From the NCBI RefSeq assembly GCF_900115265.1, contig NZ_FOVU01000006.1, positions 186,001 through 250,000 of the forward strand: a DNA stretch of 64,000 bases, read 5' to 3'. A model generated the notes under the pieces. It searched no databases, was not told the origin of the DNA, and saw only the letters and a list, made by a program, of their open reading frames with translations. The translations under genes were made by a program, and so were the position numbers. This document shows, in pieces, positions 1-64,000 of this stretch. Positions within the stretch are counted from its first letter, which is position 1. Each line of letters begins with the position of its first letter. The DNA comes from Bradyrhizobium sp. Ghvi (lineage in GTDB: Bacteria; Pseudomonadota; Alphaproteobacteria; Rhizobiales; Xanthobacteraceae).

Positions 1-676
1 CGACGACGTCGGCTTTGGAGCTCTGTGCCTGCAGTGCAAAGGAGGAGAAGTCGGCGGTGTTGGTCGGATGCTTCACGCCGCCGAGCACCTTGCCGCCCAT
101 CTCGTTGATGAAGCGCGTGGCGTCCTTCTCGAGCTGCTGGCCGAAGGCGTAGTCCGCCGTGACGAAGTACCAGGATTTACCGCCCTCCTTGATTACCGCG
201 GAGGCCGTCACCTTCGACAGCGCGTAGGTGTCGTAGGTGAAGTGCACAGTGTTCGGGCTGCACAGCTCGTCGGTCAGCGAGCTTGCACCGGGGCCGGAGA
301 GCAGGGCGATCTTGTTGCGCTCGCGCACCATGTTGTGCACGGCGATGGCGATGCCGGAATTGGGGATGTCGACGACGGCGTCGACCTTGCCGTTGTCGAA
401 CCAGCCACGCACGATATTTACGCCGACGTCGGTCTTCATCTGATGGTCGGCGCTGATGATCTCGATCGGCTTGCCGAGCACGGTCGGCCCGAACTCCTCC
501 ACCGCCATCTTGGCGGCCTCGACCGAGCCCGGCCCGGAGTTGTCGCGCCCCCAGCTCGACAGATCCGTCAGCACACCGATCCGCACCGCGTCGTCGGAGA
601 CTTGCGCGGTGGCGGCCGTGGTCGTGGCAGCCGAAATCATCGCCGCGAGCATGGCGCAGGCCAAAAGCCCTCTCAT
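1..676 (-). CDS. ABC transporter substrate-binding protein (branched-chain amino acid type), partial
   Basis: The reading frame starts at an ATG at 676 and runs off the left edge, so about 225 N-terminal residues are visible. A signal peptide (MRGLLACAMLAAMISAA, then an Ala/Thr-rich stretch ending TAQ) is followed by VRIGVLTDLSSWGRDNSGPGS, the ligand-loop start typical of LivK/HAAT-type periplasmic receptors. ADHQMKTDVGVN and a SGPGASSLTDELCSPNTVH segment also fit that family. It would deliver an amino acid, amide or aromatic acid to a Liv-type ABC permease. The permease genes are not in the window and probably lie to the left. The ligand cannot be told from this fragment. It is divergent from the MHS permease at 1040. 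Confidence 0.88.
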   Translation of the reverse strand, partial: MRGLLACAMLAAMISAATTTAATAQVSDDAVRIGVLTDLSSWGRDNSGPGSVEAAKMAVEEFGPTVLGKPIEIISADHQMKTDVGVNIVRGWFDNGKVDAVVDIPNSGIAIAVHNMVRERNKIALLSGPGASSLTDELCSPNTVHFTYDTYALSKVTASAVIKEGGKSWYFVTADYAFGQQLEKDATRFINEMGGKVLGGVKHPTNTADFSSFALQAQSSKADVV

Positions 677-799
677 CGTCGTTCCCTCTTCTTGGGCCGC
701 TTGGACGCGGCCGGTTGTTTCTGGAGCCAAATTAGATAATGGCGAATGAGTTTGTCAATGGTGAATGGGCGCTCGGAAGCGGTGGTACTCGATGCTCTT

Positions 800-959
800 G
801 TGTCCCGGACGCGCCGCAACGCCTCTTAGCGTTGCGGCGCAGAGCCCCATGCCGGCACCGAGTGCTCGTGAAGTATGGGCCCGGCTCTGCAGCGCATCAC
901 CATAGCGCGTCAAAGACGCGCGTAACCGCGCTTGTGGTGCTGCTCAGCGTCCGGGGCAC
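800..959. repeat. Palindromic intergenic repeat with 13-bp imperfect terminal inverted repeats
   Basis: The element opens with GTGTCCCGGACGC (800-812) and closes with GCGTCCGGGGCAC (947-959), which are reverse complements with one mismatch. Inside it is a perfect 12-bp stem (811-822 and 829-840, GCGCCGCAACGC) with loop CTCTTA, and a second GC-rich part around 880-900. The structure resembles the short palindromic repeats seen many times in Bradyrhizobium intergenic DNA. It fills most of the 363-bp gap between the divergent genes ending at 676 and starting at 1040. No gene is supported in that gap. Confidence 0.7.
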
Positions 960-1039
960 GAGAGCGAACACAACACCTCCGCAGGTTGCAACCCTCACTG
1001 CGATTGGCCATGATGCCCGCGGAATTAGGGGCGGATGTC

Positions 1040-2338
1040 ATGACAGCAGCAACGGGGGTCTCCGCTGCGGCGGAGAGGTCGACGACGGCGCATGTGGTGT
1101 GGGCGAGCGCGCTCGGCACTGCGATCGAGTGGTACGACTTCCTGATCTACGGCACCGCCGCCGCACTCGTGCTCAACAAGCTGTTCTTTCCGAGTTTCGA
1201 TCCCTTTGTCGGCACGCTGGCGGCGTTCTCGACCTATGCGGTCGGCTTCGTGGCGCGGCCGATCGGCGGCGCGATCATCGGGCATTATGGCGACCGGCTC
1301 GGCCGCAAGACCATGCTGGTCGCGACCATGATCGCGATGGGGCTCGGCACCTTCCTGATCGGCTGCCTGCCGACCTACAGCCAGATCGGCGTGTGGGCGC
1401 CGATCCTGCTGGTGATCCTGCGCTTCGTGCAGGGCATCGGTCTCGGCGGCGAATGGAGCGGCGCGGTGGTCATGGTGGTCGAGCATGCCGGCGTCAGGCG
1501 CGGCTTTTACGGCAGCTTGGTACAGATTGGCTTTCCCGTCGGTGTTGCCGCCTCCACCGGCATTTTCGGGCTGATGACGCAGCTACCCGAGGCTGACTTC
1601 CTGAGTTGGGGCTGGCGCGTGCCGTTCTGGATCAGCATTGTGCTGGTCGGCGTCGGTTTCATCGTGCGGATGAGGCTGGCGGAAACGCCGCATTTCAAGG
1701 AGGTGGTCGAGCGCAAGGAAGTGCTGGCGCAGCCGGTCTGGGACGTTCTGCGCCGCGACTGGCGCAGTTTTCTGCTCGCGATCGGCATCACGGTGTCGGA
1801 AGTCGGGCTCGCTTATCTCCTCACCGTCTTCACCGTGGTCTATGCCACGACGAAGCTCGGCCTGTCGCGCCAGGTGATCCTGAATGCGGTGGTCTATGCC
1901 GCAATCGTCGAACTCGCGACGCTGCCGCTGGCGGGGTGGCTCTCCGATATCTTCGGCCGCAAGGCGCTCTATCTTGCCGGCGGCGTGTTCTCGGTGGCGC
2001 TGGCGTTTCCGCTGTTCTGGTTTCTCGACACCAAAGAGCCGGCGCTGATCACGCTGGCGCTCATCGTCACGATGACGCTGACGCATGCGCTGCTGTTCGG
2101 GCCCAAGGCCGCCTTCATGCCGGAGTTGTTCCGCACCCAGGTGCGCTACAGCGGCGCCTCGCTCGGCGCAAATGTCGCAGCCGCCTTGAGCGGCGGCCTC
2201 TCGCCGCTGATCGCGGCCGCGCTGCTGGCCTGGGCCGGCACCTACTGGCCGGTGTCGATCTACATCATCGCGCTCTCGATCATCACCATTGTCGCGACAC
2301 TGATAACGCCGGAGACGGCGCGCGACGGCTTGAAATAG
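1040..2338 (+). CDS. MFS transporter, metabolite:H+ symporter (MHS) family
   Basis: A 432-residue inner-membrane permease with about twelve hydrophobic segments. The N-terminus (ASALGTAIEWYDFLIYGTAA) and the GDRLGRKTMLVATM loop between helices 2 and 3 are hallmarks of the MHS group (ShiA, ProP, KgtP, citrate permeases). A second-half copy of the loop is SDIFGRKALYLAG. These proteins import organic acids or osmolytes with protons. The ATG at 1040 was chosen because AGGGG lies 8 nt upstream. In-frame ATGs at 1010 and 1013 have no ribosome-binding site. It stands alone and is divergent from the binding protein at 676. The substrate is not predictable. Confidence 0.9.
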   Translation: MTAATGVSAAAERSTTAHVVWASALGTAIEWYDFLIYGTAAALVLNKLFFPSFDPFVGTLAAFSTYAVGFVARPIGGAIIGHYGDRLGRKTMLVATMIAMGLGTFLIGCLPTYSQIGVWAPILLVILRFVQGIGLGGEWSGAVVMVVEHAGVRRGFYGSLVQIGFPVGVAASTGIFGLMTQLPEADFLSWGWRVPFWISIVLVGVGFIVRMRLAETPHFKEVVERKEVLAQPVWDVLRRDWRSFLLAIGITVSEVGLAYLLTVFTVVYATTKLGLSRQVILNAVVYAAIVELATLPLAGWLSDIFGRKALYLAGGVFSVALAFPLFWFLDTKEPALITLALIVTMTLTHALLFGPKAAFMPELFRTQVRYSGASLGANVAAALSGGLSPLIAAALLAWAGTYWPVSIYIIALSIITIVATLITPETARDGLK

Positions 2339-2347
2339 CGGCTTGCG

Positions 2348-3892
2348 TCAGCGACAGACAGCAGCGTCCCGCATCACCAGGAAGGTGATGCTGGCGGGCG
2401 GTAGCCGGAGCAGACCGGCCGGCGCGGTGCGCGCCGCAAGGCGCGGCAGGTCGTCATGGGCGCCCAATTCCAGCGGTTCGCCATTCAGCCGGACGGTCGA
2501 ACTTTGCAGGCGATCGGCCTGCAGCGTGTAGTGCTCGGCAGGGCCTTCCAGCGTCAGGAGGCGCGTTGCGTTCAGCGACGTGCTGATGAGGAGCACGGAG
2601 ATGGCTCCCTTCGTCGCAGGATGACAATGCGCGTAGATGTGAAGGCCTGGCATCGCGGCCGTTCCCGCCTCGAGCACGGTCGTGCCCATCAGGCGTCGCC
2701 AGAGTAATGCGGCCCAATAATTCGGCCGCGGACGAAACGAGCGCTCGTCGAGCAGCCCGTAATCACTGGCCGCGAGCGTGTTGTGCATCACCACCTGCAC
2801 GCCTGATTTCGCCAGACGGCCGAGTTGATCAAGATAGCGAAACGTATCGAGGAACGTCGCATCCCAGGGATTGCCGCCGCAGGCCGCATCCGCCGTTTCC
2901 GTCAACCAGATCGGCTTGCCCGGCGCGAATGCGTCGCGCAGCGCGCGGTAGATGGCGAGACTGGCGTCGCTGCGCGTCAGCCAGTCTTCTGACAACGCCT
3001 GCGACGGATCGTCATGCAGGCCACAGCGGGGCGAGAGCGTGTTGTAGTGATGATAGGAGAAGCGATCGAGACCCGGCCCCGACGCAGCGAGCAAATCGCG
3101 CGTGTGGATGGCGGTCGTGCCCGGAGCTGGAGAGTCGCCGATCGAGGCCGGGCCGACGACCAATGTCTCCGGAGACGAACGCCGGATCCACGCACGGAAT
3201 GTCCCGAAGTCGCGGCCATACGCATCCGCGTTGTATCCGGACGGCGCACCATTGTTCGCCGCCAGCGTAGGCTCGTTCATGAATTCAGCGGCGGCGATGC
3301 GGCCGCCCAACGCGCGGGTCATGTCGACGAGGCGCTGCGCCTGATCCGGCATCCACGCGCCATTTGCGTCGCGGCTGCCGGGGCTGACCGCAAAGGACGT
3401 CACGATCTCCGCATCGACCGCGCGGGCGAAGTCGATGACGCCGCGCCATTGGGCGCGGTTGAGCACGGTGTTGAAGCCGGCAGGCGGAGCGGCCGGTGCC
3501 TTTTCGGTGTCCGCAACGTAGGTGGCGTTCGCCCAGCTGCCACTGATGCGCACATAAGCTGGCGACAGCGCTGCTGCGAGCATGCGAAGGCGGGGGCTGG
3601 CGAGATCGATCGGTGGCCTGTTGCTGTAGCGATCGCGCTGCATCCGGTCCTGCGCGTAAGGTTTCCAGAAGCGGCCGCCGGTCACTTCCACCATCTCGAC
3701 ATTGTAGGATTGGAAGCGCGCATCGATCGTGCCGATCGCCTTCATGCGCGAAGGCGCGATAGCAATGTCGCCGGCGTGCGCCGCGCATGCTGCCAAGGCG
3801 ACGAGCAGGACGCTCGTCATCGCGCCTGCTGCTTGACCGGCCTGGCGCGCTCGGAATCGCGGCCCGCCGTGTACGGCCCAGTGCCTCGTCAT
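2348..3892 (-). CDS. GH79-like exported glycoside hydrolase
   Basis: About 514 residues with an N-terminal export signal (VLLVALAACAA core, probable cleavage after AHA). The fold is a clan GH-A (beta/alpha)8 barrel. AAEFMNEPT carries the acid/base Glu (about residue 207) and PIWLTETADAACGG the nucleophile Glu (about residue 332), with a C-terminal beta-sandwich ending near VMRDAAVCR. The NEP and late ET motifs plus FSYHHYN resemble heparanase/beta-glucuronidase family GH79. The real substrate is unknown and may be a glucuronide in plant or bacterial exopolysaccharide. The start is uncertain: ATG 3892 gives a basic n-region, ATG 3820 a shorter signal, and neither has a good ribosome-binding site. 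It converges on the permease gene at 2338. Confidence 0.7.
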   Translation of the reverse strand: MTRHWAVHGGPRFRARQAGQAAGAMTSVLLVALAACAAHAGDIAIAPSRMKAIGTIDARFQSYNVEMVEVTGGRFWKPYAQDRMQRDRYSNRPPIDLASPRLRMLAAALSPAYVRISGSWANATYVADTEKAPAAPPAGFNTVLNRAQWRGVIDFARAVDAEIVTSFAVSPGSRDANGAWMPDQAQRLVDMTRALGGRIAAAEFMNEPTLAANNGAPSGYNADAYGRDFGTFRAWIRRSSPETLVVGPASIGDSPAPGTTAIHTRDLLAASGPGLDRFSYHHYNTLSPRCGLHDDPSQALSEDWLTRSDASLAIYRALRDAFAPGKPIWLTETADAACGGNPWDATFLDTFRYLDQLGRLAKSGVQVVMHNTLAASDYGLLDERSFRPRPNYWAALLWRRLMGTTVLEAGTAAMPGLHIYAHCHPATKGAISVLLISTSLNATRLLTLEGPAEHYTLQADRLQSSTVRLNGEPLELGAHDDLPRLAARTAPAGLLRLPPASITFLVMRDAAVCR

Positions 3893-4085
3893 GCGTTGCC
3901 GGTCCACATGCACCAGAGCCAACCGTGAGCTTGCCCAGATCGACCACCGTATCTCCATTTTGCTTCGCCCCGGCAGGGGGGAGCTTGCCGGGGGGGCCGC
4001 TACGGTCCCGGGCAGCCGGCTTTCGCAAGCGCGAAAGGAGATGTCCCGGCGCGTGACCATCGATCAAAAAAAATTCGACAGCCCT

Positions 4086-4110
4086 CTTGAATCCGATTTG
4101 CGATTTTCTA
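4086..4110 (+). promoter_or_regulatory. Weak candidate heat-shock promoter
   Basis: CTTGAA (4086-4091) and TTTCTA (4105-4110) are separated by 13 bases, the spacing used by RpoH-type promoters, about 140 bases before the hsp20 start. The -10 half matches the consensus poorly, so this is only a candidate. A housekeeping promoter combined with the downstream RNA thermometer is equally possible. Confidence 0.3.
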
Positions 4111-4144
4111 AGTCGTCTTTCGCCGCGAGAGCGGTGTGTCGGAT

Positions 4145-4247
4145 GCCAGATCGGGTCCGGCACGGGCGCCGGGCCGGTCTTCGGACCCTGTCTGATACCC
4201 TGTCCTGCGCTCCTTCGTATCCATCTTGCTCTTAGGAGGACTTGGTT
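4145..4247 (+). promoter_or_regulatory. ROSE-type RNA thermometer in the hsp20 5' UTR
   Basis: The leader ends with CTTGCTCTTAGGAGGA. TTGCT (4226-4230) faces the Shine-Dalgarno AGGAGGA (4234-4240) across a tiny loop, the signature 3' hairpin of ROSE elements, which mask the ribosome-binding site until heat melts it. Upstream, GGGTCCG (4153-4159) pairs with CGGACCC (4182-4188) to form the internal stem. The wording around the start (CCATCTTGCTC, AGGA, TATGAGG) closely resembles, from memory, the Bradyrhizobium hspA leader. Expected effect: translation of the downstream Hsp20 gene rises at heat-shock temperature. Confidence 0.85.
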
Positions 4248-4709
4248 ATGAGGACCAGTTTCGACTTTGCGCCCCTGTGGCGTTCCACCATCGGCTTCGA
4301 TCACCTGGCCGACCTCGTCGACAGCACGCTGCGCCAGGCGACCGAGGACAATTATCCCCCCTACAACATCGAACGCTCCGGTGAAGATCACTACCGGATC
4401 AGCCTTGCCGTGGCAGGTTTCAGCCCTAGCGATATCACCGTGACGGCTGAGCAGAATGCGCTCACCATCGAGGGCAGGAAGCCCGAGACCGCTGCGCGCG
4501 AATACCTGTACCAGGGCATCGCTGCGCGCCCGTTCCGGCGCGTGTTCAACCTCGCCGACTACGTCCAGGTGAAGCAGGCTTCCTTCCAGGACGGTCTGCT
4601 GATCATCGAGCTCGTCCGCGAGGTTCCGGAAGCCATGAAGCCGCGACGGATTCCGATCGCGGGTGGCACTCCTGCGGCATCGCAGATCGAGCAGAAGAAA
4701 GCAGCCTGA
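4248..4709 (+). CDS. Small heat-shock protein Hsp20, IbpA-like (class A)
   Basis: A 153-residue ATP-independent holdase with an alpha-crystallin domain at about residues 35-130: YNIERSGEDHYRISLAVAGF, then an NALTIEGRK strand. The N-terminal FDFAPLWRSTIGFDHLADLV pattern is that of IbpA-like rhizobial class A proteins. It binds unfolding proteins and hands them to DnaK/ClpB. The ATG at 4248 follows AGGAGGA at a 7-nt spacing. It is the first gene of a block with a second Hsp20, two small ORFs and an HtrA-type protease. The ROSE element in its leader should make translation heat-inducible. The family is not in doubt. Confidence 0.96.
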   Translation: MRTSFDFAPLWRSTIGFDHLADLVDSTLRQATEDNYPPYNIERSGEDHYRISLAVAGFSPSDITVTAEQNALTIEGRKPETAAREYLYQGIAARPFRRVFNLADYVQVKQASFQDGLLIIELVREVPEAMKPRRIPIAGGTPAASQIEQKKAA

Positions 4710-4784
4710 GCGTTCGATCGGTCGAGTAGCGGAACGCGGCGTGCGGATGCGCGCCGCGCTCCCCGATGCATCAAGGAGAGAAAA

Positions 4785-5276
4785 ATGGCTTTTCGTGACC
4801 TCATTCCCTGGTCAGGGAAACAGGAGCTTGCGCCTGCGCGCGACAGTTTCGATCCATTCCTGACGCTTCATCGCGAAATGAACCGTCTGTTCGACGACGT
4901 CTTTCGCGGCTTCGGCGGGACCGGCCTGTCGCCGCTGATGGAAGGCCGCTTCGGCTGGCCGAAGCTCGAGCTCAGCGAGACCGACAAGATGTTGACTGTC
5001 TCGGCCGAGCTGCCCGGCCTGAACGAGAAGGACGTCCAGGTCGAGATCGCCAATGGCATCCTGACCGTGCGCGGCGAGAAAAAGGCAGAGCGCAACGGCG
5101 AAGGCAGATACTTCACCGAGCGCTATTACGGCGCCTTCGAGCGGCAGATCCCGTTGGAGGGCGTCGAGGAGGACAAGGCCGAGGCGTCGTTCAAGGACGG
5201 CGTCCTGACCGTGTCGCTGCCGAAATCCGAGAAGGCGCGCGAGGGCGTCAAGCGCATCGCGATCAACACGCATTAA
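4785..5276 (+). CDS. Small heat-shock protein Hsp20, second (class C/HspC-like) paralogue
   Basis: 163 residues with an alpha-crystallin domain at about 55-155: PKLELSETDKMLTVSAELPG, GILTVRGEKK, and a C-terminal FKDGVLTVSLPKSEKA. Its N-terminus (MAFRDLIPWSGKQ) and charged loop differ clearly from the upstream class A paralogue, so these are two sub-families and not a recent duplication. Mixed small-Hsp complexes do not generally form across classes, so the two may cover different clients. AAGGAGAG precedes the ATG by 5-6 nt. It lies 75 bp behind the first hsp20 gene, probably on the same transcript and under the same heat control. Confidence 0.95.
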   Translation: MAFRDLIPWSGKQELAPARDSFDPFLTLHREMNRLFDDVFRGFGGTGLSPLMEGRFGWPKLELSETDKMLTVSAELPGLNEKDVQVEIANGILTVRGEKKAERNGEGRYFTERYYGAFERQIPLEGVEEDKAEASFKDGVLTVSLPKSEKAREGVKRIAINTH

Positions 5277-5359
5277 CATGAAACCGGACGGCGGCCATGC
5301 GCCGCCGTCCTCGTCAACAAACCCGTCCCTTTGAAAGGAGCATGAGGGAGGCACTGTCA

Positions 5360-5695
5360 ATGACCAACGTGAATGCCAACGCCAGCACTCTCAATCCGCT
5401 GTTTCATCCCGCTGCCCATTACGACTCGCCTGCCGAGGTCCTGAATGCGCAGGAGCTCTCCACGCCGGAGAAGCGTATCATCCTGTCGTCCTGGGCGTCC
5501 GACATGTATGCGGTGGAATCCTGTCCTGCCCTGCGCGAGATTCCTGGCATGAGCCATACGGTCCGGCTCGCCGATATCCTGGCTGCCCTGCGCAAGCTCG
5601 ACGGGGACAACGACAATGACGACCCGCCGCGCGGCGGCGGCGTCCCGATGCGGCTGCGGCGGCCATGGGCCGCCGTAGAGGGGCGAAGCGCATGA
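5360..5695 (+). CDS. Hypothetical protein of the hsp20 cluster
   Basis: 111 residues, family not recognised. The N-terminal part (LNPLFHPAAHYDSPAEVLN) is followed by an acidic/helical region (STPEKRIILSSWASDMYAVES) that looks like a conserved short domain, then LADILAALRKLDGD and a Gly/Arg-rich tail. There is no signal peptide and no membrane helix, so it should be cytosolic. The ATG at 5360 is preferred because AGGGAGG sits 8 nt upstream. The ATG at 5342 has its SD only one base away. The gene is co-oriented between hsp20 and a tiny membrane ORF whose start overlaps its stop, so it is likely co-expressed with the heat-shock genes. Confidence 0.75.
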   Translation: MTNVNANASTLNPLFHPAAHYDSPAEVLNAQELSTPEKRIILSSWASDMYAVESCPALREIPGMSHTVRLADILAALRKLDGDNDNDDPPRGGGVPMRLRRPWAAVEGRSA

Positions 5696-5808
5696 TGCTG
5701 ACGCAGACCGTTCTCGCACTTGCGCTGCTCGGCCAGGTCTCGGCGGCCTGGGCTGTTCCATTTCTGGCTCTGCAAGGCCTTGTCGCCGCGTCACGTGGCG
5801 AGAGCTGA
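5692..5808 (+). CDS. Very small hydrophobic protein translationally coupled to the upstream gene
   Basis: 38 residues (MMLTQTVLALALLGQ, VSAAWAVPFLALQG, VAASRGES). The first ATG overlaps the upstream stop as ATGA, a classic coupling arrangement. The central 25 residues form a single hydrophobic segment, so the product is either a one-helix membrane peptide or a cleaved signal peptide remnant. It sits between the hsp20 block and the HtrA-like protease, 42 bp before the latter. No family is recognised. Its reality rests on the overlap and on its hydrophobic, coding-like composition. Confidence 0.5.
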   Translation: MMLTQTVLALALLGQVSAAWAVPFLALQGLVAASRGES

Positions 5809-5850
5809 GGCCGGAGTCTTCCATTCCGATCCGAGGTTAGGTGGCAGGTG

Positions 5851-6963
5851 ATGACGATGCGTGCTGTGCGTCCGTTCTTGCTGGCGATGCTGGTGCTGAC
5901 GCTCACGGCGTCACAGCCTGCCGCCGGCCAAATCCCCGATTTCAAGACCGGCGGCTCGGTGCCGACCCTGGCGCCGCTGGTGCGTCAGGTGACGCCGGCC
6001 GTCGTCAACATCTCCGTTCACGGCCGGGTGCGCGAGGACAATCCACTCTATCGCGATCCGGTGTTTCGCGAGTTCTTCGACGTACCCCGGCAGATCGAGA
6101 AGGAGGTCAGCGCGACCGGCTCCGGTGTCATTGTCGATGCCCAGCGCGGCTACGTGTTGACCAATAATCACGTGGTCGAAGGTACCTCCGCGGTGCAGGT
6201 CACGACCAAGGACGGCAGGCAGTTTTCCGCTAAGGTCATCGGCCGTGATCCGCCCACGGACATCGCGGTGCTCCAGCTCCAGAGTCCGGTCGGTCTCAAG
6301 GCGCTCGCCTTCGGCGACAGCGACGCGCTGGAGGTCGGCGACTTCGTGCTCGCGATCGGCAATCCCTTCGGCCTTGGTCAGACGGTCACGTCCGGTCTCG
6401 TCAGCGCGCTCGGCCGGACCGGCCTCGGCAAGCAGGGTTATGAGGATTTCATCCAGACGGATGCCGCGATCAATCCCGGCAATTCCGGCGGGGCGCTGGT
6501 CAGCCTGCGCGGCGAGCTCGTCGGCATCAACTCCGCGATCATCTCGCCCGCCGGCGGCAATGTGGGCATCGGCTTTGCCATTCCCGTCAATATGGCGCGC
6601 AAGGTGATGGAGCAGATCATTGCCAATGGCCGCGTCGAGCGCGGCCGCATCGGTGTCTCGCTCAGGGATCCGCATCCATCGGTCAACAGGCGGCTGATGA
6701 AAGGTGCCGTCATCGCCGAGATCGCCGCGGACTCGCCCGCCGAGCAAGCAGGCTTGCGGAAGGGCGACATCATCACCAGGGCAGATGATCGTCCGATCCA
6801 CACCGCCACCCAGCTCCGCAACACGATCGGCCTTGCGCGCATCGGCGAGGATGTGAAGCTCGCTGGGCTGCGCAACGGTGTGCCGTTCGCGGTTGTGGTC
6901 AGAGTGGCGCCCGCGACGGAATCGAGCAGCGCGCTCGCAGGCCCCGGTCGCTTTCTGCGCTGA
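5851..6963 (+). CDS. HtrA/DegP-family periplasmic serine protease with one PDZ domain
   Basis: A 370-residue exported protease. Residues 1-27 are a signal peptide ending ASQPAAG. The chymotrypsin-like domain carries the full triad: His107 in LTNNHVVE, Asp137 in PTDIAVLQL and Ser212 in INPGNSGGAL. A single PDZ domain follows (about 255-345, GVSLRDPHP to KGDIITRADD). One PDZ and this length match DegS/DegQ-short types better than two-PDZ DegP. It should degrade or sense misfolded envelope proteins. ATG 5851 directly follows a GTG at 5848, and either could start translation after AGGTGGCAGG. Its position behind two hsp20 genes suggests a joint cytoplasmic and envelope heat response. Confidence 0.93.
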   Translation: MTMRAVRPFLLAMLVLTLTASQPAAGQIPDFKTGGSVPTLAPLVRQVTPAVVNISVHGRVREDNPLYRDPVFREFFDVPRQIEKEVSATGSGVIVDAQRGYVLTNNHVVEGTSAVQVTTKDGRQFSAKVIGRDPPTDIAVLQLQSPVGLKALAFGDSDALEVGDFVLAIGNPFGLGQTVTSGLVSALGRTGLGKQGYEDFIQTDAAINPGNSGGALVSLRGELVGINSAIISPAGGNVGIGFAIPVNMARKVMEQIIANGRVERGRIGVSLRDPHPSVNRRLMKGAVIAEIAADSPAEQAGLRKGDIITRADDRPIHTATQLRNTIGLARIGEDVKLAGLRNGVPFAVVVRVAPATESSSALAGPGRFLR

Positions 6964-6994
6964 AGCGCGATGAGATCAGGTTCGATCGGCGCCC

Positions 6995-7027
6995 GGGTTC
7001 ACCTCTCCCTCCGGGAGAGGTGAGCCC
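6995..7027. terminator. Bidirectional terminator-like hairpin
   Basis: GGGTTCACCTCTCCC and GGGAGAGGTGAGCCC form a 15-bp stem (one G-T pair) with loop TCC. It lies between the stop of the protease gene (6963, plus) and the stop of the small gene at 7053 (minus). There is no U-run, so termination is inferred from the convergent position. The arm sequence also occurs in the repeats at 44828 and 58548. Confidence 0.5.
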
Positions 7028-7052
7028 GAGCCGACCGAGCCCAATCAGCCGC

Positions 7053-7229
7053 TCAAGCCGCGCGGTGATCCAGCCCGTCCTGCAGGTCCCGGATCAACCG
7101 GCGCTCGCGTTCGATGCGTTGCTGGAAGAGCTCGCGCTCGTGCTCGCTTTTGGCGCTTGCAAGCAGAAGCTCGTAATGACCGATGACCTTCTCGCTGCCC
7201 CGAATGAGCAGGTCTCGCTGACTGATCAT
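7053..7229 (-). CDS. Tiny helical charged protein, second of a coupled pair
   Basis: 58 residues beginning MISQRDLLIRGSEKVIGHYE. The rest is almost entirely predicted helix rich in Glu, Arg, Leu and Gln (LLASAKSEHERELFQQRIE), ending DLQDGLDHRAA. There is no signal or membrane segment. The start ATG overlaps the stop of the preceding gene (7226-7444) as ATGA, so it should be translated by coupling. It aligns with that neighbour over about 32 residues with roughly one third identity (shared Tyr-x-x-Leu-Leu, Ser-Glu-x-Glu-Arg and Glu-Arg positions), so the two look like an ancient tandem duplication. Function unknown. Confidence 0.65.
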   Translation of the reverse strand: MISQRDLLIRGSEKVIGHYELLLASAKSEHERELFQQRIERERRLIRDLQDGLDHRAA

Positions 7230-7444
7230 TGCACCGCTCCCCTCGCATCGATCGGGGCATAGGGGGCAGAGAAAGCCACGGGGAAGGTCGCTGCGGTCAG
7301 GCCCTCGAGCGCCGACCGCTCCTCTGCGAGACGTCTCTCGATGAAATGGCGCTCCAGCTCCGACAGTCTGGTCTTCAGCAGTCGGCGGTAGCGGTGGATG
7401 TTGTTGCGGTGCGCACGAATGCGGGCCAGATTCTCATCGAGCAT
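7226..7444 (-). CDS. Small coiled-coil-like protein, first of a coupled pair
   Basis: 72 residues (MLDENLARIRAHRNNIHRYR onward). A heptad-like amphipathic helix spans roughly residues 5-50, and a short hydrophobic/Pro tail follows (FPVAFSAPYAPIDARG). GGAGAG lies 7 nt before the ATG. The gene leads a two-gene unit with the shorter relative downstream and has a 9-bp inverted repeat about 47-66 bp upstream. It faces the protease gene across a hairpin. Comparable tiny ORFs occur near stress genes in rhizobia, but I do not recognise a named family. Confidence 0.7.
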   Translation of the reverse strand: MLDENLARIRAHRNNIHRYRRLLKTRLSELERHFIERRLAEERSALEGLTAATFPVAFSAPYAPIDARGAVQ

Positions 7445-7868
7445 CGTCGTCTCTCCAGACGGTCGCGTTTGATCCTTTGATTTTCGAGAGTGAGAAAGCG
7501 TGCTTTCTCAGCGGAAAAAATTAGGCAGCCGGAATCGCGTGTCAAGAGGTTCGCGACGGCACCGTGCGGCAGAGCTCGGATTTCGGCAAGATGATCTGGA
7601 GCGTCGCCGAGCAGATCGCAAAGCTTCGGAGGCGTTCGAGCTCAACGGAGAATGTCGGCCCGGTGGTGAAGGGCGACGTGCTCTTGTGCAAGCTCGAAGG
7701 CCTGCCTGATATGTCGATCGAAGATCGTCTAGCGCGCAGGGGCCGGAACTCAACTGGAACCGCGGCGCAGGCCTGGGTTCCATCGGCGATTGCCCCCTCT
7801 TGGGCCACAAACAAACCCGCTGCGGCCATATTTGGGTAAGAGTGATCTCCCGTATGGGAGACGCTTCG
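7445..7868. other. 424-bp gap without a supportable gene
   Basis: Apart from the inverted repeat at 7491-7510 no signal is convincing. A plus-strand frame from GTG 7564 (start RQSSDFGKMIWSVAEQIAKL) is open for 91 codons, but it has no ribosome-binding site, turns low-complexity and runs into the leader of the next gene. It could be a decayed regulator gene. I do not annotate it. Confidence 0.4.
7491..7510. promoter_or_regulatory. Inverted repeat, candidate operator of the small-protein pair
   Basis: TGAGAAAGC-GT-GCTTTCTCA has perfect 9-bp arms with a 2-bp centre and is located 47-66 bp upstream of the ATG at 7444. Position and symmetry suit a dimeric repressor. The regulator is unknown, and it could instead be a small RNA hairpin. 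Confidence 0.45.
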
Positions 7869-8279
7869 ATGAAAAAGGCTCTGATCATTGCCATCCTGCT
7901 GCTGGCCGGCGTGCCGGCAAGCGCCATTGCGCAGGAACGCGCCGGTTCTGCCGCGTTGGGCGCGGTGTCCGGTGCCGTCGTGCTCGGTCCGGTCGGGGCC
8001 GTTGCGGGCGCGGTGATCGGCTATACCGCCGGGCCTTCGATCGCGAGGTCCTGGGGCTTGAGAGGGTCGTCACGGTCGGCAAGACATCGGCAGCCGTCAC
8101 GCCGCGAAGCATCCCCCGTCGCCGCGACCAACGCTCCACCGCGCACGCGCCAGGCGATGGAAGCCAGCGGTCAGATGGGAGCTGCGAGCAATCCGCCGGT
8201 CCAAGCCGCCCCCGCGGTGCAACCGGTTCAAGCCGCGCCTGCGGAGACCACGATGCCGCCGGTTCAGGGATTCGAGTAG
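7869..8279 (+). CDS. Secreted glycine-zipper protein with Ala/Pro-rich tail
   Basis: 136 residues. MKKALIIAILLLAGVPASAIAQ is a clear signal peptide. A glycine-zipper segment follows (SAALGAVSGAVVLGPVGAVA, then GAVIGYTAGPS), able to form a helical hairpin in or near the outer membrane. After that come a basic stretch and a low-complexity Ala/Pro/Gln tail with VQAAP repeats. Such proteins are common in Bradyrhizobium envelopes and are of unknown role. GGGAG lies 8 nt before the ATG. An in-frame ATG at 7854 would spoil the signal peptide. It is monocistronic and converges on the lyase gene at 8294. Confidence 0.75.
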   Translation: MKKALIIAILLLAGVPASAIAQERAGSAALGAVSGAVVLGPVGAVAGAVIGYTAGPSIARSWGLRGSSRSARHRQPSRREASPVAATNAPPRTRQAMEASGQMGAASNPPVQAAPAVQPVQAAPAETTMPPVQGFE

Positions 8280-8293
8280 AGCGAGGCCCAGCG

Positions 8294-9145
8294 CTAGCTC
8301 CGGCCGAGCATTTTCTGCGCGGCGCGAAGATGCGGCTTGTCGATCATCTGGCCGTCGAGCCGCAGCGTGCCGGCGTTCGGATTGCTCGCGAACGCCGCGA
8401 TCACCTTCTCCGCCCAGATGCGCTCGGCGTCGGTTGGCTCGAACGCCGCATTGACGATGTCGACGTGCTTGGGATGGATCAGCGCTTTCGCCGAAAACCC
8501 GTCGCGCCGTGCCGCGCGTGTTTCCTGTTCGAGACCTGCGAGATTGTCGATGTCGGTATAGACGGTGTCGATCGGTGCGACCTCCGCCGCGGCCGCCGCC
8601 ATCAGGCAGAGATCGCGCGCCAGCCGGTAGGGGCTATGGAATACGCCGCCCGAGGCCTTTTCGGTGGCGCCGAGCGAGGCTGAGAGATCTTCCGCGCCCC
8701 ACATCAATCCGGCGAGGCGAGGGGAGCAGCCCTTGTAGCTGCCGAGTCCGAAGATCGAGCTGGCGGTTTCCGTGGCGACGCAGACGATCCGCGTCGCGCC
8801 GACCGTCATGCCGGCCGCAGCTTCCAGGGCTTCGAGCCAGGCCGCGACCTGCCGCACGTCGTCGCCGCCTTGCGCTTTCGGCAGGACGATGCCGTCGGGC
8901 CTGCCGGGCATCACCGCGGCGAGATCGGCCAGCGTCATGCCGGTGTCGAGCGCGTTGACGCGGACATAGAGCTGGTGCGGGCCCGGGCGGCTCTCCAGCA
9001 TCGCCAGCGTCAGGCTGCGCGCCTCCGGCTTCTTGTCGGCGACGACGGAATCCTCGAGATCGATGATCAGTGCGTCGGCTTTGCCTTCGCTCGCCTTCTC
9101 GAATTTGCGCGGGGAATCGCCCGGCACGAAGAGCATGGAGCGCAT
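8294..9145 (-). CDS. CoA ester lyase (CitE-like, HpcH/HpaI aldolase superfamily)
   Basis: 283 residues starting MRSMLFVPGDSPRKFEKA, the usual opening of CitE-like (3S)-malyl/citramalyl-CoA lyases. Further motifs are ALIIDLEDSV (acidic residue of the Mg site), the VLPKAQ strand, CVATETASSIFGL and LMWGAEDLSASLG. It should cleave a 3-hydroxy-dicarboxyl-CoA to acetyl-CoA or propionyl-CoA plus an oxo-acid. ATG 9145 has AAGAGG 10 nt upstream. An in-frame ATG at 9184 with GAGGA is a possible alternative, adding 13 residues. It is divergent from the acyl-CoA dehydrogenase and near the acyl-CoA synthetase, which suggests a small organic-acid or fatty-acyl catabolic locus. Confidence 0.88.
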   Translation of the reverse strand: MRSMLFVPGDSPRKFEKASEGKADALIIDLEDSVVADKKPEARSLTLAMLESRPGPHQLYVRVNALDTGMTLADLAAVMPGRPDGIVLPKAQGGDDVRQVAAWLEALEAAAGMTVGATRIVCVATETASSIFGLGSYKGCSPRLAGLMWGAEDLSASLGATEKASGGVFHSPYRLARDLCLMAAAAAEVAPIDTVYTDIDNLAGLEQETRAARRDGFSAKALIHPKHVDIVNAAFEPTDAERIWAEKVIAAFASNPNAGTLRLDGQMIDKPHLRAAQKMLGRS

Positions 9146-9290
9146 CAGGCCGGCCTCTTGTGCAGCATCGCCATGCGGCGGCATTTGAAAAGTCCTCGAA
9201 ACAAAGCCCCGCCCATCGCGCTTTCCTCCCTGCGAAATAACGGCGCGACCGTTGCTTCGCGCCGCATGAGGCTTTGCATCATACACGCAC

Positions 9291-9320
9291 TTGACAGGCA
9301 AATTCACGTCTATCTACTCA
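9291..9320 (+). promoter_or_regulatory. Candidate sigma-70 promoter of the acyl-CoA dehydrogenase gene
   Basis: TTGACA (9291-9296) is a perfect -35 box. TACTCA (9315-9320) is a weak -10 at 18-bp spacing, which would place the transcription start near 9327, about 38 nt before the ATG at 9365. Confidence 0.45.
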
Positions 9321-9364
9321 GTCTCCGAAACCCGGGACATGCAAGCGAGGGCGGGACTAAGAAC

Positions 9365-10531
9365 ATGGATTTCGCGCTCACCGATCAGCAGGAAGCCATT
9401 CGCGACGCCATCGCCAAGATCTGTGAAGGTTTCCCCGACGCCTATTGGCTGAAGAAGGACCACGACGGCGGCTTCCCGCATGATTTTCACAAGGCGCTGG
9501 CCGATGCCGGTTGGCTCGGCATCTGCGTGCCGGAAGAGTATGGTGGTTCGGGTCTCGGCATCACAGAGGCCGCGATCATGATGCGCACCATCGCCGAATC
9601 CGGTGCCGGCATGTCCGGCGCCTCCGCGGTGCATATCAACGTGTTCGGTCTCAATCCTGTGGTCGTGTTCGGCACCGAGGAGCAGCGCAGGCGCATGCTG
9701 CCGCCGATGGTCGAGGGCCGCGAGAAGGCCTGCTTCGCCGTGACCGAGCCCAACACCGGCCTCAACACGACTCAGCTCAAGACCCGCGCAGTCGCCAAGA
9801 ACGATCGCTACATCGTCAACGGCCAGAAGGTGTGGATCTCCACCGCACAGGTCGCGCACAAGATCCTGCTGTTGGCGCGCACCACTCCGCTGGAGGAGGT
9901 ACGTTCGCCGACCCACGGCCTCAGCCTGTTCTACACTGATTTCGATCGCAACAGGATCAAGGTGCACGAGATCGAAAAGATGGGCCGCAAGATCGTCGAT
10001 TCCAACGAGCTGTTCTTCGAGGATTTCGAGATCCCGATGGAGGACCGCATCGGCGAAGAAGGCAAGGGCTTCCAGTACATCCTGGAAGGCATGAATCCGG
10101 AGCGCATCCTGATCGCGGCGGAAGCGGTCGGCCTCGGCAAGCTGGCGCTCTCGCGTGCGACCGAATATGCCAAGACGCGCACCGTGTTCAACCGCCCGAT
10201 CGGCAAGAACCAAGGCATCCAGCATCCCCTCGCAGTGAACTGGGTCGAGCTCGAAGCGGCCTGGCTGATGGTGATGTCGGCGGCCTGGCAATACGACAAG
10301 GGCATGCCCTGCGGCGCGGCGGCCAATGCCGCGAAGTACCTGGCGGGCGAAGCCGGCTTCTCGGCTTGCGAGCAGGCCGTGATGACCCATGGCGGCTTCG
10401 GCTACGCCAAGGAATTCCATGTCGAGCGGTATCTGCGCGAGGTGCTGATCCCGCGCATTGCGCCGGTCAGCCCGCAGCTCGCACTCAGCTTCATCGCGGA
10501 AAAGGTGCTGGGCCTCGCCAAGTCGTACTAG
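9365..10531 (+). CDS. Acyl-CoA dehydrogenase
   Basis: A 388-residue flavoprotein of usual family length. The order is the N-terminal helical domain (MDFALTDQQEAIRDAIAKIC), the beta-domain with signature 1 (CFAVTEPNTGLNTTQLKTRA, FAD/substrate contact) and WISTAQVAHKILLLA, and the C-terminal helical domain with signature 2 (QAVMTHGGFGYAKEFHVERY). It oxidises an acyl-CoA to the trans-2-enoyl-CoA and passes electrons to ETF. Substrate chain length is not predictable. The ATG at 9365 is the family-typical start, but no strong ribosome-binding site precedes it. The convergent acyl-CoA synthetase downstream (10545) could activate its substrate. Confidence 0.95.
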   Translation: MDFALTDQQEAIRDAIAKICEGFPDAYWLKKDHDGGFPHDFHKALADAGWLGICVPEEYGGSGLGITEAAIMMRTIAESGAGMSGASAVHINVFGLNPVVVFGTEEQRRRMLPPMVEGREKACFAVTEPNTGLNTTQLKTRAVAKNDRYIVNGQKVWISTAQVAHKILLLARTTPLEEVRSPTHGLSLFYTDFDRNRIKVHEIEKMGRKIVDSNELFFEDFEIPMEDRIGEEGKGFQYILEGMNPERILIAAEAVGLGKLALSRATEYAKTRTVFNRPIGKNQGIQHPLAVNWVELEAAWLMVMSAAWQYDKGMPCGAAANAAKYLAGEAGFSACEQAVMTHGGFGYAKEFHVERYLREVLIPRIAPVSPQLALSFIAEKVLGLAKSY

Positions 10532-10544
10532 ACAGGGTGCAGGC

Positions 10545-12116
10545 CTATTCGGCGGCGATCCGCTCCATCGCCATGGCGCGGAGCTTTGCGCGCTGGATCT
10601 TGACGCCGTTGGCGCTGTCGGTGACGGGGAAGGCGTCCACGATGTAAATCCGTGCGGGGACCTTGTAGCCGGCGAGCCGCTCGCGCAGGCGTGCGATTAA
10701 CGTTTCCTGTTGCGGTGGCGGGCCGGCCGGGATGACGAAGGCGACGCAGCGGGCCTGGCCGTTGAGATCGACGGCGACGGCTTGCGCATCGGCGACGCCC
10801 GCGCAGGACTTGAGCTCGTCCTCGATCTCGCCGGGCGCGACCAGGAAGCCGCCGAGGCGCATGGCATCGCCGGCGCGGGTTTCATACACGAAGGAGCCGT
10901 CGCCACGGAGCCGGCCGATATCGCCGGTGCGGAAGAAGCCGTCTGCGGTGATCGCATTTCGCGTTGCTTCCGGATTGTTGAAATAGCCGAGGAAGCGCGA
11001 GGGCGCGCTGATTTCGATTTCGCCGGAGACGCCGGGAGCGGCAAGCTCGCCGGTCTCCGTGTTGCGCACGCGGACCTCGGCGTCTGCCGACATCGGCCAG
11101 CCGCCGCCCTCGATGCGATCGGCGAAGGCGTCGTTGCTGCGGCCGATCGAGAACAACGCCTGCACCTCGCTGGAGCCGTAGAGGCCGAACAGCGGCAGGC
11201 CGCGCGCTTCGGCCTCCGCAGCCAGCTCACGCCAGCCGGGCTGGAACGCCGCAAAGCCGCAGACCTCGAGATGCGGGAATGGCCGCGCCCCGTCGGTCAA
11301 CGCAAGGATGCGCCGGAACATCTCATCGGAGCCGAAGGTGTGGGTGATGCCATGCTCGCTCAGGATCTTCAGCGCCGGCCTCGCCTCGAACGCATCGAGC
11401 ACATGGACGGTCGCGCCGGCCGCGACAAAGCCGAGCAGGCTGGTCATGCCGAAGGTGCCGCAGAACGGCAGCATGGCCAGCAGCGAATGACGCTGCGGAG
11501 AGAGCTGGAGCGCCCTGGCCACGGCGTTGGCGTGGTTTGCCAGCGTTCGCTGCGAATGCGCGACCAGCTTTGGTCCTTTGGTCGTGCCCGACGTGGTGTA
11601 GAGCAGCACGGGCAGGTCGGCGTCATCCTGGGCAGGAACCGGCGGATAGGGCTTGTCGAACGCATCGAACCGCACGCAAGGCCATTGCGCCGGGATCGGA
11701 TCCGCGCCGATCACCGCGAGCCTCTGCAGCGCAGGCACCTCGTCCCTGGAGATGTCAGCGATGATCGCGGCGAAATCGATCGAGCGGAACGCCGTCTCCA
11801 CCACCATCAGCTTGGCGCCGGACGATTTGAGGAGATGCGTGACTTCGCCGCTGCGGTATCGGGTGTTGACCGCGGCGACGATCGCGCCAAGCCGGGCGGC
11901 GGCAAACAGCAGCGCGATCCATTCGACCCGATTGACCAGCCAGACCGCGACCACGTCGCCCTTGCCGATATCCTGCGCGGCCAGCCAGGCCGTGGTCTGC
12001 TCGATCTTCGCTGAGAATTCCGTGCGCGAGACGGGGATGCCGTCGAACACGAAGGCCGGCTCGGCGGCGGTCTCCGACCTCATCAGCGAATGCAGTGAAA
12101 CGTCGTCGGCGTGCAT
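10545..12116 (-). CDS. AMP-dependent acyl-CoA synthetase/ligase
   Basis: 523 residues, an ANL-superfamily adenylating enzyme. The phosphate loop is YTTSGTTKGPK. FGLYGSSEVQALF is the A5-like motif, GWPMSADAEVRVRNTETGEL leads into the FFRTGDIGRL hinge, and GFLVAPGEIEDELKSCAGV belongs to the mobile C-domain. The conserved A10 Lys lies near the end, in DSANGVKIQR. It should activate a carboxylate (medium-chain or aromatic) to its CoA thioester. The stop lies 13 bp from the stop of the convergent acyl-CoA dehydrogenase, and the two may act in sequence. Substrate unknown. Confidence 0.92.
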   Translation of the reverse strand: MHADDVSLHSLMRSETAAEPAFVFDGIPVSRTEFSAKIEQTTAWLAAQDIGKGDVVAVWLVNRVEWIALLFAAARLGAIVAAVNTRYRSGEVTHLLKSSGAKLMVVETAFRSIDFAAIIADISRDEVPALQRLAVIGADPIPAQWPCVRFDAFDKPYPPVPAQDDADLPVLLYTTSGTTKGPKLVAHSQRTLANHANAVARALQLSPQRHSLLAMLPFCGTFGMTSLLGFVAAGATVHVLDAFEARPALKILSEHGITHTFGSDEMFRRILALTDGARPFPHLEVCGFAAFQPGWRELAAEAEARGLPLFGLYGSSEVQALFSIGRSNDAFADRIEGGGWPMSADAEVRVRNTETGELAAPGVSGEIEISAPSRFLGYFNNPEATRNAITADGFFRTGDIGRLRGDGSFVYETRAGDAMRLGGFLVAPGEIEDELKSCAGVADAQAVAVDLNGQARCVAFVIPAGPPPQQETLIARLRERLAGYKVPARIYIVDAFPVTDSANGVKIQRAKLRAMAMERIAAE

Positions 12117-12149
12117 GGCAACCGGAGTAGCCCGATCGTGCCGACCTGT

Positions 12150-12785
12150 CTACTTGGTGCCGAACATCCGGTCGCCGGCATCGCCAAGACCCGGCACGAT
12201 GTAGCCGTGATCGTTGAGTCGCTCGTCGATCGCGGCGGTCCAGATCGGCACGTCGGGATGCTCGCTCTGGAATTGCGCGATGCCCTCAGGCGCCGCCAGC
12301 AGGCAGACGAAGCGGATGTCGCGGGCGCCGCGGTCCTTCAGCAGGGATGCGCCGGCGCACGCCGAATTGCCGGTCGCCAGCATCGGGTCCATCAGGATCA
12401 CGGTGCGGTCGGACAGGTCTTGCGGGGCCTTGAAGTAATATTCCACGGCTTGCAATGTCTCGGGGTCGCGATAGAGCCCGATATGGGCGATGCGGGCCGA
12501 GGGCATCAGCGCCAGCATGCCATCGAGGAAGCCTACGCCGGCACGCAGGATCGGCGCCAGCGTGAGCTTCTTGCCGGCAATCTTCGGCGCCTGCATCGGG
12601 GAAATCGGCGTCTCGATCTCGACCAGCTCGAGCGGCAGATCGCGCGTCACCTCGTAGCCGAGCAGCATCCCGACTTCGTTCAGGATCTCGCGAAAGCTCT
12701 TGGTCGAGCGGTCCTTCTCCCGCATCAGGGAAAGCTTGTGCTGGACCAGGGGGTGGGCGACGACATTCACGCGGCTTGTGCTCAT
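12150..12785 (-). CDS. upp: Uracil phosphoribosyltransferase
   Basis: 211 residues, the usual Upp length. It converts uracil and PRPP to UMP in pyrimidine salvage. [19 protein letters not shown] is the family N-terminus. [15 protein letters not shown] forms the flexible-loop region, [14 protein letters not shown] is the PRPP-binding motif, and [20 protein letters not shown] is the C-terminal uracil-binding hood. The cytosolic enzyme is not in an operon with other pyrimidine genes here. It is downstream of nothing obvious and 33 bp before the acyl-CoA synthetase start on the same strand. Confidence 0.98.
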
Positions 12786-12945
12786 GGGGCCGATCTAACA
12801 CGGTTCCGTGAAACTGCGCCAGATCGGGGAGGGGTTTTCCGCAAGGAGCGGGGCGGCCTGGTCGGGCTGTGCGACTGCCGTTCGTGCCAAGTTGCTCGCC
12901 GCGTAGGCAGCCATGGTCAATTCGCGGTCGATCGCGCGGGAGGTT

Positions 12946-13074
12946 CTAGACGCCGAGCCCGCGCGCCGCGAGCATGATCACGATCGCCAGGATGCTGCCC
13001 CAGACCAAGCTCAATGTCACGGCCAGGATGGTCGTCGTGACCGCGTGCTCGATATGTCCTCTGAAGAGTTTCAT
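12946..13074 (-). CDS. Small single-helix membrane protein
   Basis: 42 residues: MKLFRGHIEHAVTTTILAVT, then a hydrophobic stretch LVWGSILAIVIMLAARGLGV. One membrane helix (about residues 14-36) has a basic N-terminus, suggesting N-in topology. It begins 14 bp after the stop of the gene at 13089, so the two are probably co-transcribed. It is too short for family recognition. Its closeness to the kdp locus is suggestive, but nothing shows a link to potassium. A coding call is supported by the membrane-helix composition and position. Confidence 0.55.
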   Translation of the reverse strand: MKLFRGHIEHAVTTTILAVTLSLVWGSILAIVIMLAARGLGV

Positions 13075-13088
13075 GTCAGGCGGGATGC

Positions 13089-13556
13089 TCAGCTGAAATT
13101 CTCGCAGGACGCCGGCTCATAGAGCGAATCCGCAGCGAGGCGCACGTTGGGAACGCTCGGCCGGGGCATTTCGATCGCCCGCGCCTGGACTTCTGCGAAA
13201 GCCGAGAGCAGCGCGGTCGCGAGGTCGCCGTGACACCCTTCGACGGCCGCATCGAGCCAGTCCGGCAGCTCGCGTTCGCGCGAGAGCGAACAATGCCATT
13301 CGCCTTGGTCGTACGCGATGCGGCGGATGCGCCACAGCGGCAGCTCGAGCTCCATCAGCGCCAGCGCCGCGTCGGCCCACGCCTCCACCTCGATCAGGCG
13401 CATGACGCGCGCGGTGCGCTCGGACCGTCCGAGCGAGGGAAAGCGGCGGCAGGCCTTGTCGATGATCTCGAGCATCAACGGTCGGTTCATGCCTTGCGCA
13501 TGACGCAGGCGCTCGCCGAGGGACGTCGGATCGTAGTGTGGGGCAGCGGCGGTCAT
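13089..13556 (-). CDS. Conserved hypothetical protein divergent from kdp
   Basis: 155 residues, cytosolic and family not recognised. The sequence is rich in helices. MNRPLMLEIIDKACRRFPSL and VMRLIEVEAWADAALALMEL are followed by an aromatic segment (LWRIRRIAYDQGEWHCSLSR) and an acidic WLDAAVEGCHGD. The C-terminus ends in YEPASCENFS. Codon use matches the neighbouring genes. It is transcribed away from the kdp genes, with the 70-bp palindrome at 13647-13716 between them, so it may share that control element. A small membrane protein gene follows at 14 bp. Confidence 0.72.
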   Translation of the reverse strand: MTAAAPHYDPTSLGERLRHAQGMNRPLMLEIIDKACRRFPSLGRSERTARVMRLIEVEAWADAALALMELELPLWRIRRIAYDQGEWHCSLSRERELPDWLDAAVEGCHGDLATALLSAFAEVQARAIEMPRPSVPNVRLAADSLYEPASCENFS

Positions 13557-13646
13557 GCAGCCTCCTGGAACGGGCGTCGGCAGTCGCCGGCCTCTTCAGG
13601 GTGGCGGAAACGCTGTTTGAAAACGAGATGAGAAGGGGATGGGAGA

Positions 13647-13716
13647 TATAGGAATCTCATAAAGGCCGAGGGCCGCGATGCGTCGCGGGCTGCCCGCCCT
13701 TTATGAGATTCCTATA
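13647..13716. promoter_or_regulatory. 70-bp palindrome upstream of kdp; candidate paired KdpE box
   Basis: TATAGGAATCTCATAAAGG (13647-13665) is perfectly inverted as CCTTTATGAGATTCCTATA (13698-13716). Between the arms a second stem (CCGCGA 13673-13678 and TCGCGG 13683-13688) forms. Each arm read outward contains TTTATG-N5-CCTATA, which resembles the tandem T-rich hexamers spaced by 5 bp that KdpE binds in E. coli. The element lies about 90 bp upstream of the gene starting at 13556 and 170 bp upstream of the first kdp small ORF. TATAAC at 13713-13718 could serve as a -10. Role inferred. Confidence 0.55.
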
Positions 13717-13884
13717 ACTTCGCGATAGCGCTCGTCTCGAAAACCTATGCCCGCGATGGCACTTCAGCGCGGTCAAAAGTCCCGCCTGGTCTTGCGGAAA
13801 AGCGTTGCTTTCCTTCCGCCAGCTTCGCCGGGTCCCCGAGAAAGAAGTTGCTCCCGACGTAAGGGCGCAACGAGGAGCACCTCC

Positions 13885-13968
13885 ATGATAGACATTCTGA
13901 TGTTGGCGCTGGGCTTCGGCTTCTTCGCGCTTGCGATCGGCTACACCTACGTCTGCGAACGGCTGTAA
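13885..13968 (+). CDS. KdpF-like extra small membrane peptide at the head of the kdp operon
   Basis: 27 residues (MIDILMLALGFGFFALAIGY, then TYVCERL): one membrane helix with a short charged C-terminus. GAGGAG lies 10 nt upstream of the ATG. It ends 11 bp before kdpF, which it resembles in size and layout (hydrophobic helix ending near an ER-x-motif) but not closely in sequence. It is probably a second accessory peptide of the K+-ATPase, co-transcribed with kdpFABC. Genes this short are usually missed in annotation. Confidence 0.65.
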   Translation: MIDILMLALGFGFFALAIGYTYVCERL

Positions 13969-13979
13969 CGGAGCAGACC

Positions 13980-14069
13980 ATGATCTTCGACTACGTGCTC
14001 GCCGGCGCCGTCTCGTTCGGCCTCCTGATCTACCTCACCTATGCGCTGCTGCGGCCCGAGCGGTTCTGA
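13980..14069 (+). CDS. kdpF: K+-transporting ATPase subunit KdpF
   Basis: 29 residues (MIFDYVLAGAVSFGLLIYLT, then YALLRPERF). The hydrophobic helix followed by the Y-x-LL-x-PE-x-F ending is the KdpF signature. KdpF stabilises the KdpABC complex at the membrane, possibly by occupying a lipid-like site. It lies directly upstream of kdpA, as in most kdpFABC operons. Confidence 0.9.
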   Translation: MIFDYVLAGAVSFGLLIYLTYALLRPERF

Positions 14070-14121
14070 GCCGTGCTGCTGCCGCTGTAGTGCCGGGCAT
14101 CCTGACTGAAGGGTTGATTTC

Positions 14122-15825
14122 ATGACTGTGACCGGTTGGCTCCAGATCATCCTCTATTGTGCGATCATCGTTGCGCTCACGAAGCCGCTCGGCTGGTACA
14201 TGACGCGCGTGTTCAACGGCGAGAAGACATTCCTCTCACCGGTGCTGCGTCCCATCGAGGCCGGCATCTACTGGATATCAGGCGTCGACGACAAGCGCGA
14301 GCAGCACTGGCTGACCTACACGGTCGCCATGCTGCTGTTCCATGTCGGGGGCTTTCTGATCGTCTACGGCGTGATGCGATTGCAGGCCGTGCTGCCGTTC
14401 AATCCGGCCGGGCAGGGGGCGGTCGCCGAAGATCTCTCCTTCAACACCGCGATCTCCTTCATCACCAACACCAACTGGCAGAACTACGGCGGCGAGAGCA
14501 CGATCTCCTACCTCGTTCAGATGCTCGGCCTGACCCACCAGAATTTCCTGTCGGCCGCGACCGGCATCGCGCTGGCGATGGCGCTGATCCGCGGCTTCTC
14601 GCGCGCCTCGATGCGCACCGTCGGAAACTTCTGGGTCGATGTCACGCGCTGCACGCTCTACGTGCTGCTGCCGATCTGCATCGTCTACACGCTGTTCCTG
14701 GTCTGGCAAGGCATGCCGCAGACGCTCGGCGACTACGTCGAGGCCACGACGCTCGAAGGTGCCAAGCAGACCATCGCGATCGGCCCGGTGGCCTCGCAGG
14801 TCGCGATCAAGATGCTGGGCACCAATGGCGGCGGCTTCTTCAATGCCAATGCCGCGCACCCCTTCGAGAACCCGACCGCGCTGTCGAACTTCGTGCAGAT
14901 GATCTCGATCTTCGCGCTCGGCGCCGCGCTGACCAACGTATTCGGCCGCATGGTCGGCAACCAGCGGCAGGGCTGGGCGATCCTCGCCGTCATGGGCGTG
15001 CTGTTCGTCGCCGGTGTGGCCATCACCTATTGGGCGGAAGCGGGCGGCACCTCGATGCTCCATGCGCTCGGGCTGACAGGCGGCAACATGGAGGGCAAGG
15101 AGGTCCGTTTCGGCATCGTTGCCTCCTCGCTGTTCGCCGTCATCACCACGGCAGCCTCGTGCGGCGCGGTCAACGCCATGCATGACAGCTTCACCGCGCT
15201 CGGCGGCATGATCCCGCTGATCAATATCGAGCTCGGCGAAATCATCGTCGGCGGCGTCGGCGCCGGCATGTACGGCATGCTGCTGTTCGTCATTCTCGCG
15301 ATCTTCATCGCGGGGCTGATGGTCGGCCGCACCCCGGAATATGTCGGCAAGAAGATCGAGGCGCGGGAGGTCAAGATGGCGATGTTGGCCATTCTGGTGC
15401 TGCCGCTGATGATCCTGGGCTGGACCGCGGTCGGCGTGGTCTATCCGGCGGCCGTTGCCTCCATGGCGAATGCCGGCCCGCACGGCTTCACCGAAGTGCT
15501 CTACGCCTATACCTCGGGCGCCGGCAACAACGGCTCGGCCTTCGCCGGTCTCGGCGGCAACACCTTCTTCTACAACCTCACGCTGGCAAGCGCGATGTTC
15601 GTCGGCCGCTTCTTCATGATCATCCCGGCCATGGCGATCGCGGGCTCGCTTGCCGAGAAGAAATCGATTCCCCCGTCCATGGGCACGTTCCCGACCACCG
15701 GCGGCCTGTTCGTCGGCCTCGTCATCGGCGTCATCCTGATCATGGGTGGCCTCACCTTCTTCCCGGCTCTCGCGCTCGGCCCCATCGTCGAGCATCTCGC
15801 GATGAACGCCGGCAACCTCTTCTGA
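14122..15825 (+). CDS. kdpA: K+-transporting ATPase subunit A (KdpA)
   Basis: 567 residues with about ten membrane helices and normal length. This is the potassium-channel-like subunit of the high-affinity Kdp pump. The selectivity-filter-like loops are visible: [60 protein letters not shown] and [25 protein letters not shown] precedes the ATG by 9 nt. It is in the order kdpF-A-B-C, with kdpB starting 18 bp after its stop. Expression is expected under K+ limitation via KdpDE. Confidence 0.99.
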
Positions 15826-15843
15826 TTGTCTGGAGCGATCTCC

Positions 15844-17958
15844 ATGGATACGACAAAACTGCAGAAACGCGCGCCGATGTCGGCGATGCTCGACCCAAAA
15901 ATAGTAGTGCCCGCGATCCGCAGCTCCTTTGCCAAGCTCGATCCGCGGTTGATGATCAAGAACCCCGTGATGTTCGTGGTCGAGATCGTGGCCGTCCTGA
16001 CCACCGTGATCTTCCTGCGCGACCTCGTCACGGGCGGGTCAAATCTCGGCTTCACCTTCCAGATCATCGCCTGGCTCTGGTTCACGGTGCTGTTCGCCAA
16101 CTTCGCCGAAGCGGTCGCCGAAGGGCGCGGCAAGGCACAGGCGGAGTCGCTGCGCAAGACCCGCACCGAGAGCCAGGCCAAGCTCCTGACCGGCGCGGGC
16201 CAGGACTTCAAGCTGGTGCCGGGCACGAGCCTGAAGGTCGGCGACATCGTGCTGGTCGAGGCCGGCGATATCATCCCCTCCGATGGTGAGGTGATCGAGG
16301 GCGTCGCCTCGGTCAACGAAGCTGCGATTACTGGCGAGTCGGCGCCGGTCATTCGCGAATCCGGCGGCGACCGTTCGGCGGTCACAGGGGGCACCCAGGT
16401 GCTGTCCGACTGGATCCGCGTCCGCATCACCGCGGCGCAAGGCTCGACCTTCATCGACCGCATGATCAAGCTGGTCGAGGGCGCCGAGCGCGCCAAGACG
16501 CCGAACGAGATCGCGCTCAACATCCTGCTCGCCGGCCTCACCATCATCTTCGTGTTCGCCACCGTCACTATCCCGAGCTATGCCGCCTATGCCGGCGGCT
16601 CCATCTCGGTGATCGTGCTGGTCGCGCTGTTCGTGACGTTGATCCCGACCACGATCGGTGCGTTGCTGTCGGCGATCGGCATCGCCGGCATGGACCGTCT
16701 GGTGCGCTTCAACGTGCTGGCAATGTCCGGCCGCGCGGTCGAGGCGGCGGGCGACGTCGACACGCTGCTGCTCGACAAGACCGGCACGATCACCCTCGGG
16801 AACCGGCAGGCGACCGCCTTCCGGCCGGTGCGCGGCGTGACCGAGCAGGAGCTGGCGGACGCGGCCCAGCTGGCTTCCCTCGCCGACGAGACGCCGGAGG
16901 GGCGCTCCATCGTCGTGCTCGCCAAGGAAAAGTACGGCATTCGCGGTCGCGACATGGCCGAGCTTGGCGCGACTTTCATTCCGTTCACGGCGCAGACCCG
17001 CATGAGCGGCGTCGATGCCGGCGGTTCCTCGGTTCGCAAGGGCGCGGTCGATGCGATGCTGAATTATGTCGGCGGTGGCGCACCGGCCGCGATCGCGTCC
17101 GGCAACACGGCGCGTGCGATACAGCCTGCCGCACTGTCCGAGCTCGGCCGCGAGATCCAGGCGATTGCCGATGAGGTGTCGAAGTCCGGCGGCACGCCGC
17201 TGGCCGTCGCCAAGGACGGACGGCTGCTCGGGATCGTCCAGCTCAAGGACATCGTCAAGGGCGGCATCCGCGAGCGCTTCGCCGAGCTGCGTCGCATGGG
17301 CATCCGTACCGTCATGATCACCGGCGACAACCCGATGACCGCGGCTGCGATCGCGGCGGAAGCCGGTGTCGACGACTTCCTGGCGCAGGCAACGCCCGAG
17401 GACAAGCTCAAGCTGATCCGCGACGAGCAGGCCAAGGGCAAGCTGGTCGCGATGTGCGGCGACGGCACCAACGACGCGCCGGCGCTCGCGCAGGCCGATG
17501 TCGGTGTCGCCATGAACACCGGCACGCAGGCCGCGCGCGAGGCCGGCAACATGGTCGACCTCGACTCCAACCCGACCAAGCTGATCGAAGTGGTCGAGAT
17601 CGGCAAGCAGCTGTTGATGACGCGCGGTGCGCTGACGACGTTCTCGATCGCCAACGACGTCGCCAAGTATTTCGCGATCATCCCGGCGATGTTTCTGGCA
17701 TTCTACCCGCAGCTCAATGTGCTCAACGTCATGAGCCTGTCGAGCCCGCAGAGCGCCATCCTGTCGGCGATCATCTTCAACGCGCTCATCATCATCGGCT
17801 TGATCCCGCTGGCACTCAAGGGCGTGGCCTATCGTGCGGTCGGTGCCGGCGCGCTGCTTCGCCGCAACCTCCTGATCTACGGCCTTGGCGGCATCGTCAT
17901 TCCCTTCATCGGCATCAAGGCGATCGACCTCGTGGTTGTTGCCTTGCACCTCGCCTAA
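15844..17958 (+). CDS. kdpB: K+-transporting ATPase subunit B (KdpB), P-type ATPase
   Basis: 704 residues, the ATP-hydrolysing subunit. Its motifs include the actuator-domain [10 protein letters not shown], the phosphorylation motif [12 protein letters not shown] (Asp311) and, in the nucleotide and hinge regions, [29 protein letters not shown] and [20 protein letters not shown]. All catalytic residues are present. ATG 15844 with GGAG 8 nt upstream is the start. An upstream in-frame TTG abutting the kdpA stop has no ribosome-binding site. Unlike usual kdp operons, a 111-bp gap with a palindromic repeat separates it from kdpC. Confidence 0.99.
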
Positions 17959-17961
17959 CCC

Positions 17962-18049
17962 CGTCATTGCGAGCGAAGCGAAGCAATCCAGAAATGTCCC
18001 CGCGGTTGACAGCCTGGATTGCTTCGTCGCTTCGCTCCTCGCAATGACG
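17962..18049. repeat. Palindromic intergenic repeat between kdpB and kdpC
   Basis: CGTCATTGCGAGCGAAGCG..CAATCCA (17962-17990) is mirrored by TGGATTGCTTCG..CTCCTCGCAATGACG (18015-18049), giving a long hairpin with a loop of about 24 bp. A single half-copy of the same wording is at 60248-60275. This CGTCATTGCGAG family is frequent in Bradyrhizobium genomes. Here it sits inside an operon, where it could attenuate transcription or stabilise the upstream mRNA. Confidence 0.8.
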
Positions 18050-18069
18050 AAAGAAAATGGAGACCCAAC

Positions 18070-18675
18070 ATGCTCAGAGAAATCCGACCTGCCATGGTCC
18101 TGCTCGTGGTGCTGACCGCCATCACTGGCCTGGCCTATCCGCTCGCCATGACCGGCATTGCCGGCGCAATCTTCCCTGCCAAGGCGCAAGGCAGCCTGAT
18201 CGAGAAGGACGGCAAGGTGATCGGCTCCGCCCTGATCGGGCAGGAGTTCAAAGACGACAAATACTTCCACGGCCGCCCGTCGGCGACGCTGGCGCCGGAT
18301 CCCAATGATTCGACCAAGTCGATCCCCGCGCCCTACAACGCCGCCAATTCGGGTGGCTCCAATCTCGGCCCGACCAGCAAGGCGCTGGCCGACCGGCTGA
18401 AGCAGGATGTGGACAAGCTGAAAGCCGAGAACCCGAACGCCCCGGTGCCTGTCGATCTGGTCACGACTTCGGCCAGCGGTCTCGACCCCGATATTTCGCC
18501 GGAAGCGGCGCATTTCCAGGTGCCGCGTGTGGCCAAGGCGCGGAATATGTCGGAGGACCAGCTCAATCAGCTGGTTGCCTCCAATACCCTGGGCCGTCTG
18601 GTCGGCCTGCTCGGCGAACCCAGGGTTAACGTTCTTGCGCTGAACCTCGCGCTGGATCGGGCAGCCGCGAAGTAG
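18070..18675 (+). CDS. kdpC: K+-transporting ATPase subunit C (KdpC)
   Basis: 201 residues. One N-terminal membrane helix ([20 protein letters not shown]) is followed by a periplasmic domain with the family motifs [41 protein letters not shown] and RVAKARNM. KdpC bridges KdpA and KdpB and raises nucleotide affinity. ATG 18070 is preceded by GGAGA at about 8 nt. The gene is intact despite the repeat upstream of it, and kdpD follows 40 bp later. Confidence 0.98.
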
Positions 18676-18715
18676 CGCTCTAGGCTCGGAATATCAGGAC
18701 GATTATATTCGGCTG

Positions 18716-21439
18716 ATGGTTCAACAGCGTCGCGATCCCGAACAACGTCCGTCGCCGGAGGCGCTGCTGGAAGCCGCGCGCCGGGAGGAGAGCGCGAGCG
18801 GCAAGCTGAAGATCTTTGTCGGCGCCGCCCCCGGCGTCGGCAAGACCTACGAGATGCTGCAAAGCGCCCATGCCAGGCGCAACGCCGGCATCGACGTCGT
18901 GGTCGGCTTCGTCGAGACCCATGGCCGCGCCGAAACCGAAGCGCTGGTGCGAGGACTGGAAGTCGTCCCGCGCAAGCGGCTCGATTACCGCGGACAGATC
19001 GTCGAAGAGATGGACCTCGACGCCGTGATTGCGCGACGACCGAAGATCGCTCTGGTCGACGAACTCGCCCACACCAACGCTGCCGGCAGTCGTCACCCCA
19101 AGCGCTATCTCGACGTCGAGGAGCTGCTGTCCCACGGCATCGACGTCTACACCGCCGTCAACATCCAGCACATCGAGAGCCTGAACGACGTCGTCGCCCA
19201 GATCACGCATGTTCGCGTGCGCGAGACCGTGCCGGATTCGATCTTCGACCGCGCCGATGCGATCGAACTGATCGACCTCACGCCGGACGATCTGATCCAG
19301 CGCCTGCGCGAAGGCAAGGTCTATGTCCCCAAGCAGGCCGAGCGGGCGTTGGAGCATTACTTCTCGCCGGGCAATCTCACCGCGCTGCGCGAGCTTGCGC
19401 TGCGGCGTACGGCGGAACGGGTCGACGAGCAGCTGCTCACTCACATGCAGGCCAATGCCATCGCCGGTCCCTGGGCCGCGGGCGAGCGCATCCTGGTCTG
19501 TGTCAGTGAGGACCCGCGCGCAGCTGGGCTGGTCCGGTATACGAAGCGGCTGGCCGACCGGCTGCATGCGCCGTTCACCGCGCTCTCGATCGAGACGCGC
19601 CGCTCGCTTCAACTCTCGGACAGGGAGCGCGACCGGCTCGCCGATACGCTGCGGCTCGCCGAATTGCTCGGCGGCGAGGCGCTGACCATTCCGGCGGTCG
19701 GCCGGCGCATCGCTGACGACATCATCAATTTCGCGCAAGGCAACAACGTCACCCAGATCGTGATCGGCAAGTCGTCCCGCTCGCGCTGGTTCGAGATGAC
19801 GCGCGGCTCGGTCGTGCACGACCTGGTGCGTCGCGCCGGCAACATCACCGTGCATGTCATCGCCGGTAACGAGCTGCCCGACGAGGCCGCGGCCGGGAAC
19901 GCGGTGCAAACCGCAGTGCGGCCCGAACCGTTCGATCCGCTGCCCTATCTGAAGGCGCTCGGAATTGTGCTGATCGGTCTCGGCGCCGCCGAACTGATCC
20001 AGCCCCATTTCGGCATCGAGAACGTCGATCTCGTGCTGCTGACGTCGGTCGTTGCGGTTGCCGTGCGTTACGGCTTGTGGCCGTCGCTGCTGGCGACGGT
20101 GGCGGCGTCGCTCTGCTACAATTTCTTCTTCATCCCGCCGATCTACACCTTCACGATCACCGATCCGACCAACGTCGCCGCCTTCGTCCTGTTCACGGTG
20201 GTGGCGATGCTCGTCTCCAACGTCGCAGCCCGCGTGCGCACGCAGGCCGACACCGCGATCGGCCGGATCAGGATGACCGAGCAGCTCTATGCCTTCAGCC
20301 GCAAGCTCGCCGGCACCGCGACGCTGGACGACGTGTTGTGGGCGACAGCCTATCAGATCGCGTTGATGCTGAAGGTCCGCGTGGTGCTGCTGCTGCCGGA
20401 GGACGGGCTCTTGACGGTGAAATCCGGCTATCCGCCGGAAGATCAGCTCGACCAGGCCGACCTCGCCGCCGCCAACTGGGCCTGGAGCAATGATCGCTCC
20501 GCCGGCCGCGGTGCCGATACGCTGCCGGGCGCAAAGCGGCTGTTCCTGCCGATGCGCACCGGGCGCGGGCCGATCGGGGTGATCGGCATCGACAACGATC
20601 GCACCGGCCCGCTGCTGACGCCGGACCAGCGCCGGCTGCTGGACGCGCTGGTCGACCAGGGCGCGCTCGCGATCGAGCGCGTGCTGCTGGTCGAGGACAT
20701 GGACCGCGTCAAGCGCACCGTCGAATCCGAGCGGCTGCGTTCCGCACTGTTGACCTCGATCTCGCACGATCTGAAGACGCCGCTGGCCTCGGTGCTGGGC
20801 GCGGCCTCGACCATGCGCGATCTCGCCGGCGCGCTGTCCGACACCGAGAAGCGCGACCTCCTCGCCACCGTGATCGACGAATCCGAGCGGCTCAACCGCT
20901 TCATCGCCAATCTGCTCGACATGACCAAACTCGAGTCCGGCGCCATCGTGCCCAACACGGCACTGCACGATCTCGGCGAGATCGTCGGCAGCGCGCTGCG
21001 GCGGGCATCCAAGATCCTGACTGCTCACAAGGTGGAGCTGGTCCTCGCCGCGGATCTGCCGATGCTCGAGCTCGATGCCGTGCTGTTCGAGCAGGTGCTG
21101 TTCAACCTGCTCGATAACGCCGCGAAATATTCGCCGCTCGACACCACTGTCGCGATCAGGAGCCGGCGCGAGCGCGACCAGGTGGTGCTTGATATCGTCG
21201 ACGAAGGCGCCGGCATCCCGCCCGACGAGCTCGAAAGCGTGTTCGACAAGTTCTATCGCGTGCAGAAGGGCGATCACATCCGTCCCGGCACCGGGCTCGG
21301 GCTCGCCATCTCCCGCGGCTTCGTCGAGGCGATGGGCGGCACGATCTCGGCCGCCAATCGCAACGACCGGAGCGGCGCGATCCTCACCATCCGTCTGCCG
21401 GTCCCGGTTCAGACCCAGGCATTGGATACCGCCGCATGA
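18716..21439 (+). CDS. kdpD: Sensor histidine kinase KdpD
   Basis: 907 residues, full family length. The N-terminal cytosolic KdpD domain carries Walker A (GAAPGVGKTYEML) and Walker B-like LVDELAHTNAAGSRHPKRY. A USP-like domain follows (VCVSEDPRAAG, IVIGKSSRSRW), then four close membrane helices (about residues 410-510), a GAF domain, HisKA with SISHDLKTPLAS (His684) and HATPase (LLDNAAKYSP, GTGLGLAIS). It senses low K+ or ionic stress and phosphorylates KdpE. The stop overlaps the kdpE start as ATGA. Confidence 0.98.
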   Translation: MVQQRRDPEQRPSPEALLEAARREESASGKLKIFVGAAPGVGKTYEMLQSAHARRNAGIDVVVGFVETHGRAETEALVRGLEVVPRKRLDYRGQIVEEMDLDAVIARRPKIALVDELAHTNAAGSRHPKRYLDVEELLSHGIDVYTAVNIQHIESLNDVVAQITHVRVRETVPDSIFDRADAIELIDLTPDDLIQRLREGKVYVPKQAERALEHYFSPGNLTALRELALRRTAERVDEQLLTHMQANAIAGPWAAGERILVCVSEDPRAAGLVRYTKRLADRLHAPFTALSIETRRSLQLSDRERDRLADTLRLAELLGGEALTIPAVGRRIADDIINFAQGNNVTQIVIGKSSRSRWFEMTRGSVVHDLVRRAGNITVHVIAGNELPDEAAAGNAVQTAVRPEPFDPLPYLKALGIVLIGLGAAELIQPHFGIENVDLVLLTSVVAVAVRYGLWPSLLATVAASLCYNFFFIPPIYTFTITDPTNVAAFVLFTVVAMLVSNVAARVRTQADTAIGRIRMTEQLYAFSRKLAGTATLDDVLWATAYQIALMLKVRVVLLLPEDGLLTVKSGYPPEDQLDQADLAAANWAWSNDRSAGRGADTLPGAKRLFLPMRTGRGPIGVIGIDNDRTGPLLTPDQRRLLDALVDQGALAIERVLLVEDMDRVKRTVESERLRSALLTSISHDLKTPLASVLGAASTMRDLAGALSDTEKRDLLATVIDESERLNRFIANLLDMTKLESGAIVPNTALHDLGEIVGSALRRASKILTAHKVELVLAADLPMLELDAVLFEQVLFNLLDNAAKYSPLDTTVAIRSRRERDQVVLDIVDEGAGIPPDELESVFDKFYRVQKGDHIRPGTGLGLAISRGFVEAMGGTISAANRNDRSGAILTIRLPVPVQTQALDTAA

Positions 21440-22125
21440 GCGCCGCCCCGATCAAGGTCCTGGTCATCGACGACGAGCCGCCGATCCGCAAATTGCTGCG
21501 GATGGGGCTGTCGACGCAAGGCTATGAGATATTGGAGGCGTCGAACGGCAGAGGCGCGCTGGAGAAGCTCGCCGAGCAGCCGGCGGTGATCATCCTGGAT
21601 CTCGGCCTGCCCGACATCCAGGGCCACGAGCTGCTACGTACCATCCGCGCGCGCAACGAGAGCGTGCCGATCGTGGTGCTGTCGAGCCGCGGCGATGAGG
21701 CCGGCAAGGTGCAGGCGCTCGATCTCGGCGCCGATGATTATCTGACAAAGCCATTCGGCATGAACGAGCTGCTGGCGCGCCTGCGCGCCGCGCTGCGGCA
21801 CCAGCTCCAGGTGCAGGGCGAACGCCCGGTGTTTCGCAGCGGCGATCTCTCGGTCGATCTCGTCCGCCGCATCGTCAAGCTCGGCGAGCGCGAGATAAAA
21901 CTGTCGCCGAAGGAATACGACCTGCTGCGCGTGCTGGTGCAGCATGCCGGCAAGGTGCTGACCCACAGATTTCTGCTCAAGGAGCTCTGGGACGAGCTGA
22001 CCGACGCACAATACTTGCGCGTCTACGTCCGCCAGCTGCGGCAGAAGATCGAAGCCGATCCGGAACGGCCGCAATATGTTTTGACCGAGACGGGGATCGG
22101 GTATCGGCTGAAGGCGGGGGATTAG
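21436..22125 (+). CDS. kdpE: Response regulator KdpE
   Basis: 229 residues, OmpR/PhoB family. The receiver domain contains VIDDEPPIRK, phospho-acceptor Asp55 (IILDLGLPD), the switch region VVLSSRGDE and Lys in DYLTKPFG. The C-terminal winged helix includes EREIKLSPKEYDLLRVLVQH and YLRVYVRQLRQKIE. It activates the kdp structural genes, plausibly through the palindrome at 13647-13716. It is translationally coupled to kdpD by a 4-bp overlap and is the last gene of the locus. Confidence 0.98.
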   Translation: MSAAPIKVLVIDDEPPIRKLLRMGLSTQGYEILEASNGRGALEKLAEQPAVIILDLGLPDIQGHELLRTIRARNESVPIVVLSSRGDEAGKVQALDLGADDYLTKPFGMNELLARLRAALRHQLQVQGERPVFRSGDLSVDLVRRIVKLGEREIKLSPKEYDLLRVLVQHAGKVLTHRFLLKELWDELTDAQYLRVYVRQLRQKIEADPERPQYVLTETGIGYRLKAGD

Positions 22126-22167
22126 CTCGTTGTGCCGGCAGCGTCGAGCGCTTTCTTGAGGCACACT

Positions 22168-22252
22168 CGTCATGGCCGGGCTTGACCCGGCCATCCACGC
22201 GCCTCAACACGCGGGATAGACGTGGATGCCCGGCTCAAGCCCGGGCATGACG
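22168..22252. repeat. Palindromic intergenic repeat between kdpE and ku
   Basis: CGTCATGGCCGGGCTTGACCC (from 22168) mirrors CAAGCCCGGGCATGACG (to 22252), with the inner pair CCATCCACG and CGTGGATG. The gap lies between convergent genes, so the element may double as a terminator. It is another abundant rhizobial repeat type and has no coding potential. Confidence 0.75.
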
Positions 22253-22296
22253 AGAGAGGGTTGTGGCGCGATCCCGCATCGCATTGACGGCGTAAA

Positions 22297-23181
22297 TCAG
22301 CCAGCCTTCCGATGCCGCGCCGTCGAACGATGGGCCTTCCTCGCAGCTTGCCGTCGCCCTGTCGCCCGTCTTGCATGGGACTTCGTCGCCGTCTTCTTTC
22401 CGCCGCGACCCTTCAGGCTCTGCTTCAGCGCATCCATCAGGCTGACGACGTTGCTCGGGCGCTCCTCCGGTTCGGGCAGCTCGATGGTCTTGCCGCTCGC
22501 CTTGCGTTTCACCAGGGCTTTCAGCGCGGTCTCGTATTCGTCCTTGAACTTGCTCGGATCGAAATGCGCCGCCTTGGTGTGCAGGATGTGGCCGGCGAGA
22601 TCGACCATGTCCCTCGTGATCTTCGGGCTCTTGATGTCGTCGAAGAACTGGTCCTCGTCGCGCAGCTCGTAAGGGAAGCGCAAGGTGGTGCCGAGCAGGC
22701 CCTTGCCGAGCGGCTCGATCGCAATGATGTGCTCGCGGTTGGTGAGCACGATCTTGGCGAGCGCGACGCGGTCCTGGTCCTTCATGGCGTCGCGGATCAC
22801 CGCGAAGGCATCGACGGCCGCCTTGCCGTCGGGCGCGATGTAATAGGGATGGTTGAGATAGCGCTGGTCGATCTCCTCGCTCGGCACGAAGCTCTCGATG
22901 TCGATGGTGTGGTTGCTCTCGATCTGGACAGCCTCGAGCTCCTCCGGCTCGATCTCGACATATTTGCCCTTGCGCAGCTCGTAGCCGCGGCCCTTCTGGT
23001 CGCTCTCGACCACGTCGCCGGTCTCCGAATCGATCATCTGCTGCTTGAGCCGGTTCCCGGTCTCACGGTTGATCAGGTGAAACCGCGTCTTCTCGGCGGC
23101 GGTGGTCGCGGGATAGAGCACGACCGGGCAACTGACCAGCGACAGCTTCAACGTTCCCTTCCAATAAGCACGCGGGGCCAT
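22297..23181 (-). CDS. ku: Non-homologous end-joining protein Ku
   Basis: 294 residues. Bacterial Ku homodimers ring DNA ends and recruit Lig[21 protein letters not shown] opens the beta-barrel core, [20 protein letters not shown] and the [20 protein letters not shown] region are typical, and the protein ends in a very basic Lys/Arg/Ala tail (from about residue 258) of the kind that binds DNA. ATG 23181 has GGAG 7 nt upstream. It is divergent from ligD across 116 bp that hold two overlapping EcfG-like promoters, implying stationary-phase or stress expression. Confidence 0.97.
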
Positions 23182-23210
23182 TCCATTCTCCAGTGATTTC
23201 AAGGCGTTTT

Positions 23211-23235
23211 GGAACCCCAACCGTTCGCCGGGGTT
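23211..23235 (+). promoter_or_regulatory. EcfG-like promoter toward ligD
   Basis: GGAAC (23211-23215), 16 bases, then GGTT (23232-23235), against the general-stress consensus GGAAC-N16/17-CGTT (one mismatch). Transcription would start near 23242, about 56 nt before the GTG at 23298. Confidence 0.5.
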
Positions 23236-23243
23236 TTGGTTCC
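23219..23243 (-). promoter_or_regulatory. EcfG-like promoter toward ku
   Basis: On the minus strand GGAAC (23243-23239), 16 bases, then GGTT (23222-23219). It is nearly a mirror image of the plus-strand promoter, so the two boxes interlock in one 33-bp imperfect palindrome. The transcription start would be about 30 nt before the ku ATG. Confidence 0.5.
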
Positions 23244-23297
23244 GGGCGGGACTTTGGCCGTGATAGGCTGAATGTCGAAAGAGAAGCGGGACTGGTC

Positions 23298-25979
23298 GTG
23301 CTGCAGAAACTCTCCACTTACCGAAAGAAGCGTGATTTCGAGAAGACGCCCGAGCCGTCGGGCAAGACCGCCGTGGCGCCTTCGAAGCAGCGGCGCTTTG
23401 TGATCCAGAAGCATGATGCGACCCGGCTGCATTACGATCTCCGTCTCGAATTCGACGGCGTATTCAAGTCGTGGGCCGTGACGAAAGGGCCCTCGCTCGA
23501 TCCGCACGACAAGCGGCTGGCGGTCGAGGTCGAGGATCACCCGCTCGACTATGGCGATTTCGAAGGCACGATTCCGGAAGGGCAGTATGGCGGCGGCACC
23601 GTGATGCTGTGGGACCGCGGCACCTGGGAGTGCGATGATCCGGAAGCCGGCTTCAAGAAAGGCGACCTCAAGTTCACGCTGCACGGCGAGAAGCTGCATG
23701 GCAGCTGGGTGCTGGTGCGCATGCGCAACCGCGGCGGCGAGAAGCGCACCAATTGGCTGCTGATCAAGCATCGCGACGAATATGTCCGCGAGGGCTCGGA
23801 TAATGACGTTCTCGAGGAGGACAAGTCCGTCGCCTCCGGCCGGGCGATGGAGCAGATCGCCGAAGGAAAGGGGCGCGCGCCCAAGCCGTTCATGTTGGCG
23901 AAGGGCAAGGGCAAGGCCGATGCGGTCTGGCAGTCCGATCGCAAGGAGGAGACCAAAGGCAGGACCGTGCAGCCGGCGCCGCGCACAGCGTTGAAGGCGC
24001 GAAAGACGGCCAAGAAGACGACGACGGCCGCGAACGCCAAAAAGGTCTCGGAGATGCCGGATTTCGTCGCACCGCAGCTCTGCACCTCGGTCGAGCGTCC
24101 GCCGGCGGGCGACGGCTGGTGCCACGAGATCAAGTTCGACGGTTATCGCGTGCAGCTCCGGGTCGAGGATGGCGAGGCGACCCTGAAGACGCGCAAGGGC
24201 CTCGATTGGACGGATAAGTTTGCGAGCATCGCGAAGGAGGCCGGCACGCTGCCGGACGTGATGATCGACGGCGAAATCGTCGCGCTCGATCACACCGGCG
24301 CGCCGAATTTTTCCTCGCTTCAGGCCGCGCTGTCGGATGGCAAGACCGAGGACCTCATCTTCTTTGCCTTCGATCTGTTGTTTGCCGAGGGACAAGATTA
24401 TCGCCGGCTGCCGCTCGGCGAACGCAAGGCACGACTCAAGGAATTGCTGGAGGCGCGCAAGCGGAAGTCGGCGCAGATCCGCTATGTCGAGCATTTCGAG
24501 AGCGGCGGCGATGCGGTGCTGCAATCGGCCTGCAAGCTCGAGCTCGAAGGCGTGGTCTCCAAGAAGCTGGACGCGCCCTACCGCTCCGGCCGCACCGAGA
24601 GCTGGACGAAATCAAAATGCCGCGCCGGCCATGAGGTCGTGATCGGCGGCTACAAGACCACCAATGGCAAATTCCGCTCCTTGATGGCCGGCGTGCATCG
24701 CGGCGACCATCTCGTCTTCGTCGGCATGGTCGGGACCGGCTTTGGCGCCGACAAGATCAAGCGTCTCATGCCGTCGCTGAAGGCCATGGAAGCCAAGGAG
24801 AGTCCCTTCGGCGGCAAGAATGCACCGAAGAAAACCCGCGACGTGCATTGGCTGAAGCCCGAGCTCGTCGCCGAGATCGAATTCGCCGGCTTCACCGCCG
24901 ACGGCAATATCCGCCAGGCTGCGTTCAAGGGTCTGCGTCAGGACAAGCCAGCCGAGGAGGTCGAGGCCGAGACACCTGTGGATACCGAGCTCGCCGAGCC
25001 TTCGACCAGGGGACGGGCGAAGTCCTCCGCAAATGCGAAATCCGTTCGCTCCGCGAAGCAGGCAGCTGGCACCGCGGAGGTGATGGGTGTCGTCATCTCC
25101 AAGCCCGACAAGGAGCTGTGGCCCGATGATGGAGAAGGTGCTCCGGTCACCAAGCTCGATCTCGCACGCTATCTCGAGGCCGTCGGCGAATGGATGATCG
25201 TGCACCTCAAGGGGCGGCCGTGCTCGTTGATTCGCGCCCCTGATGGCATCAAGGGCGAATGCTTCTTCCAGCGCCATGCCATGCAAGGCACGTCGAACCT
25301 GCTGGAGCTCGCAAGAGTCTCGGGCGATCGCAAGCCCTATTTGCAGATCGACCGCATCGAGGGGCTCGCTGCCGTTGCGCAGATCGGCGGTGTCGAGCTG
25401 CATCCCTGGAACTGCGCGCCCAATGCCTACGACACGCCGGGGCGGCTGGTGTTCGATCTCGACCCCGCGCCTGAGGTCGACTTCGCCGACGTCGTCCAGG
25501 CGGCGAAGGAGATGCGGCAGCGTCTGACCGATCTCGGCATGGAGAGCTTCTGCAAGACCACCGGCGGCAAGGGCCTCCACGTCGTGGTGCCGCTGCTTCA
25601 CGGCGCGCGCGACAAGGTGGACTGGAAGGAGGCCAAGGCGTTTGCGCAGGGCGTCTGCCAGTGGATGGCGGATGACGATCCCGAGCGCTATCTGCTCAAC
25701 ATGTCGAAGAAGCTGCGCAAGGGAAAGATCTTCCTCGATTATCTGCGCAATGACCGCATGTCGACCGCGGTGGCTCCGCTGTCGCCGCGCGCGCGTGCCG
25801 GCGCCACGGTGTCGATGCCGCTGACTTGGGCGCAGGTGAAGGGTGATCTCGATCCGAAGAAGTATACGCTGCGTACGGTGCCCGGCCTGTTGTCGCGCTC
25901 GAAGGCCTGGGACGGCTATGACGACGCGGCCACCTCGATCAAGGCGGCGATGAAAAAGTTGGCGGGGAAAAAGAAATAG
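23298..25979 (+). CDS. ligD: Multifunctional ATP-dependent DNA ligase LigD (PE-LIG-POL)
   Basis: About 893 residues in three domains. The N-terminal 3'-phosphoesterase has [18 protein letters not shown] and the segment after [11 protein letters not shown] Lys/Ala-rich linker (about 210-250) follows, then the ligase with adenylated Lys279 in [11 protein letters not shown] and motif [11 protein letters not shown]. The C-terminal archaeo-eukaryotic primase-like polymerase has [10 protein letters not shown] (Asp720, Asp722) and [14 protein letters not shown]. It repairs double-strand breaks with Ku. The GTG at 23298 (then [13 protein letters not shown]) is the likely start. A longer in-frame ATG at 23193 would overlap the promoter region and the ku leader. 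Confidence 0.96.
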
Positions 25980-25980
25980 G

Positions 25981-26120
25981 GTGGGTTAACCCTGCGATTG
26001 CGCAAAGCGCAATCGCTCGGCGTAACCCACCCCTTGTGTCTGCGCGTGGAAACCAAAGAGGTGGGTTACGCCGAACAAATGAGCTTCGTTCGCGCATTTG
26101 CGGGGCCAACCGACCCTACC
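25981..26120. repeat. Composite palindromic repeat behind ligD
   Basis: A perfect hairpin GCGATTGCGC-AAA-GCGCAATCGC (25994-26016) is nested in GTGGGTTA (25981-25988) and TAACCCAC (26023-26030). A second GTGGGTTACGCCG copy starts at 26061 and continues into a GCTTCGTTCGCGCATTTGCG stretch. The first hairpin begins 2 bp after the ligD stop and probably terminates it. The family is common in Bradyrhizobium. Confidence 0.75.
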
Positions 26121-26137
26121 AGATCGTCGCAGTGTCG

Positions 26138-26302
26138 CTAGATCCTTCCCATCAGCACCAGGATCAGCAGAATGATGATGACGAGCCCGAGGCCGCCGCC
26201 GCCGTAATAGCCGGTGCCATAGAACGGGCCGCCGCCAATGCCGCTGAAGCCGCCGAGCAGTGCGATGATCAGGATGATCAGAACGATCAGGCCAATAGAC
26301 AT
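26138..26302 (-). CDS. DUF3309 family small membrane protein
   Basis: 54 residues: MSIGLIVLIILIIALLGGFS, a Gly/Tyr-rich turn (GIGGGPFYGTGYYGGGGLG) and a second hydrophobic helix LVIIILLILVLMGRI. This helix-glycine-helix layout is that of DUF3309. GGAGG lies 7 nt before the ATG at 26302. An in-frame upstream ATG at 26329 is less likely. An EcfG-like promoter is present at 26366-26390, fitting the family's reported occurrence among stress-induced small proteins. Function unknown. Confidence 0.85.
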   Translation of the reverse strand: MSIGLIVLIILIIALLGGFSGIGGGPFYGTGYYGGGGLGLVIIILLILVLMGRI

Positions 26303-26365
26303 GCGAATCTCCTCCAGCCCTTTTTTCAAAGGGTCGTTTGCACCTGTCCCCTGTGGTGCGGAGGC

Positions 26366-26390
26366 AACTTGCCCCCGGTTTTAAAGTTCC
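26366..26390 (-). promoter_or_regulatory. EcfG-like promoter of the DUF3309 gene
   Basis: Minus-strand GGAAC (26390-26386), 16 bases, AGTT (26369-26366): one mismatch to GGAAC-N16/17-CGTT. It lies 64 bp upstream of the start at 26302. Confidence 0.45.
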
Positions 26391-26485
26391 GGCCTTGCAA
26401 CGGGGCGGCAGGTCTAACTTGCATGGAACCTTTGTTCGTCGGGCTGGCATGATTAAGTGAGGATCAGTCATTACGGGGCAAAGCC

Positions 26486-26803
26486 ATGTCAGCACCGCTT
26501 GTCGTTTCCATTCCGCATCGCCTCGGTCGCGAAGAGGCGGTCCGTCGGCTCAAGACCGGCCTCGGCCGCGCCGCGGCGAGCATTCCGGTGATGCAGGTCG
26601 AGGAGGAGCGCTGGAACGGCGACTCTCTGGCCTTTCGCGTTCGCGCGCTCGGCCAGATCGCGAGCGGTCAGGTCGATGTCGCCGACGATCACGTCAAGGT
26701 GCAGGTGGTGCTGCCGTGGCTGCTACAGCGCTTTGCCGAGATGGCGCAGGCGACGATCAAGAAGCGCGGGCAGCTGCTGCTGACCAAGGACGAGGGCAAG
26801 TAG
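26486..26803 (+). CDS. Polyhydroxyalkanoic acid system family protein (PHA_gran_rgn)
   Basis: 105 residues (MSAPLVVSIPHRLGREEAVR at the start; WNGDSLAFRVRALGQIASGQ and VVLPWLLQRFAEMAQATIKK later). It fits a small family named from linkage to polyhydroxyalkanoate granule genes. The fold is alpha/beta with no signal peptide. The molecular role is unknown, and no pha gene is nearby, so the family label should not be read as evidence for a PHA role here. It stands alone, and its stop is 3 bp from the convergent treY stop. Confidence 0.75.
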   Translation: MSAPLVVSIPHRLGREEAVRRLKTGLGRAAASIPVMQVEEERWNGDSLAFRVRALGQIASGQVDVADDHVKVQVVLPWLLQRFAEMAQATIKKRGQLLLTKDEGK

Positions 26804-26806
26804 GCT

Positions 26807-29590
26807 TCAGGCGCTGAGGCGCTGCCGCGAAGGCCTGGTGGCGCTTGCCGCACGGGCTTCGATGATTGCGGCGGGAAAATCACGGAAGGCCGGCGCGACC
26901 GGGATGTGATTGCTCGCAAGGTGAGGCGCGGTATAGCCGGTGATGTCGACGGTTGCGTCAAACCCTTCGAAGGCGGGCCATTCGCGGCCGGCTTGCGTGA
27001 AGGGAGCGAACTGGCGTGCGACCACGACGATCGCCGCGGTGCGGCCGCGGCGGCGAGCGAAGGCGATGACATGATCGGCGTGCGCGCCTTGGACGTCGAG
27101 CGGCTGGTAGTCCCCCTGTGCAAAGATGTCGGGCAATCCGTTACGCAGCTTGAGCAGGTGCCGCGTCCAGGCCAGCTTGAGGCGGCCGTCGGTCCGGGTC
27201 CTGGTCAGGGCGTGCCAATCCGGATTGTCCACCGCGCCCAGCGCCGCCTCTCGCGCGGCAAAATCCACCGGCCGGCGGTTGTCGGGATCGACCAGCGACA
27301 AGTCCCAGAATTCGGTGCCTTGGTAGAAATCGGGCACGCCCGGCAGTGTCGCCTTCAGCGTGAGCTGGCTCAGCGAATTCAGGGCGCCAAGCAGCGCGAC
27401 GCGCCGGGCGAGGGTCTGGAGCGCTTCCAGGAATTCGCCTGACAGTGCCGGATCGAGGATCCTGGCGATGAAGTCCTTGATGCCGCCCTCATATGCCTCG
27501 TGCGGATTGAGCCAGCTCGTCTCCTCCTTGCCTTCGCGTGCGGCTTTCAGCGCATAGGCCTGGATGCGCTCGACGAAGCTGGCGTCCGGTCCCTCGAGCG
27601 GCCAGGCGCCGAGCAGGGTCTGGTAGAGCATGTATTCGAAGGTTGCCGATGGCGCGCGCAGATGGCCGTGAAGCGCGAGATGCGGCGCGTTCAGCACCTT
27701 CCAGCGCGCCACCGCGCTGGTCCATTCGCCGGGGATCTCGCTGAGCGCGGCGATGCGCGCGCGGGCGTCCTCGCCGCGCTTGGTGTCGTGGGTCGCGGTC
27801 GCGGTCATCCCTTGCGGCCATTCCTTGGCGCGGGCGCGCATGGCCGCGTGGAAAGCGGGGATCGTGAGGCCCCTGCTCGCGGGGTCGCCGCCGACCTCGT
27901 TCAGCGCGAGCAGCCGATGGAATTGATAGAACGCGGTGTCCTCCAGCGACTTCGCCATGACAGGCCCGGTGAACTGCTGCACCTTCAGCGCGAAGCGGCG
28001 CACGCGCGGTGCACTGTGCGGCGGACGGCCGGGCTTGAGCAGGTCCATGGTCAGGGCATCGCGCAGGAAGTCGAAAATGCCTTCGTCGGCGGCGAACCAT
28101 TCGGCACGGGCACGCGCGATGGTGTCGTCGATCAGCTTGCGATCGAGGGCGGTCGGGCCGCTATGCGTCAGATAGGTGCGGTAGACCGGGAAGTGCAGCA
28201 CGTACAATTCGAGCGCCTGCCGCAGGCTGTCGGCGGAGAAATCACGGGTCGAATAGTGTCCGTTGGCGATGCGTGCGAGCAGGCGCGTCAGCACGATGAA
28301 TTCGCTGGTCAAGAGCGTTTCCAGCACGCGCCTTTTGGCCTCCTTGACGTAGGGCGCGAGTCGCGGCGGCCGGTTGCTGATCTGCCGCCAGGTTTCGTCC
28401 AGCGCATCCAGCCCCCTGGCATCGACCAGAACCTGAGTGATGGCGTTCATCCATTCATAGCCGGTGGTGCCTTGAACGCCGGCGAAGTGCGGCAGCGTTT
28501 CGTGCTCGCAAAGAATCTTTTCGATCGCGGTGTAGAAGGGTTTTGCGTTGCCCTGCGCGTCGCGCACCAGCCGGCGCAGCCGCTGGCAATATTGCGCGGG
28601 ATCGCGCAGGCCGTCGATGTGATCGAGACGGATACCCTGCAGCTTGCCCTCGGTGACGAGCTGCTTCACCAGCCGGTGCGTTGCTGCAAAGGTGCTCGCG
28701 TCCTCGACGCGCAGGCCGGCAAGGCCGTTGACGTCGAAGAAACGGCGATAGTTGATGTCGCTCGACGCAAGCCGCCAATGCCCGAGCTTGTAGTTCTGCC
28801 GTTCCAGCAGGTGATGCAGCGCCAGCGTCTGCGCCGGGCGATCCTTGGCGGCCCGGTAAGCGGCGAGGCCACGACTGATGATGTCGGCAGCGCCCGCGAT
28901 GTCCTTCAGCTCGGCCTTGAAGCCGGGGGCTTCCTTGCGGTTGGGGCGGCGCAAGCCGGTATAACGCGCAGCGAGTGAGAGCAGGCGCCTGCCGGCTTCG
29001 GTCCCGGCAGCGTCTGCCTCCTTGACGATCATCCGCAGGATCTCGCCATAGCGCTCCGGCGCGATCGGCAGCCGATGTTCGAAATACCAGGCGGAAAAGC
29101 TGCCTTCGCCGGGATCGTAGCGCAATTCGATGTCACCGCGCTCCAGAGCCTCGCCGTAGGACGACCCGAGGATCGGCAGCAGCACGCCGCCCCGGGCGCG
29201 GTAGGGCAATTGATCCCAGTCGATATCAAAGGAGACCGCATGCGGCGAGGCCTGGCCCCATTCCAGCACGTCCAGCCACCAGGGATTGTCGGAAAAATGC
29301 ACGCCGACATGGTTGGGCACGAAATCGATGATGAGCCCGAGATCGTGACGTGCCAGCGCTTCGCTCAGCCGCGCAAAACCGGCTTCGCCGCCAAGCTCGG
29401 GATTGAACTGGCTGTGATCGACCGTGTCGTAGCCGTGGGTCGAGCCCTTGCGCGCTTTCATCACCGGGGAAGCATAGAGATGGGTGATTCCCAGCGCCTT
29501 CAGATAGGGCACCACCGCGGCGGCCTTGTCGAAATCGAAATCCGAGGTGAGCTGCAGCCGATAGGTCGCAAGAGGAATCGCCGAAGGCAT
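26807..29590 (-). CDS. treY: Malto-oligosyltrehalose synthase TreY
   Basis: 927 residues, GH13. It isomerises the reducing-end alpha-1,4 bond of malto-oligosaccharides to the alpha,alpha-1,1 bond, giving maltooligosyl-trehalose for TreZ. Seen are the N-terminal PLATYRLQLTSDFDF, VPYLKALGITHLYASPVM, nucleophile region GIRLDHIDGLRDP, acid region TAIEKILCEHETLP and ATHDTKRGEDARARI. Catalytic residues are intact. GGAGG inside the end of treZ lies 5 nt before the ATG at 29590. It is the last gene of a six-gene leftward glucan/trehalose operon. Confidence 0.98.
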   Translation of the reverse strand: MPSAIPLATYRLQLTSDFDFDKAAAVVPYLKALGITHLYASPVMKARKGSTHGYDTVDHSQFNPELGGEAGFARLSEALARHDLGLIIDFVPNHVGVHFSDNPWWLDVLEWGQASPHAVSFDIDWDQLPYRARGGVLLPILGSSYGEALERGDIELRYDPGEGSFSAWYFEHRLPIAPERYGEILRMIVKEADAAGTEAGRRLLSLAARYTGLRRPNRKEAPGFKAELKDIAGAADIISRGLAAYRAAKDRPAQTLALHHLLERQNYKLGHWRLASSDINYRRFFDVNGLAGLRVEDASTFAATHRLVKQLVTEGKLQGIRLDHIDGLRDPAQYCQRLRRLVRDAQGNAKPFYTAIEKILCEHETLPHFAGVQGTTGYEWMNAITQVLVDARGLDALDETWRQISNRPPRLAPYVKEAKRRVLETLLTSEFIVLTRLLARIANGHYSTRDFSADSLRQALELYVLHFPVYRTYLTHSGPTALDRKLIDDTIARARAEWFAADEGIFDFLRDALTMDLLKPGRPPHSAPRVRRFALKVQQFTGPVMAKSLEDTAFYQFHRLLALNEVGGDPASRGLTIPAFHAAMRARAKEWPQGMTATATHDTKRGEDARARIAALSEIPGEWTSAVARWKVLNAPHLALHGHLRAPSATFEYMLYQTLLGAWPLEGPDASFVERIQAYALKAAREGKEETSWLNPHEAYEGGIKDFIARILDPALSGEFLEALQTLARRVALLGALNSLSQLTLKATLPGVPDFYQGTEFWDLSLVDPDNRRPVDFAAREAALGAVDNPDWHALTRTRTDGRLKLAWTRHLLKLRNGLPDIFAQGDYQPLDVQGAHADHVIAFARRRGRTAAIVVVARQFAPFTQAGREWPAFEGFDATVDITGYTAPHLASNHIPVAPAFRDFPAAIIEARAASATRPSRQRLSA

Positions 29591-29591
29591 A

Positions 29592-31346
29592 TCAACCTCC
29601 GAGGAGCCAGATCACCGACCAGGGTTGTAGCCGGTCGCGGGGTGCGCCGCCCCAGATCGGCGCGCCCGTCATGCTGCTGGAGTGTGCAACATCCTTGTCC
29701 GAAAGGTTGGCCACCAGACGCAGCGTCGCGCCGTCACCCATGCGCCAATGCGCGGTGAGTACGCCGTTGTCCGTTGCCTCGGCATTGCCGAAGCGCGCCC
29801 CTTTCAGCCGTGGCATGATCTCGTCGCGGCGAACTGCGAGCAGCTCGCGCACCAGCGCGAGCCGGGCATCCTGCTCCCGCGAGCGCCCCGTCCAGTCGAG
29901 CACGGCGGATTGACGCGTGGCCGGGTCGAGCGGATCGGGCACCTCGTCGCCATACTTCGCGTAGGCCCAGGCATATTCCTGCTTGCGGCCCTTGCGCACG
30001 GCGTCGGCGAGCCCGCCCTGGAAATCGCAGAAGAACGGGAAGGGGACTTTCGAGCCCCATTCCTCGCCCTGAAACAGCATCGGCACCATCGGGGCGAGTA
30101 ACGTCACCGCGAGTGCGGCCTCGATCTGCTCGGGCGATGCGAGGCTCTCGAGCCGCTCGCCGAGCGGCCGGTTGCCAATCTGGTCGTGGTTCTGCAGGAA
30201 ATTGACGAAGGTCGCCGGCGGTAGTTCGCCGCTCGGCTCGCCGCGGGGCTTCTTGCCCCAGAATTCGGAGATCTCGCCCTGGTAGACGAAGCCCGAAGCG
30301 AGCGCGCGCGCCAGATCCATGCGCGGCGTCTGATAGTCCGCGTAATAGCCGCCGTGCTCGCCGGTCAGCATCACGTGCCAGACGTGGTGGTAGTCGTCGT
30401 TCCACTGCGCGCGGTATTTGCCGTTCGGCGGCTCCTGCGCGGCGTCGAGCAGGCTGGCGCGGTTGTCGCCGTTCTCCAGCACGAGATGGATGTGCCGGCC
30501 CGTGGCCTTGGCGAGCTCGCCGGCGGCGACGCTGAGGTCTTGCAGCATCGACTGCTCGCCGGGGACAGCCATGATGTGGTTGGCGGCATCGAGCCTCAAG
30601 CCATCGAAGCGGTAGTCGGTGAGCCAGGACAACGCGTTCTCGACCGCGAAGGCCCGCACCTGCGGCACGCGATAATCGATCGTGCTGCCCCATGGCGTGT
30701 GCGCATCGGTGAAGAAATCAGGCGCGTAGCGGCCGAGATAGTTTCCTTCCGGGCCGAAGTGATTGTAGACGACGTCAAGAAACACCATCAGCCCGCGCAG
30801 ATGCGCTGCGTCGATCAGCGTCTTCAGCTCTTCGGGCCGGCCATAGGCACTCTCGGGCGCGTACCACAGCACGCCGTCATAACCCCAGCCGCGGCGGCCG
30901 GCGAAATCGGCCAGCGGCATCAGCTCCAGCGCGGTAATCCCGGTCGCGACGAGATGATCGAGCTTGTCGATCATGGCGCGGTAGCTTCCTTCCGCCGTGA
31001 AGGTGCCGACATGGGTCTCGATCAGCACCGTCTCTTCCCAAGGGCGGCCACGCCAATCCTTCGCGCGCCACGCGAAGGCATCGTGATCGATCACCTCGCT
31101 CGGGCCGAACACGTCCTCGGGCTGGAATGCCGAGGCGGGATCAGGCACGTCGATCTCGTCATCGATCCTGAACTTATAGGGACTGCCGACGGGCAGGCCG
31201 GCAATCTCGGCGACATACCATCCGTCCTGCCGGCGCTGCATCGCGTGTCGGCGCTCGAGCAGGAGATCGACCCGACGCGCACCGGGCGCCCACAAACGGA
31301 ACGATACGCCGTCCTTGGTCGGCTTCGCCCCGAACGATGGCCTCAT
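29592..31346 (-). CDS. treZ: Malto-oligosyltrehalose trehalohydrolase TreZ
   Basis: 584 residues, GH13. It hydrolyses the maltooligosyl-trehalose made by TreY and releases trehalose. An N-terminal CBM48-like domain (GVSFRLWAPGARRVDLLLER) precedes the barrel, which has VFLDVVYNHFGPEGNYLG, nucleophile FDGLRLDAANHI, acid Glu in HLVLENGDNRASLL and FLQNHDQIGNRPLGERL. The start ATG overlaps the glgX stop (ATGA). TreY starts 1 bp after its stop, so translation is coupled. All residues expected for activity are present. Confidence 0.97.
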   Translation of the reverse strand: MRPSFGAKPTKDGVSFRLWAPGARRVDLLLERRHAMQRRQDGWYVAEIAGLPVGSPYKFRIDDEIDVPDPASAFQPEDVFGPSEVIDHDAFAWRAKDWRGRPWEETVLIETHVGTFTAEGSYRAMIDKLDHLVATGITALELMPLADFAGRRGWGYDGVLWYAPESAYGRPEELKTLIDAAHLRGLMVFLDVVYNHFGPEGNYLGRYAPDFFTDAHTPWGSTIDYRVPQVRAFAVENALSWLTDYRFDGLRLDAANHIMAVPGEQSMLQDLSVAAGELAKATGRHIHLVLENGDNRASLLDAAQEPPNGKYRAQWNDDYHHVWHVMLTGEHGGYYADYQTPRMDLARALASGFVYQGEISEFWGKKPRGEPSGELPPATFVNFLQNHDQIGNRPLGERLESLASPEQIEAALAVTLLAPMVPMLFQGEEWGSKVPFPFFCDFQGGLADAVRKGRKQEYAWAYAKYGDEVPDPLDPATRQSAVLDWTGRSREQDARLALVRELLAVRRDEIMPRLKGARFGNAEATDNGVLTAHWRMGDGATLRLVANLSDKDVAHSSSMTGAPIWGGAPRDRLQPWSVIWLLGG

Positions 31347-33421
31347 AGCGCCCCCGCGAAGGCGAGCACGGAGCGCGGCGGCGCCTTGCTGTCGCTTCCG
31401 GGCAGGAAATCAACGCTGTTCAGCTTGGTATCCGTCGTGTTCAGGATCTGCTGCCAGCTTTTGTATTCGGGCATTTTGGGCAATTTGAATGCGATCTCTT
31501 CGGGGGCGGCGTTCAGTACGATAAAGATCGCCGCGCTGCCGGGTTCCATCGGCCCCATCACATAAGAGAGGAACCGCCCGTCCGGGAATGTCCAGTCGCT
31601 CTCCGTCATCTCGTTACCTTCGGGCGTCAGCCACAGCGCGCCGTAGGAGATGCCATCCTTCGGCCGGCCGTCGAGCCAGCGATGGCTGCGCAGCTGCGAG
31701 AAGCGGCGGCGGATGTCGGCGAGCTCGGCGACGAAATCGACCATGTCCTCGCCGTCCTTGCCAAGATTGTCCCAGCCGACCCAGCCAACCTCGTTATCCT
31801 GGCAATAGGCATTGTTGTTGCCGGACTGCGTGTTGCCGACCTCGTCGCCGGCAAGGATCAGGGGAATACCCTGCGCCAGCATCAGACAGGCCAGCGCATT
31901 CTTGCGCAGCTGCCGGCGCAGCGCGAGGATTTCGGGATCGTCGGTCGGCCCCTCGACACCGCAATTGTTGCTGTGATTGTCGTTGGACCCGTCGCGATTA
32001 TCCTCGCCGTTGGCTTCGTTGTGCTTCTCGTTGTAGCTGAAGAGGTCGGCAAGCGTGAATCCGTCATGCACGGTGATGTGGTTGATGCTGGCGCGCGGGC
32101 GCCGTCCGTCATGATTGAACAGATCGGAGGAGGCCGTCATGCGGCTGGAGATATCGCCGATCAGGCTGCCCTCGCCGCTCCAGTAGCGGCGCATGGCGCT
32201 GCGATAGCGGTCGTTCCACTCCGACCATTGCGAGGGGAAAGCGCCGACCTGATAGCCGCCGAGCCCAAGATCCCAGGGCTCCGCGACGAGCTTGACGGTG
32301 GCGAGCACCGGATCTTGCCTGATCGCGGTGAGAAACGCGATGCCACGATCGAAACCGTTCGGGCCGCGCGCAAGCGTTGTGGCGAGATCGAAGCGGAAGC
32401 CATCGACGTGACAGACCTCGACCCAGTAGCGCAAGCTATCCATCACCATCTGGAGCACGCGCGGATGGGTCAGGTTCACCGACGAGCCGCAGCCGGTGAA
32501 GTCGTCGTAGTAGCGCGGGTTCTCGCGGTTCAGCCAGTAATAGGAGGCGTTGTCGATGCCGCGATAGCACAGCGTCGGTCCGAGATGGTTACCTTCGGCC
32601 GTGTGATTGTAGACGACATCCAACATCACCTCGATACCGGCGTCGTGCAGGCGCGCGACCGTGGTACGAAAGGAATCGAGTGCATTGTCCTGGGCGTAGC
32701 GAGGCTCGGGCGCGAAGAAGGACAGGGTGTTGTAGCCCCAATAATTGGCAAGCTTCTTCTCGACCAGGATGCGGTCGTCGACGAAGCTGTGGATCGGCAG
32801 CAGCTCGATCGTGGTGACGCCGAGCTTCTTCAAATGCTCGATCATCGCGGGCGACGACAGGCCGCCATAGGTGCCGCGCAAATTCGGCGGCACGTCGTCG
32901 CGCTTCTGCGTCAGGCCCTTGACGTGGGCCTCGTAGATGATGGTGTCTTCCCAGGGGATGTTGGGACGAATCTCGCGCCGGCCCCAGTTGAAGGTCTCGT
33001 CGACCACGACCGCCTTGGGCATGCCGCGCGCATTGTCGCGCCGGTCGAACGACAAGTCCTCGCGCGCCGAGCCGGTGCGGTAGGCGAAATGCGCGTCGCT
33101 CCAGACGAGACGTCCGGCAAGGCGCTTCGCGTAGGGATCGAGCAGCAGCTTGTTGGCATTGAAGCGGTGGCCGTGCTCGGGCTCATAGGGGCCGTGCACC
33201 CGATAGCCGAAGAGCTGGCCCGGTGAGACGTCGTTGAGATAGCCATGCCAGACGTCCTCGGTGCGCTCCGGCAACTCGATGCGCTCGAGCTCGCGGCGTC
33301 CTTGGGTGTCGAACAGGCACAGCTCGACCTTTTGCGCATTGGCAGAGAACAGCGCGAAGTTGGTACCGCGGCCGTCCCAGCTTGCACCGAGGCGTGCGGG
33401 CGATCCAGCAGTCAGGCGCAT
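31343..33421 (-). CDS. glgX: Glycogen debranching enzyme GlgX (isoamylase type)
   Basis: 692 residues, GH13_11. It removes short alpha-1,6 branches, supplying linear malto-oligosaccharides that TreY and MalQ use. The CBM48 module (GTNFALFSANAQKVELCLFD) is followed by the barrel with MLDVVYNHTAEGNHLGPTL, nucleophile CHVDGFRFDLATTLAR, acid KLVAEPWDLGLGGYQVG, and TVHDGFTLADLFSYNEKHNE, where the HN-x(2)-N stretch is typical of GlgX. It starts 3 bp after the glgB stop and overlaps treZ by 4 bp. Confidence 0.97.
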   Translation of the reverse strand: MRLTAGSPARLGASWDGRGTNFALFSANAQKVELCLFDTQGRRELERIELPERTEDVWHGYLNDVSPGQLFGYRVHGPYEPEHGHRFNANKLLLDPYAKRLAGRLVWSDAHFAYRTGSAREDLSFDRRDNARGMPKAVVVDETFNWGRREIRPNIPWEDTIIYEAHVKGLTQKRDDVPPNLRGTYGGLSSPAMIEHLKKLGVTTIELLPIHSFVDDRILVEKKLANYWGYNTLSFFAPEPRYAQDNALDSFRTTVARLHDAGIEVMLDVVYNHTAEGNHLGPTLCYRGIDNASYYWLNRENPRYYDDFTGCGSSVNLTHPRVLQMVMDSLRYWVEVCHVDGFRFDLATTLARGPNGFDRGIAFLTAIRQDPVLATVKLVAEPWDLGLGGYQVGAFPSQWSEWNDRYRSAMRRYWSGEGSLIGDISSRMTASSDLFNHDGRRPRASINHITVHDGFTLADLFSYNEKHNEANGEDNRDGSNDNHSNNCGVEGPTDDPEILALRRQLRKNALACLMLAQGIPLILAGDEVGNTQSGNNNAYCQDNEVGWVGWDNLGKDGEDMVDFVAELADIRRRFSQLRSHRWLDGRPKDGISYGALWLTPEGNEMTESDWTFPDGRFLSYVMGPMEPGSAAIFIVLNAAPEEIAFKLPKMPEYKSWQQILNTTDTKLNSVDFLPGSDSKAPPRSVLAFAGAL

Positions 33422-33424
33422 CGG

Positions 33425-35572
33425 TCAGCTTTCCGGAACGAGGAAGATCGCAGCGAGCGGTGGAACCGTGAGGCGGAGCTCGGGCGCCTTACCGGCAACG
33501 GTCTGGACCTCGCCGATGTTCCCGACATTGGTTCCGCCATAATGGGCGGAGTCCGAATTGAACACCTCTTTCCACTTGCCGGCAAAGGGCACGGGGACGC
33601 GGTAGTTGCGATAGACATTGGGCGAGAAGTTGACCACCACCAGACACCGCGCGTGCTCGTCAAATCCCTTGCGCAGCCACGCGAACACGTTGCGGTTGGC
33701 ATCATCGGTGATCAGCCATTCGAAGCCGGCCTGGTCGCAATCCATCTGGTGCAGTGCGGGCACCGCGCGATAGAGCCGGTTGAGGTCGCGGACCAGCGCC
33801 TGGATGCCCTGATGGTACTTGTATTCGAGCAGGTGCCAGTCGAGCGACTGGTCGTGATTCCATTCGCGGCTCTGCGCGATCTCGCCGCCCATGAACAGCA
33901 GCTTCTTGCCGGGATGGCCGAACATGAAGCTGTAATAGGCACGCAAATTTGCGAAGCGCTGCCATTCGTCGCCCGGCATGCGGCCGAAGATCGAGCGTTT
34001 GCCGTGCACGACCTCGTCATGCGACAGCGGCAGGATGAAATTTTCCGAGAAGGCGTAGTGCAGGCCAAACAGGATCTCGCCGTGATGGTATTTGCGGTGG
34101 ATCGGATCCTTGCTGATGTAGTTCAGCGTGTCGTGCATCCAGCCCATGTTCCACTTGTAGCCGAAGCCGAGCCCGCCGAATTCCACGGGACGCGAGACCT
34201 GCGGCCAGGCAGTCGATTCCTCGGCCGCCGTGGTCGCCTGCGGAAAACGCGCGAACAGCTCGGTGTTGAAGCGGCGCAGGAAGTTGATTGCCTCGATGTT
34301 CTCGCGGCCGCCATACTGGTTCGGAATCCAGGCGCCGGGCGGGCGGCTGTAGTCGAGGTACAGCATGGACGCGACCGCATCGACCCGCAGGCCGTCGATG
34401 GCGTAGCGCTCCAGCCAGAACAGCGCATTCGAGACCAGGAAGTTGGTCACTTCGGTGCGGCCGTAATTGTAGATCAGCGTGCCCCAATCGAGGTGGCGGC
34501 CCTGGAGCGGGTTGGCGTGCTCGTAGAGCGAGGTGCCGTCAAAGTGGCCGAGCCCGTGCGGATCGTCGGGGAAATGGCCGGGCACCCAGTCGAGCAGCAC
34601 GCCGATGCCTTCGCGATGGCAGGCGTCGATCAATGCGGCAAAATCCTCGGGCGAGCCGAAGCGGCTGGTCGGGGCGTAGAGGCCGGTCGGCTGATAGCCC
34701 CAGGAGCCGTCGAACGGATGCTCGCTCACGGGCAGGAATTCGAGATGGGTGAAGCCCATGTCGCGCGCATAGGCCGGCAGCTGCTCGGCGAGCTCGCGAT
34801 AGGTCAGCCATTCATTGCCGTCCTTGCGCCGCCACGAGCCGAGATGGACCTCGTAGATCGACATCGGCGCCGACAGCGCGTTGATGCCGTCGGGCGCGGG
34901 ACGCGGCCGCGGCAGGTGCGCTTCGTCGAACACGATGGAGGCCGTCTTCGGCCGCAGCTCGGTCGCAAATGCCAGCGGGTCGGATTTCAGCGGCAACAGA
35001 TGGCCGTGCGGCCCGATGATTTCGAACTTGTAGTGGTCTCCGGGCTTGGCGTTCGGGACGAACAATTCCCAATAGCCGGCGCCGCGCACCCGCATCGGGT
35101 GACGCCGCCCGTCCCAGAAATTGAAATCGCCGACTACCGACACGCGCCGCGCATTCGGCGCCAGTACGACGAAGCCGATTCCGTCGACGCCTTCGAGCCG
35201 CATCGGATGCGCGCCGAGCTTGTCGTAGATGCGCTGATGGGTGCCTTCGCCGAGCAAATAGAGGTCGAAATCGGACAGGATCGTCGGAAACCGGTAGGCG
35301 TCCTCGAACTCGACGACGTTGTCCCCGAACTTTGCGCGGAGCTGATAGTGCTTCGAGCCATTCGGCAGCGCGCCGATGAACAGGCCGGAATCGTGAACAC
35401 GGTCGAGCTTGGCGACCTCGCCATGCTCGCCGACCGCTTCGACGTTGGTCGCTTCGGGCAGGAACGCGCGCACCACGCTCTTGCCTCCCTCGGGATGCAG
35501 CCCGAGATAGTGGAAGGGGTCGGAGTGGCGCCCCTCGATGATCGCATAGGCTTCGGCAGGCAGTTTAGGCAT
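33425..35572 (-). CDS. glgB: 1,4-alpha-glucan branching enzyme GlgB
   Basis: 715 residues, GH13_9. The N1-like and CBM48 modules ([35 protein letters not shown]) precede the barrel, which carries [20 protein letters not shown], nucleophile [19 protein letters not shown], acid [19 protein letters not shown] and [13 protein letters not shown]. All GlgB signatures are intact. It creates alpha-1,6 branches in the glucan, normally downstream of GlgA or GlgE. The start lies 8 bp inside the end of the treS-mak gene. No glgA or glgC is in the window, which makes the GlgE-like neighbour important. Confidence 0.98.
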
Positions 35573-38500
35573 GGGCTTCGCTCACGGCACTGGACAGAAT
35601 GCGAAGCAGGCCGGTCAGCGGCGCATGGAGCCCCTCAGGCCGGTGGGACAGCTCGTACTCTACCTCGTCGAACGCTTGATCAAGCAGGAAAAACCTTAAC
35701 ATGCTTTCCGCGGAAAGGTTCTCTTCCGGCCAGAGCCGTCGGTCGGTCATGGCCTCGCGGTAGGCGGACAGGAAGGTCGCGGTGGCATGTTTGCGCCATT
35801 CGTCGAGCGCGGTGGCAATCCGGTCCTGTTCGTCACTCCCGCCCGACAGCGCCCGGGTAAGCGCCGCGTTAACCGAAAGATCAATCGAGCGGACCAGGCC
35901 CGCGACGTCGCGCGCGGCCGGTAGCCTGCGCCACTTGTCGGCCAGCGCCAAATGTGGATCGCCGTCGAAGTCGATGATGAAGATGTCATCCTTCACGATC
36001 AGAGTTTGCCCGAGACGGAAGTCGCCATGATGACGGATGTTCAACCCGCCAACGTCGGATGGCAAGAGCGCGCTGATATGGTCCGGCAAGGTCGTACGCA
36101 ATGCGACGAGTTGATCGATCAGCGGACGGTCGGCTTCGCGCAGGCCGTCCCGGCTGTTGGCGAGCTGGTCGAGAACACGTTCCGCGCGTGTCTTGAGATC
36201 GATCGTCCAGCGCTTGACGTCCGCAGGACCGATCGGTTCGGGAGCAAGGTCGGCGGATCCTGCGGCGGCGAGCGCCATGTGCAGCTCGGCGAGCCGGCGG
36301 CCGATCTGGGCCATGAAGTGCAGATAGGGTGCCTGCTCCTGGGTCTCGCGGTGGGTTTCACCCGCTGGCAACACCCGTTGCTCGTCGATATAGCGGTCGA
36401 GATAGCCCGTGGTGACGGTCCAGCCATCCCCCTGGTTCTCGACATAGGCATGCAGCACGCCGAGCGCGCTGCTTCTGTCGCCCTCGACCAGCTCGACGCT
36501 GCCGAGCAGCGCCGGCGTGTTGGGAAAGCGCGCGACCTCCGTGAGATAGCGGCCGATCTCGATCTCCGGGTTGGCACCGCTTTCGAGCCGGCGATAGATC
36601 TTGGCGACATATTGGTTGTCGACCAGCGCAGTGCTGTTCGACTGCTCGACCGCCCGGATGCGCGCGGGCTCCTTCACGATGTAATCGGCGAAGCGGCTGG
36701 TCGGCTTGAACTCCAGCCGCAGATTGTTCTCTTCCACCACCAGGTTCTGCGACAAGCCGCGCAGGAAAAGCCCGATGAAGATCTGGTCGGTAGCGACATC
36801 GAGCAGCGTGCCTTCGCGTGCGCCCTGGCGCACCGCGGCGAGTGCCTTCGGGTTGAAGCGCTCGCGGTCGAAACGTACCCACTCGATCTGCATCGGCAGC
36901 ACGTAACGCGTTGTGACGTCGTCCTGCCCCGTCTCGAAAAAGGCGATCCAGGGCCTGTTGTCGCCGATGTCGCTGAAGGGCACCGCTGATGTCAGTGTAG
37001 CCTTGATGTGCTTGGGATTGTGCTCGGGATACCACCGCGTCCGTGACAGGAAGCCCGGCAGCACCTCGCGCTCGAACACGCCGCGCTCGCGAGCGAGCGA
37101 GACCCAGTTCGAATTCACCGGCACGACCAGCGTCTCGAATTCCGGCACCGCGCGCGGCACGACCGGCTCGGACTTGTCGCGCTCCTGGAGCTGGAACCAG
37201 TAGAAGCCGTAAGGCCCCAGCGTGATCATATAGGGCAGTTCGCCGATCGCCGGAAAACGGGTACGTCCCAGCATCTCCTGCGGGATGCGGTCCTTCCACG
37301 GCGACAGATCGAGCTCGGTCGCCTGCGCCGCGCGGGAGAGGTTGGCGACGCAGAGGATCACTTCGTCGCGGTATTGGCGGACATAGGCGAGCACGGCGCG
37401 GTTGGCCGGGCGGATGAAGGTCATGGTGCCGCGGCCGAAGGCCAGCGTCGACTTGCGCACCGAGATCAGCCGCTTGGTCGCGTTGAGCAGCGACGACAGG
37501 CTGCGCGACTGCGCCTCCACATTGACCGAATCGTAGCCGTAGACCGGATCCATGATAGGCGGGGCGTAGAGGCGGGCGGGATCGGCGCGGGAGAAGCCGC
37601 CGTTGCGGTCCGGGCTCCACTGCATCGGCGTGCGCACGCCATTGCGATCGCCGAGATAGATGTTGTCGCCCATGCCGATCTCGTCGCCGTAATAGATGAT
37701 CGGCGTGCCCGGGAATGACAGCAGCAGCGAGTTCATCAACTCGATCTTGCGTCGGTCATTGTCCATCAGCGGCGCAAGCCGCCGGCGGATGCCGACATTG
37801 ATGCGGGCGCGTGGATCGTTGGCATAGGTGGTCCAGAGATAGTCGCGCTCGACGTCGGTGACCATCTCCAGCGTCAGCTCGTCATGGTTGCGCAGGAACA
37901 GCGCCCATTGGCAACTCGCAGGGATATCGGGCGTCTGGCGCAGGATGTCGGTGATCGGAAAGCGGTCCTCCTGCGCGATTGCCATGTAGATGCGCGGCAT
38001 CAGCGGGAAGTGGTAGGCCATGTGGCATTCGTCGCCGCGGCCGAAATATTCCTGAACGTCCTCGGGCCATTGATTGGCCTCGGCCAGCAGCAGCTTGCCC
38101 TTCGAGTAGGCGTCCAACTCCTGGCGCAGCCGCTTGATGATCGCGTGCGTCTCGGGGAGGTTCTCGTTCGAGGTGCCCTCGCGCTCGCAGAGATACGGAA
38201 TGGCATCCAGCCGGAAGCCGTCGACACCGGCATCCAGCCAACGCTTCATCACCTGGATGATGGCGCTGACGACGCGCGGATTGTCGAAATTGAGGTCCGG
38301 CTGGTGCGAGAAGAAGCGGTGCCAGTAGAACGCGCCGGCCTCGGGATCCCAGGTCCAGTTCGACTTCTCGGTGTCGGTGAAGATGATCCGCGTGCCCTGG
38401 TATTTCTGGTCGGTGTCGCTCCAGACATACCAATTGCGAGCACTCGAGCCCGGATGGCTGCGGCGCGCGCGCTTGAACCATTTGTGCTGGTCCGACGTGT

Positions 38501-38858
38501 GGTTGACCACCAGTTCGGTGATGACGCGCAAGCCCCGCTTCTGCGCCTCCTGGATGAAGCGCTTGAAATCCTTCATGGTCCCGAAGTCGGGATTGATCGA
38601 ACCGTAGTCCGCGATGTCGTAGCCGTCGTCGCGGCCGGGCGAGGGATAGAACGGCAGCAGCCAAAGTGCGGTGACGCCCAGATCCTGCAGATAGGGCAGC
38701 TTCTCGGTCAGCCCGGCAAAATCGCCGATTCCGTCATTGTTGCTGTCGGCGAAGGCCTTGACGTGGAGCTGGTAGATGATGGCGTCCTTGTACCAGAGCT
38801 CATCCACGATCTCGGCAGCCTCAGCCTTCTTGGTGTCGACGGAAGACAGAACATTCAT
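35565..38858 (-). CDS. treS: Trehalose synthase-maltokinase fusion (TreS-Mak/Pep2)
   Basis: About 1097 residues, two enzymes in one chain. Residues about 1-560 are a GH13_16 TreS (trehalose-maltose isomerase) with nucleophile Asp218 in [11 protein letters not shown], acid Glu260 in [12 protein letters not shown] and [12 protein letters not shown]. From about residue 640 a maltokinase follows with [12 protein letters not shown] (Brenner motif) and [12 protein letters not shown] (Mg site), making maltose-1-phosphate from ATP. Both halves keep their key residues. The ATG at 38858 has AGGGG 7 nt upstream. The gene lies 11 bp after the GlgE-like gene, the layout of GlgE-pathway clusters. Confidence 0.97.
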
Positions 38859-38869
38859 GGCGTGACCCC

Positions 38870-40816
38870 TTACGCCAGGCAGCGGAACACGAGCGCCGGA
38901 TCGCGGTCGGGATCGATACGCAACCTGATCCCGCCCCATTCGATGCGGGACTGTTCGCCTGTCATGAGATTCTCGAGTGTCGTGACGTGGCGGCGTTCGC
39001 CGCCGACTTCGATGGTGAGGTCGCCGAGCGGCAACCAGAATTCGCGTACGTGGCGCGACAGGGCGATGGCTGCGACGACCGTGTTGGCCGGTTCGGCTGC
39101 CTCCTTCACGAAGGCGATAGTCTCGCCGTCCTCGATGCCCAGGAAGCGCAGGTTGACGGTCTGCTGCAGCGCCGCGTTGTCGTTGCGGATGCGGTTGAGC
39201 GCCGCGATGTAGGCCTTGATGTTGCCGGGTTTGTCCCAGTCGCGCTGGCGGATCTGGTACTTCTCGGAATCCAGATATTCTTCGTGGCCCGCGACGGCCT
39301 CGTGCTCGAGCAGCTCGAACCCGCTGTAAAGGCCGTAATTGCCGGACAACATGGCGGCCAGCGCGACGCGCGACTTGAACATCCAGCTTTCACCGCTCTG
39401 GAGATGATAAGGCAAGAGGTCCGCGGTGTTGACGAACAGATGCGGGCGATAGAAGTCGCGCTCCGGATAGCCGGTCATTTCGCCGAGATATTGCTCCAGC
39501 TCCCACTTTCCGGTGCGCCAGGGGAAATAGCTGAAGGACTGCGAGAAGCCGAGCTTGGCGAGGCCCTTCATCAGCTTCGGCCGCGCAAACGTCTTGGAGA
39601 ACAGGATCACCTCCGGATGCCGCGAGCGGATGTCGCGGATCAGCCACTCCCAGAACGGAAGCGGCGCGGTGTCGTGGTTGTCGATCGCGAAGATGGTGAC
39701 GCCATGATCGATCCAGAACAGCATGGCATCGCGGAATGCATTCCACAGCCCAGCCCGGTCGACCGAGGCGAAATCGGGGATCACGATATCCGAATACGGA
39801 CCATCCGCCGTCCGCACCGAACGGTCCGGCCGCCATTTGAACCATTCCGGATGCTGCGTCAGCCAGGGGTGGTCCGGCGAGCATTGCACGGCGAAATCGA
39901 GCGCGAGCTCGACCCCGTATTCGAGGCACGTGGCGACCAGCGCGCGGAAATCCTCGATGGTGCCGAGCTCGGGATGCAGGCCGTCGTGGCCTCCCTCGGC
40001 CGCGCCAATGGCGTAGGGCGAGCCCGGCTCGCCTTCGGTCGCGACAGGCGCATTGTTGCGGCCCTTGCGCCTGGTGCGGCCGATCGGATGGATCGGCGTG
40101 AAATACAGGACGTCAAAGCCCATCGCCGCGATATCGGGCACGCGCGCGATGCAGTCGCGGAGCGTGCCGTGCCGGCCGGCGACTTGGCTCTGACTGCGCG
40201 GCATCATCTGATACCAGGCGCCGAAGCGCGCTCTGTCGCGGTCGATGACAAGCGGGAAATTCCGTGAGCGGGTCAGGTCGGGGCGCGCCTGGCTCTCGGC
40301 CATGGCTTCGCTGAGATCAGCGGCAAGCAGCGGCGCAACGTCGCCGCTGCCGAGATAGTCCTCGCATTGCCTCGCTATCACGGCCGCGGCGTCCTGTCGC
40401 GCGCCGTGCGCCTTGGTCAGCAGGCCCGCGCCCTCGATGGCATCGAGCGTGACATCGCCGCCGGCCAGCTGCTTGCGTTCGAGCCCGTGACGCCAGGTGG
40501 CGAATTCGTCGGTCCAGGCTTCGATGGCATAGACATATTGGCCTGCTTCGGTCGGCACGAACGCACCGGACCAGCGGTCATCGCCGTGATGGGTCATGGT
40601 CTCGCGCCGCCATTCCCGCTCCTGCTCGCCACGCCAGACCAGCGCGGCGCTGATGGTGGCATCGCCGTCGCGATAGATATCGGCCCATACCTCGACCCGA
40701 TCGCCCGCGATCCGCTTCACGGCGAAGCGGCCGCCGTCGATCGAGGGATAGACGTCTTCGATCAGGAAAGCGCTGCCGGCAGCGGCACTCTCGACAGTTT
40801 GAATTGTCTTGTTCAC
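38870..40816 (-). CDS. glgE: GlgE-like maltosyltransferase homologue with substituted catalytic residues
   Basis: About 648 residues. The architecture is full GlgE (DUF3416 N-domain from [22 protein letters not shown]13_3 barrel, C-domain), with clear family landmarks such as [20 protein letters not shown] and [17 protein letters not shown]. Active GlgE has FRVDNPHTKP; here it is [10 protein letters not shown] (nucleophile Asp379 kept, Arg lost). Active GlgE has AEAF or SEAF; here it is SKTF, so the general-acid Glu is Lys408. The PPKKYQDI phosphate loop is DGPYSDI, without Lys. Asp466 (NTADLL) remains. GTG 40816 is the likely start, since a longer frame to 41008 would span the promoter. Activity as maltose-1-phosphate transferase is doubtful. 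Confidence 0.85.
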
Positions 40817-40886
40817 GGTGATGCCATTGACAAGAAAGCAGGGGCCCGTTTCCCTTGCCGGGAACCTACGCTTGATACCACTATAG

Positions 40887-40912
40887 AAAGCCGCTTGTGT
40901 GTCATTGGTTCC
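40887..40912 (-). promoter_or_regulatory. EcfG-like promoter of the glgE-treY operon
   Basis: Minus-strand GGAAC (40912-40908), 17 bases, then CTTT (40890-40887): one mismatch to the consensus. The predicted start is about 64 nt before the GTG at 40816. The -35 box forms one half of the palindrome GTTCCC-TT-GGGAAC. Confidence 0.45.
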
Positions 40913-40916
40913 CTTG

Positions 40917-40942
40917 GGAACAGCAGGCGCAGTTTGTGAGTT
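40917..40942 (+). promoter_or_regulatory. EcfG-like promoter of malQ
   Basis: GGAAC (40917-40921), 17 bases, AGTT (40939-40942): one mismatch to GGAAC-N16/17-CGTT. Its -35 box is the other half of the same palindrome, so the two promoters diverge back to back. The UTR to malQ would be about 72 nt. Confidence 0.45.
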
Positions 40943-41020
40943 AAGACCGACTAACCTCTTCCTCGACCTCGTTAAAATCAATGCCACCGGCCGATTGAAG
41001 GCCTGCAAGCTGCGTGCCGA

Positions 41021-42982
41021 ATGGACCTTTTAGCTCAAGCCCGGATGAAGGGCGTCCAGTCCGAATTCGTCGATGCGCTCGGAAAGCTGCGGGTCACCGC
41101 GCCCGAGGCACTCAAATCCATCCTCGACGCCCTGCCCGAGAAGCGGGTCTATCGCTTCGCCAGCGGGCCGGTCGTGGTGCGCGCGCTGGGTAATCCGCGC
41201 ACCGAGCTTGCGGCCATCGGCACAGCGCCGCTGCGGTGGAAAATCGCCGGCAATGGCCACCTGATTGCACAGGGCGAGACGCGTGAGCCCGTGATCGCAT
41301 GGCCCGCCGGCCTGCCGCTCGGCTATCACCGGCTGACGCTGACCGATGCCGGTGGCGCGTCGGAAGAGGTGCCGATGATCGTCGCACCCGAACGGGCCTT
41401 CGGCGGCGATTTCGACCGCGGCTGGCTGCTCGCCGTGCAGCTCTACAGTGTCCGCTCGAACCGCAATTGGGGCATCGGCGATTTCACCGATCTGGCCGGC
41501 CTCGTCAGGCTGGCAAAACAACTGGGCGCCGATGGCGTCGGCCTCAATCCGCTGCATGTCCTGTTCGACGACCAGCCGGGCGATTGCAGTCCTTACTCGC
41601 CGAACAGCCGGCTGTTTCTCAACCCGCTCTACATCGACGTCGAGGCCATCCCCGAATTTTCGGCAGACCTCATTCCGGACGCGGCTGCGACCGCCGCGCG
41701 GCTGCGCGAAGGCGACCGCGTCCCCTATGCCGATATGGCGGCGCTGAAATGGCTGGGCCTGCGTGCCGCCTTTGACAGTTTCGTGAAAAGCGCGAGCGGC
41801 GTCCGCCGCAACAGGTTCGATGCTTTCCGCGCCGACCGGGGACCCCTGTTGTCGCGCTTTGCCTGTTTCGAGGTGCTGCGGCATCGCTTCAATAGACCAT
41901 GGTGGGAATGGCCGGCCGAATGGCAGCAGCCGGACGATGCCAAATGCGCTGCCTTGCGCAACGGCCCCGACAAGCGCGAGGTCGAGTTCGTCGAATTCGT
42001 GCAATGGACCGCTGACGCGCAACTGCACGCGGCCAAGCAGCTCTCGGCCGAGCTCGGCATGCGCGTCGGGCTCTATCTCGACGTCGCCGTCGGCGTACAG
42101 TCCAACGGCTTCGATGCCTGGAACGAGCAGACGGCGATCTCCCGCCACCTTGCGGTCGGAGCGCCACCCGACGTGCTCAACACCGTCGGGCAGGACTGGG
42201 GCCTGGCCGGCTTCAACGCGGGCGGCCTGGAGGCTCAATCTTTTGTACCCTTCGCCGACATGGTGGCCGCCTCGATGCGCCATGCCGGTGCCATCAGGCT
42301 CGATCACGTGCTGGGCCTGAAGCGGCTGTATCTGGTGCCGCGCGGCTTCAAGCCCGACAACGGCGCCTATGTGCAGATGCCGCTGGAGGCATTGCTCGCC
42401 GCGGTGGTGCGCGAGAGCGTCGCGCACAAATGCATCGTGATCGGCGAGGACCTCGGCACGGTTCCGGAAGGGTTTCGCGAGACCATGCAGGATTTCGGCA
42501 TCTGGTCGTACCTCGTCATGATGTTCGAGCGCGACGATGCCGGCCATTTCCGCAATGTCGATCATTACCGGCCGAACGCGCTGGTGACGCTGAACACGCA
42601 TGATCTCTGCACCTATGCGGGCTGGCGCTCGTTCGGCGATCTCAGGATGAAGCGGTCGCTCGGTCTCGATCCCGGCGAGGACGACCAGGCCCGCTGGAAT
42701 GCGCTCGGCGGGCTCGACGAGATCCTGCGGCAGAATGGCATCAACGCCAACGATCTCTATTCGGTGCTGACCTTCCTGTCGCGCACGCCGTCGCGGCTGC
42801 TGGCGGTCTCGATGGAGGATCTGCTCGGGGTGGTCGACCAGCCCAACATTCCCGGCACGATCGACGAGCACCCGAACTGGCGCCAGCGCCTGCCTGTCGC
42901 GCTCGACAAGATCGCGACCAAGATCGATCTCGCGGCTTTGAAGGCCGCGACGCGGGAACGTTCGCTGCACGGTGGGAGTTGA
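41021..42982 (+). CDS. malQ: 4-alpha-glucanotransferase MalQ (amylomaltase)
   Basis: 653 residues, GH77. It transfers glucan chains between malto-oligosaccharides and releases glucose. A short N-terminal extension (to about residue 130) precedes the barrel: LLAVQLYSVRSNRNWGIGDF, LNPLHVLFDDQPGDCSPYSP, GLYLDVAVGVQSNGFDAW, nucleophile IRLDHVLGLKRLYLVPRG, acid IVIGEDLGTVPEGF and TLNTHDLCTYAGW. All are intact. It is divergent from the glgE-treY operon and 30 bp ahead of the GH15 gene, with which it is probably co-transcribed. It would recycle the short maltodextrins left by TreYZ and GlgX. Confidence 0.96.
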   Translation: MDLLAQARMKGVQSEFVDALGKLRVTAPEALKSILDALPEKRVYRFASGPVVVRALGNPRTELAAIGTAPLRWKIAGNGHLIAQGETREPVIAWPAGLPLGYHRLTLTDAGGASEEVPMIVAPERAFGGDFDRGWLLAVQLYSVRSNRNWGIGDFTDLAGLVRLAKQLGADGVGLNPLHVLFDDQPGDCSPYSPNSRLFLNPLYIDVEAIPEFSADLIPDAAATAARLREGDRVPYADMAALKWLGLRAAFDSFVKSASGVRRNRFDAFRADRGPLLSRFACFEVLRHRFNRPWWEWPAEWQQPDDAKCAALRNGPDKREVEFVEFVQWTADAQLHAAKQLSAELGMRVGLYLDVAVGVQSNGFDAWNEQTAISRHLAVGAPPDVLNTVGQDWGLAGFNAGGLEAQSFVPFADMVAASMRHAGAIRLDHVLGLKRLYLVPRGFKPDNGAYVQMPLEALLAAVVRESVAHKCIVIGEDLGTVPEGFRETMQDFGIWSYLVMMFERDDAGHFRNVDHYRPNALVTLNTHDLCTYAGWRSFGDLRMKRSLGLDPGEDDQARWNALGGLDEILRQNGINANDLYSVLTFLSRTPSRLLAVSMEDLLGVVDQPNIPGTIDEHPNWRQRLPVALDKIATKIDLAALKAATRERSLHGGS

Positions 42983-43012
42983 TTCGCCGGGATTTCCAGG
43001 GCTCGGAAAACA

Positions 43013-44809
43013 TTGTCACGGATCGAGGACTACGCGTTGATTGGCGACTGCGAGACCGCAGCGCTGGTGGGGCGCAACGGCTCGATCGACTGGCTGTGCT
43101 GGCCCGCCTTCGATTCCGACGCCTGCTTTGCCGCGATCCTCGGCACGCACAGGAACGGCCGCTGGCTGGTCGCGCCGAGCGAGGACGCGACTGCGATCTC
43201 GCGCCGCTATCTCGGCGACACCCTCATCCTGGAAACACGCTTTGAAACGAAGAGCGGCGCCGTTGCGCTGATCGATTTCATGCCGCCGCGCGGCAAGGCG
43301 TCCGACATCGTGCGGCTGGTACGCGGCCTCGAGGGCGCCGTGAAAATGCGGATGGAGCTCGTGCTCCGCTTCGGCTTCGGCGTTGATATTCCCTGGGTGC
43401 GGCGGATCGACCATTCGCTGCAGGCGATCGCCGGGCAGGACATGACGGTGCTGCGCACGCCGGTGAAGACGCGCGGCGAGGACCTGACCACGGTCTCCGA
43501 GTTCGAGGTGAAAGCCGGCGAGACCGTGCCATTCGTGCTGACCTACGGTCCCTCCCACCTCAACCCGCCCGAGTCGATCGACCCGGAGACCGCCCTTCGG
43601 GAGACCGAGAAGTTCTGGGAGGAGTGGTGCAGCCATTGCACCCGCGACGGTCCGTATCACGACTTGATCGTGCGCTCGCTGATCACGCTGAAGGCGCTGA
43701 CGTTCGGTCCGACCGGCGGCATCGTCGCCGCGCCCACCACCTCGCTGCCGGAAAAACTCGGCGGCAGCAGGAACTGGGATTACCGCTTCTGCTGGCTGCG
43801 CGATGCCACCTTCACGCTGCTGGCGCTGATGAACTCCGGCTACACCGAGGAGGCCTCGGCCTGGCACAATTGGCTGCTGCGCGCCGCAGCCGGCTCGCCC
43901 GCCAACATGCAGATCATGTACGGCATCTGGGGACAACGGCGGCTGCTGGAATGGGAGGCGGGCTGGCTCGATGGCTATGAGGGCGCGCAGCCGGTGCGCG
44001 TCGGCAATGCCGCGCATGCGCAGCTTCAGCTCGACGTCTACGGTGAGTTGATCGACGCCTTCCACCAGTCGCGCATGGCCAAGCTCAGGCTGGACGAGGA
44101 GAGCTGGGCGCTGGAATGCGCCGTGCTCGACCATCTCGCCGAGGTCTGGGATCATCCCGACCACGGCATCTGGGAGCGCCGCGGCGAGCCGAAGCACTAC
44201 GTCTTCTCCAAGGTGATGACCTGGGTTGCCTTCGACCGGGCGATCAAGAGCGCCGAGACGTTTGGCTTCAAGGCGCCGCTGTTGCACTGGCGCACCTTGC
44301 GCGAGGCCATTCATCGCGACGTCTGCAACAGGGGATTTGACGCGGAGGAGAATACGTTCGTTGAGTCCTACGGCTCGAAACTGCTCGATGCCAGCCTGCT
44401 GCTGTTGCCGGGCGTCGGCTTTCTTCCGCCGGAGGACCCGCGGATCCGCGGTACCATCGCGGCCGTCGAAAAGCACATGATGCGCGACGGTTTCGTGCTG
44501 CGGCATGATCCGCGCGAACTGGCTTCGGGGCAGCCGCCGCTCGAAGGCGCCTTCCTGGCCTGCAGCCTGTGGCTCGCCGATGCCTATGTGTTGTCGGGCG
44601 ATCCCGACAAGGCGCAAGTCTTGTTCGACCGCGTGGTCGGGATCGCCAACGATGTCGGATTGTTGGCCGAGGAATATGATTCAGGCGCGAAGCGCCAGAC
44701 CGGCAATTTCCCGCAGGCGCTGACGCACATCGCCCTGGTCAACACCGCGCACAATCTCTCGGCGGCCCGGCAGAAGAGCGAGAAACCGGCGATGCAGAGG
44801 TCGAAGTAA
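43013..44809 (+). CDS. GH15 family glucoamylase/trehalase-like protein
   Basis: 598 residues. The N-terminus IEDYALIGDCETAALVGRNG with SIDWLCWPAFDS is shared with GH15 proteins that include the mycobacterial trehalases. The (alpha/alpha)6 barrel has LGGSRNWDYRFCWLRDATFT and, near the end, TGNFPQALTHIALVNTA. It is probably an intracellular alpha-glucosidase, since there is no signal peptide. Trehalase or glucoamylase activity cannot be separated by eye. If it is a trehalase, the locus would both make and degrade trehalose. The start appears to be a TTG at 43013, because no ATG or GTG precedes the conserved SRIEDY in frame. Confidence 0.88.
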   Translation: MSRIEDYALIGDCETAALVGRNGSIDWLCWPAFDSDACFAAILGTHRNGRWLVAPSEDATAISRRYLGDTLILETRFETKSGAVALIDFMPPRGKASDIVRLVRGLEGAVKMRMELVLRFGFGVDIPWVRRIDHSLQAIAGQDMTVLRTPVKTRGEDLTTVSEFEVKAGETVPFVLTYGPSHLNPPESIDPETALRETEKFWEEWCSHCTRDGPYHDLIVRSLITLKALTFGPTGGIVAAPTTSLPEKLGGSRNWDYRFCWLRDATFTLLALMNSGYTEEASAWHNWLLRAAAGSPANMQIMYGIWGQRRLLEWEAGWLDGYEGAQPVRVGNAAHAQLQLDVYGELIDAFHQSRMAKLRLDEESWALECAVLDHLAEVWDHPDHGIWERRGEPKHYVFSKVMTWVAFDRAIKSAETFGFKAPLLHWRTLREAIHRDVCNRGFDAEENTFVESYGSKLLDASLLLLPGVGFLPPEDPRIRGTIAAVEKHMMRDGFVLRHDPRELASGQPPLEGAFLACSLWLADAYVLSGDPDKAQVLFDRVVGIANDVGLLAEEYDSGAKRQTGNFPQALTHIALVNTAHNLSAARQKSEKPAMQRSK

Positions 44810-44827
44810 GGGCTCGGCCGGGTCCTT

Positions 44828-44918
44828 GACCTCTCCCGGAGGGAGAGGTCGGATCGCATCGTTAGATGCGGTCCGGGTGAGGGGTTACAGTCTCACCGAC
44901 CGCTGCAGCCCCTCACCC
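44828..44918. repeat. Triple-hairpin intergenic repeat, probable bidirectional terminator
   Basis: GACCTCTCCC-GGA-GGGAGAGGTC (44828-44850) is a perfect 10-bp stem. It is followed by GGATCGCATC-GTTA-GATGCGGTCC (44851-44874) and by GGGTGAGGGG (44875-44884) paired with CCCCTCACCC (44909-44918). The repeat occupies the gap between two convergent genes (stops at 44809 and 44954), so termination in both directions is likely. Related arms are found at 6995 and 58548. Confidence 0.75.
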
Positions 44919-44953
44919 AACCGAGCGGCAGGCGATCGTGACGCCAGCAAACT

Positions 44954-45766
44954 TCAACCCACCCCATTCCGCTTCAGGATCATCTCCATCGCCTCGGCAA
45001 AACCGTCCTGCTCGTTGGTCGCGGTGACGTGGGTAGCCTGATCCTTGACGTTATCAGCGGCATTGCCCATGGCGATCGAAGTGCCGCTGACGCTGAACAT
45101 CGCGAGGTCGTTCTGCATGTCGCCGATGGTGGCGACCGCATCCAGGGAAATGCCGAGGCGCTTGGCCATGGCCTGCACGAACGTGCCCTTGTTGAAGCCG
45201 GGTGGGGTGATGTCGAGATAATAGGTCTGCGATCGCACCGCGGTGGCCTCGCTGCCGAGCGCCTGCTGCATCGTCTTCTCGCAACGTTCCAGACCTGCCG
45301 CATCGGCGCTGGCGCCGACGATCTTGCAGGCGCTGGCAAGGTACGGGGTGAAGTCCGTCACGATGGTGGGATCGGCGCGGATCGTGTGCTGCTCGTGGGC
45401 AACGTAGCTGCCGCGCGGATTGTCGATCAGCCATTTGTCGGCGGTGAAGAGCCAGATATCGGCGCCGAACTCCCGGAGGATATGCAGGGACCGCTCCGCG
45501 GCCCCCGGCGGAATCAGGTGCTGCTCGACCGGCCTCATCTCGGGGTCGATGATCGAGGAACCGTTGAACGGGCCGACCGGAAGCCACAGCGCCAGCGGGT
45601 CGATCAGGAAGCGCATGCCGATCGCGGGGCGGCTGGAGGTGATGGTGAAACCGATGCCGGCCTGGTGCAACCGCTGCACCGCGCTCCGCGCGCGCACCGT
45701 CAGCGTCTTGTCCTTGGTCAGCAGCGTGCCGTCGACGTCCGAGACCACGAGTGAGATTTTCGTCAT
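44954..45766 (-). CDS. HAD-superfamily Cof-type phosphatase
   Basis: 270 residues, HAD class IIB. Motif I is VVSDVDGTLLTKD (nucleophile and acid Asp), motif II lies in TITSSRP, motif III Lys in PGFNKGTFVQAMAKRLG, and motif IV is TIGDMQNDLAMFSVSGTSIA. A C2B cap is inserted between motifs II and III. It is probably a sugar-phosphate phosphatase. It overlaps gntK by 4 bp (ATGA) as the last gene of the pentose-phosphate operon, so a substrate such as a phosphogluconate-related or pentose phosphate is plausible but unproven. Confidence 0.9.
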   Translation of the reverse strand: MTKISLVVSDVDGTLLTKDKTLTVRARSAVQRLHQAGIGFTITSSRPAIGMRFLIDPLALWLPVGPFNGSSIIDPEMRPVEQHLIPPGAAERSLHILREFGADIWLFTADKWLIDNPRGSYVAHEQHTIRADPTIVTDFTPYLASACKIVGASADAAGLERCEKTMQQALGSEATAVRSQTYYLDITPPGFNKGTFVQAMAKRLGISLDAVATIGDMQNDLAMFSVSGTSIAMGNAADNVKDQATHVTATNEQDGFAEAMEMILKRNGVG

Positions 45767-46305
45767 GTCATGGCCCTGCTTGTCCCGCTGTCCATTTTCA
45801 GCTGCCGCACGATGCCGTCCACGATCGCCTCTACGGTCTCGTCGATCGACGCGGTGATCACATGCTCGCTCGCCTCCGGCGGCTCCAGCGTGTTGAACTG
45901 GCTGGTGAGGAGCCCGGGCGGCATGAAATGGCCCTTGCGGTGGGCGAGCCGGTCGGCGATCAGCTCCTGCGTGCCCTTCAGGAAGATGAAGCGGACGTCG
46001 TCGCGTCCGCGCAGCAGCACGTCGCGATAGGTGTGCTTGAGCGCGGAACAGGCGATGATGACGTGCTCACCCTTGTTGCAGACCCGCGCGATCTCGTCGG
46101 CGATGGCATTCAGCCAGGGCCAGCGGTCCTCGTCGGTGAGCGGATGGCCGGCCCGCATCTTCTCGACGTTGCTCGCGGGGTGAAAACTGTCGCCGTCCTC
46201 GAACCGCCAGCCGAGGCGCTCACTGAGCGCCGCTGCAACTGTACTCTTGCCCGAGCCCGACACGCCCATCACGATCAAGGCACAAGGTGCTTTAACGCCC
46301 GCCAC
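45763..46305 (-). CDS. gntK: Gluconokinase
   Basis: 180 residues, typical of the GntK/IdnK P-loop kinases. VMGVSGSGKSTVAAALSERL is the Walker A region. FEDGDSFHPASNVEKMRAGH and LTDEDRWPWLNAIADE bind gluconate, and IACSALKHTYRDVLL is also diagnostic. It phosphorylates gluconate to 6-phosphogluconate, feeding Gnd or the Entner-Doudoroff pathway. GTG 46305 is chosen because a strong GGAGGGG lies 5 nt upstream. The frame stays open further upstream but without a ribosome-binding site. It overlaps pgl by 14 bp and the HAD gene by 4 bp. Confidence 0.94.
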   Translation of the reverse strand: MAGVKAPCALIVMGVSGSGKSTVAAALSERLGWRFEDGDSFHPASNVEKMRAGHPLTDEDRWPWLNAIADEIARVCNKGEHVIIACSALKHTYRDVLLRGRDDVRFIFLKGTQELIADRLAHRKGHFMPPGLLTSQFNTLEPPEASEHVITASIDETVEAIVDGIVRQLKMDSGTSRAMT

Positions 46306-47041
46306 GAATCCCCTCCGGAAGCGCGGCCCGGTCGACCAGCCAAACGGTCTCACCATTCGAGCGCGCGCGTAACGCCGGCAGATTCTCGCCATTGAGCAGG
46401 CGCGTCAAGATCGGCTGCTTGTCGTGCCCTGATATCTCGAACAGCATCTCGCGGCAGGAGGCCAGGGCAGGGAGCGTCAGCGAGACCCGCGGCACGAAGG
46501 GCGCGACATTGGCCTTGGGGACGCCGACGACCCAGCGCGCGGTCTCCTCGACGGCGGGATAGCCGGGAAAGAGCGAGGCGGTATGGCCGTCCGGGCCTAC
46601 GCCCATCAGGACGAGATCGAACAACGGTCGCGCCGGATCGAGACTTTCAGAACCGTAGAAATCTTGCAGCTCGTGCGCGTAGGCCGCCGCGCTCTCGTCC
46701 GGATTTTCGACCACGGTCGGGATCGGATGGACATGGTCGGCGGGCGCATTGCGATCGAGAAAGGTCGCGCGAGCAACCGCCATGTTGTTGAGGGGATCGC
46801 TCTCGAGGACAAAGCGCTCGTCACCGATGAACCAGTGCACGCGCTCCCACGGGATCCTGCCGCGCCAGGAATCGCTGCCGAGCAGCTGGTAGAGCTTTTT
46901 CGGGCTCGAGCCTCCGGTGAGGCAGATCGCGATGCGGCCGGGATTGGCTGACATCTGCGCGATCACCCGTTCGGCTGCGGCTTGCGCCAGGGCCTCGGCG
47001 TCGGCGACGACGATCAGCTTCGGCTGGTCGGCCGCTGCCAT
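46292..47041 (-). CDS. pgl: 6-phosphogluconolactonase
   Basis: 249 residues, DevB/SOL type. It hydrolyses 6-phosphogluconolactone made by Zwf. Family motifs: RIAICLTGGSSPKKLYQLLG, VHWFIGDERFVLESDPLNNM and LVLMGVGPDGHTASLFPGYP. ATG 47041 shares its A with the TGA of zwf (one-base overlap), and a GTG one codon earlier is possible. It lies between zwf and gntK on one transcript. Confidence 0.96.
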   Translation of the reverse strand: MAAADQPKLIVVADAEALAQAAAERVIAQMSANPGRIAICLTGGSSPKKLYQLLGSDSWRGRIPWERVHWFIGDERFVLESDPLNNMAVARATFLDRNAPADHVHPIPTVVENPDESAAAYAHELQDFYGSESLDPARPLFDLVLMGVGPDGHTASLFPGYPAVEETARWVVGVPKANVAPFVPRVSLTLPALASCREMLFEISGHDKQPILTRLLNGENLPALRARSNGETVWLVDRAALPEGIRGGR

Positions 47042-48552
47042 CACGAAAACTTCCGCCAGCTGCGGCCGTCGCGCCGCAGCAGCTCGTCGGCGCAGGCCGG
47101 GCCGTCGCTGCCGGCCTCATAGGTCTCGATGCCGTTGTTGCCTGCGGTCTTCCAGGCGTCGAGAAACGGCTGCACCGCCTGCCACCCGGCCTCGATGCCG
47201 TCGGCGCGCTGGAACAGGATGTTGTCGCCGATCATGCAGTCGTAAATCAGCGTCTCGTAACCGGTCGAGGGATCGGCCCGGAAATAGTCGCCGTACTTGA
47301 ATTTCATCTCGACGCCGTCGATGGTGATGCTCGGTCCGGGGATCTTGGCGTTGAACTGCAGCTCGATGGTCTCGGTCGGCGCGATGCCGATGGTGAGGAA
47401 GTTCTGCGAGAGGCGGTCGACCGTCGTGCCCGAGAACATCGACAGCGGCGCCTGCTTGAACTTGATCGCGACTTCCGTGCGCTTGTGGCCCAGTGCCTTG
47501 CCGGTGCGCAGATAGAAGGGCACGCCGGCCCAGCGCCAATTGTCGATCATCAGCTTCAGCGCGACAAAGGTCTCGGTGGTGCTGCCGGGCTTCACGTCCT
47601 CGGTCTTGCGGTAATCCGGAATGTCCTCGTCGCCGATCGTTCCTGCGAGATATTGCGCGCGCACCGAATTCCTCAGCGCTTCCTCCAGGCTCGGCTGCTG
47701 GATCGCAGTGAGCACCTCAGCCTTCTCCGAGCGCACCGAATGGGCGTCGAACCGCGCGGGCGGCTCCATCGCCACCAGTGACATCAATTGGAACAGGTGG
47801 TTCGGCACCATGTCGCGCAACGCACCGGTGGCATCGTAGAAGCCGCCGCGATGGCCGACGCCGAGCTTCTCCTCGACCGTGATCTGGATGTGGTCGATAT
47901 GGTTGCGATTCCAGATCGGCTCGAACATGCCGTTGGCAAAGCGCAGCACCAGAATGTTCTGCACCGTCTCCTTTCCGAGATAGTGATCGATCCGGTAGAT
48001 CTGGTGCTCCTGCATGATCTTCAGCAGCTCGGCGTTCAGTGCCTTGGCTGAAGCGAGATCGGTGCCGAACGGCTTTTCGATCACCAGCCGCCGCCAGGCG
48101 CCGTTCTCCTTCATCATGCCGGTCCGCCCGAGCTCGCGCGCGGTCGGCGCGAAGGCGGCCGGCGGGGTCGCGAGATAGAAAAGCCGGTTGCCGCCGGTGC
48201 CTTGCGAGCATTCCAGACCGTCGAGATGCTCGCGCAGGCGGTCGAACGAGGGCGGATCCTTTGCGTCGGCTTCGACGAAGGTCACGCATTGCAGCAGTTG
48301 CTTGGCGACATCATCGTCCACCGGGCGCGTCGCGAACTCGCGCAGGCCCTGCATCAGGCTGTCGCGGAGCTCGTCGTCGGTCTGCGGCTTGCGGGCCACG
48401 CCGACGACGCAGAACTTTTCCGGCAACAGGTTTTCGGCGGCGAGATTGTAGAGAGATGGCATCACGAGGCGATGGGTGAGATCGCCGGTAACACCAAAAA
48501 TGACGAAGGCGCAGTTTTCCGGCTTGCGTTTGGCTTGCGGGTCTTTTGTCAC
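47041..48552 (-). CDS. zwf: Glucose-6-phosphate 1-dehydrogenase
   Basis: 503 residues. It oxidises glucose-6-phosphate to 6-phosphogluconolactone with NAD(P)+. The Rossmann start is FVIFGVTGDLTHRLVMPSLY. The active-site stretch is IYRIDHYLGKETVQNILVLR, with the catalytic His further on in MVPNHLFQLM. Length is normal. The start is the GTG at 48552 (then TKDPQAKRKPENCAF), with AAGG about 10 nt upstream. It lies 30 bp after gnd and overlaps pgl by one base. NADPH from it and Gnd would support stress defence and biosynthesis. Confidence 0.98.
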   Translation of the reverse strand: MTKDPQAKRKPENCAFVIFGVTGDLTHRLVMPSLYNLAAENLLPEKFCVVGVARKPQTDDELRDSLMQGLREFATRPVDDDVAKQLLQCVTFVEADAKDPPSFDRLREHLDGLECSQGTGGNRLFYLATPPAAFAPTARELGRTGMMKENGAWRRLVIEKPFGTDLASAKALNAELLKIMQEHQIYRIDHYLGKETVQNILVLRFANGMFEPIWNRNHIDHIQITVEEKLGVGHRGGFYDATGALRDMVPNHLFQLMSLVAMEPPARFDAHSVRSEKAEVLTAIQQPSLEEALRNSVRAQYLAGTIGDEDIPDYRKTEDVKPGSTTETFVALKLMIDNWRWAGVPFYLRTGKALGHKRTEVAIKFKQAPLSMFSGTTVDRLSQNFLTIGIAPTETIELQFNAKIPGPSITIDGVEMKFKYGDYFRADPSTGYETLIYDCMIGDNILFQRADGIEAGWQAVQPFLDAWKTAGNNGIETYEAGSDGPACADELLRRDGRSWRKFS

Positions 48553-48582
48553 GAACGAGTGGCCTTCGCTTGATAGTATTTC

Positions 48583-49581
48583 TTATTTGATTTTCGAGGA
48601 GTCGGGCTGCGTCGGCTCCTTGTGGCCGCCGAACCCTGCGCGCATCGCAGATAGAATTTTTTCGGCGAAGGTGTGTTCCTTGCGGGAACGGAAACGTGTG
48701 TAGAGCGCCGCGGTCAGCACTTCGGCCGGCACGGCCTCGTCGATCGCCGCATTGACGGTCCAGCGTCCCTCGCCGGAATCCTCGACGAAGCCGGAATATT
48801 CCGATAATGCCGGGCTGTCGGCGAGCGCGGTCGAGGTGAGGTCGAGCAGCCAGGACGGGATGACGCTGCCGCGCCGCCAGACTTCGGCGATGTCGGCGAG
48901 GTCGAAATCGTAACGGTGATCGGCTGGCAAGGCTTCGATATTGGCATTCTTGAGGATGTCGAAGCCCTCGGCATAGGCCTGCATCAGGCCGTATTCGATG
49001 CCGTTGTGGATCATCTTGACGAAGTGGCCGGCGCCGACCGGCCCGGCATGGATGTAGCCCTGCTCGATGCGGGGATCGCGGCCCTCGCGTCCCTCGGTGC
49101 GCGGAATGTCGCCGGCGCCGGGTGCCAGCGCGGCGAAGATAGGATCGAGCCGGTCGACCACCTGCTTTTCGCCGCCGATCATCATGCAATAGCCGCGGTC
49201 GAGACCCCAGACGCCGCCTGAGGTGCCGACGTCGACATAGTGGATGCCGCGTGCCTTGAGCGCCTTGCCGCGGCGGACGTCGTCCTGCCAGAAGGTGTTG
49301 CCGCCGTCGATGATGACGTCGCCTTCCTGCATCACGCCCGCGATCGTGTCGATCGTGGTCTCGGTGATACGGCCCGCAGGCAGCATCACCCAGGCCGTCC
49401 GCGGCCGCTCCAGTTTCGAGATGAACTCCTCGAGGCTCGCCGAGCCCACCGCGCCGTCCGCGGCGAGACCGGCAACGGCCTTGGCGTCCTTGTCATAGAC
49501 CACGGTCGAATGTCCCTGGCGCATCAGACGGCGAACGATGTTGCCGCCCATCCGGCCGAGACCGATCATGCCGAGTTGCAT
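48583..49581 (-). CDS. gnd: 6-phosphogluconate dehydrogenase, decarboxylating (short GndA type)
   Basis: 332 residues, the short bacterial form, against about 470 for the E. coli type. The nucleotide fold is [20 protein letters not shown], the substrate loops [20 protein letters not shown] and [20 protein letters not shown], and the catalytic Lys/Glu region [20 protein letters not shown]. It gives ribulose-5-phosphate, CO2 and NAD(P)H. AAGGGA precedes the ATG. It lies 13 bp after tal-pgi in the same operon. Confidence 0.97.
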
Positions 49582-49594
49582 GGTGATATTCCCT

Positions 49595-52444
49595 TTAGTT
49601 CAGCGCGTCGTTCAGCGCCGCATTGAGCGCCGCGAGGCCTTTCTTGAGCCCGCCCTTGAGGTGGACCCGAAGCGCGCGCCGGCCGCGCTCGGTGAGCACG
49701 TCGAAATCGCCGCGGGCCTGCGCCGCCTTGATGACGCCGAAGCTCGCCTTCTGGCCCGGCACCGGAAGGTCCTTGGCATCGTCGGCGGTGATCTGGAGGA
49801 AGACGCCGCTGTCGGGGCCGCCCTTGTAGGCCTGGCCGGTCGAGTGCAGGAAGCGCGGGCCGAACTCGGCGCAGGTCGCGACATGCCGCTTCTCGCGCAC
49901 TTCGAGGCGCATCGCCTGAAGCGCGTCGATATTAGCCTTGTCGCGCGTGATGTAGCCGAGCAGGGCGACGTAGTCGCCGTCCCCCGAGCGCGACAGATGT
50001 GCCTTGAGCCAGGAGGTGAGGTCGCCATTGGCGCCCGCTGCTCGCAGCGCCGCGGCATTGGCCTCGTCGGTGTAGAGATCGGCCTCGTCAGTGCTGACCA
50101 CAGGCTCTTCGGCTGGCAGCGCGCCGGTTTTCTCGTACGCCGACGTCAGCTCGCGGGTCTTGATCTTGGCGGCTTCCACGTCCGGCTGGTCGAACGGGTT
50201 GATGCCGAGGATCGCACCCGCAACTGCGGTTGCCATCTCGAAGCGGAAGAACTCCTGGCCGAGATGCTCAATCGACTTCATGACGATGCGCACCACGGGA
50301 TGTCCGGCCGCCTCGATCCCGGCGAGCGCCGAGTCATGCGCTGCATCCGTTTCGCCCTCGGTGCGGATGTCGATGAAGAAGCGGTCATTGCCGTAAACCG
50401 CGGACTCGCCCAGCGGCTCGCCGGCGATCGGGATCAGGCCCTTGCCTTCCTTGCCGGTCGATTCCGCGATGAGTTGCTCGGCCCAGGCGCCGAAATCGGC
50501 GATCTTCTTCGACGCCAGGATCGTCACCTTGTCGCGGCCTTCGAGGCCGGCATGGCCCATGGCAAGACCGAGCTGCACGCCGGGGTTTTCGCTCGGCGGC
50601 ACGTCCGGTCCGCAGGAGCGGACCATCGAGAGCGCATGCTTGATGAAGGTCTTGACGTCGATGCCGGCGGTAGCCGCCGGCACCAGGCCGAACGGCGACA
50701 GCACCGAATAGCGCCCGCCGATGGACGGCTCGCCATGGAAGATGCGGGCGTAGTTCAGCTTCTTGGCCGCTTTCTCCAGCGACGATCCAGGATCGGTCAC
50801 CGCGATGAAGCGGAAGCCGGTCCTGGCCTTCGGGCCGAGCGCCTTTGCGACGCGTTCGTGGAAGTAGTCCTTCATCGCGTTCGGCTCGGTGGTGCCGCCG
50901 GACTTGCTGGAGACGATGAACACGGTGTTGGCGATGTCGATCTTGGTTTCCATCGCGCGCACCTCCGCCGGGTCGGTCGAATCAAGCACGTGCAGCTTCG
51001 GGAAGCCCGGCTTCCTTGCAAAGGTCTCGGCCAGCACCTCCGGTCCCAAGCTCGATCCGCCCATGCCGAGCACGACGGCGTCGGAGAATTTCTGGCCCTT
51101 TACGCGGTTGGCATAGTCCTCATAGTCAGCGACGTCGGCTTTTGCCGCGCTGTCGAGCCAGCCGAGCCATTTGTCCTCGTCGGTTCCTGTCCAGACCGAT
51201 TTATCGCGCTGCCACAGCCTGCGGATCTTGGCCGAGGCGCGCCATTCCTCGGTGCTCTTGGCCACGGCCTTGCCAAGGCCGTCGCCGAGCGAGAGCTGCT
51301 GGCGGTCGATCGCCGTTCCGAGCACGGTCGCGCGCTTGTGCGCGACGGCGCCGTAGAGCTTATCGGCGGCATCCGCAAAGAGCTTGACGCCGTCCTTGAC
51401 CAGTTCCTCGGTGATGGCGTCGAGCGAGACGCCGGAGCGCTCCAGCTCTTCCAGCACGCGGTTAGCCTCGTCGACATTCTCTTCCAGGCTGTCGCGCAGC
51501 TTGCCGTGGTCGCGGAAGGCGTCCAGCGTTGCCGGCGGCACGGTGTTGATGGTGTCGGGGCCGATCAGCTCCTCGACATAGAGGACGTCGCTGTAATCCT
51601 TGTTCTTGGTGCCGGTGGAGGCCCACAGCATGCGCTGCGGCTTGGCGCCCTTCGCGGCGAGCTTCTCCCAGCGCGGGCCCGAGAACAGGCGCTTGTAGTC
51701 CTGATAGGCGACCTTGGCGTTGGCAATCGCGACCTTGCCCTTCAGCGCGGCGAGCCGCTCCTTCTCGGATGGATCGTTGGCGCGGGCAATCTTCTCGTCG
51801 AGCTGCTTGTCGACGACGCTATCGATGCGGCTGACAAAGAAGCTCGCCACGCTCGCGACATGTGAGGGATCGCCGCCGCCGGCGACGTATTTTTCGAGCC
51901 CCGCCAGATAGGCTTCGGCGACCTGGAGATAGACGGCCCTGGAGAACAGCAGCGTGATGTTGATGCTGATGCCCTCGCCGATCAGCGTTTCAATCGCCGG
52001 CAGGCCCTCCGGCGTCGCCGGCACCTTCACCATCAGATTCTTGCGGCCAACGTCCTTCCAGAGCCGCTTGGCCTCGGCGACCGTCCCGGCTGTGTCCATT
52101 GCGAGATAAGGCGAGACTTCGAGGCTGACGTAGCCGTCGCCGCCTTTCAGGCGGTCATAAACCGGGCGCAGCACATCGGCGGCCTTCTGGATGTCCTCGA
52201 CTGCCACAGCCTCGAACAAATCGGCCACGGTCCGATCGCCGCGCTTCAGCGCCTTGCCGATCGAGGCGTCGTATTCGTCGGAGCTGCCGATCGCCTTCTC
52301 GAAGATCGAGGGATTGGAGGTGACGCCCTTGACGCCGTCGGTGTCGATCAGCCGCTTCAGGTCACCCTTGGCGATGAAGCCACGGGCCAGGAAGTCCAGC
52401 CAGACGGCTTGACCGTGCTTTTCCAGTTCTTTGACGGGATTCAT
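49595..52444 (-). CDS. tal-pgi: Bifunctional transaldolase/phosphoglucose isomerase
   Basis: 949 residues, a fusion of two full enzymes. Residues about 1-370 are transaldolase ([20 protein letters not shown]; Schiff-base Lys in [15 protein letters not shown]). Residues about 390-949 are phosphoglucose isomerase ([30 protein letters not shown]-like stretch [19 protein letters not shown]; and the region around [13 protein letters not shown]). It links fructose-6-phosphate from the non-oxidative branch back to glucose-6-phosphate for Zwf, closing a cycle inside one operon. The fusion is known from Bradyrhizobium-like and cyanobacterial genomes. The ribosome-binding site is weak (GGAG 13 nt upstream). 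It is the first gene of the operon. Confidence 0.97.
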
Positions 52445-52752
52445 GATGATTATTTATCTCCAAGCCTTCGGGCGAGGGGTTTCCGCCCCGGTCCTGACGC
52501 GCTATTCTTTAGCTGACATGCTCCCGGGAGGGAACCAATCAAGGGTACGAGCGTCATACTCTCGGTCTAACTCCGTCACGATCATGGCGATCCAGGCGGC
52601 AGATGTGGTTTGCGTAATAAAGATTTGGCTGGCTGGTTTCGCCGCTGTCCTGTTGCGTGAAGTCGTTTGTCGCCTCACGAAGTGTCGTCAGGGGGACATG
52701 TCCGCCTGAGAGTCATTGGCTTGGTCGCAAATGGCCATGCTGGGGGAAGGGC
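52445..52752. other. 308-bp divergent intergenic region
   Basis: This gap separates the leftward pentose-phosphate operon from the rightward gene at 52753. It holds a perfect 10-bp palindrome CTCCCGGGAG (52521-52530) directly followed by GGAAC, and a moderate EcfG-like box set (listed separately). I see no gene or RNA in it. Confidence 0.5.
52531..52555 (+). promoter_or_regulatory. Weak EcfG-like promoter match
   Basis: GGAAC (52531-52535), 16 bases, CGTC (52552-52555), one mismatch to GGAAC-N16/17-CGTT. It is about 195 bp before the ATG at 52753, so the leader would be unusually long. Low confidence. Confidence 0.3.
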
Positions 52753-53433
52753 ATGCACGTACATTCTGATGGCGCTGCCATCACCGGTGGCCCGCAATCG
52801 ATTGCGCCCGCCGGTTCTATCGATATCGATGCATCTCATGATCTCGAAATCGGTCAATGCGTCATGCGCCTGCGGCTGCTGGTCGCGGTGGGCTTTGCGA
52901 TGACGCTGCTGAGCGCAAGCCTGGTTTTCGGATCAAACCTTGCCATCGACTGGTGGGGCGATATCGGCAGCTACGACACGATCGGCTATATCGGTGTCGC
53001 GCTGTTCGGCCCCATCACCGTCTGGCAGATCTGGATGCTGCCGGCTGAACGCGGGCCGGTCGTGATCGTCACTCCCTATGGCATCCGCGACTTGCGGATT
53101 GGTAATGAATTTCTGCCGTGGGACTCCATTGCCGATGTTTCGGCTGGGGAATGGCGAGGGCAGAAGGTGGTCGTGTTGACCCCAACGCCCGCCTTGCAGC
53201 GGCAGCTCTGCTGCATCCGCAACTCGGCGCGCAGCACGCCGAATGAACGGATTGTTATCCGCTCGGGCGGCTTGGCGACCGACTTTGACACATTGCTGCG
53301 CGCTTGCCGCGATTGTCATGCTGCAAGCAACCAGGCCGCTACAAGCACCCAGGCCGCTACAAGCACCCAAGCCACCGCATTGCAGCAGGAAGATGAACGC
53401 GGCACGCAAGGCATCGCCCTGCAGGCGTCATAA
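52753..53433 (+). CDS. STM3941-type membrane protein with repetitive tail
   Basis: 226 residues. Two membrane helices (about 40-62, LRLLVAVGFAMTLLSASLVF; and about 80-98, TIGYIGVALFGPITVWQIWM) are followed by a cytosolic PH-like segment (VTPYGIRDLRIGNEFLPWDS, IADVSAGEWRGQKVVVLTP) and GGLATDFDTLLRACRDC. The gene at 61656 has the same order and shares the GIRD-x-R, I-x-W and TLL-x-x-C positions, so the two are paralogues. The tail contains an imperfect AATSTQ repeat from an 18-bp tandem duplication. ATG 52753 follows GGGGGAAGGG. Role unknown. Confidence 0.7.
   Translation: MHVHSDGAAITGGPQSIAPAGSIDIDASHDLEIGQCVMRLRLLVAVGFAMTLLSASLVFGSNLAIDWWGDIGSYDTIGYIGVALFGPITVWQIWMLPAERGPVVIVTPYGIRDLRIGNEFLPWDSIADVSAGEWRGQKVVVLTPTPALQRQLCCIRNSARSTPNERIVIRSGGLATDFDTLLRACRDCHAASNQAATSTQAATSTQATALQQEDERGTQGIALQAS
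53331..53366 (+). repeat. 18-bp tandem repeat inside the coding sequence
   Basis: CCAGGCCGCTACAAGCAC occurs twice without a gap, followed by a decayed third unit. It encodes the QAATST repeat in the C-terminal tail of the membrane protein. Being a multiple of three, copy-number change would keep the frame. Confidence 0.85.
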
Positions 53434-53672
53434 GTTTGCCGCTCGCGGATTGTCATGTTGCAGTGCCGGAGGGCCTCGCTCCGGTATTTGCCCGGATGTG
53501 GCGAGCCAGTGACAATTTCTGGAAATAAGCCAAGATATACAGAGATTCGCACAAATTAAGGGCAAGTGCCTGTTCGTAATTCACGGAGTGCCTACCTTGT
53601 GCGTTGCGTCGCGTCGGCAGCCGGGTGTCCAATGATGGTCATGTGCTCACGCTGATTCGAAAGACGGCCTGA

Positions 53673-53698
53673 GGAACAGTCTAGTAACTGCTTTCGTT
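53673..53698 (+). promoter_or_regulatory. EcfG general-stress promoter of prkA (perfect consensus)
   Basis: GGAAC (53673-53677), 17 bases, CGTT (53695-53698), an exact match to GGAAC-N16/17-CGTT. Transcription would start near 53705, about 28 nt before the prkA ATG. It is the only notable signal in the 299-bp gap after the gene ending at 53433. Confidence 0.8.
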
Positions 53699-53732
53699 TC
53701 AGCTTGTAGCGGAACTCACGCGGAGAGGGATC

Positions 53733-55676
53733 ATGTACAACGATTCTCTATTCAACGCTTTCGCTCGGTCGTTCGAGGCGAGAAGCCAGCACGACATGTC
53801 GATGGCGGAATATCTGGAATCGTGTCGAAGCGATCCCATGAAATACGCGAATGCGGCCGAACGACTACTAGCTGCGATCGGCGAGCCCCAGACGATTGAC
53901 ACGGCCAAGGACCCACGCCTTGGCCGTATTTTTTTGAACCGCACCATCCGCACCTATCCGGCCTTCGCCGGCTTCTACGGCATGGAAGAAACCATCGAGC
54001 GCATCGTCGGTTTCTTCCGCCATGCGGCGCAGGGCCTGGAAGAGCGCAAGCAGATCCTCTATCTGCTCGGGCCGGTCGGCGGCGGCAAGTCTTCGCTGGC
54101 CGAGCGGCTGAAGTCGCTGATGGAAGTGCATCCGATCTACGTGCTCAAGGCCGGCGACGAGCTGTCGCCGGTGTTCGAGAGTCCGCTCAGCCTGTTCGAT
54201 CCCGATCAGTTGGGGCCGATGCTGGAAGAGAAATATGGCATTCCGCGCCGGCGTCTCACCGGCTTGATGAGCCCGTGGTGCTACAAGCGGCTGGAAGCCT
54301 TCGGCGGCGATATTTCCCAGTTCCGGGTCGCAAAGATCCAGCCGTCGCGGCTGCGCCAGATCGCGATCGCCAAGACCGAACCGGGTGACGAGAACAACCA
54401 GGACATCTCCTCGCTGGTCGGCAAGGTCGATATCCGCAAGCTCGAGACTTATGCGCAGAACGACCCCGACGCCTACAGCTATTCCGGTGGCCTCAACCGC
54501 GCCAACCAGGGCGTGCTCGAGTTCGTCGAAATGTTCAAGGCGCCGATCAAGATGCTGCACCCGTTGCTGACCGCGACGCAGGAAGGCAACTATATCGGCA
54601 CCGAGAACATCGGCGCGATTCCGTTCACCGGCGTCATCCTCGCGCACTCCAACGAGGCCGAGTGGGCGAGCTTCAAGTCCAACAAGAACAACGAAGCCTT
54701 CATCGACCGTATCTGCGTCATCAAGGTGCCGTACTGCCTGCGGGTCACCGAAGAGCAGAAGATCTACGAGAAGCTGATCCAAGGCTCCGAGCTCGCCTCC
54801 GCGCCCTGCGCGCCCTCGACGCTGGAGACGCTGGCGCGGTTCTCGGTGATGTCGCGGCTTCGCAAGCACGAGAACTCCACGTTGTTCGCCAAGATGCGGG
54901 TTTACGACGGCGAGAGCCTGAAGGAATCCGATCCGAAGGCGCGCAGCGTCCAGGAATATCGCGATGCCGCCGGTGTCGACGAGGGAATGGACGGCGTCTC
55001 GACGCGCTTTGCCTTCAAGATCCTGGCTGCGACCTTCAACCACGATCCGCAGGAGGTCGCCGCCGACGCCGTGCACCTGATGTACGCGCTGGAACAGTCG
55101 ATCCGCAGGGAGCAGCTGCCCGAGGAAGTCGAGAAGCGCTATCTCGAATTCATCAAGGCCGAGCTTGCCCCTCGCTACGCCGAGTTCATCGGCAACGAGA
55201 TCCAGAAGGCCTACCTGGAATCCTACTCGGATTACGGCCAGAACCTGTTCGACCGCTACGTCGACTATGCCGACGCCTGGATCGAAGATCAGGACTTCAA
55301 GGATCCCGACACCGGCCAGTTGCTAGATCGCGAGCTGTTGAACCAGGAATTGACGAAAATCGAGAAGCCGGCGGGCATCGCCAACCCCAAGGACTTCCGC
55401 AACGAGGTCGTCAAATTCTCGTTACGGTCCCGGGCCCAGAACGGCGGCAAGAACCCGACCTGGACCTCCTACGAGAAGATTCGCGATGTGATCGAAAAGC
55501 GGATATTCTCCCAGGTCGAGGACTTGCTTCCGGTCATCTCGTTCGGGTCGAAGAAGGACGGCGAGACGGAGAAGAAGCACGGCGAGTTCGTCGCTCGCAT
55601 GGTGGAGCGCGGCTACACCGAGCGTCAGGTTCGCCGGCTCGTCGAATGGTACATGCGCGTGAAGCAGGCTGGTTGA
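53733..55676 (+). CDS. prkA: PrkA family serine protein kinase (YeaG)
   Basis: 647 residues. The AAA+-like N-terminal part carries the P-loop ILYLLGPVGGGKSSLAERLK and the segment TRFAFKILAATFNHDP. The C-terminal kinase-like region (about 450-647) follows, and the start (MYNDSLFNAFARSFEARSQH) is family-typical. In E. coli YeaG is a stress and starvation kinase acting with YeaH; in Bacillus PrkA affects sporulation. GGAGAGGG precedes the ATG. It leads the prkA-yeaH-spoVR operon and has a perfect EcfG promoter just upstream, so it should belong to the general stress regulon. Confidence 0.96.
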   Translation: MYNDSLFNAFARSFEARSQHDMSMAEYLESCRSDPMKYANAAERLLAAIGEPQTIDTAKDPRLGRIFLNRTIRTYPAFAGFYGMEETIERIVGFFRHAAQGLEERKQILYLLGPVGGGKSSLAERLKSLMEVHPIYVLKAGDELSPVFESPLSLFDPDQLGPMLEEKYGIPRRRLTGLMSPWCYKRLEAFGGDISQFRVAKIQPSRLRQIAIAKTEPGDENNQDISSLVGKVDIRKLETYAQNDPDAYSYSGGLNRANQGVLEFVEMFKAPIKMLHPLLTATQEGNYIGTENIGAIPFTGVILAHSNEAEWASFKSNKNNEAFIDRICVIKVPYCLRVTEEQKIYEKLIQGSELASAPCAPSTLETLARFSVMSRLRKHENSTLFAKMRVYDGESLKESDPKARSVQEYRDAAGVDEGMDGVSTRFAFKILAATFNHDPQEVAADAVHLMYALEQSIRREQLPEEVEKRYLEFIKAELAPRYAEFIGNEIQKAYLESYSDYGQNLFDRYVDYADAWIEDQDFKDPDTGQLLDRELLNQELTKIEKPAGIANPKDFRNEVVKFSLRSRAQNGGKNPTWTSYEKIRDVIEKRIFSQVEDLLPVISFGSKKDGETEKKHGEFVARMVERGYTERQVRRLVEWYMRVKQAG

Positions 55677-55689
55677 GGCGGATGGTAAA

Positions 55690-56973
55690 GTGCCCATTCA
55701 CATTATTGACAGGCGCCTGAATCCAGGCGGCAAGAGTCTTGAGAACCGCCAGCGGTTCTTGCGTCGGGCCAAGTCCCTGGTGCAGGGCGCCGTCAAGAAG
55801 ACCTCGCAGGAACGCGACATCAAGGACGTCCTGGAGGGTGGTGAGGTCACGATCCCGCTCGACGGTATGCACGAGCCGCGCTTCCGCCGTGAAGGCGGGA
55901 CGCGCGACATGGTGCTGCCCGGCAACAAGAAGTTCGTCGAGGGCGACTATCTCCAGCGCCAAGGCCAGGGCAGCGCCAAGGATTCCGGTCCCGGCGAAGG
56001 CGACAGCGAGGACGCCTTCCGCTTCGTGCTCTCCCGCGACGAATTCGTCGATCTCTTCCTCGACGATCTCGAGCTGCCTGACCTTGCCAAGCGCAAGATC
56101 GCGCAGACCGAGAGCGAAGGCATCCAGCGCGCCGGCTACACCACGTCGGGCTCGCCCGCCAACATTTCGGTCAGCCGGACCGTGAAGCTCGCGCTCGCCC
56201 GCCGCATCGCGCTCAGGCGTCCCCGCAAGGAGGAGGTCGAGGAACTGGAAGCCGAGATCGCGGCCTGCACCGACGAGGACGAGCGTGCAGAACTGGTTGC
56301 CCGGCTCGAAAAGTTGATTGCGAAGACCAAGCGCATTCCGTTCATCGATCCGCTCGACATTCGCTATCGCCGCTACGAGAAGGTGCCGCGGCCGGTGGCG
56401 CAGGCCGTGATGTTCTGCCTGATGGACGTCTCCGGCTCGATGTCCGAGCACATGAAGGACCTCGCCAAGCGCTTCTACATGCTGCTGTACGTGTTCCTGA
56501 AGCGGCGCTACAAGCATGTCGAGATCGTCTTCATCCGCCACACCGACCGCGCCGAGGAGGTGGACGAGCAGACCTTCTTCTACGGGCCGGCCTCCGGCGG
56601 CACGCTGGTCTCCAGCGCGCTCCAGGCGATGCACGAGATCGTGCGCGAGCGTTTCAATCCGTCGGACTGGAATATCTACGCCGCGCAAGCCTCCGACGGC
56701 GACAATTCCTATTCCGACGGCGAGCTCACCGGCCTGCTGCTGACCGAAAAGATCCTGCCGGTCTGCCAGTTCTTCGCCTATCTCGAGGTCGGGGAATCAG
56801 GCGGCAGCGCCTTCGATCTCTCCGATTCCTCGCTCTGGACTCTCTATGAGCGCCTGCGCAACAGCGGCGCACCACTCTCGATGCGCAAGGTCAGCGAGCG
56901 CAGCGAGATCTTTCCGGTGTTCCACGACCTGTTCCAGCGCCGCGACACTGCCCAGGAGAAAGCCGCTCCATGA
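55690..56973 (+). CDS. yeaH: YeaH/YhbH family protein (DUF444, VWA-like)
   Basis: 427 residues. The opening HIIDRRLNPGGKSLENRQRF is followed by a Gly/Gln-rich charged region (about 80-110), a coiled-coil-like stretch (RKEEVEELEAEIAACTDEDE) and a von Willebrand A domain with the MIDAS motif FCLMDVSGSMSEHMKD. It partners PrkA in stress responses, possibly as scaffold or substrate. The start is a GTG at 55690, 13 bp behind prkA, with GAGG upstream. Its stop overlaps the spoVR start as ATGA. Confidence 0.95.
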   Translation: MPIHIIDRRLNPGGKSLENRQRFLRRAKSLVQGAVKKTSQERDIKDVLEGGEVTIPLDGMHEPRFRREGGTRDMVLPGNKKFVEGDYLQRQGQGSAKDSGPGEGDSEDAFRFVLSRDEFVDLFLDDLELPDLAKRKIAQTESEGIQRAGYTTSGSPANISVSRTVKLALARRIALRRPRKEEVEELEAEIAACTDEDERAELVARLEKLIAKTKRIPFIDPLDIRYRRYEKVPRPVAQAVMFCLMDVSGSMSEHMKDLAKRFYMLLYVFLKRRYKHVEIVFIRHTDRAEEVDEQTFFYGPASGGTLVSSALQAMHEIVRERFNPSDWNIYAAQASDGDNSYSDGELTGLLLTEKILPVCQFFAYLEVGESGGSAFDLSDSSLWTLYERLRNSGAPLSMRKVSERSEIFPVFHDLFQRRDTAQEKAAP

Positions 56974-58508
56974 CGGAACGCTTGTTCGAAGGCGCCGATT
57001 GGGATTTCCAGACCTTGCAGCGCATCACTGACGCCTGCGAGGAAGTGGCGTTGAAGCATCTCGGGCTCGACGTCTACCCGAACCAGATCGAGGTCATCAC
57101 CGCCGAGCAGATGCTGGACGCCTATTCGTCCGTCGGCATGCCGCTGTTCTACAAGCACTGGTCGTTCGGCAAGCACTTTGCGTTTCACGAGGCGTCCTAC
57201 CGCAAGGGCCTGATGGGCCTTGCCTATGAGATCGTGATCAACTCCTCGCCCTGCATCTCCTACCTGATGGAGGAGAATACGGCGACGATGCAGACGCTGG
57301 TGATCGCGCACGCCGCCTTCGGCCACAACCACTTCTTCAAGAACAACTACCTCTTCAAGCAGTGGACCGATGCCGAGGGCATTCTCGACTATCTCGATTT
57401 CGCCAAGAACTACGTCATGCAGTGCGAGGAGCGTTACGGCCGCATCGAGGTCGAGCGCACGCTGGACGCAGCGCATGCGCTGATGTCGCACGGCATCGAT
57501 CGCTATCCCGGCAAGAAGAAGCTCGACCTGCGGGCGGAAGAAAAGCGGGCAGGGCGTCGCCGTCAGCACGAGGAGGAAGTCTTCAACGACCTCTGGCGCA
57601 CCGTGCCAACAGGCAAGAGCAAGAGCCGCTCGACGCTCAGCATCGAGCGCCGGCGCAAGCTGCTCGGCCTCCCACAGGAAAACCTGCTCTACTTCCTGGA
57701 GAAGAGCGCGCCGCGGCTGGCGCCCTGGCAGCGCGAGCTGTTGCGCATCGTCCGCCACATCGCGCAATATTTCTATCCGCAGAGCCAGACCAAGGTGATG
57801 AACGAGGGGACGGCGACCTACGTCCACTATCGCATCATGACGAGGCTGCATCAGCAGGGCCGCATCACCGACGGCAACTTCCTCGAATTCCTGGGGTCGC
57901 ACACCAATGTGGTGTTCCAGCCCGAATTCGACGATCAGCGCTTCTCCGGCTTCAATCCCTATGCGCTCGGCTTCGCAATGATGCAGGACATCGAGCGCAT
58001 CGTCACCAATCCGGAGGATGAGGATCGCGAGTGGTTCCCCGATATCGCCGGCCAAGGCGACGTGATGGGCGTGCTGCGCGACGTCTGGGCCAATTACCGC
58101 GACGAGAGCTTCATCGGCCAGTTCTTGAGCCCCAAGCTGATGCGGCATTTCCGCATGTTCCATCTCCACGACGATCCCGAGGAGCGCGCCGGCATCCGGG
58201 TCGACGCCATCCACGACGAGCGCGGCTTCCGCCGCGTCCGGCGCGAGCTGGCGCGACAGCACGACGTCGGCTTCATCGACGCCAATATCGAGGTGGTCGA
58301 CGTCGATCTTTCCGGTGACCGTCGGCTGATCCTGCACCACCACGTCATCAAGGGCTCGCAGCTCAACGAGACCGATGCCAAGCGCGTGCTGCAGCATCTC
58401 GCCGATCTCTGGACCTACGATGTCGCCCTGATCGAGGTCGATGCCAACGACAAGGTGCTGCGCGAATACGTCGTCAGCCCGCGTCCGATTCCGGCCGCGG
58501 TGGCCTGA
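56970..58508 (+). CDS. spoVR: SpoVR family protein (YcgB)
   Basis: 512 residues, full length. Typical motifs: FYKHWSFGKHFAFHEASYRK, GLMGLAYEIVINSSPCISYL, IAHAAFGHNHFFKNNYLFKQ and the region around VMNEGTATYVHYRIMTRLHQ, whose His-rich positions resemble a metal site. It is linked to spore cortex formation in Bacillus and co-occurs with PrkA and YeaH in non-sporulating proteobacteria. The biochemical role is unknown. It overlaps yeaH by 4 bp, so the trio is one translationally coupled stress operon. Confidence 0.96.
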   Translation: MTERLFEGADWDFQTLQRITDACEEVALKHLGLDVYPNQIEVITAEQMLDAYSSVGMPLFYKHWSFGKHFAFHEASYRKGLMGLAYEIVINSSPCISYLMEENTATMQTLVIAHAAFGHNHFFKNNYLFKQWTDAEGILDYLDFAKNYVMQCEERYGRIEVERTLDAAHALMSHGIDRYPGKKKLDLRAEEKRAGRRRQHEEEVFNDLWRTVPTGKSKSRSTLSIERRRKLLGLPQENLLYFLEKSAPRLAPWQRELLRIVRHIAQYFYPQSQTKVMNEGTATYVHYRIMTRLHQQGRITDGNFLEFLGSHTNVVFQPEFDDQRFSGFNPYALGFAMMQDIERIVTNPEDEDREWFPDIAGQGDVMGVLRDVWANYRDESFIGQFLSPKLMRHFRMFHLHDDPEERAGIRVDAIHDERGFRRVRRELARQHDVGFIDANIEVVDVDLSGDRRLILHHHVIKGSQLNETDAKRVLQHLADLWTYDVALIEVDANDKVLREYVVSPRPIPAAVA

Positions 58509-58547
58509 GGCGGCTGCGCCAAGCAGTATGGCAAGATGCACATTGAT

Positions 58548-58695
58548 GTGCCCTCGCCCCTTGCGGGAGAGGGCAGCGACGGCAGAAGATACGAACTCAC
58601 TTGGGTGAGGGCTATCTCTCCGCATCTTCCCGTGTTGATGGAGACCCCTCATCCGGCGCTTCGCGCCACCTTCTCCCACAAGGGGAGAAGGGACG
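58548..58695. repeat. Mosaic of CTC-type palindromic repeats
   Basis: CCCTCGCCCC..GGGAGAGGG (58551-58573), TCACTTGGGTGA (58597-58608) and CCTTCTCCC..GGGAGAAGG (58669-58691) form three hairpins between the convergent spoVR gene and the gene at 58717. CCCTCATCCGGCGCTTCGCG is the wording of a repeat found throughout rhizobial genomes. It is a probable terminator for both sides. Confidence 0.7.
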
Positions 58696-58716
58696 GGCGC
58701 TCGTGATGCGGCTGTC

Positions 58717-59145
58717 CTACGCCGAACGCTTCACCGGCTTCTTCTTCGACGCATTCAGCTCCACTGCCGCACGGATCAGCGCCTTCAAGGCCTTCTCGTT
58801 GATCTTCTCGCCTTCGCGGATATCGATCGCCCGCCGCACATTGCCATCGAGGCTGGAATTGAACAGGCGGGCAGCATCGTCCAGCGCGGCGCCCTTGGCA
58901 AAGGTCAGCTTCACCACTTCCTTGTAGGTCTCGCCGGTGCAGATGATGCCGTCGTGCTCCCAGACGGGAACGCCGCGCCATTTCCATTCCTCGACGATTT
59001 CAGGATCGGCCTCCTTGATCAGCGCGCGGACGCGCTTCAGCGTCTCGCCGCGCCAGTCGCCGAGCTCCTTGATCCTGCCGTCGATCAGTTTTGAGGGCGA
59101 AGGTCCGTCCGTTTCCTTCTTCTTTGCAGCCACGGCTTTCTTCAC
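58717..59145 (-). CDS. DUF1801-like protein
   Basis: 142 residues. A Lys-rich N-terminus (VKKAVAAKKKETDGPSPSKL) leads to a YdhG/DUF1801-like fold: IKELGDWRGETLKRVRALIK, EIVEEWKWRGVPVWEHDGII and the YKEVVKLTFAKGAALDDAA segment, ending NEKALKALIRAAVELNASKK. It is cytosolic. Members are often next to SRPBCC/ArsR genes, as here. The GTG start (59145) overlaps the stop of the membrane protein gene (GTGA). Function unknown. Confidence 0.8.
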   Translation of the reverse strand: MKKAVAAKKKETDGPSPSKLIDGRIKELGDWRGETLKRVRALIKEADPEIVEEWKWRGVPVWEHDGIICTGETYKEVVKLTFAKGAALDDAARLFNSSLDGNVRRAIDIREGEKINEKALKALIRAAVELNASKKKPVKRSA

Positions 59146-59354
59146 GACCGCGCCTCGCTGCGACGGCTGACATAGGGCAGCGCGAACAGATAGAGCCCTG
59201 TCGCGAGCAGCGGAAGCAGCGGCACGAAGGCCATCAAGCCGATCCAGGTGGCTTGAATCTGCATGGTCAGCGCAACGATGTTGGCGATGACGGCAAGCGT
59301 GAAGGCAATCGACAGCCAGCGATGGATCTGCCTGATCCACATGTTCGAGTTCAT
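59142..59354 (-). CDS. Small two-helix membrane protein
   Basis: 70 residues (MNSNMWIRQIHRWLSIAFTL, then AVIANIVALTMQIQ, GLMAFVPLLPLLATGLYLFA). Two membrane helices and a basic C-terminus (PYVSRRSEARS). GAGGAG lies 5 nt before the ATG. It is coupled at its end to the DUF1801-like gene and follows the SRPBCC gene by 44 bp. It is presumably part of the ArsR-controlled operon. No family recognised beyond resemblance to PepSY-associated helices. Confidence 0.8.
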   Translation of the reverse strand: MNSNMWIRQIHRWLSIAFTLAVIANIVALTMQIQATWIGLMAFVPLLPLLATGLYLFALPYVSRRSEARS

Positions 59355-59398
59355 CTCAGTCTCCTCTTGGATTATTCGGGATGGACACGCCTGGCGGA

Positions 59399-59830
59399 CT
59401 ATTCCGTCCGCGCCAGCAGCTCGTCCAGCTTGGTGAAGAACTGCTTCCAGCCGGCATGCGCACCGCCATAGGCCTGCTTCTGCGTGGGGCGGAAGCCCGC
59501 CTGTTCGACACGCAGATGCGTGCCCTTGCCCTGCGGGGTGAGCGTGAAGGTCACGACGCTCTTGAGGTCGTAGGCTGCGTCCTCATGGGTGAAATTCCAG
59601 GTATAGGCGAGGGTACGCTGCGGCTCGATCGCGAGCACCTCGCAATCCAGCACGCCGCCCCACTCGCCGCGAAGATTGAAGCGGTGACCGACGTCAGGCT
59701 TGAAGTCGTTCTTCATCAGCCATTCCTCGATCAGATGCGGCTGGGTCAGCGCGCGCCACAGCCGTTCCGGCGGATAGGCGAACTCGCGCTCGATCACCAC
59801 GGAACGTGTTTCGGTCGCAGCCTCTGTCAT
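59399..59830 (-). CDS. SRPBCC domain protein (AHSA1/activator of Hsp90-like)
   Basis: 143 residues. VVIEREFAYPPERLWRALTQ with PHLIEEWLMKNDFKPDVGHR is the canonical AHSA1/START-like N-terminus, and GGAHAGWKQFFTKLDELLA the closing helix over the ligand cavity. The ligand is unknown. Its ATG overlaps the stop of the ArsR gene (ATGA). The ArsR-SRPBCC pair is very common in actinobacteria and alphaproteobacteria, where the regulator represses its own operon. Confidence 0.93.
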   Translation of the reverse strand: MTEAATETRSVVIEREFAYPPERLWRALTQPHLIEEWLMKNDFKPDVGHRFNLRGEWGGVLDCEVLAIEPQRTLAYTWNFTHEDAAYDLKSVVTFTLTPQGKGTHLRVEQAGFRPTQKQAYGGAHAGWKQFFTKLDELLARTE

Positions 59831-60150
59831 TGGTCCATCCTCTTCAGGAGATCGTCGATCGCATCGAGCCGGTTCTGCCAGAAGCCTGCCATCTGGCCGG
59901 TCCAGTCGATCAGCGGATTGAGCGCGCCGGGTCGCGCGCTGTAGTGGGTCTGGCGGCCCTCGTGGCGGTCGCGCACCAGGCCCGCCTGCTTGAGCGCGCC
60001 GAGATGTTTTGACACCGCCGGCTGGGAAACGCCCGATCTCGCCGTCAGTGCCCCCACCGTCTGCTCGCCCTCGCGGCACAGCCGCTCGAAGATCGCCCGC
60101 CGCGTCGGGTCGGCAAGGGTCCGGAACAGCAGATCGTGCGCGGCGGACAT
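59827..60150 (-). CDS. ArsR-family transcriptional regulator
   Basis: 107 residues, winged helix-turn-helix: LLFRTLADPTRRAIFERLCR, recognition region ARSGVSQPAVSKHLGALKQA, and the wing GLVRDRHEGRQTHYS. There is no metal-binding Cys motif, so it is a non-metal member of the type paired with SRPBCC genes. It should bind the inverted repeats at 60155-60180 and 60185-60202 directly upstream and repress its own four-gene operon. The ATG at 60150 lies 4 bp from the first operator. Confidence 0.95.
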   Translation of the reverse strand: MSAAHDLLFRTLADPTRRAIFERLCREGEQTVGALTARSGVSQPAVSKHLGALKQAGLVRDRHEGRQTHYSARPGALNPLIDWTGQMAGFWQNRLDAIDDLLKRMDQ

Positions 60151-60154
60151 GCGA

Positions 60155-60180
60155 AATCCATAACTCGAAAGTTATGGATT
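60155..60180. promoter_or_regulatory. ArsR operator 1
   Basis: A perfect inverted repeat with 11-bp arms (AATCCATAACT and AGTTATGGATT) around CGAA, ending 5 bp before the arsR start codon. It overlaps the ribosome-binding region, so it could block transcription and also fold in the mRNA. Confidence 0.75.
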
Positions 60181-60184
60181 AATT

Positions 60185-60202
60185 CATAACCCTAGAGTTA
60201 TG
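60185..60202. promoter_or_regulatory. ArsR operator 2
   Basis: CATAAC-CCTAGA-GTTATG repeats the core of operator 1. The centres are 26 bp apart, about two and a half helical turns. Confidence 0.65.
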
Positions 60203-60247
60203 GGTAAGTCAAGGGGATGGGCGAATATTGCACCTGCTCTCGCCACC

Positions 60248-60275
60248 GTCATTGCGAGCCTAGCGAGTCAATCCA
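60248..60275. repeat. Half-copy of the CGTCATTGCGAG repeat
   Basis: CGTCATTGCGAGC..AGCGAGTCAATCCAG matches one arm of the element at 17962-18049. The second arm is missing. It sits 10 bp before the stop of the DsrE-like gene. Confidence 0.65.
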
Positions 60276-60284
60276 GAGTCCCTC

Positions 60285-60734
60285 TCACGGTCTCAAATAC
60301 ACATAGCCCTGCGACTGCAGCTCGGCCAAACGCACCACGCCGCCTTTTTCCGCGCTGACGAACCCCGGCAGCAGATCCTTCAGCGTGATGTTCTGCGCCT
60401 TCATGGTGTTGCCGCAGGCGGCGAGCTCGACGCCATCCTTGGAGAAGTCGCCGATCCGCTTACTGACGTCGGGATTGGCCTGCGTCGAGTGAAACGCCTT
60501 CAGTGCCGGCCCGTGGATCACGAGCGCCAGCGTGACATGATCGGGGCCGCCGGCGCCGTCGATGTGGTTCTGGATGTTGCCGAGCACGAAGTTGACCTTG
60601 TCGGCGTCGGCGAGGTGATAGACGACCTTCAGCTTGGTCGACGGCGCGGCCTCGGTTGCGGCTTTGGCGCGCGAGGCGGCAAACGCGGCGCCCAGCGCCG
60701 AGACGGTGCTCCACAAGATGTTCCGGCGGTTCAT
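60285..60734 (-). CDS. Exported DsrE/DsrF-like protein
   Basis: 149 residues. The N-terminus MNRRNILWSTVSALGAAFAA has a twin-arginine and a hydrophobic core, so Tat export is plausible. The mature part has a DsrE fold (KLKVVYHLADADKVNFVLGN, VTLALVIHGPALKAFH) with a single conserved Cys in VELAACGNTMKAQNITLKDL. Cytosolic DsrE proteins relay sulfur on this Cys; periplasmic versions are of unknown role and may be linked to thiosulfate oxidation. An alphaproteobacterial repeat covers the region just upstream of the start. Confidence 0.85.
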   Translation of the reverse strand: MNRRNILWSTVSALGAAFAASRAKAATEAAPSTKLKVVYHLADADKVNFVLGNIQNHIDGAGGPDHVTLALVIHGPALKAFHSTQANPDVSKRIGDFSKDGVELAACGNTMKAQNITLKDLLPGFVSAEKGGVVRLAELQSQGYVYLRP

Positions 60735-60748
60735 GGCGATCTCCCTGG

Positions 60749-60795
60749 CGCATGATCCGGAAAAGTGTGAAGCGGTTTTCCGAAAAGATCACGCG
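60749..60795. repeat. Rhizobiales short palindromic repeat (GATCCGGAAAA type)
   Basis: CGCATGATCCGGAAAA and TTTTCCGAAAAGATCACGCG form an imperfect palindrome with a 10-bp centre. The same wording is widespread in Rhizobiales intergenic DNA. Here it starts 15 bp upstream of the ATG at 60734, so it must lie in the leader or promoter. Confidence 0.75.
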
Positions 60796-60823
60796 CAAAC
60801 AACAACGGCTTGACGGAGAGATA

Positions 60824-61444
60824 TCACTTGTGGCGGAGCGCGGCGAGTTCCTTGCGGTCGGTCACGAGCGCGGCGCACTCGCTGTTGTCGGTCCGGTCGA
60901 GGCGGAAAATCCCGTCATCGCTGCCGGCGACCAGCGATCGCTCGGCCTCATCGTCCGGCTTGTTGTGCAGCCAGACCCTGATGCTTTCGAGCCGCACGAT
61001 TGCCGATTTGTCATCCTTCGACAGCGCAATCCCGACGCCGCCGCCCTCGCAATCGACGCCGCAGCCGAGCCGGACCTCGTCGCCCTCCTTGGTGAGCACC
61101 GTGTGGTGGCAGGAGCCGCTGGAATCGAAATCGCCGCTGCGGTGGCGATAACGGAAGCCGAGCCGGAAAGAGTTGCGCAGCTGCTGGTCCACTTCGAAGG
61201 TCTCGGCCGAGACCAGCAGCTTCATCGAAGCGACCTTCTGCTTCGGATGCCGCGCCAGATGGTCGGCGTCGTAGCGGCGGATGAAGCAGGCATAGGCCGT
61301 CTTGCCAGGCGCGCCCGCATAGAGACGGGCGTTGAATGTCTCGGTTTCGGATGTGGTGGCCTCGCGAAAGTTGTCGGCCTCCTCGGCCCGGGCGACGCCG
61401 ATGAAGGCTGCGAGGGCAAGCGGAAGGATGAGGGCAAGCTTCAT
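60824..61444 (-). CDS. Uncharacterised secreted protein
   Basis: 206 residues with a signal peptide (MKLALILPLALAAFIGVARA). The mature part is hydrophilic with several Cys (AYACFIRRYDADHLARHPKQ, GSCHHTVLTKEGDEVRLGCG, VDCEGGGVG), which could form periplasmic disulfides, and a basic centre FRLGFRYRHRSGDFD. No family recognised. Its stop is about 90 bp upstream of the DsrE-like start on the same strand. Codon use matches its neighbours. Confidence 0.75.
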   Translation of the reverse strand: MKLALILPLALAAFIGVARAEEADNFREATTSETETFNARLYAGAPGKTAYACFIRRYDADHLARHPKQKVASMKLLVSAETFEVDQQLRNSFRLGFRYRHRSGDFDSSGSCHHTVLTKEGDEVRLGCGVDCEGGGVGIALSKDDKSAIVRLESIRVWLHNKPDDEAERSLVAGSDDGIFRLDRTDNSECAALVTDRKELAALRHK

Positions 61445-61655
61445 GATCGTCGCACCGGTTACTCAGCGGTTGACGCCCCGCATCGCGCATGGTGGGGCCA
61501 ACTGTCGATTAGTCGCAAGCCCCACGCCCCGCGTTCAACTGCGGATGCCTCGCACTGCCGCGGGCAGCCTCGCGCAAGGTTCCAGGCTTAACCCCTGAGA
61601 TGGAGGGGCGCGGATAGAGCCCAGGTTGTAGCAAATGGCTGGAGGCGGTTTGAAA

Positions 61656-62240
61656 ATGTCCGAAAGTCAGACCTTGCCCAATCTCGCGATCGGCTATTCC
61701 CGAACCCGGCTGTTGACGTTATTCGGCGGCAGCCTGCTGCTGACGCTGCTCTGCAGCCTCCTCGCCTTCAGCTGGCAGGAGGGCAATGACATCACCAAGT
61801 TCTTGGTCGCCATCTGCTATGTCGGCGCGGTGTTTTTCGGCCTCGCCACCTGCAGGATGCTCTGGCGGCTGGTCACCGCCAGGCAGCCGGTGCTCTTCAT
61901 CAGCCGTGTCGGCATTCGCGACACCAGGCTCGCCGGCGAGACCATCGCATGGAGCGCCGTGCGCAAGATTTTCCCATGGGAGCAGCGCGCGCAGAAATTC
62001 GTGGTGCTCAAGGTCGATCCCCTCATCGCCCAGCGATTCTCGAGGGGTTTTGCGACGCAGGCCCTGACGCTGTTGAACAAGGCGCTAGGCACTGACAGTG
62101 TGATCGTCAATGCGGGCGGCCTGACCGTGGACACCGAAACCTTGCTCGAGACCTGCAAGCAATATTGGGGTGCCGGCCGGCCGGCCCAGGCGGACGATAC
62201 GGTGGCCGCGGCTGAGACTGCGCCGGACCCGGTCAGCTAG
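61656..62240 (+). CDS. STM3941-type membrane protein, second paralogue
   Basis: 194 residues. Two membrane helices (LLTLFGGSLLLTLLCSLLAF and FLVAICYVGAVFFGLATCRM), then a PH-like cytosolic part (SRVGIRDTRLAGETIAWSAV; RKIFPWEQRAQKFVVLKVDP) and GGLTVDTETLLETCKQY. The order and key positions match the gene at 52753. GGAGG lies 11 nt before ATG 61656, and an in-frame ATG at 61635 adds 7 residues. The two copies flank the prkA-yeaH-spoVR and ArsR operons. Function unknown. Confidence 0.72.
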   Translation: MSESQTLPNLAIGYSRTRLLTLFGGSLLLTLLCSLLAFSWQEGNDITKFLVAICYVGAVFFGLATCRMLWRLVTARQPVLFISRVGIRDTRLAGETIAWSAVRKIFPWEQRAQKFVVLKVDPLIAQRFSRGFATQALTLLNKALGTDSVIVNAGGLTVDTETLLETCKQYWGAGRPAQADDTVAAAETAPDPVS

Positions 62241-62495
62241 AGTAGTGCGGAGCTTGCCGACGCCGACGAGGTTGTCGCGCTAGCGGTCGCGGCATAGACC
62301 CAGGTTCATAAATGCGCTCGCGCCAGCCTTAGTCGCCGTCGGGCCAGGAAGGTTCAGCTTCTGCGGGTTTTTGGCGCGGAACCCCGCGCCGTTTTCAATA
62401 ACGTTGTCGCGGTTGATCGATGTGATACTGTTCACAGGCAATCGCATTCTGGAGTCTTAAGCTGATCCGCCTTGTAAGTTTGTGGAGTCCCCGCT

Positions 62496-64000
62496 ATGGG
62501 CGAAATTCGCAACTTCAGATCCGGAAATCACGGCGATCCGCCTCCACAGGGCTCAATGCCCCGGCGCCTTGCTGCAATCATCGTCGGTGACATCGCTTCC
62601 TACAGTCGCTTGATGCAAGCCGACGAGGAGGGCACGCATGTCCGCGTCAAGCGGATCGAGCGGGACCTCATCGAGCCCAGCATCATCGAGCATCATGGCT
62701 CGCTGGTGAAGACGACCGGCGACGGCTTCATCGCGATTTTCGACAGCCCTGTCGAGGCTGTCAGATGCAGCATCGTCATCCAGCAGAATCTCATCGGCCG
62801 CAACGCCTCGCTGCCGCGGGAATCGCGGATCGAATATCGGATCGGCGTCAACCTGGGTGATGTGATCGTAGAGCCGGATGACATCTACGGCGACGGCGTC
62901 AACATTGCCACCCGCATTGAGGGGATCGCCGAACCCGGTCAGGTCTACATTTCGGGTGCGATCTACGAGCAGATCAAGCACAAGGTCGTCTGCGGCTATG
63001 AGTCGCTCGGAGACCGGAAGGTCAAGAACATCACGGATCCTGTTCGCATCTATCGCGTCCTGCCCGACGCAGATGCGGTCGGAAGAACGCGCGGCCGGCG
63101 CGAGAACACGCTGATCTTGCTCCTCGGCCTCACGCTGCTCGTGATTGCCGGCGGCGTGCTGTGGTATCTGCTGATGCAGCAGGCGGGCAACACCGTCGAG
63201 CGGGCTGCCGCGCCGGCCGTCTCGCCGGTCGCATCCCCAAGTCCTCAACCGCCGCCACGCGAAACTGCAACGCAGACGCCGCAACCATCTCCGTCAGTGG
63301 CCGCATCAACTCCGTCACCCGCGCCGTCACCGAGCCCATCGGTGACGCCGGCCCGCGAACCGGAGATGATCACAATTCGCGGCGGCAGCTTCGCGATGGG
63401 AAGCAATGACGACCCGACCGAGCGGCCTATCCACCAGGTGACGATCAAGCCATTTTCAATCGGCAAGTATCCGGTGACCGTCGGTGAATGGAACGAATGC
63501 GCTGCCGCGAAGGCGTGCAGCTTCGTTGCCACCGGCAAGGACGATGCGCCCGTCACCAATGTGAGCTGGACGGACGCGCAGCAATACGCGGCCTGGCTCG
63601 CGCAAGCGTCCAAGAAACCTTATCGGCTTCCGAACGAAGCCGAATGGGAATATGCCGCTCGCGGCGGAACGCAGACCAAATACTGGTGGGGCGACAAGCT
63701 CCAGCCGGGCATGGCCGGATGCAAGGATTGCGGCGATCTCGCCGCCGAGCAGCCGGCGAAGGTCGGCAGCTTCAAGCCGAATCCATTCGGACTCCATGAT
63801 ATGGGCGGTGGTGTCGACCAATGGGTCGAGGACTGCTGGCACAGAACCTACCAGGGCGCGCCCGGCGATGGCTCGGCGTGGAACAGCGGGGACTGTACGT
63901 CGCATGTCTTGCGTTCAGGATCGTGGAAGAACGATTCGAGATATGTGAGGCCATCCAATCGCGATGGTTACGACACCAATGTTCGCTATCCGACGCATGG
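62496..64000 (+). CDS. Class III adenylate/guanylate cyclase fused to a formylglycine-generating-enzyme-like domain (partial)
   Basis: The frame starts at ATG 62496 (GGAG 8 nt upstream) and runs past the right edge; 501 residues are visible. Residues 22-190 form a cyclase homology domain: AAIIVGDIASYSRLM (metal Asp32), VKTTGDGFIAIF (Lys72 for base choice, metal Asp76) and DGVNIATRIEG (Asn136, Arg140 transition-state pair), so it looks active. One membrane helix (about 205-226) follows, then a Pro/Ser linker (237-287) and a SUMF1/FGE-sulfatase domain from about 291 (MITIRGGSFAMGSNDDPTER; PYRLPNEAEWEYAARGG). The FGE-like part is therefore predicted outside the membrane and the cyclase inside. 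Confidence 0.93.
   Translation, partial: MGEIRNFRSGNHGDPPPQGSMPRRLAAIIVGDIASYSRLMQADEEGTHVRVKRIERDLIEPSIIEHHGSLVKTTGDGFIAIFDSPVEAVRCSIVIQQNLIGRNASLPRESRIEYRIGVNLGDVIVEPDDIYGDGVNIATRIEGIAEPGQVYISGAIYEQIKHKVVCGYESLGDRKVKNITDPVRIYRVLPDADAVGRTRGRRENTLILLLGLTLLVIAGGVLWYLLMQQAGNTVERAAAPAVSPVASPSPQPPPRETATQTPQPSPSVAASTPSPAPSPSPSVTPAREPEMITIRGGSFAMGSNDDPTERPIHQVTIKPFSIGKYPVTVGEWNECAAAKACSFVATGKDDAPVTNVSWTDAQQYAAWLAQASKKPYRLPNEAEWEYAARGGTQTKYWWGDKLQPGMAGCKDCGDLAAEQPAKVGSFKPNPFGLHDMGGGVDQWVEDCWHRTYQGAPGDGSAWNSGDCTSHVLRSGSWKNDSRYVRPSNRDGYDTNVRYPTH

Follow-up and report, generated by a model that had tools for sequence, protein, structure and literature searches.

Can a GlgE homologue whose general acid/base residue has been replaced still transfer maltosyl units from maltose-1-phosphate? 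This question is raised by a gene of Bradyrhizobium sp. Ghvi that lies in a stretch of 64,000 nucleotides, hereafter the window. Gene names credit these Bradyrhizobium, including records labelled japonicum and diazoefficiens, with the full trehalose-to-glycogen GlgE pathway. Judging from the sequences compared here, the pathway implied by these names probably does not run in many Bradyrhizobium, soybean symbionts included, and the proteins are probably kept for another purpose.

The GlgE homologue and its operon

We refer to GlgE homologues with a lysine at the acid position, among them the window protein, as V type or GlgE*, and to the maltokinase domain of their operons as Mak*. The sequence of the window protein was confirmed, [26 protein letters not shown] and NTADLL both being present in its open reading frame. 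It has the N/S domain and the full-length homology of GlgE (GH13_3 alpha-1,4-glucan:maltose-1-phosphate maltosyltransferase), matching Pfam GlgE_dom_N_S with E=5e-53 and the crystal sequences of Streptomyces coelicolor GlgE (3zss/5vsj; phmmer) with E ~1e-140 over residues 18 to 644. A treS-mak fusion and glgB are linked to it, as in a GlgE pathway operon, and the TreS and GlgB proteins of the window gave family matches well above the cut-off. With GlgE* at the head, the gene order is GlgE, TreS-Mak, GlgB, GlgX, TreZ, and TreY, while MalQ and a GH15 protein are divergent (Table 1). The first-pass annotation, which had placed a GlgE homologue in a GlgE pathway operon, was thus correct on this point.

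Table 1. Features of the glgE* operon and its neighbours in the window
Feature	Position	Strand	Remarks
V-type GlgE homologue (GlgE*)	38870..40816	-	648 aa, GTG start
GlgE* Lys408 codon	39593..39595	-	replaces general acid/base Glu423 (S. coelicolor numbering)
GlgE* codons 377-384, AIDNHDTA	39665..39688	-	nucleophile Asp379 kept; Arg392->Ala, Lys399->Ala384; new His381-Asp382 replaces Pro396-His397
GlgE* codons 338-343, DGPYSD	39788..39805	-	shorter phosphate loop lacking Lys355; Asn352 replaced; Tyr357 and Asp359 retained
GlgE* Asp466 codon	39419..39421	-	transition-state stabiliser (Asp480); 106/106 V proteins
TreS-maltokinase fusion	35565..38858	-	putative start set at Met28 of a 1124-aa ORF, near alignment onset of several homologues
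TreS-Mak Arg975 codon	36015..36017	-	Mak catalytic loop HGDFR; replaces sugar-binding His307 (M. vanbaalenii) / His324 (M. tuberculosis numbering)
Mak DFDGD	35958..35972	-	canonical DFEGE; Mg Asp990 kept; Glu324->Asp, Glu326->Asp
GlgB branching enzyme	33425..35572	-	
GlgX debranching enzyme	31343..33421	-	
TreZ	29592..31346	-	
TreY	26807..29590	-	
MalQ (GH77)	41021..42982	+	divergent neighbour; adjoins V, canonical and RW operons
GH15 trehalase-like protein	43013..44809	+	neighbour in most operons read

A search of the genome to which the window belongs (7.9 Mb, 100% complete) revealed no second GlgE, the sole other match being 34% identical over residues 169 to 322, and a single maltokinase domain. 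An EcfG-type promoter pattern matched the window three times, against a chance mean of 1.88, and never in the stretch 5' of glgE*. A HAD-type hydrolase gene (44954-45766) adjoins the operon and is followed by pgl-zwf-gnd-like genes; these neighbours recur in an operon of the RW type described below (L096) and partly in other operons read.

Residues changed and retained in GlgE* and its partner maltokinase

The functional positions of GlgE, 24 mapped sites in all, were taken from the available text of two studies (PMC4526890, PMC5076824). We read 205 full-length, one-piece GlgE loci, genes in two or more pieces having been left out beforehand, and these represent 157 distinct proteins. Lysine occupies the acid position in 106 of them (V) and glutamate in 51, the latter comprising 44 proteins of canonical type (including a decayed one, L087, and a type of about 60% identity) and 7 of a second Bradyrhizobium clade, RW.

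The alignment of the window protein with S. coelicolor GlgE is ungapped across beta4-beta5 and pairs Ala377 with Arg392, Asp379 with Asp394, Asp382 with His397, Lys408 with Glu423, and Asp466 with Asp480. The losses of the -1 arginine, the acid glutamate, and the phosphate-site lysine that had been read from the window alone were therefore borne out by alignment with characterized GlgE proteins and Bradyrhizobium homologues, and the same states recur in all V proteins; likewise, the nucleophile and the stabiliser do remain. In the V proteins (n = 106), Glu423 is always lysine, Pro396-His397 always His-Asp, and Lys399 always alanine, while Arg392 is alanine in 105 and threonine in one. Four further V genes, which lie outside the codon counts given below, agree in Lys408 and His-Asp; one of them has threonine at 384 and phenylalanine at 341. 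Sequencing error or a one-off mutation was rejected, given that these states are common to 106 distinct proteins. The V change marks a clade and not one odd gene.

Of the Asp/Glu/Asp catalytic set of GH13_3, then, the two aspartates are present and the glutamate is replaced. The site that binds the phosphate of maltose-1-phosphate in GlgE consists of Asn352, Lys355, Tyr357, and Asn395 (PMC4526890). The window protein retains the tyrosine and Asn395 and has lost Asn352 and Lys355, three residues (Pro-Lys355-Lys) being missing from its phosphate loop compared with S. coelicolor. Across the V proteins, Asn352 is either replaced (glycine in 96) or missing. A full-length loop (AEGPSGKYQD and similar), with Asn352 and Lys355 already glycine, persists in L057, L059, and L183, which are basal within V; the catalytic swap therefore preceded the shortening of the loop.

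Despite these differences, GlgE* resembles S. coelicolor GlgEI in most of its remaining sites. Asn380 (Asn395), Asp466 (Asp480), Tyr341 (Tyr357), and Trp433 (Trp448) are invariant in the 106 V proteins, Gln324 is present in 105, and the nucleophile Asp379 (Asp394) in 104. The -2 maltosyl pocket (Lys264, Asn268, Asp359, Lys534, and Tyr535) is preserved: Lys251, Asp343, Lys519, and Tyr520 occur in every V protein, Asn255 (Asn268) in 98, and Ser266 (Val279/Ser) in 101. The acceptor platform formed by Trp448, Arg449, Tyr445, and Pro428 is also recognizable, with Arg449 in 101 and Tyr445 in 103 V proteins. Because an AlphaFold model of GlgE* built from 37 sequences was poor (mean pLDDT of 50.8), the side-chain positions discussed here rest on the alignment.

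The partner kinase is altered as well. The first-pass annotation had stated that Mak keeps its residues, which is wrong: the window protein carries Arg975 in place of the sugar-binding histidine and DFDGD in place of DFEGE. This catalytic-loop histidine lines the proposed sugar pocket of maltokinase and binds sugar in maltokinase and glucosamine kinase (PMC4306142, PMC6520443). It is arginine in all 85 V loci read (some genomes possibly being counted twice). All 45 Glu-type loci, among which are the decayed L099 and two loci of the 60% type, have histidine, as do all 8 RW loci. The residue equivalent to Trp441 of M. tuberculosis is glycine or alanine in the eight V C termini read and tryptophan in 42 of 43 Glu-type loci, the exception being L099. 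In V, the DFEGE motif is replaced by DFDG plus a variable last residue (D, N, H, or G), and in RW by DFDGG, with a change in the P-loop too. Compared with the Mak/Pep2 structures of M. vanbaalenii, M. tuberculosis, and M. smegmatis, Mak* has thus lost its sugar-binding residues but keeps the kinase core, with HGD, the Mg aspartate, Gln310, and Lys149 each present in 85 of 85 loci and a P-loop that is mostly kept, although its serine drifts.

Codon counts were made on 80 V and 42 Glu-type Mak loci, with one unbroken match each and with duplicates and L099 removed. In V, they gave N=0, S=33 for the kinase core, N=0, S=11 for Arg975, and N=7, S=6 for Glu326. Given the unchanged core, the constrained Arg975, and the drifting Glu326, it is the sugar side of Mak that was altered and not its ATP core. 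Wherever both genes of a V or Glu-type locus were read, the states of GlgE and Mak went together. The earlier worry that Mak would make maltose-1-phosphate for which there is no consumer is undercut, because the sugar pocket of Mak is changed in all of the V loci read.

In the DFD loop and DFDGNP, the actinobacterial glucosamine kinase SjGlcNK resembles V-type Mak. However, SjGlcNK has the histidine (D-x-H) and the signature Q-x2-RE-x2-YA-x3-LP-x-W (PMC6520443), and V-type Mak has neither; the corresponding motifs are HGDFR in V and [16 protein letters not shown] in the window. We thus rejected the identification of Mak* as a glucosamine kinase, the signature being absent from the V C termini read.

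Distribution, ancestry, and constraint

A GlgE match was found in 122 of 146 genomes of the genus (only a short amylase-like match in 7 of these) and in 105 of 198 genomes drawn from the family, some of which belong to the genus itself. Outside the genus, full-length matches in family genomes are at most 66% identical. Two family genomes, G242 and G273, have two full-length matches each, 56 to 58% identical to the window protein. All V proteins come from Bradyrhizobium: the labels of 80 loci (78 V) read Bradyrhizobium, including japonicum, diazoefficiens, yuanmingense, and liaoningense, with one Bradyrhizobiaceae MAG. A plasmid search returned 208 records with homologues, of which 9 were 60 to 80% identical and 199 below 60%; the 30 listed were all below 50%.

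In both the GlgE and the TreS trees, which hold 28 and 22 of the V rows, respectively, the V proteins form one clade with a canonical sister, L187. The V stem measures 0.25 against 0.11 for the sister in the GlgE tree and 0.024 against 0.064 in the TreS tree; deep branching in the GlgE tree is poorly supported. Since V adjoins L187 inside Bradyrhizobium in both trees, acquisition from outside is not favored. Nor is a single origin for the changes of V and RW, because the two fall in different clades of the TreS tree. The long-branched L087 stands beside RW in the GlgE tree (83/97), away from its place in the TreS tree, and its position is unsure for this reason.

The V genes are under purifying selection. 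Pairwise dN/dS was 0.186 for 28 V pairs versus 0.197 for 28 pairs of a comparison set that includes two RW operons. The dN ratio of GlgE to GlgB was 2.74 in V versus 1.80 in that set, making GlgE somewhat faster in V; TreY and TreS-Mak, relative to GlgB, are also somewhat faster. By codon parsimony within V, the five swapped codons gave N=1, S=38 (p=1.6e-6 versus the gene-wide N/S of 0.52), the -2 pocket N=5, S=86, and the acceptor positions N=9, S=54. For the phosphate loop (codons 337 to 342) we obtained N=37, S=95 (p=0.07), and on these counts the loop is relaxed. Over the 24 mapped sites there were 30 replacements in V and 1 in the canonical set, which makes V the less constrained of the two overall at the former functional positions. 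Against 43 Glu-type proteins, a set without the decayed L087 and the RW rows, V has fifteen fixed differences, and 5 of them lie within the 24 mapped sites (p=1e-4). None of the 157 one-piece genes, from which split genes had been left out beforehand, contains an internal stop. Decay of the V gene was rejected by dN/dS and codon steps.

The nucleophile itself is valine or alanine in two V proteins, L053 and L136, which form a clade (support 100/99) and differ at 55 positions. Their dN/dS is 0.135; among 381 V pairs with similar dS, the median is 0.156. Loss of the nucleophile under such constraint argues that the selected function, at least in these two, needs no GH13 nucleophile. The two losses are possibly independent and recent.

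We classed the 146 genus genomes by residues read in every V (77 genomes, one with its gene in pieces), canonical-operon (19), and RW (14) gene. GlgC scored over the cut-off in 76 of the 77 V genomes, the remaining one (G054) having a split match, and in 3 of 19 canonical-operon, 14 of 14 RW, 2 of 5 other, and 7 of 31 GlgE-less genomes. GlgA was over the cut-off in 143 of 146. L187, the canonical sister of V in both its GlgE and its Mak, comes from a MAG of unstated completeness with no GlgC over the cut-off. The association of GlgC with V reflects few independent events, so that its Fisher test value exaggerates the strength of the link, and GlgC is not sufficient, because three canonical-GlgE genomes carry it too. 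These sequence patterns suggest that GlgC-GlgA synthesis took the load off the GlgE route, which was then rebuilt in V, altered in RW, and is now being lost in one genome (G082).

Possible roles of GlgE* and Mak*

At the level of sequence, the coupled remodelling of GlgE and Mak, the purifying selection on retained and new residues, and the association with GlgC are established. As to what the proteins do, our preferred reading, which we give an even chance, is that lineages making glycogen by GlgC-GlgA gave up the maltose-1-phosphate branch and kept GlgE* as a sugar-binding pseudoenzyme. GlgE* would be a GlgE orthologue remodelled a single time in the ancestor of a large Bradyrhizobium clade that has GlgC-GlgA glycogen synthesis, the sugar pocket of its partner maltokinase being remodelled along with it. 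GlgE* would no longer carry out maltosyl transfer from maltose-1-phosphate, Mak* would no longer make this sugar, and the Lys408/Asp382 pair would turn the former catalytic site into a binding site. The protein might then act as a maltosyl- or alpha-glucan-binding sensor, scaffold, or acceptor guide in the trehalose-glycogen machinery of the operon.

We prefer the pseudoenzyme because V has lost the acid, the -1 arginine, and (in one clade) the nucleophile but still has its binding residues. Moreover, crystals of the S. coelicolor E423A variant have malto-octaose bound over subsites -2 to +6 (PMC5076824), and an acid-less GlgE is therefore able to bind glucan across its active site. Against this preference, the constraint on the new -1-site residues is near that of a working active site and would fit a new enzyme equally; both catalytic aspartates are kept almost throughout V, and the looseness of the 24 mapped sites does not speak for it either. 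In addition, the Mak* core, free of replacements, may still phosphorylate something, and the link to GlgC comes from few events, with the three canonical-GlgE genomes as exceptions. The first-pass annotation had proposed a pseudoenzyme or scaffold, or else a transferase with a changed mechanism. This proposal stands and gains strength, the loss of the acid and phosphate sites being clade-wide, fixed, and under purifying selection; the loss of the nucleophile in a constrained subclade favors, though not decisively, a noncatalytic role over a changed transferase.

The main rival, to which we assign a minor but real share of the probability, is that GlgE* represents a new type of active enzyme, in which the acid/base role would have passed from position 423 (now Lys instead of Glu) to position 397 (now Asp instead of His, adjoining the new histidine), with Asp382 next to His381 taking over. 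Its donor would tentatively be an unphosphorylated glucan and not maltose-1-phosphate, making it a disproportionating transferase or a hydrolase. The charge swap is fixed (H382D and E408K, each in 106 of 106), the new residues are strongly constrained, His397 of S. coelicolor lies at the +1 sugar and gave the sole variant with a significantly different apparent kcat (PMC5076824), and GlgE of Pseudomonas aeruginosa disproportionates maltohexaose (PMC8084333). It is conceivable, though on balance unlikely, that the sugar sites of Mak and GlgE changed together on one branch and that GlgE* is a functional GH13 enzyme in which acid and base have exchanged positions. The missing nucleophile of L053 and L136 and the lost -1 arginine count against this, and Asp382 would have to lie within reach of the scissile oxygen. 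An improbable alternative is a coupled change of substrate, with a different sugar as the substrate of Mak* and its phosphorylated product used or sensed by GlgE*, giving a two-step module with new chemistry. The intact Mak* core, the constrained Arg975, and the strict coincidence of the GlgE and Mak changes would fit such a module, but a relaxed phosphate loop ill suits a phosphorylated donor, Glu326 and the P-loop serine drift, and the glucosamine kinase signature is absent from the V C termini examined.

That GlgE* is a drifting relic of the GlgC-GlgA takeover, retained fortuitously or because its translation is coupled to that of treS-mak, we consider highly improbable. The co-occurrence of GlgC with V, the decay seen nearby in L087, and a V genome (G077) with its GlgE gene in two pieces would agree with a relic, yet dN/dS in V differs little from the value in the comparison set, the swapped codons already disfavor it, and the one-piece genes are free of stops. 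The reading we trust least is that GlgE* remains a maltose-1-phosphate maltosyltransferase, phosphate being a good leaving group and another residue serving as base. Nearly all V proteins do keep the nucleophile, the stabiliser, and the -2 pocket; however, the phosphate site is lost and relaxed, one clade lacks the nucleophile, the Mak sugar site is changed in all V loci read, and in S. coelicolor loss of Glu423 abolishes activity (PMC5076824).

The amino acid transporter heavy chains rBAT and 4F2hc are GH13-like proteins that have the fold without the full catalytic set and act in binding or assembly and not as enzymes. Unlike GlgE*, they are animal membrane proteins and are not encoded in a glycogen operon. 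In the open PMC literature, we found no paper on GlgE as a pseudoenzyme and none on a GH13 maltosyltransferase whose catalytic residues are not conserved.

In V, sugar sites are rewired at both defining steps, the making and the use of maltose-1-phosphate, and metabolic models would change with them. This rewiring is compatible with the view, reported for Bradyrhizobium diazoefficiens, that TreS runs from trehalose to maltose (PMC8092242). If a relocated acid/base and a rebuilt Mak were true, there would be an undescribed step between trehalose, maltose, and glycogen in Bradyrhizobium. The canonical, RW, V, nucleophile-less, and decayed proteins form a natural series of one enzyme losing or changing its chemistry.

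Several members of this collection deserve a description of their own. In the RW clade (L076-L082 and L294-L300 for GlgE; L096, L103, L242-L246, and L249 for Mak), Asn352 is histidine, Lys355 glutamine, and Tyr357 tryptophan in 14 of 14 genomes, with an intact catalytic triad including the acid glutamate; all 8 Mak domains read combine DFDGG with a P-loop Ser136->Pro change. From its sequences, RW seems to have lost the handling of maltose-1-phosphate independently, in genomes that carry GlgC. In L087, from G082, Tyr357, His397, Pro428, Tyr445, Trp448, Arg449, and Tyr535 are all changed, so that little of the acceptor platform is left, its Mak (L099) is altered too, and its median dN/dS is 0.25 against canonical proteins, compared with 0.16 among these themselves. 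L087 and L099, in a GlgC-carrying genome, thus likely represent decay and are serviceable as a control. In G077, GlgE and TreS-Mak are each in two pieces (L100, L075), which may be an assembly error or recent decay. Finally, G053 and G109 harbor a separate locus type (L097, L101), where GlgE shows about 60% identity and is split into two pieces in G109, the maltokinase match shows about 40%, and GlgX is encoded on the opposite strand, the other operon genes being absent from the 20 kb read.
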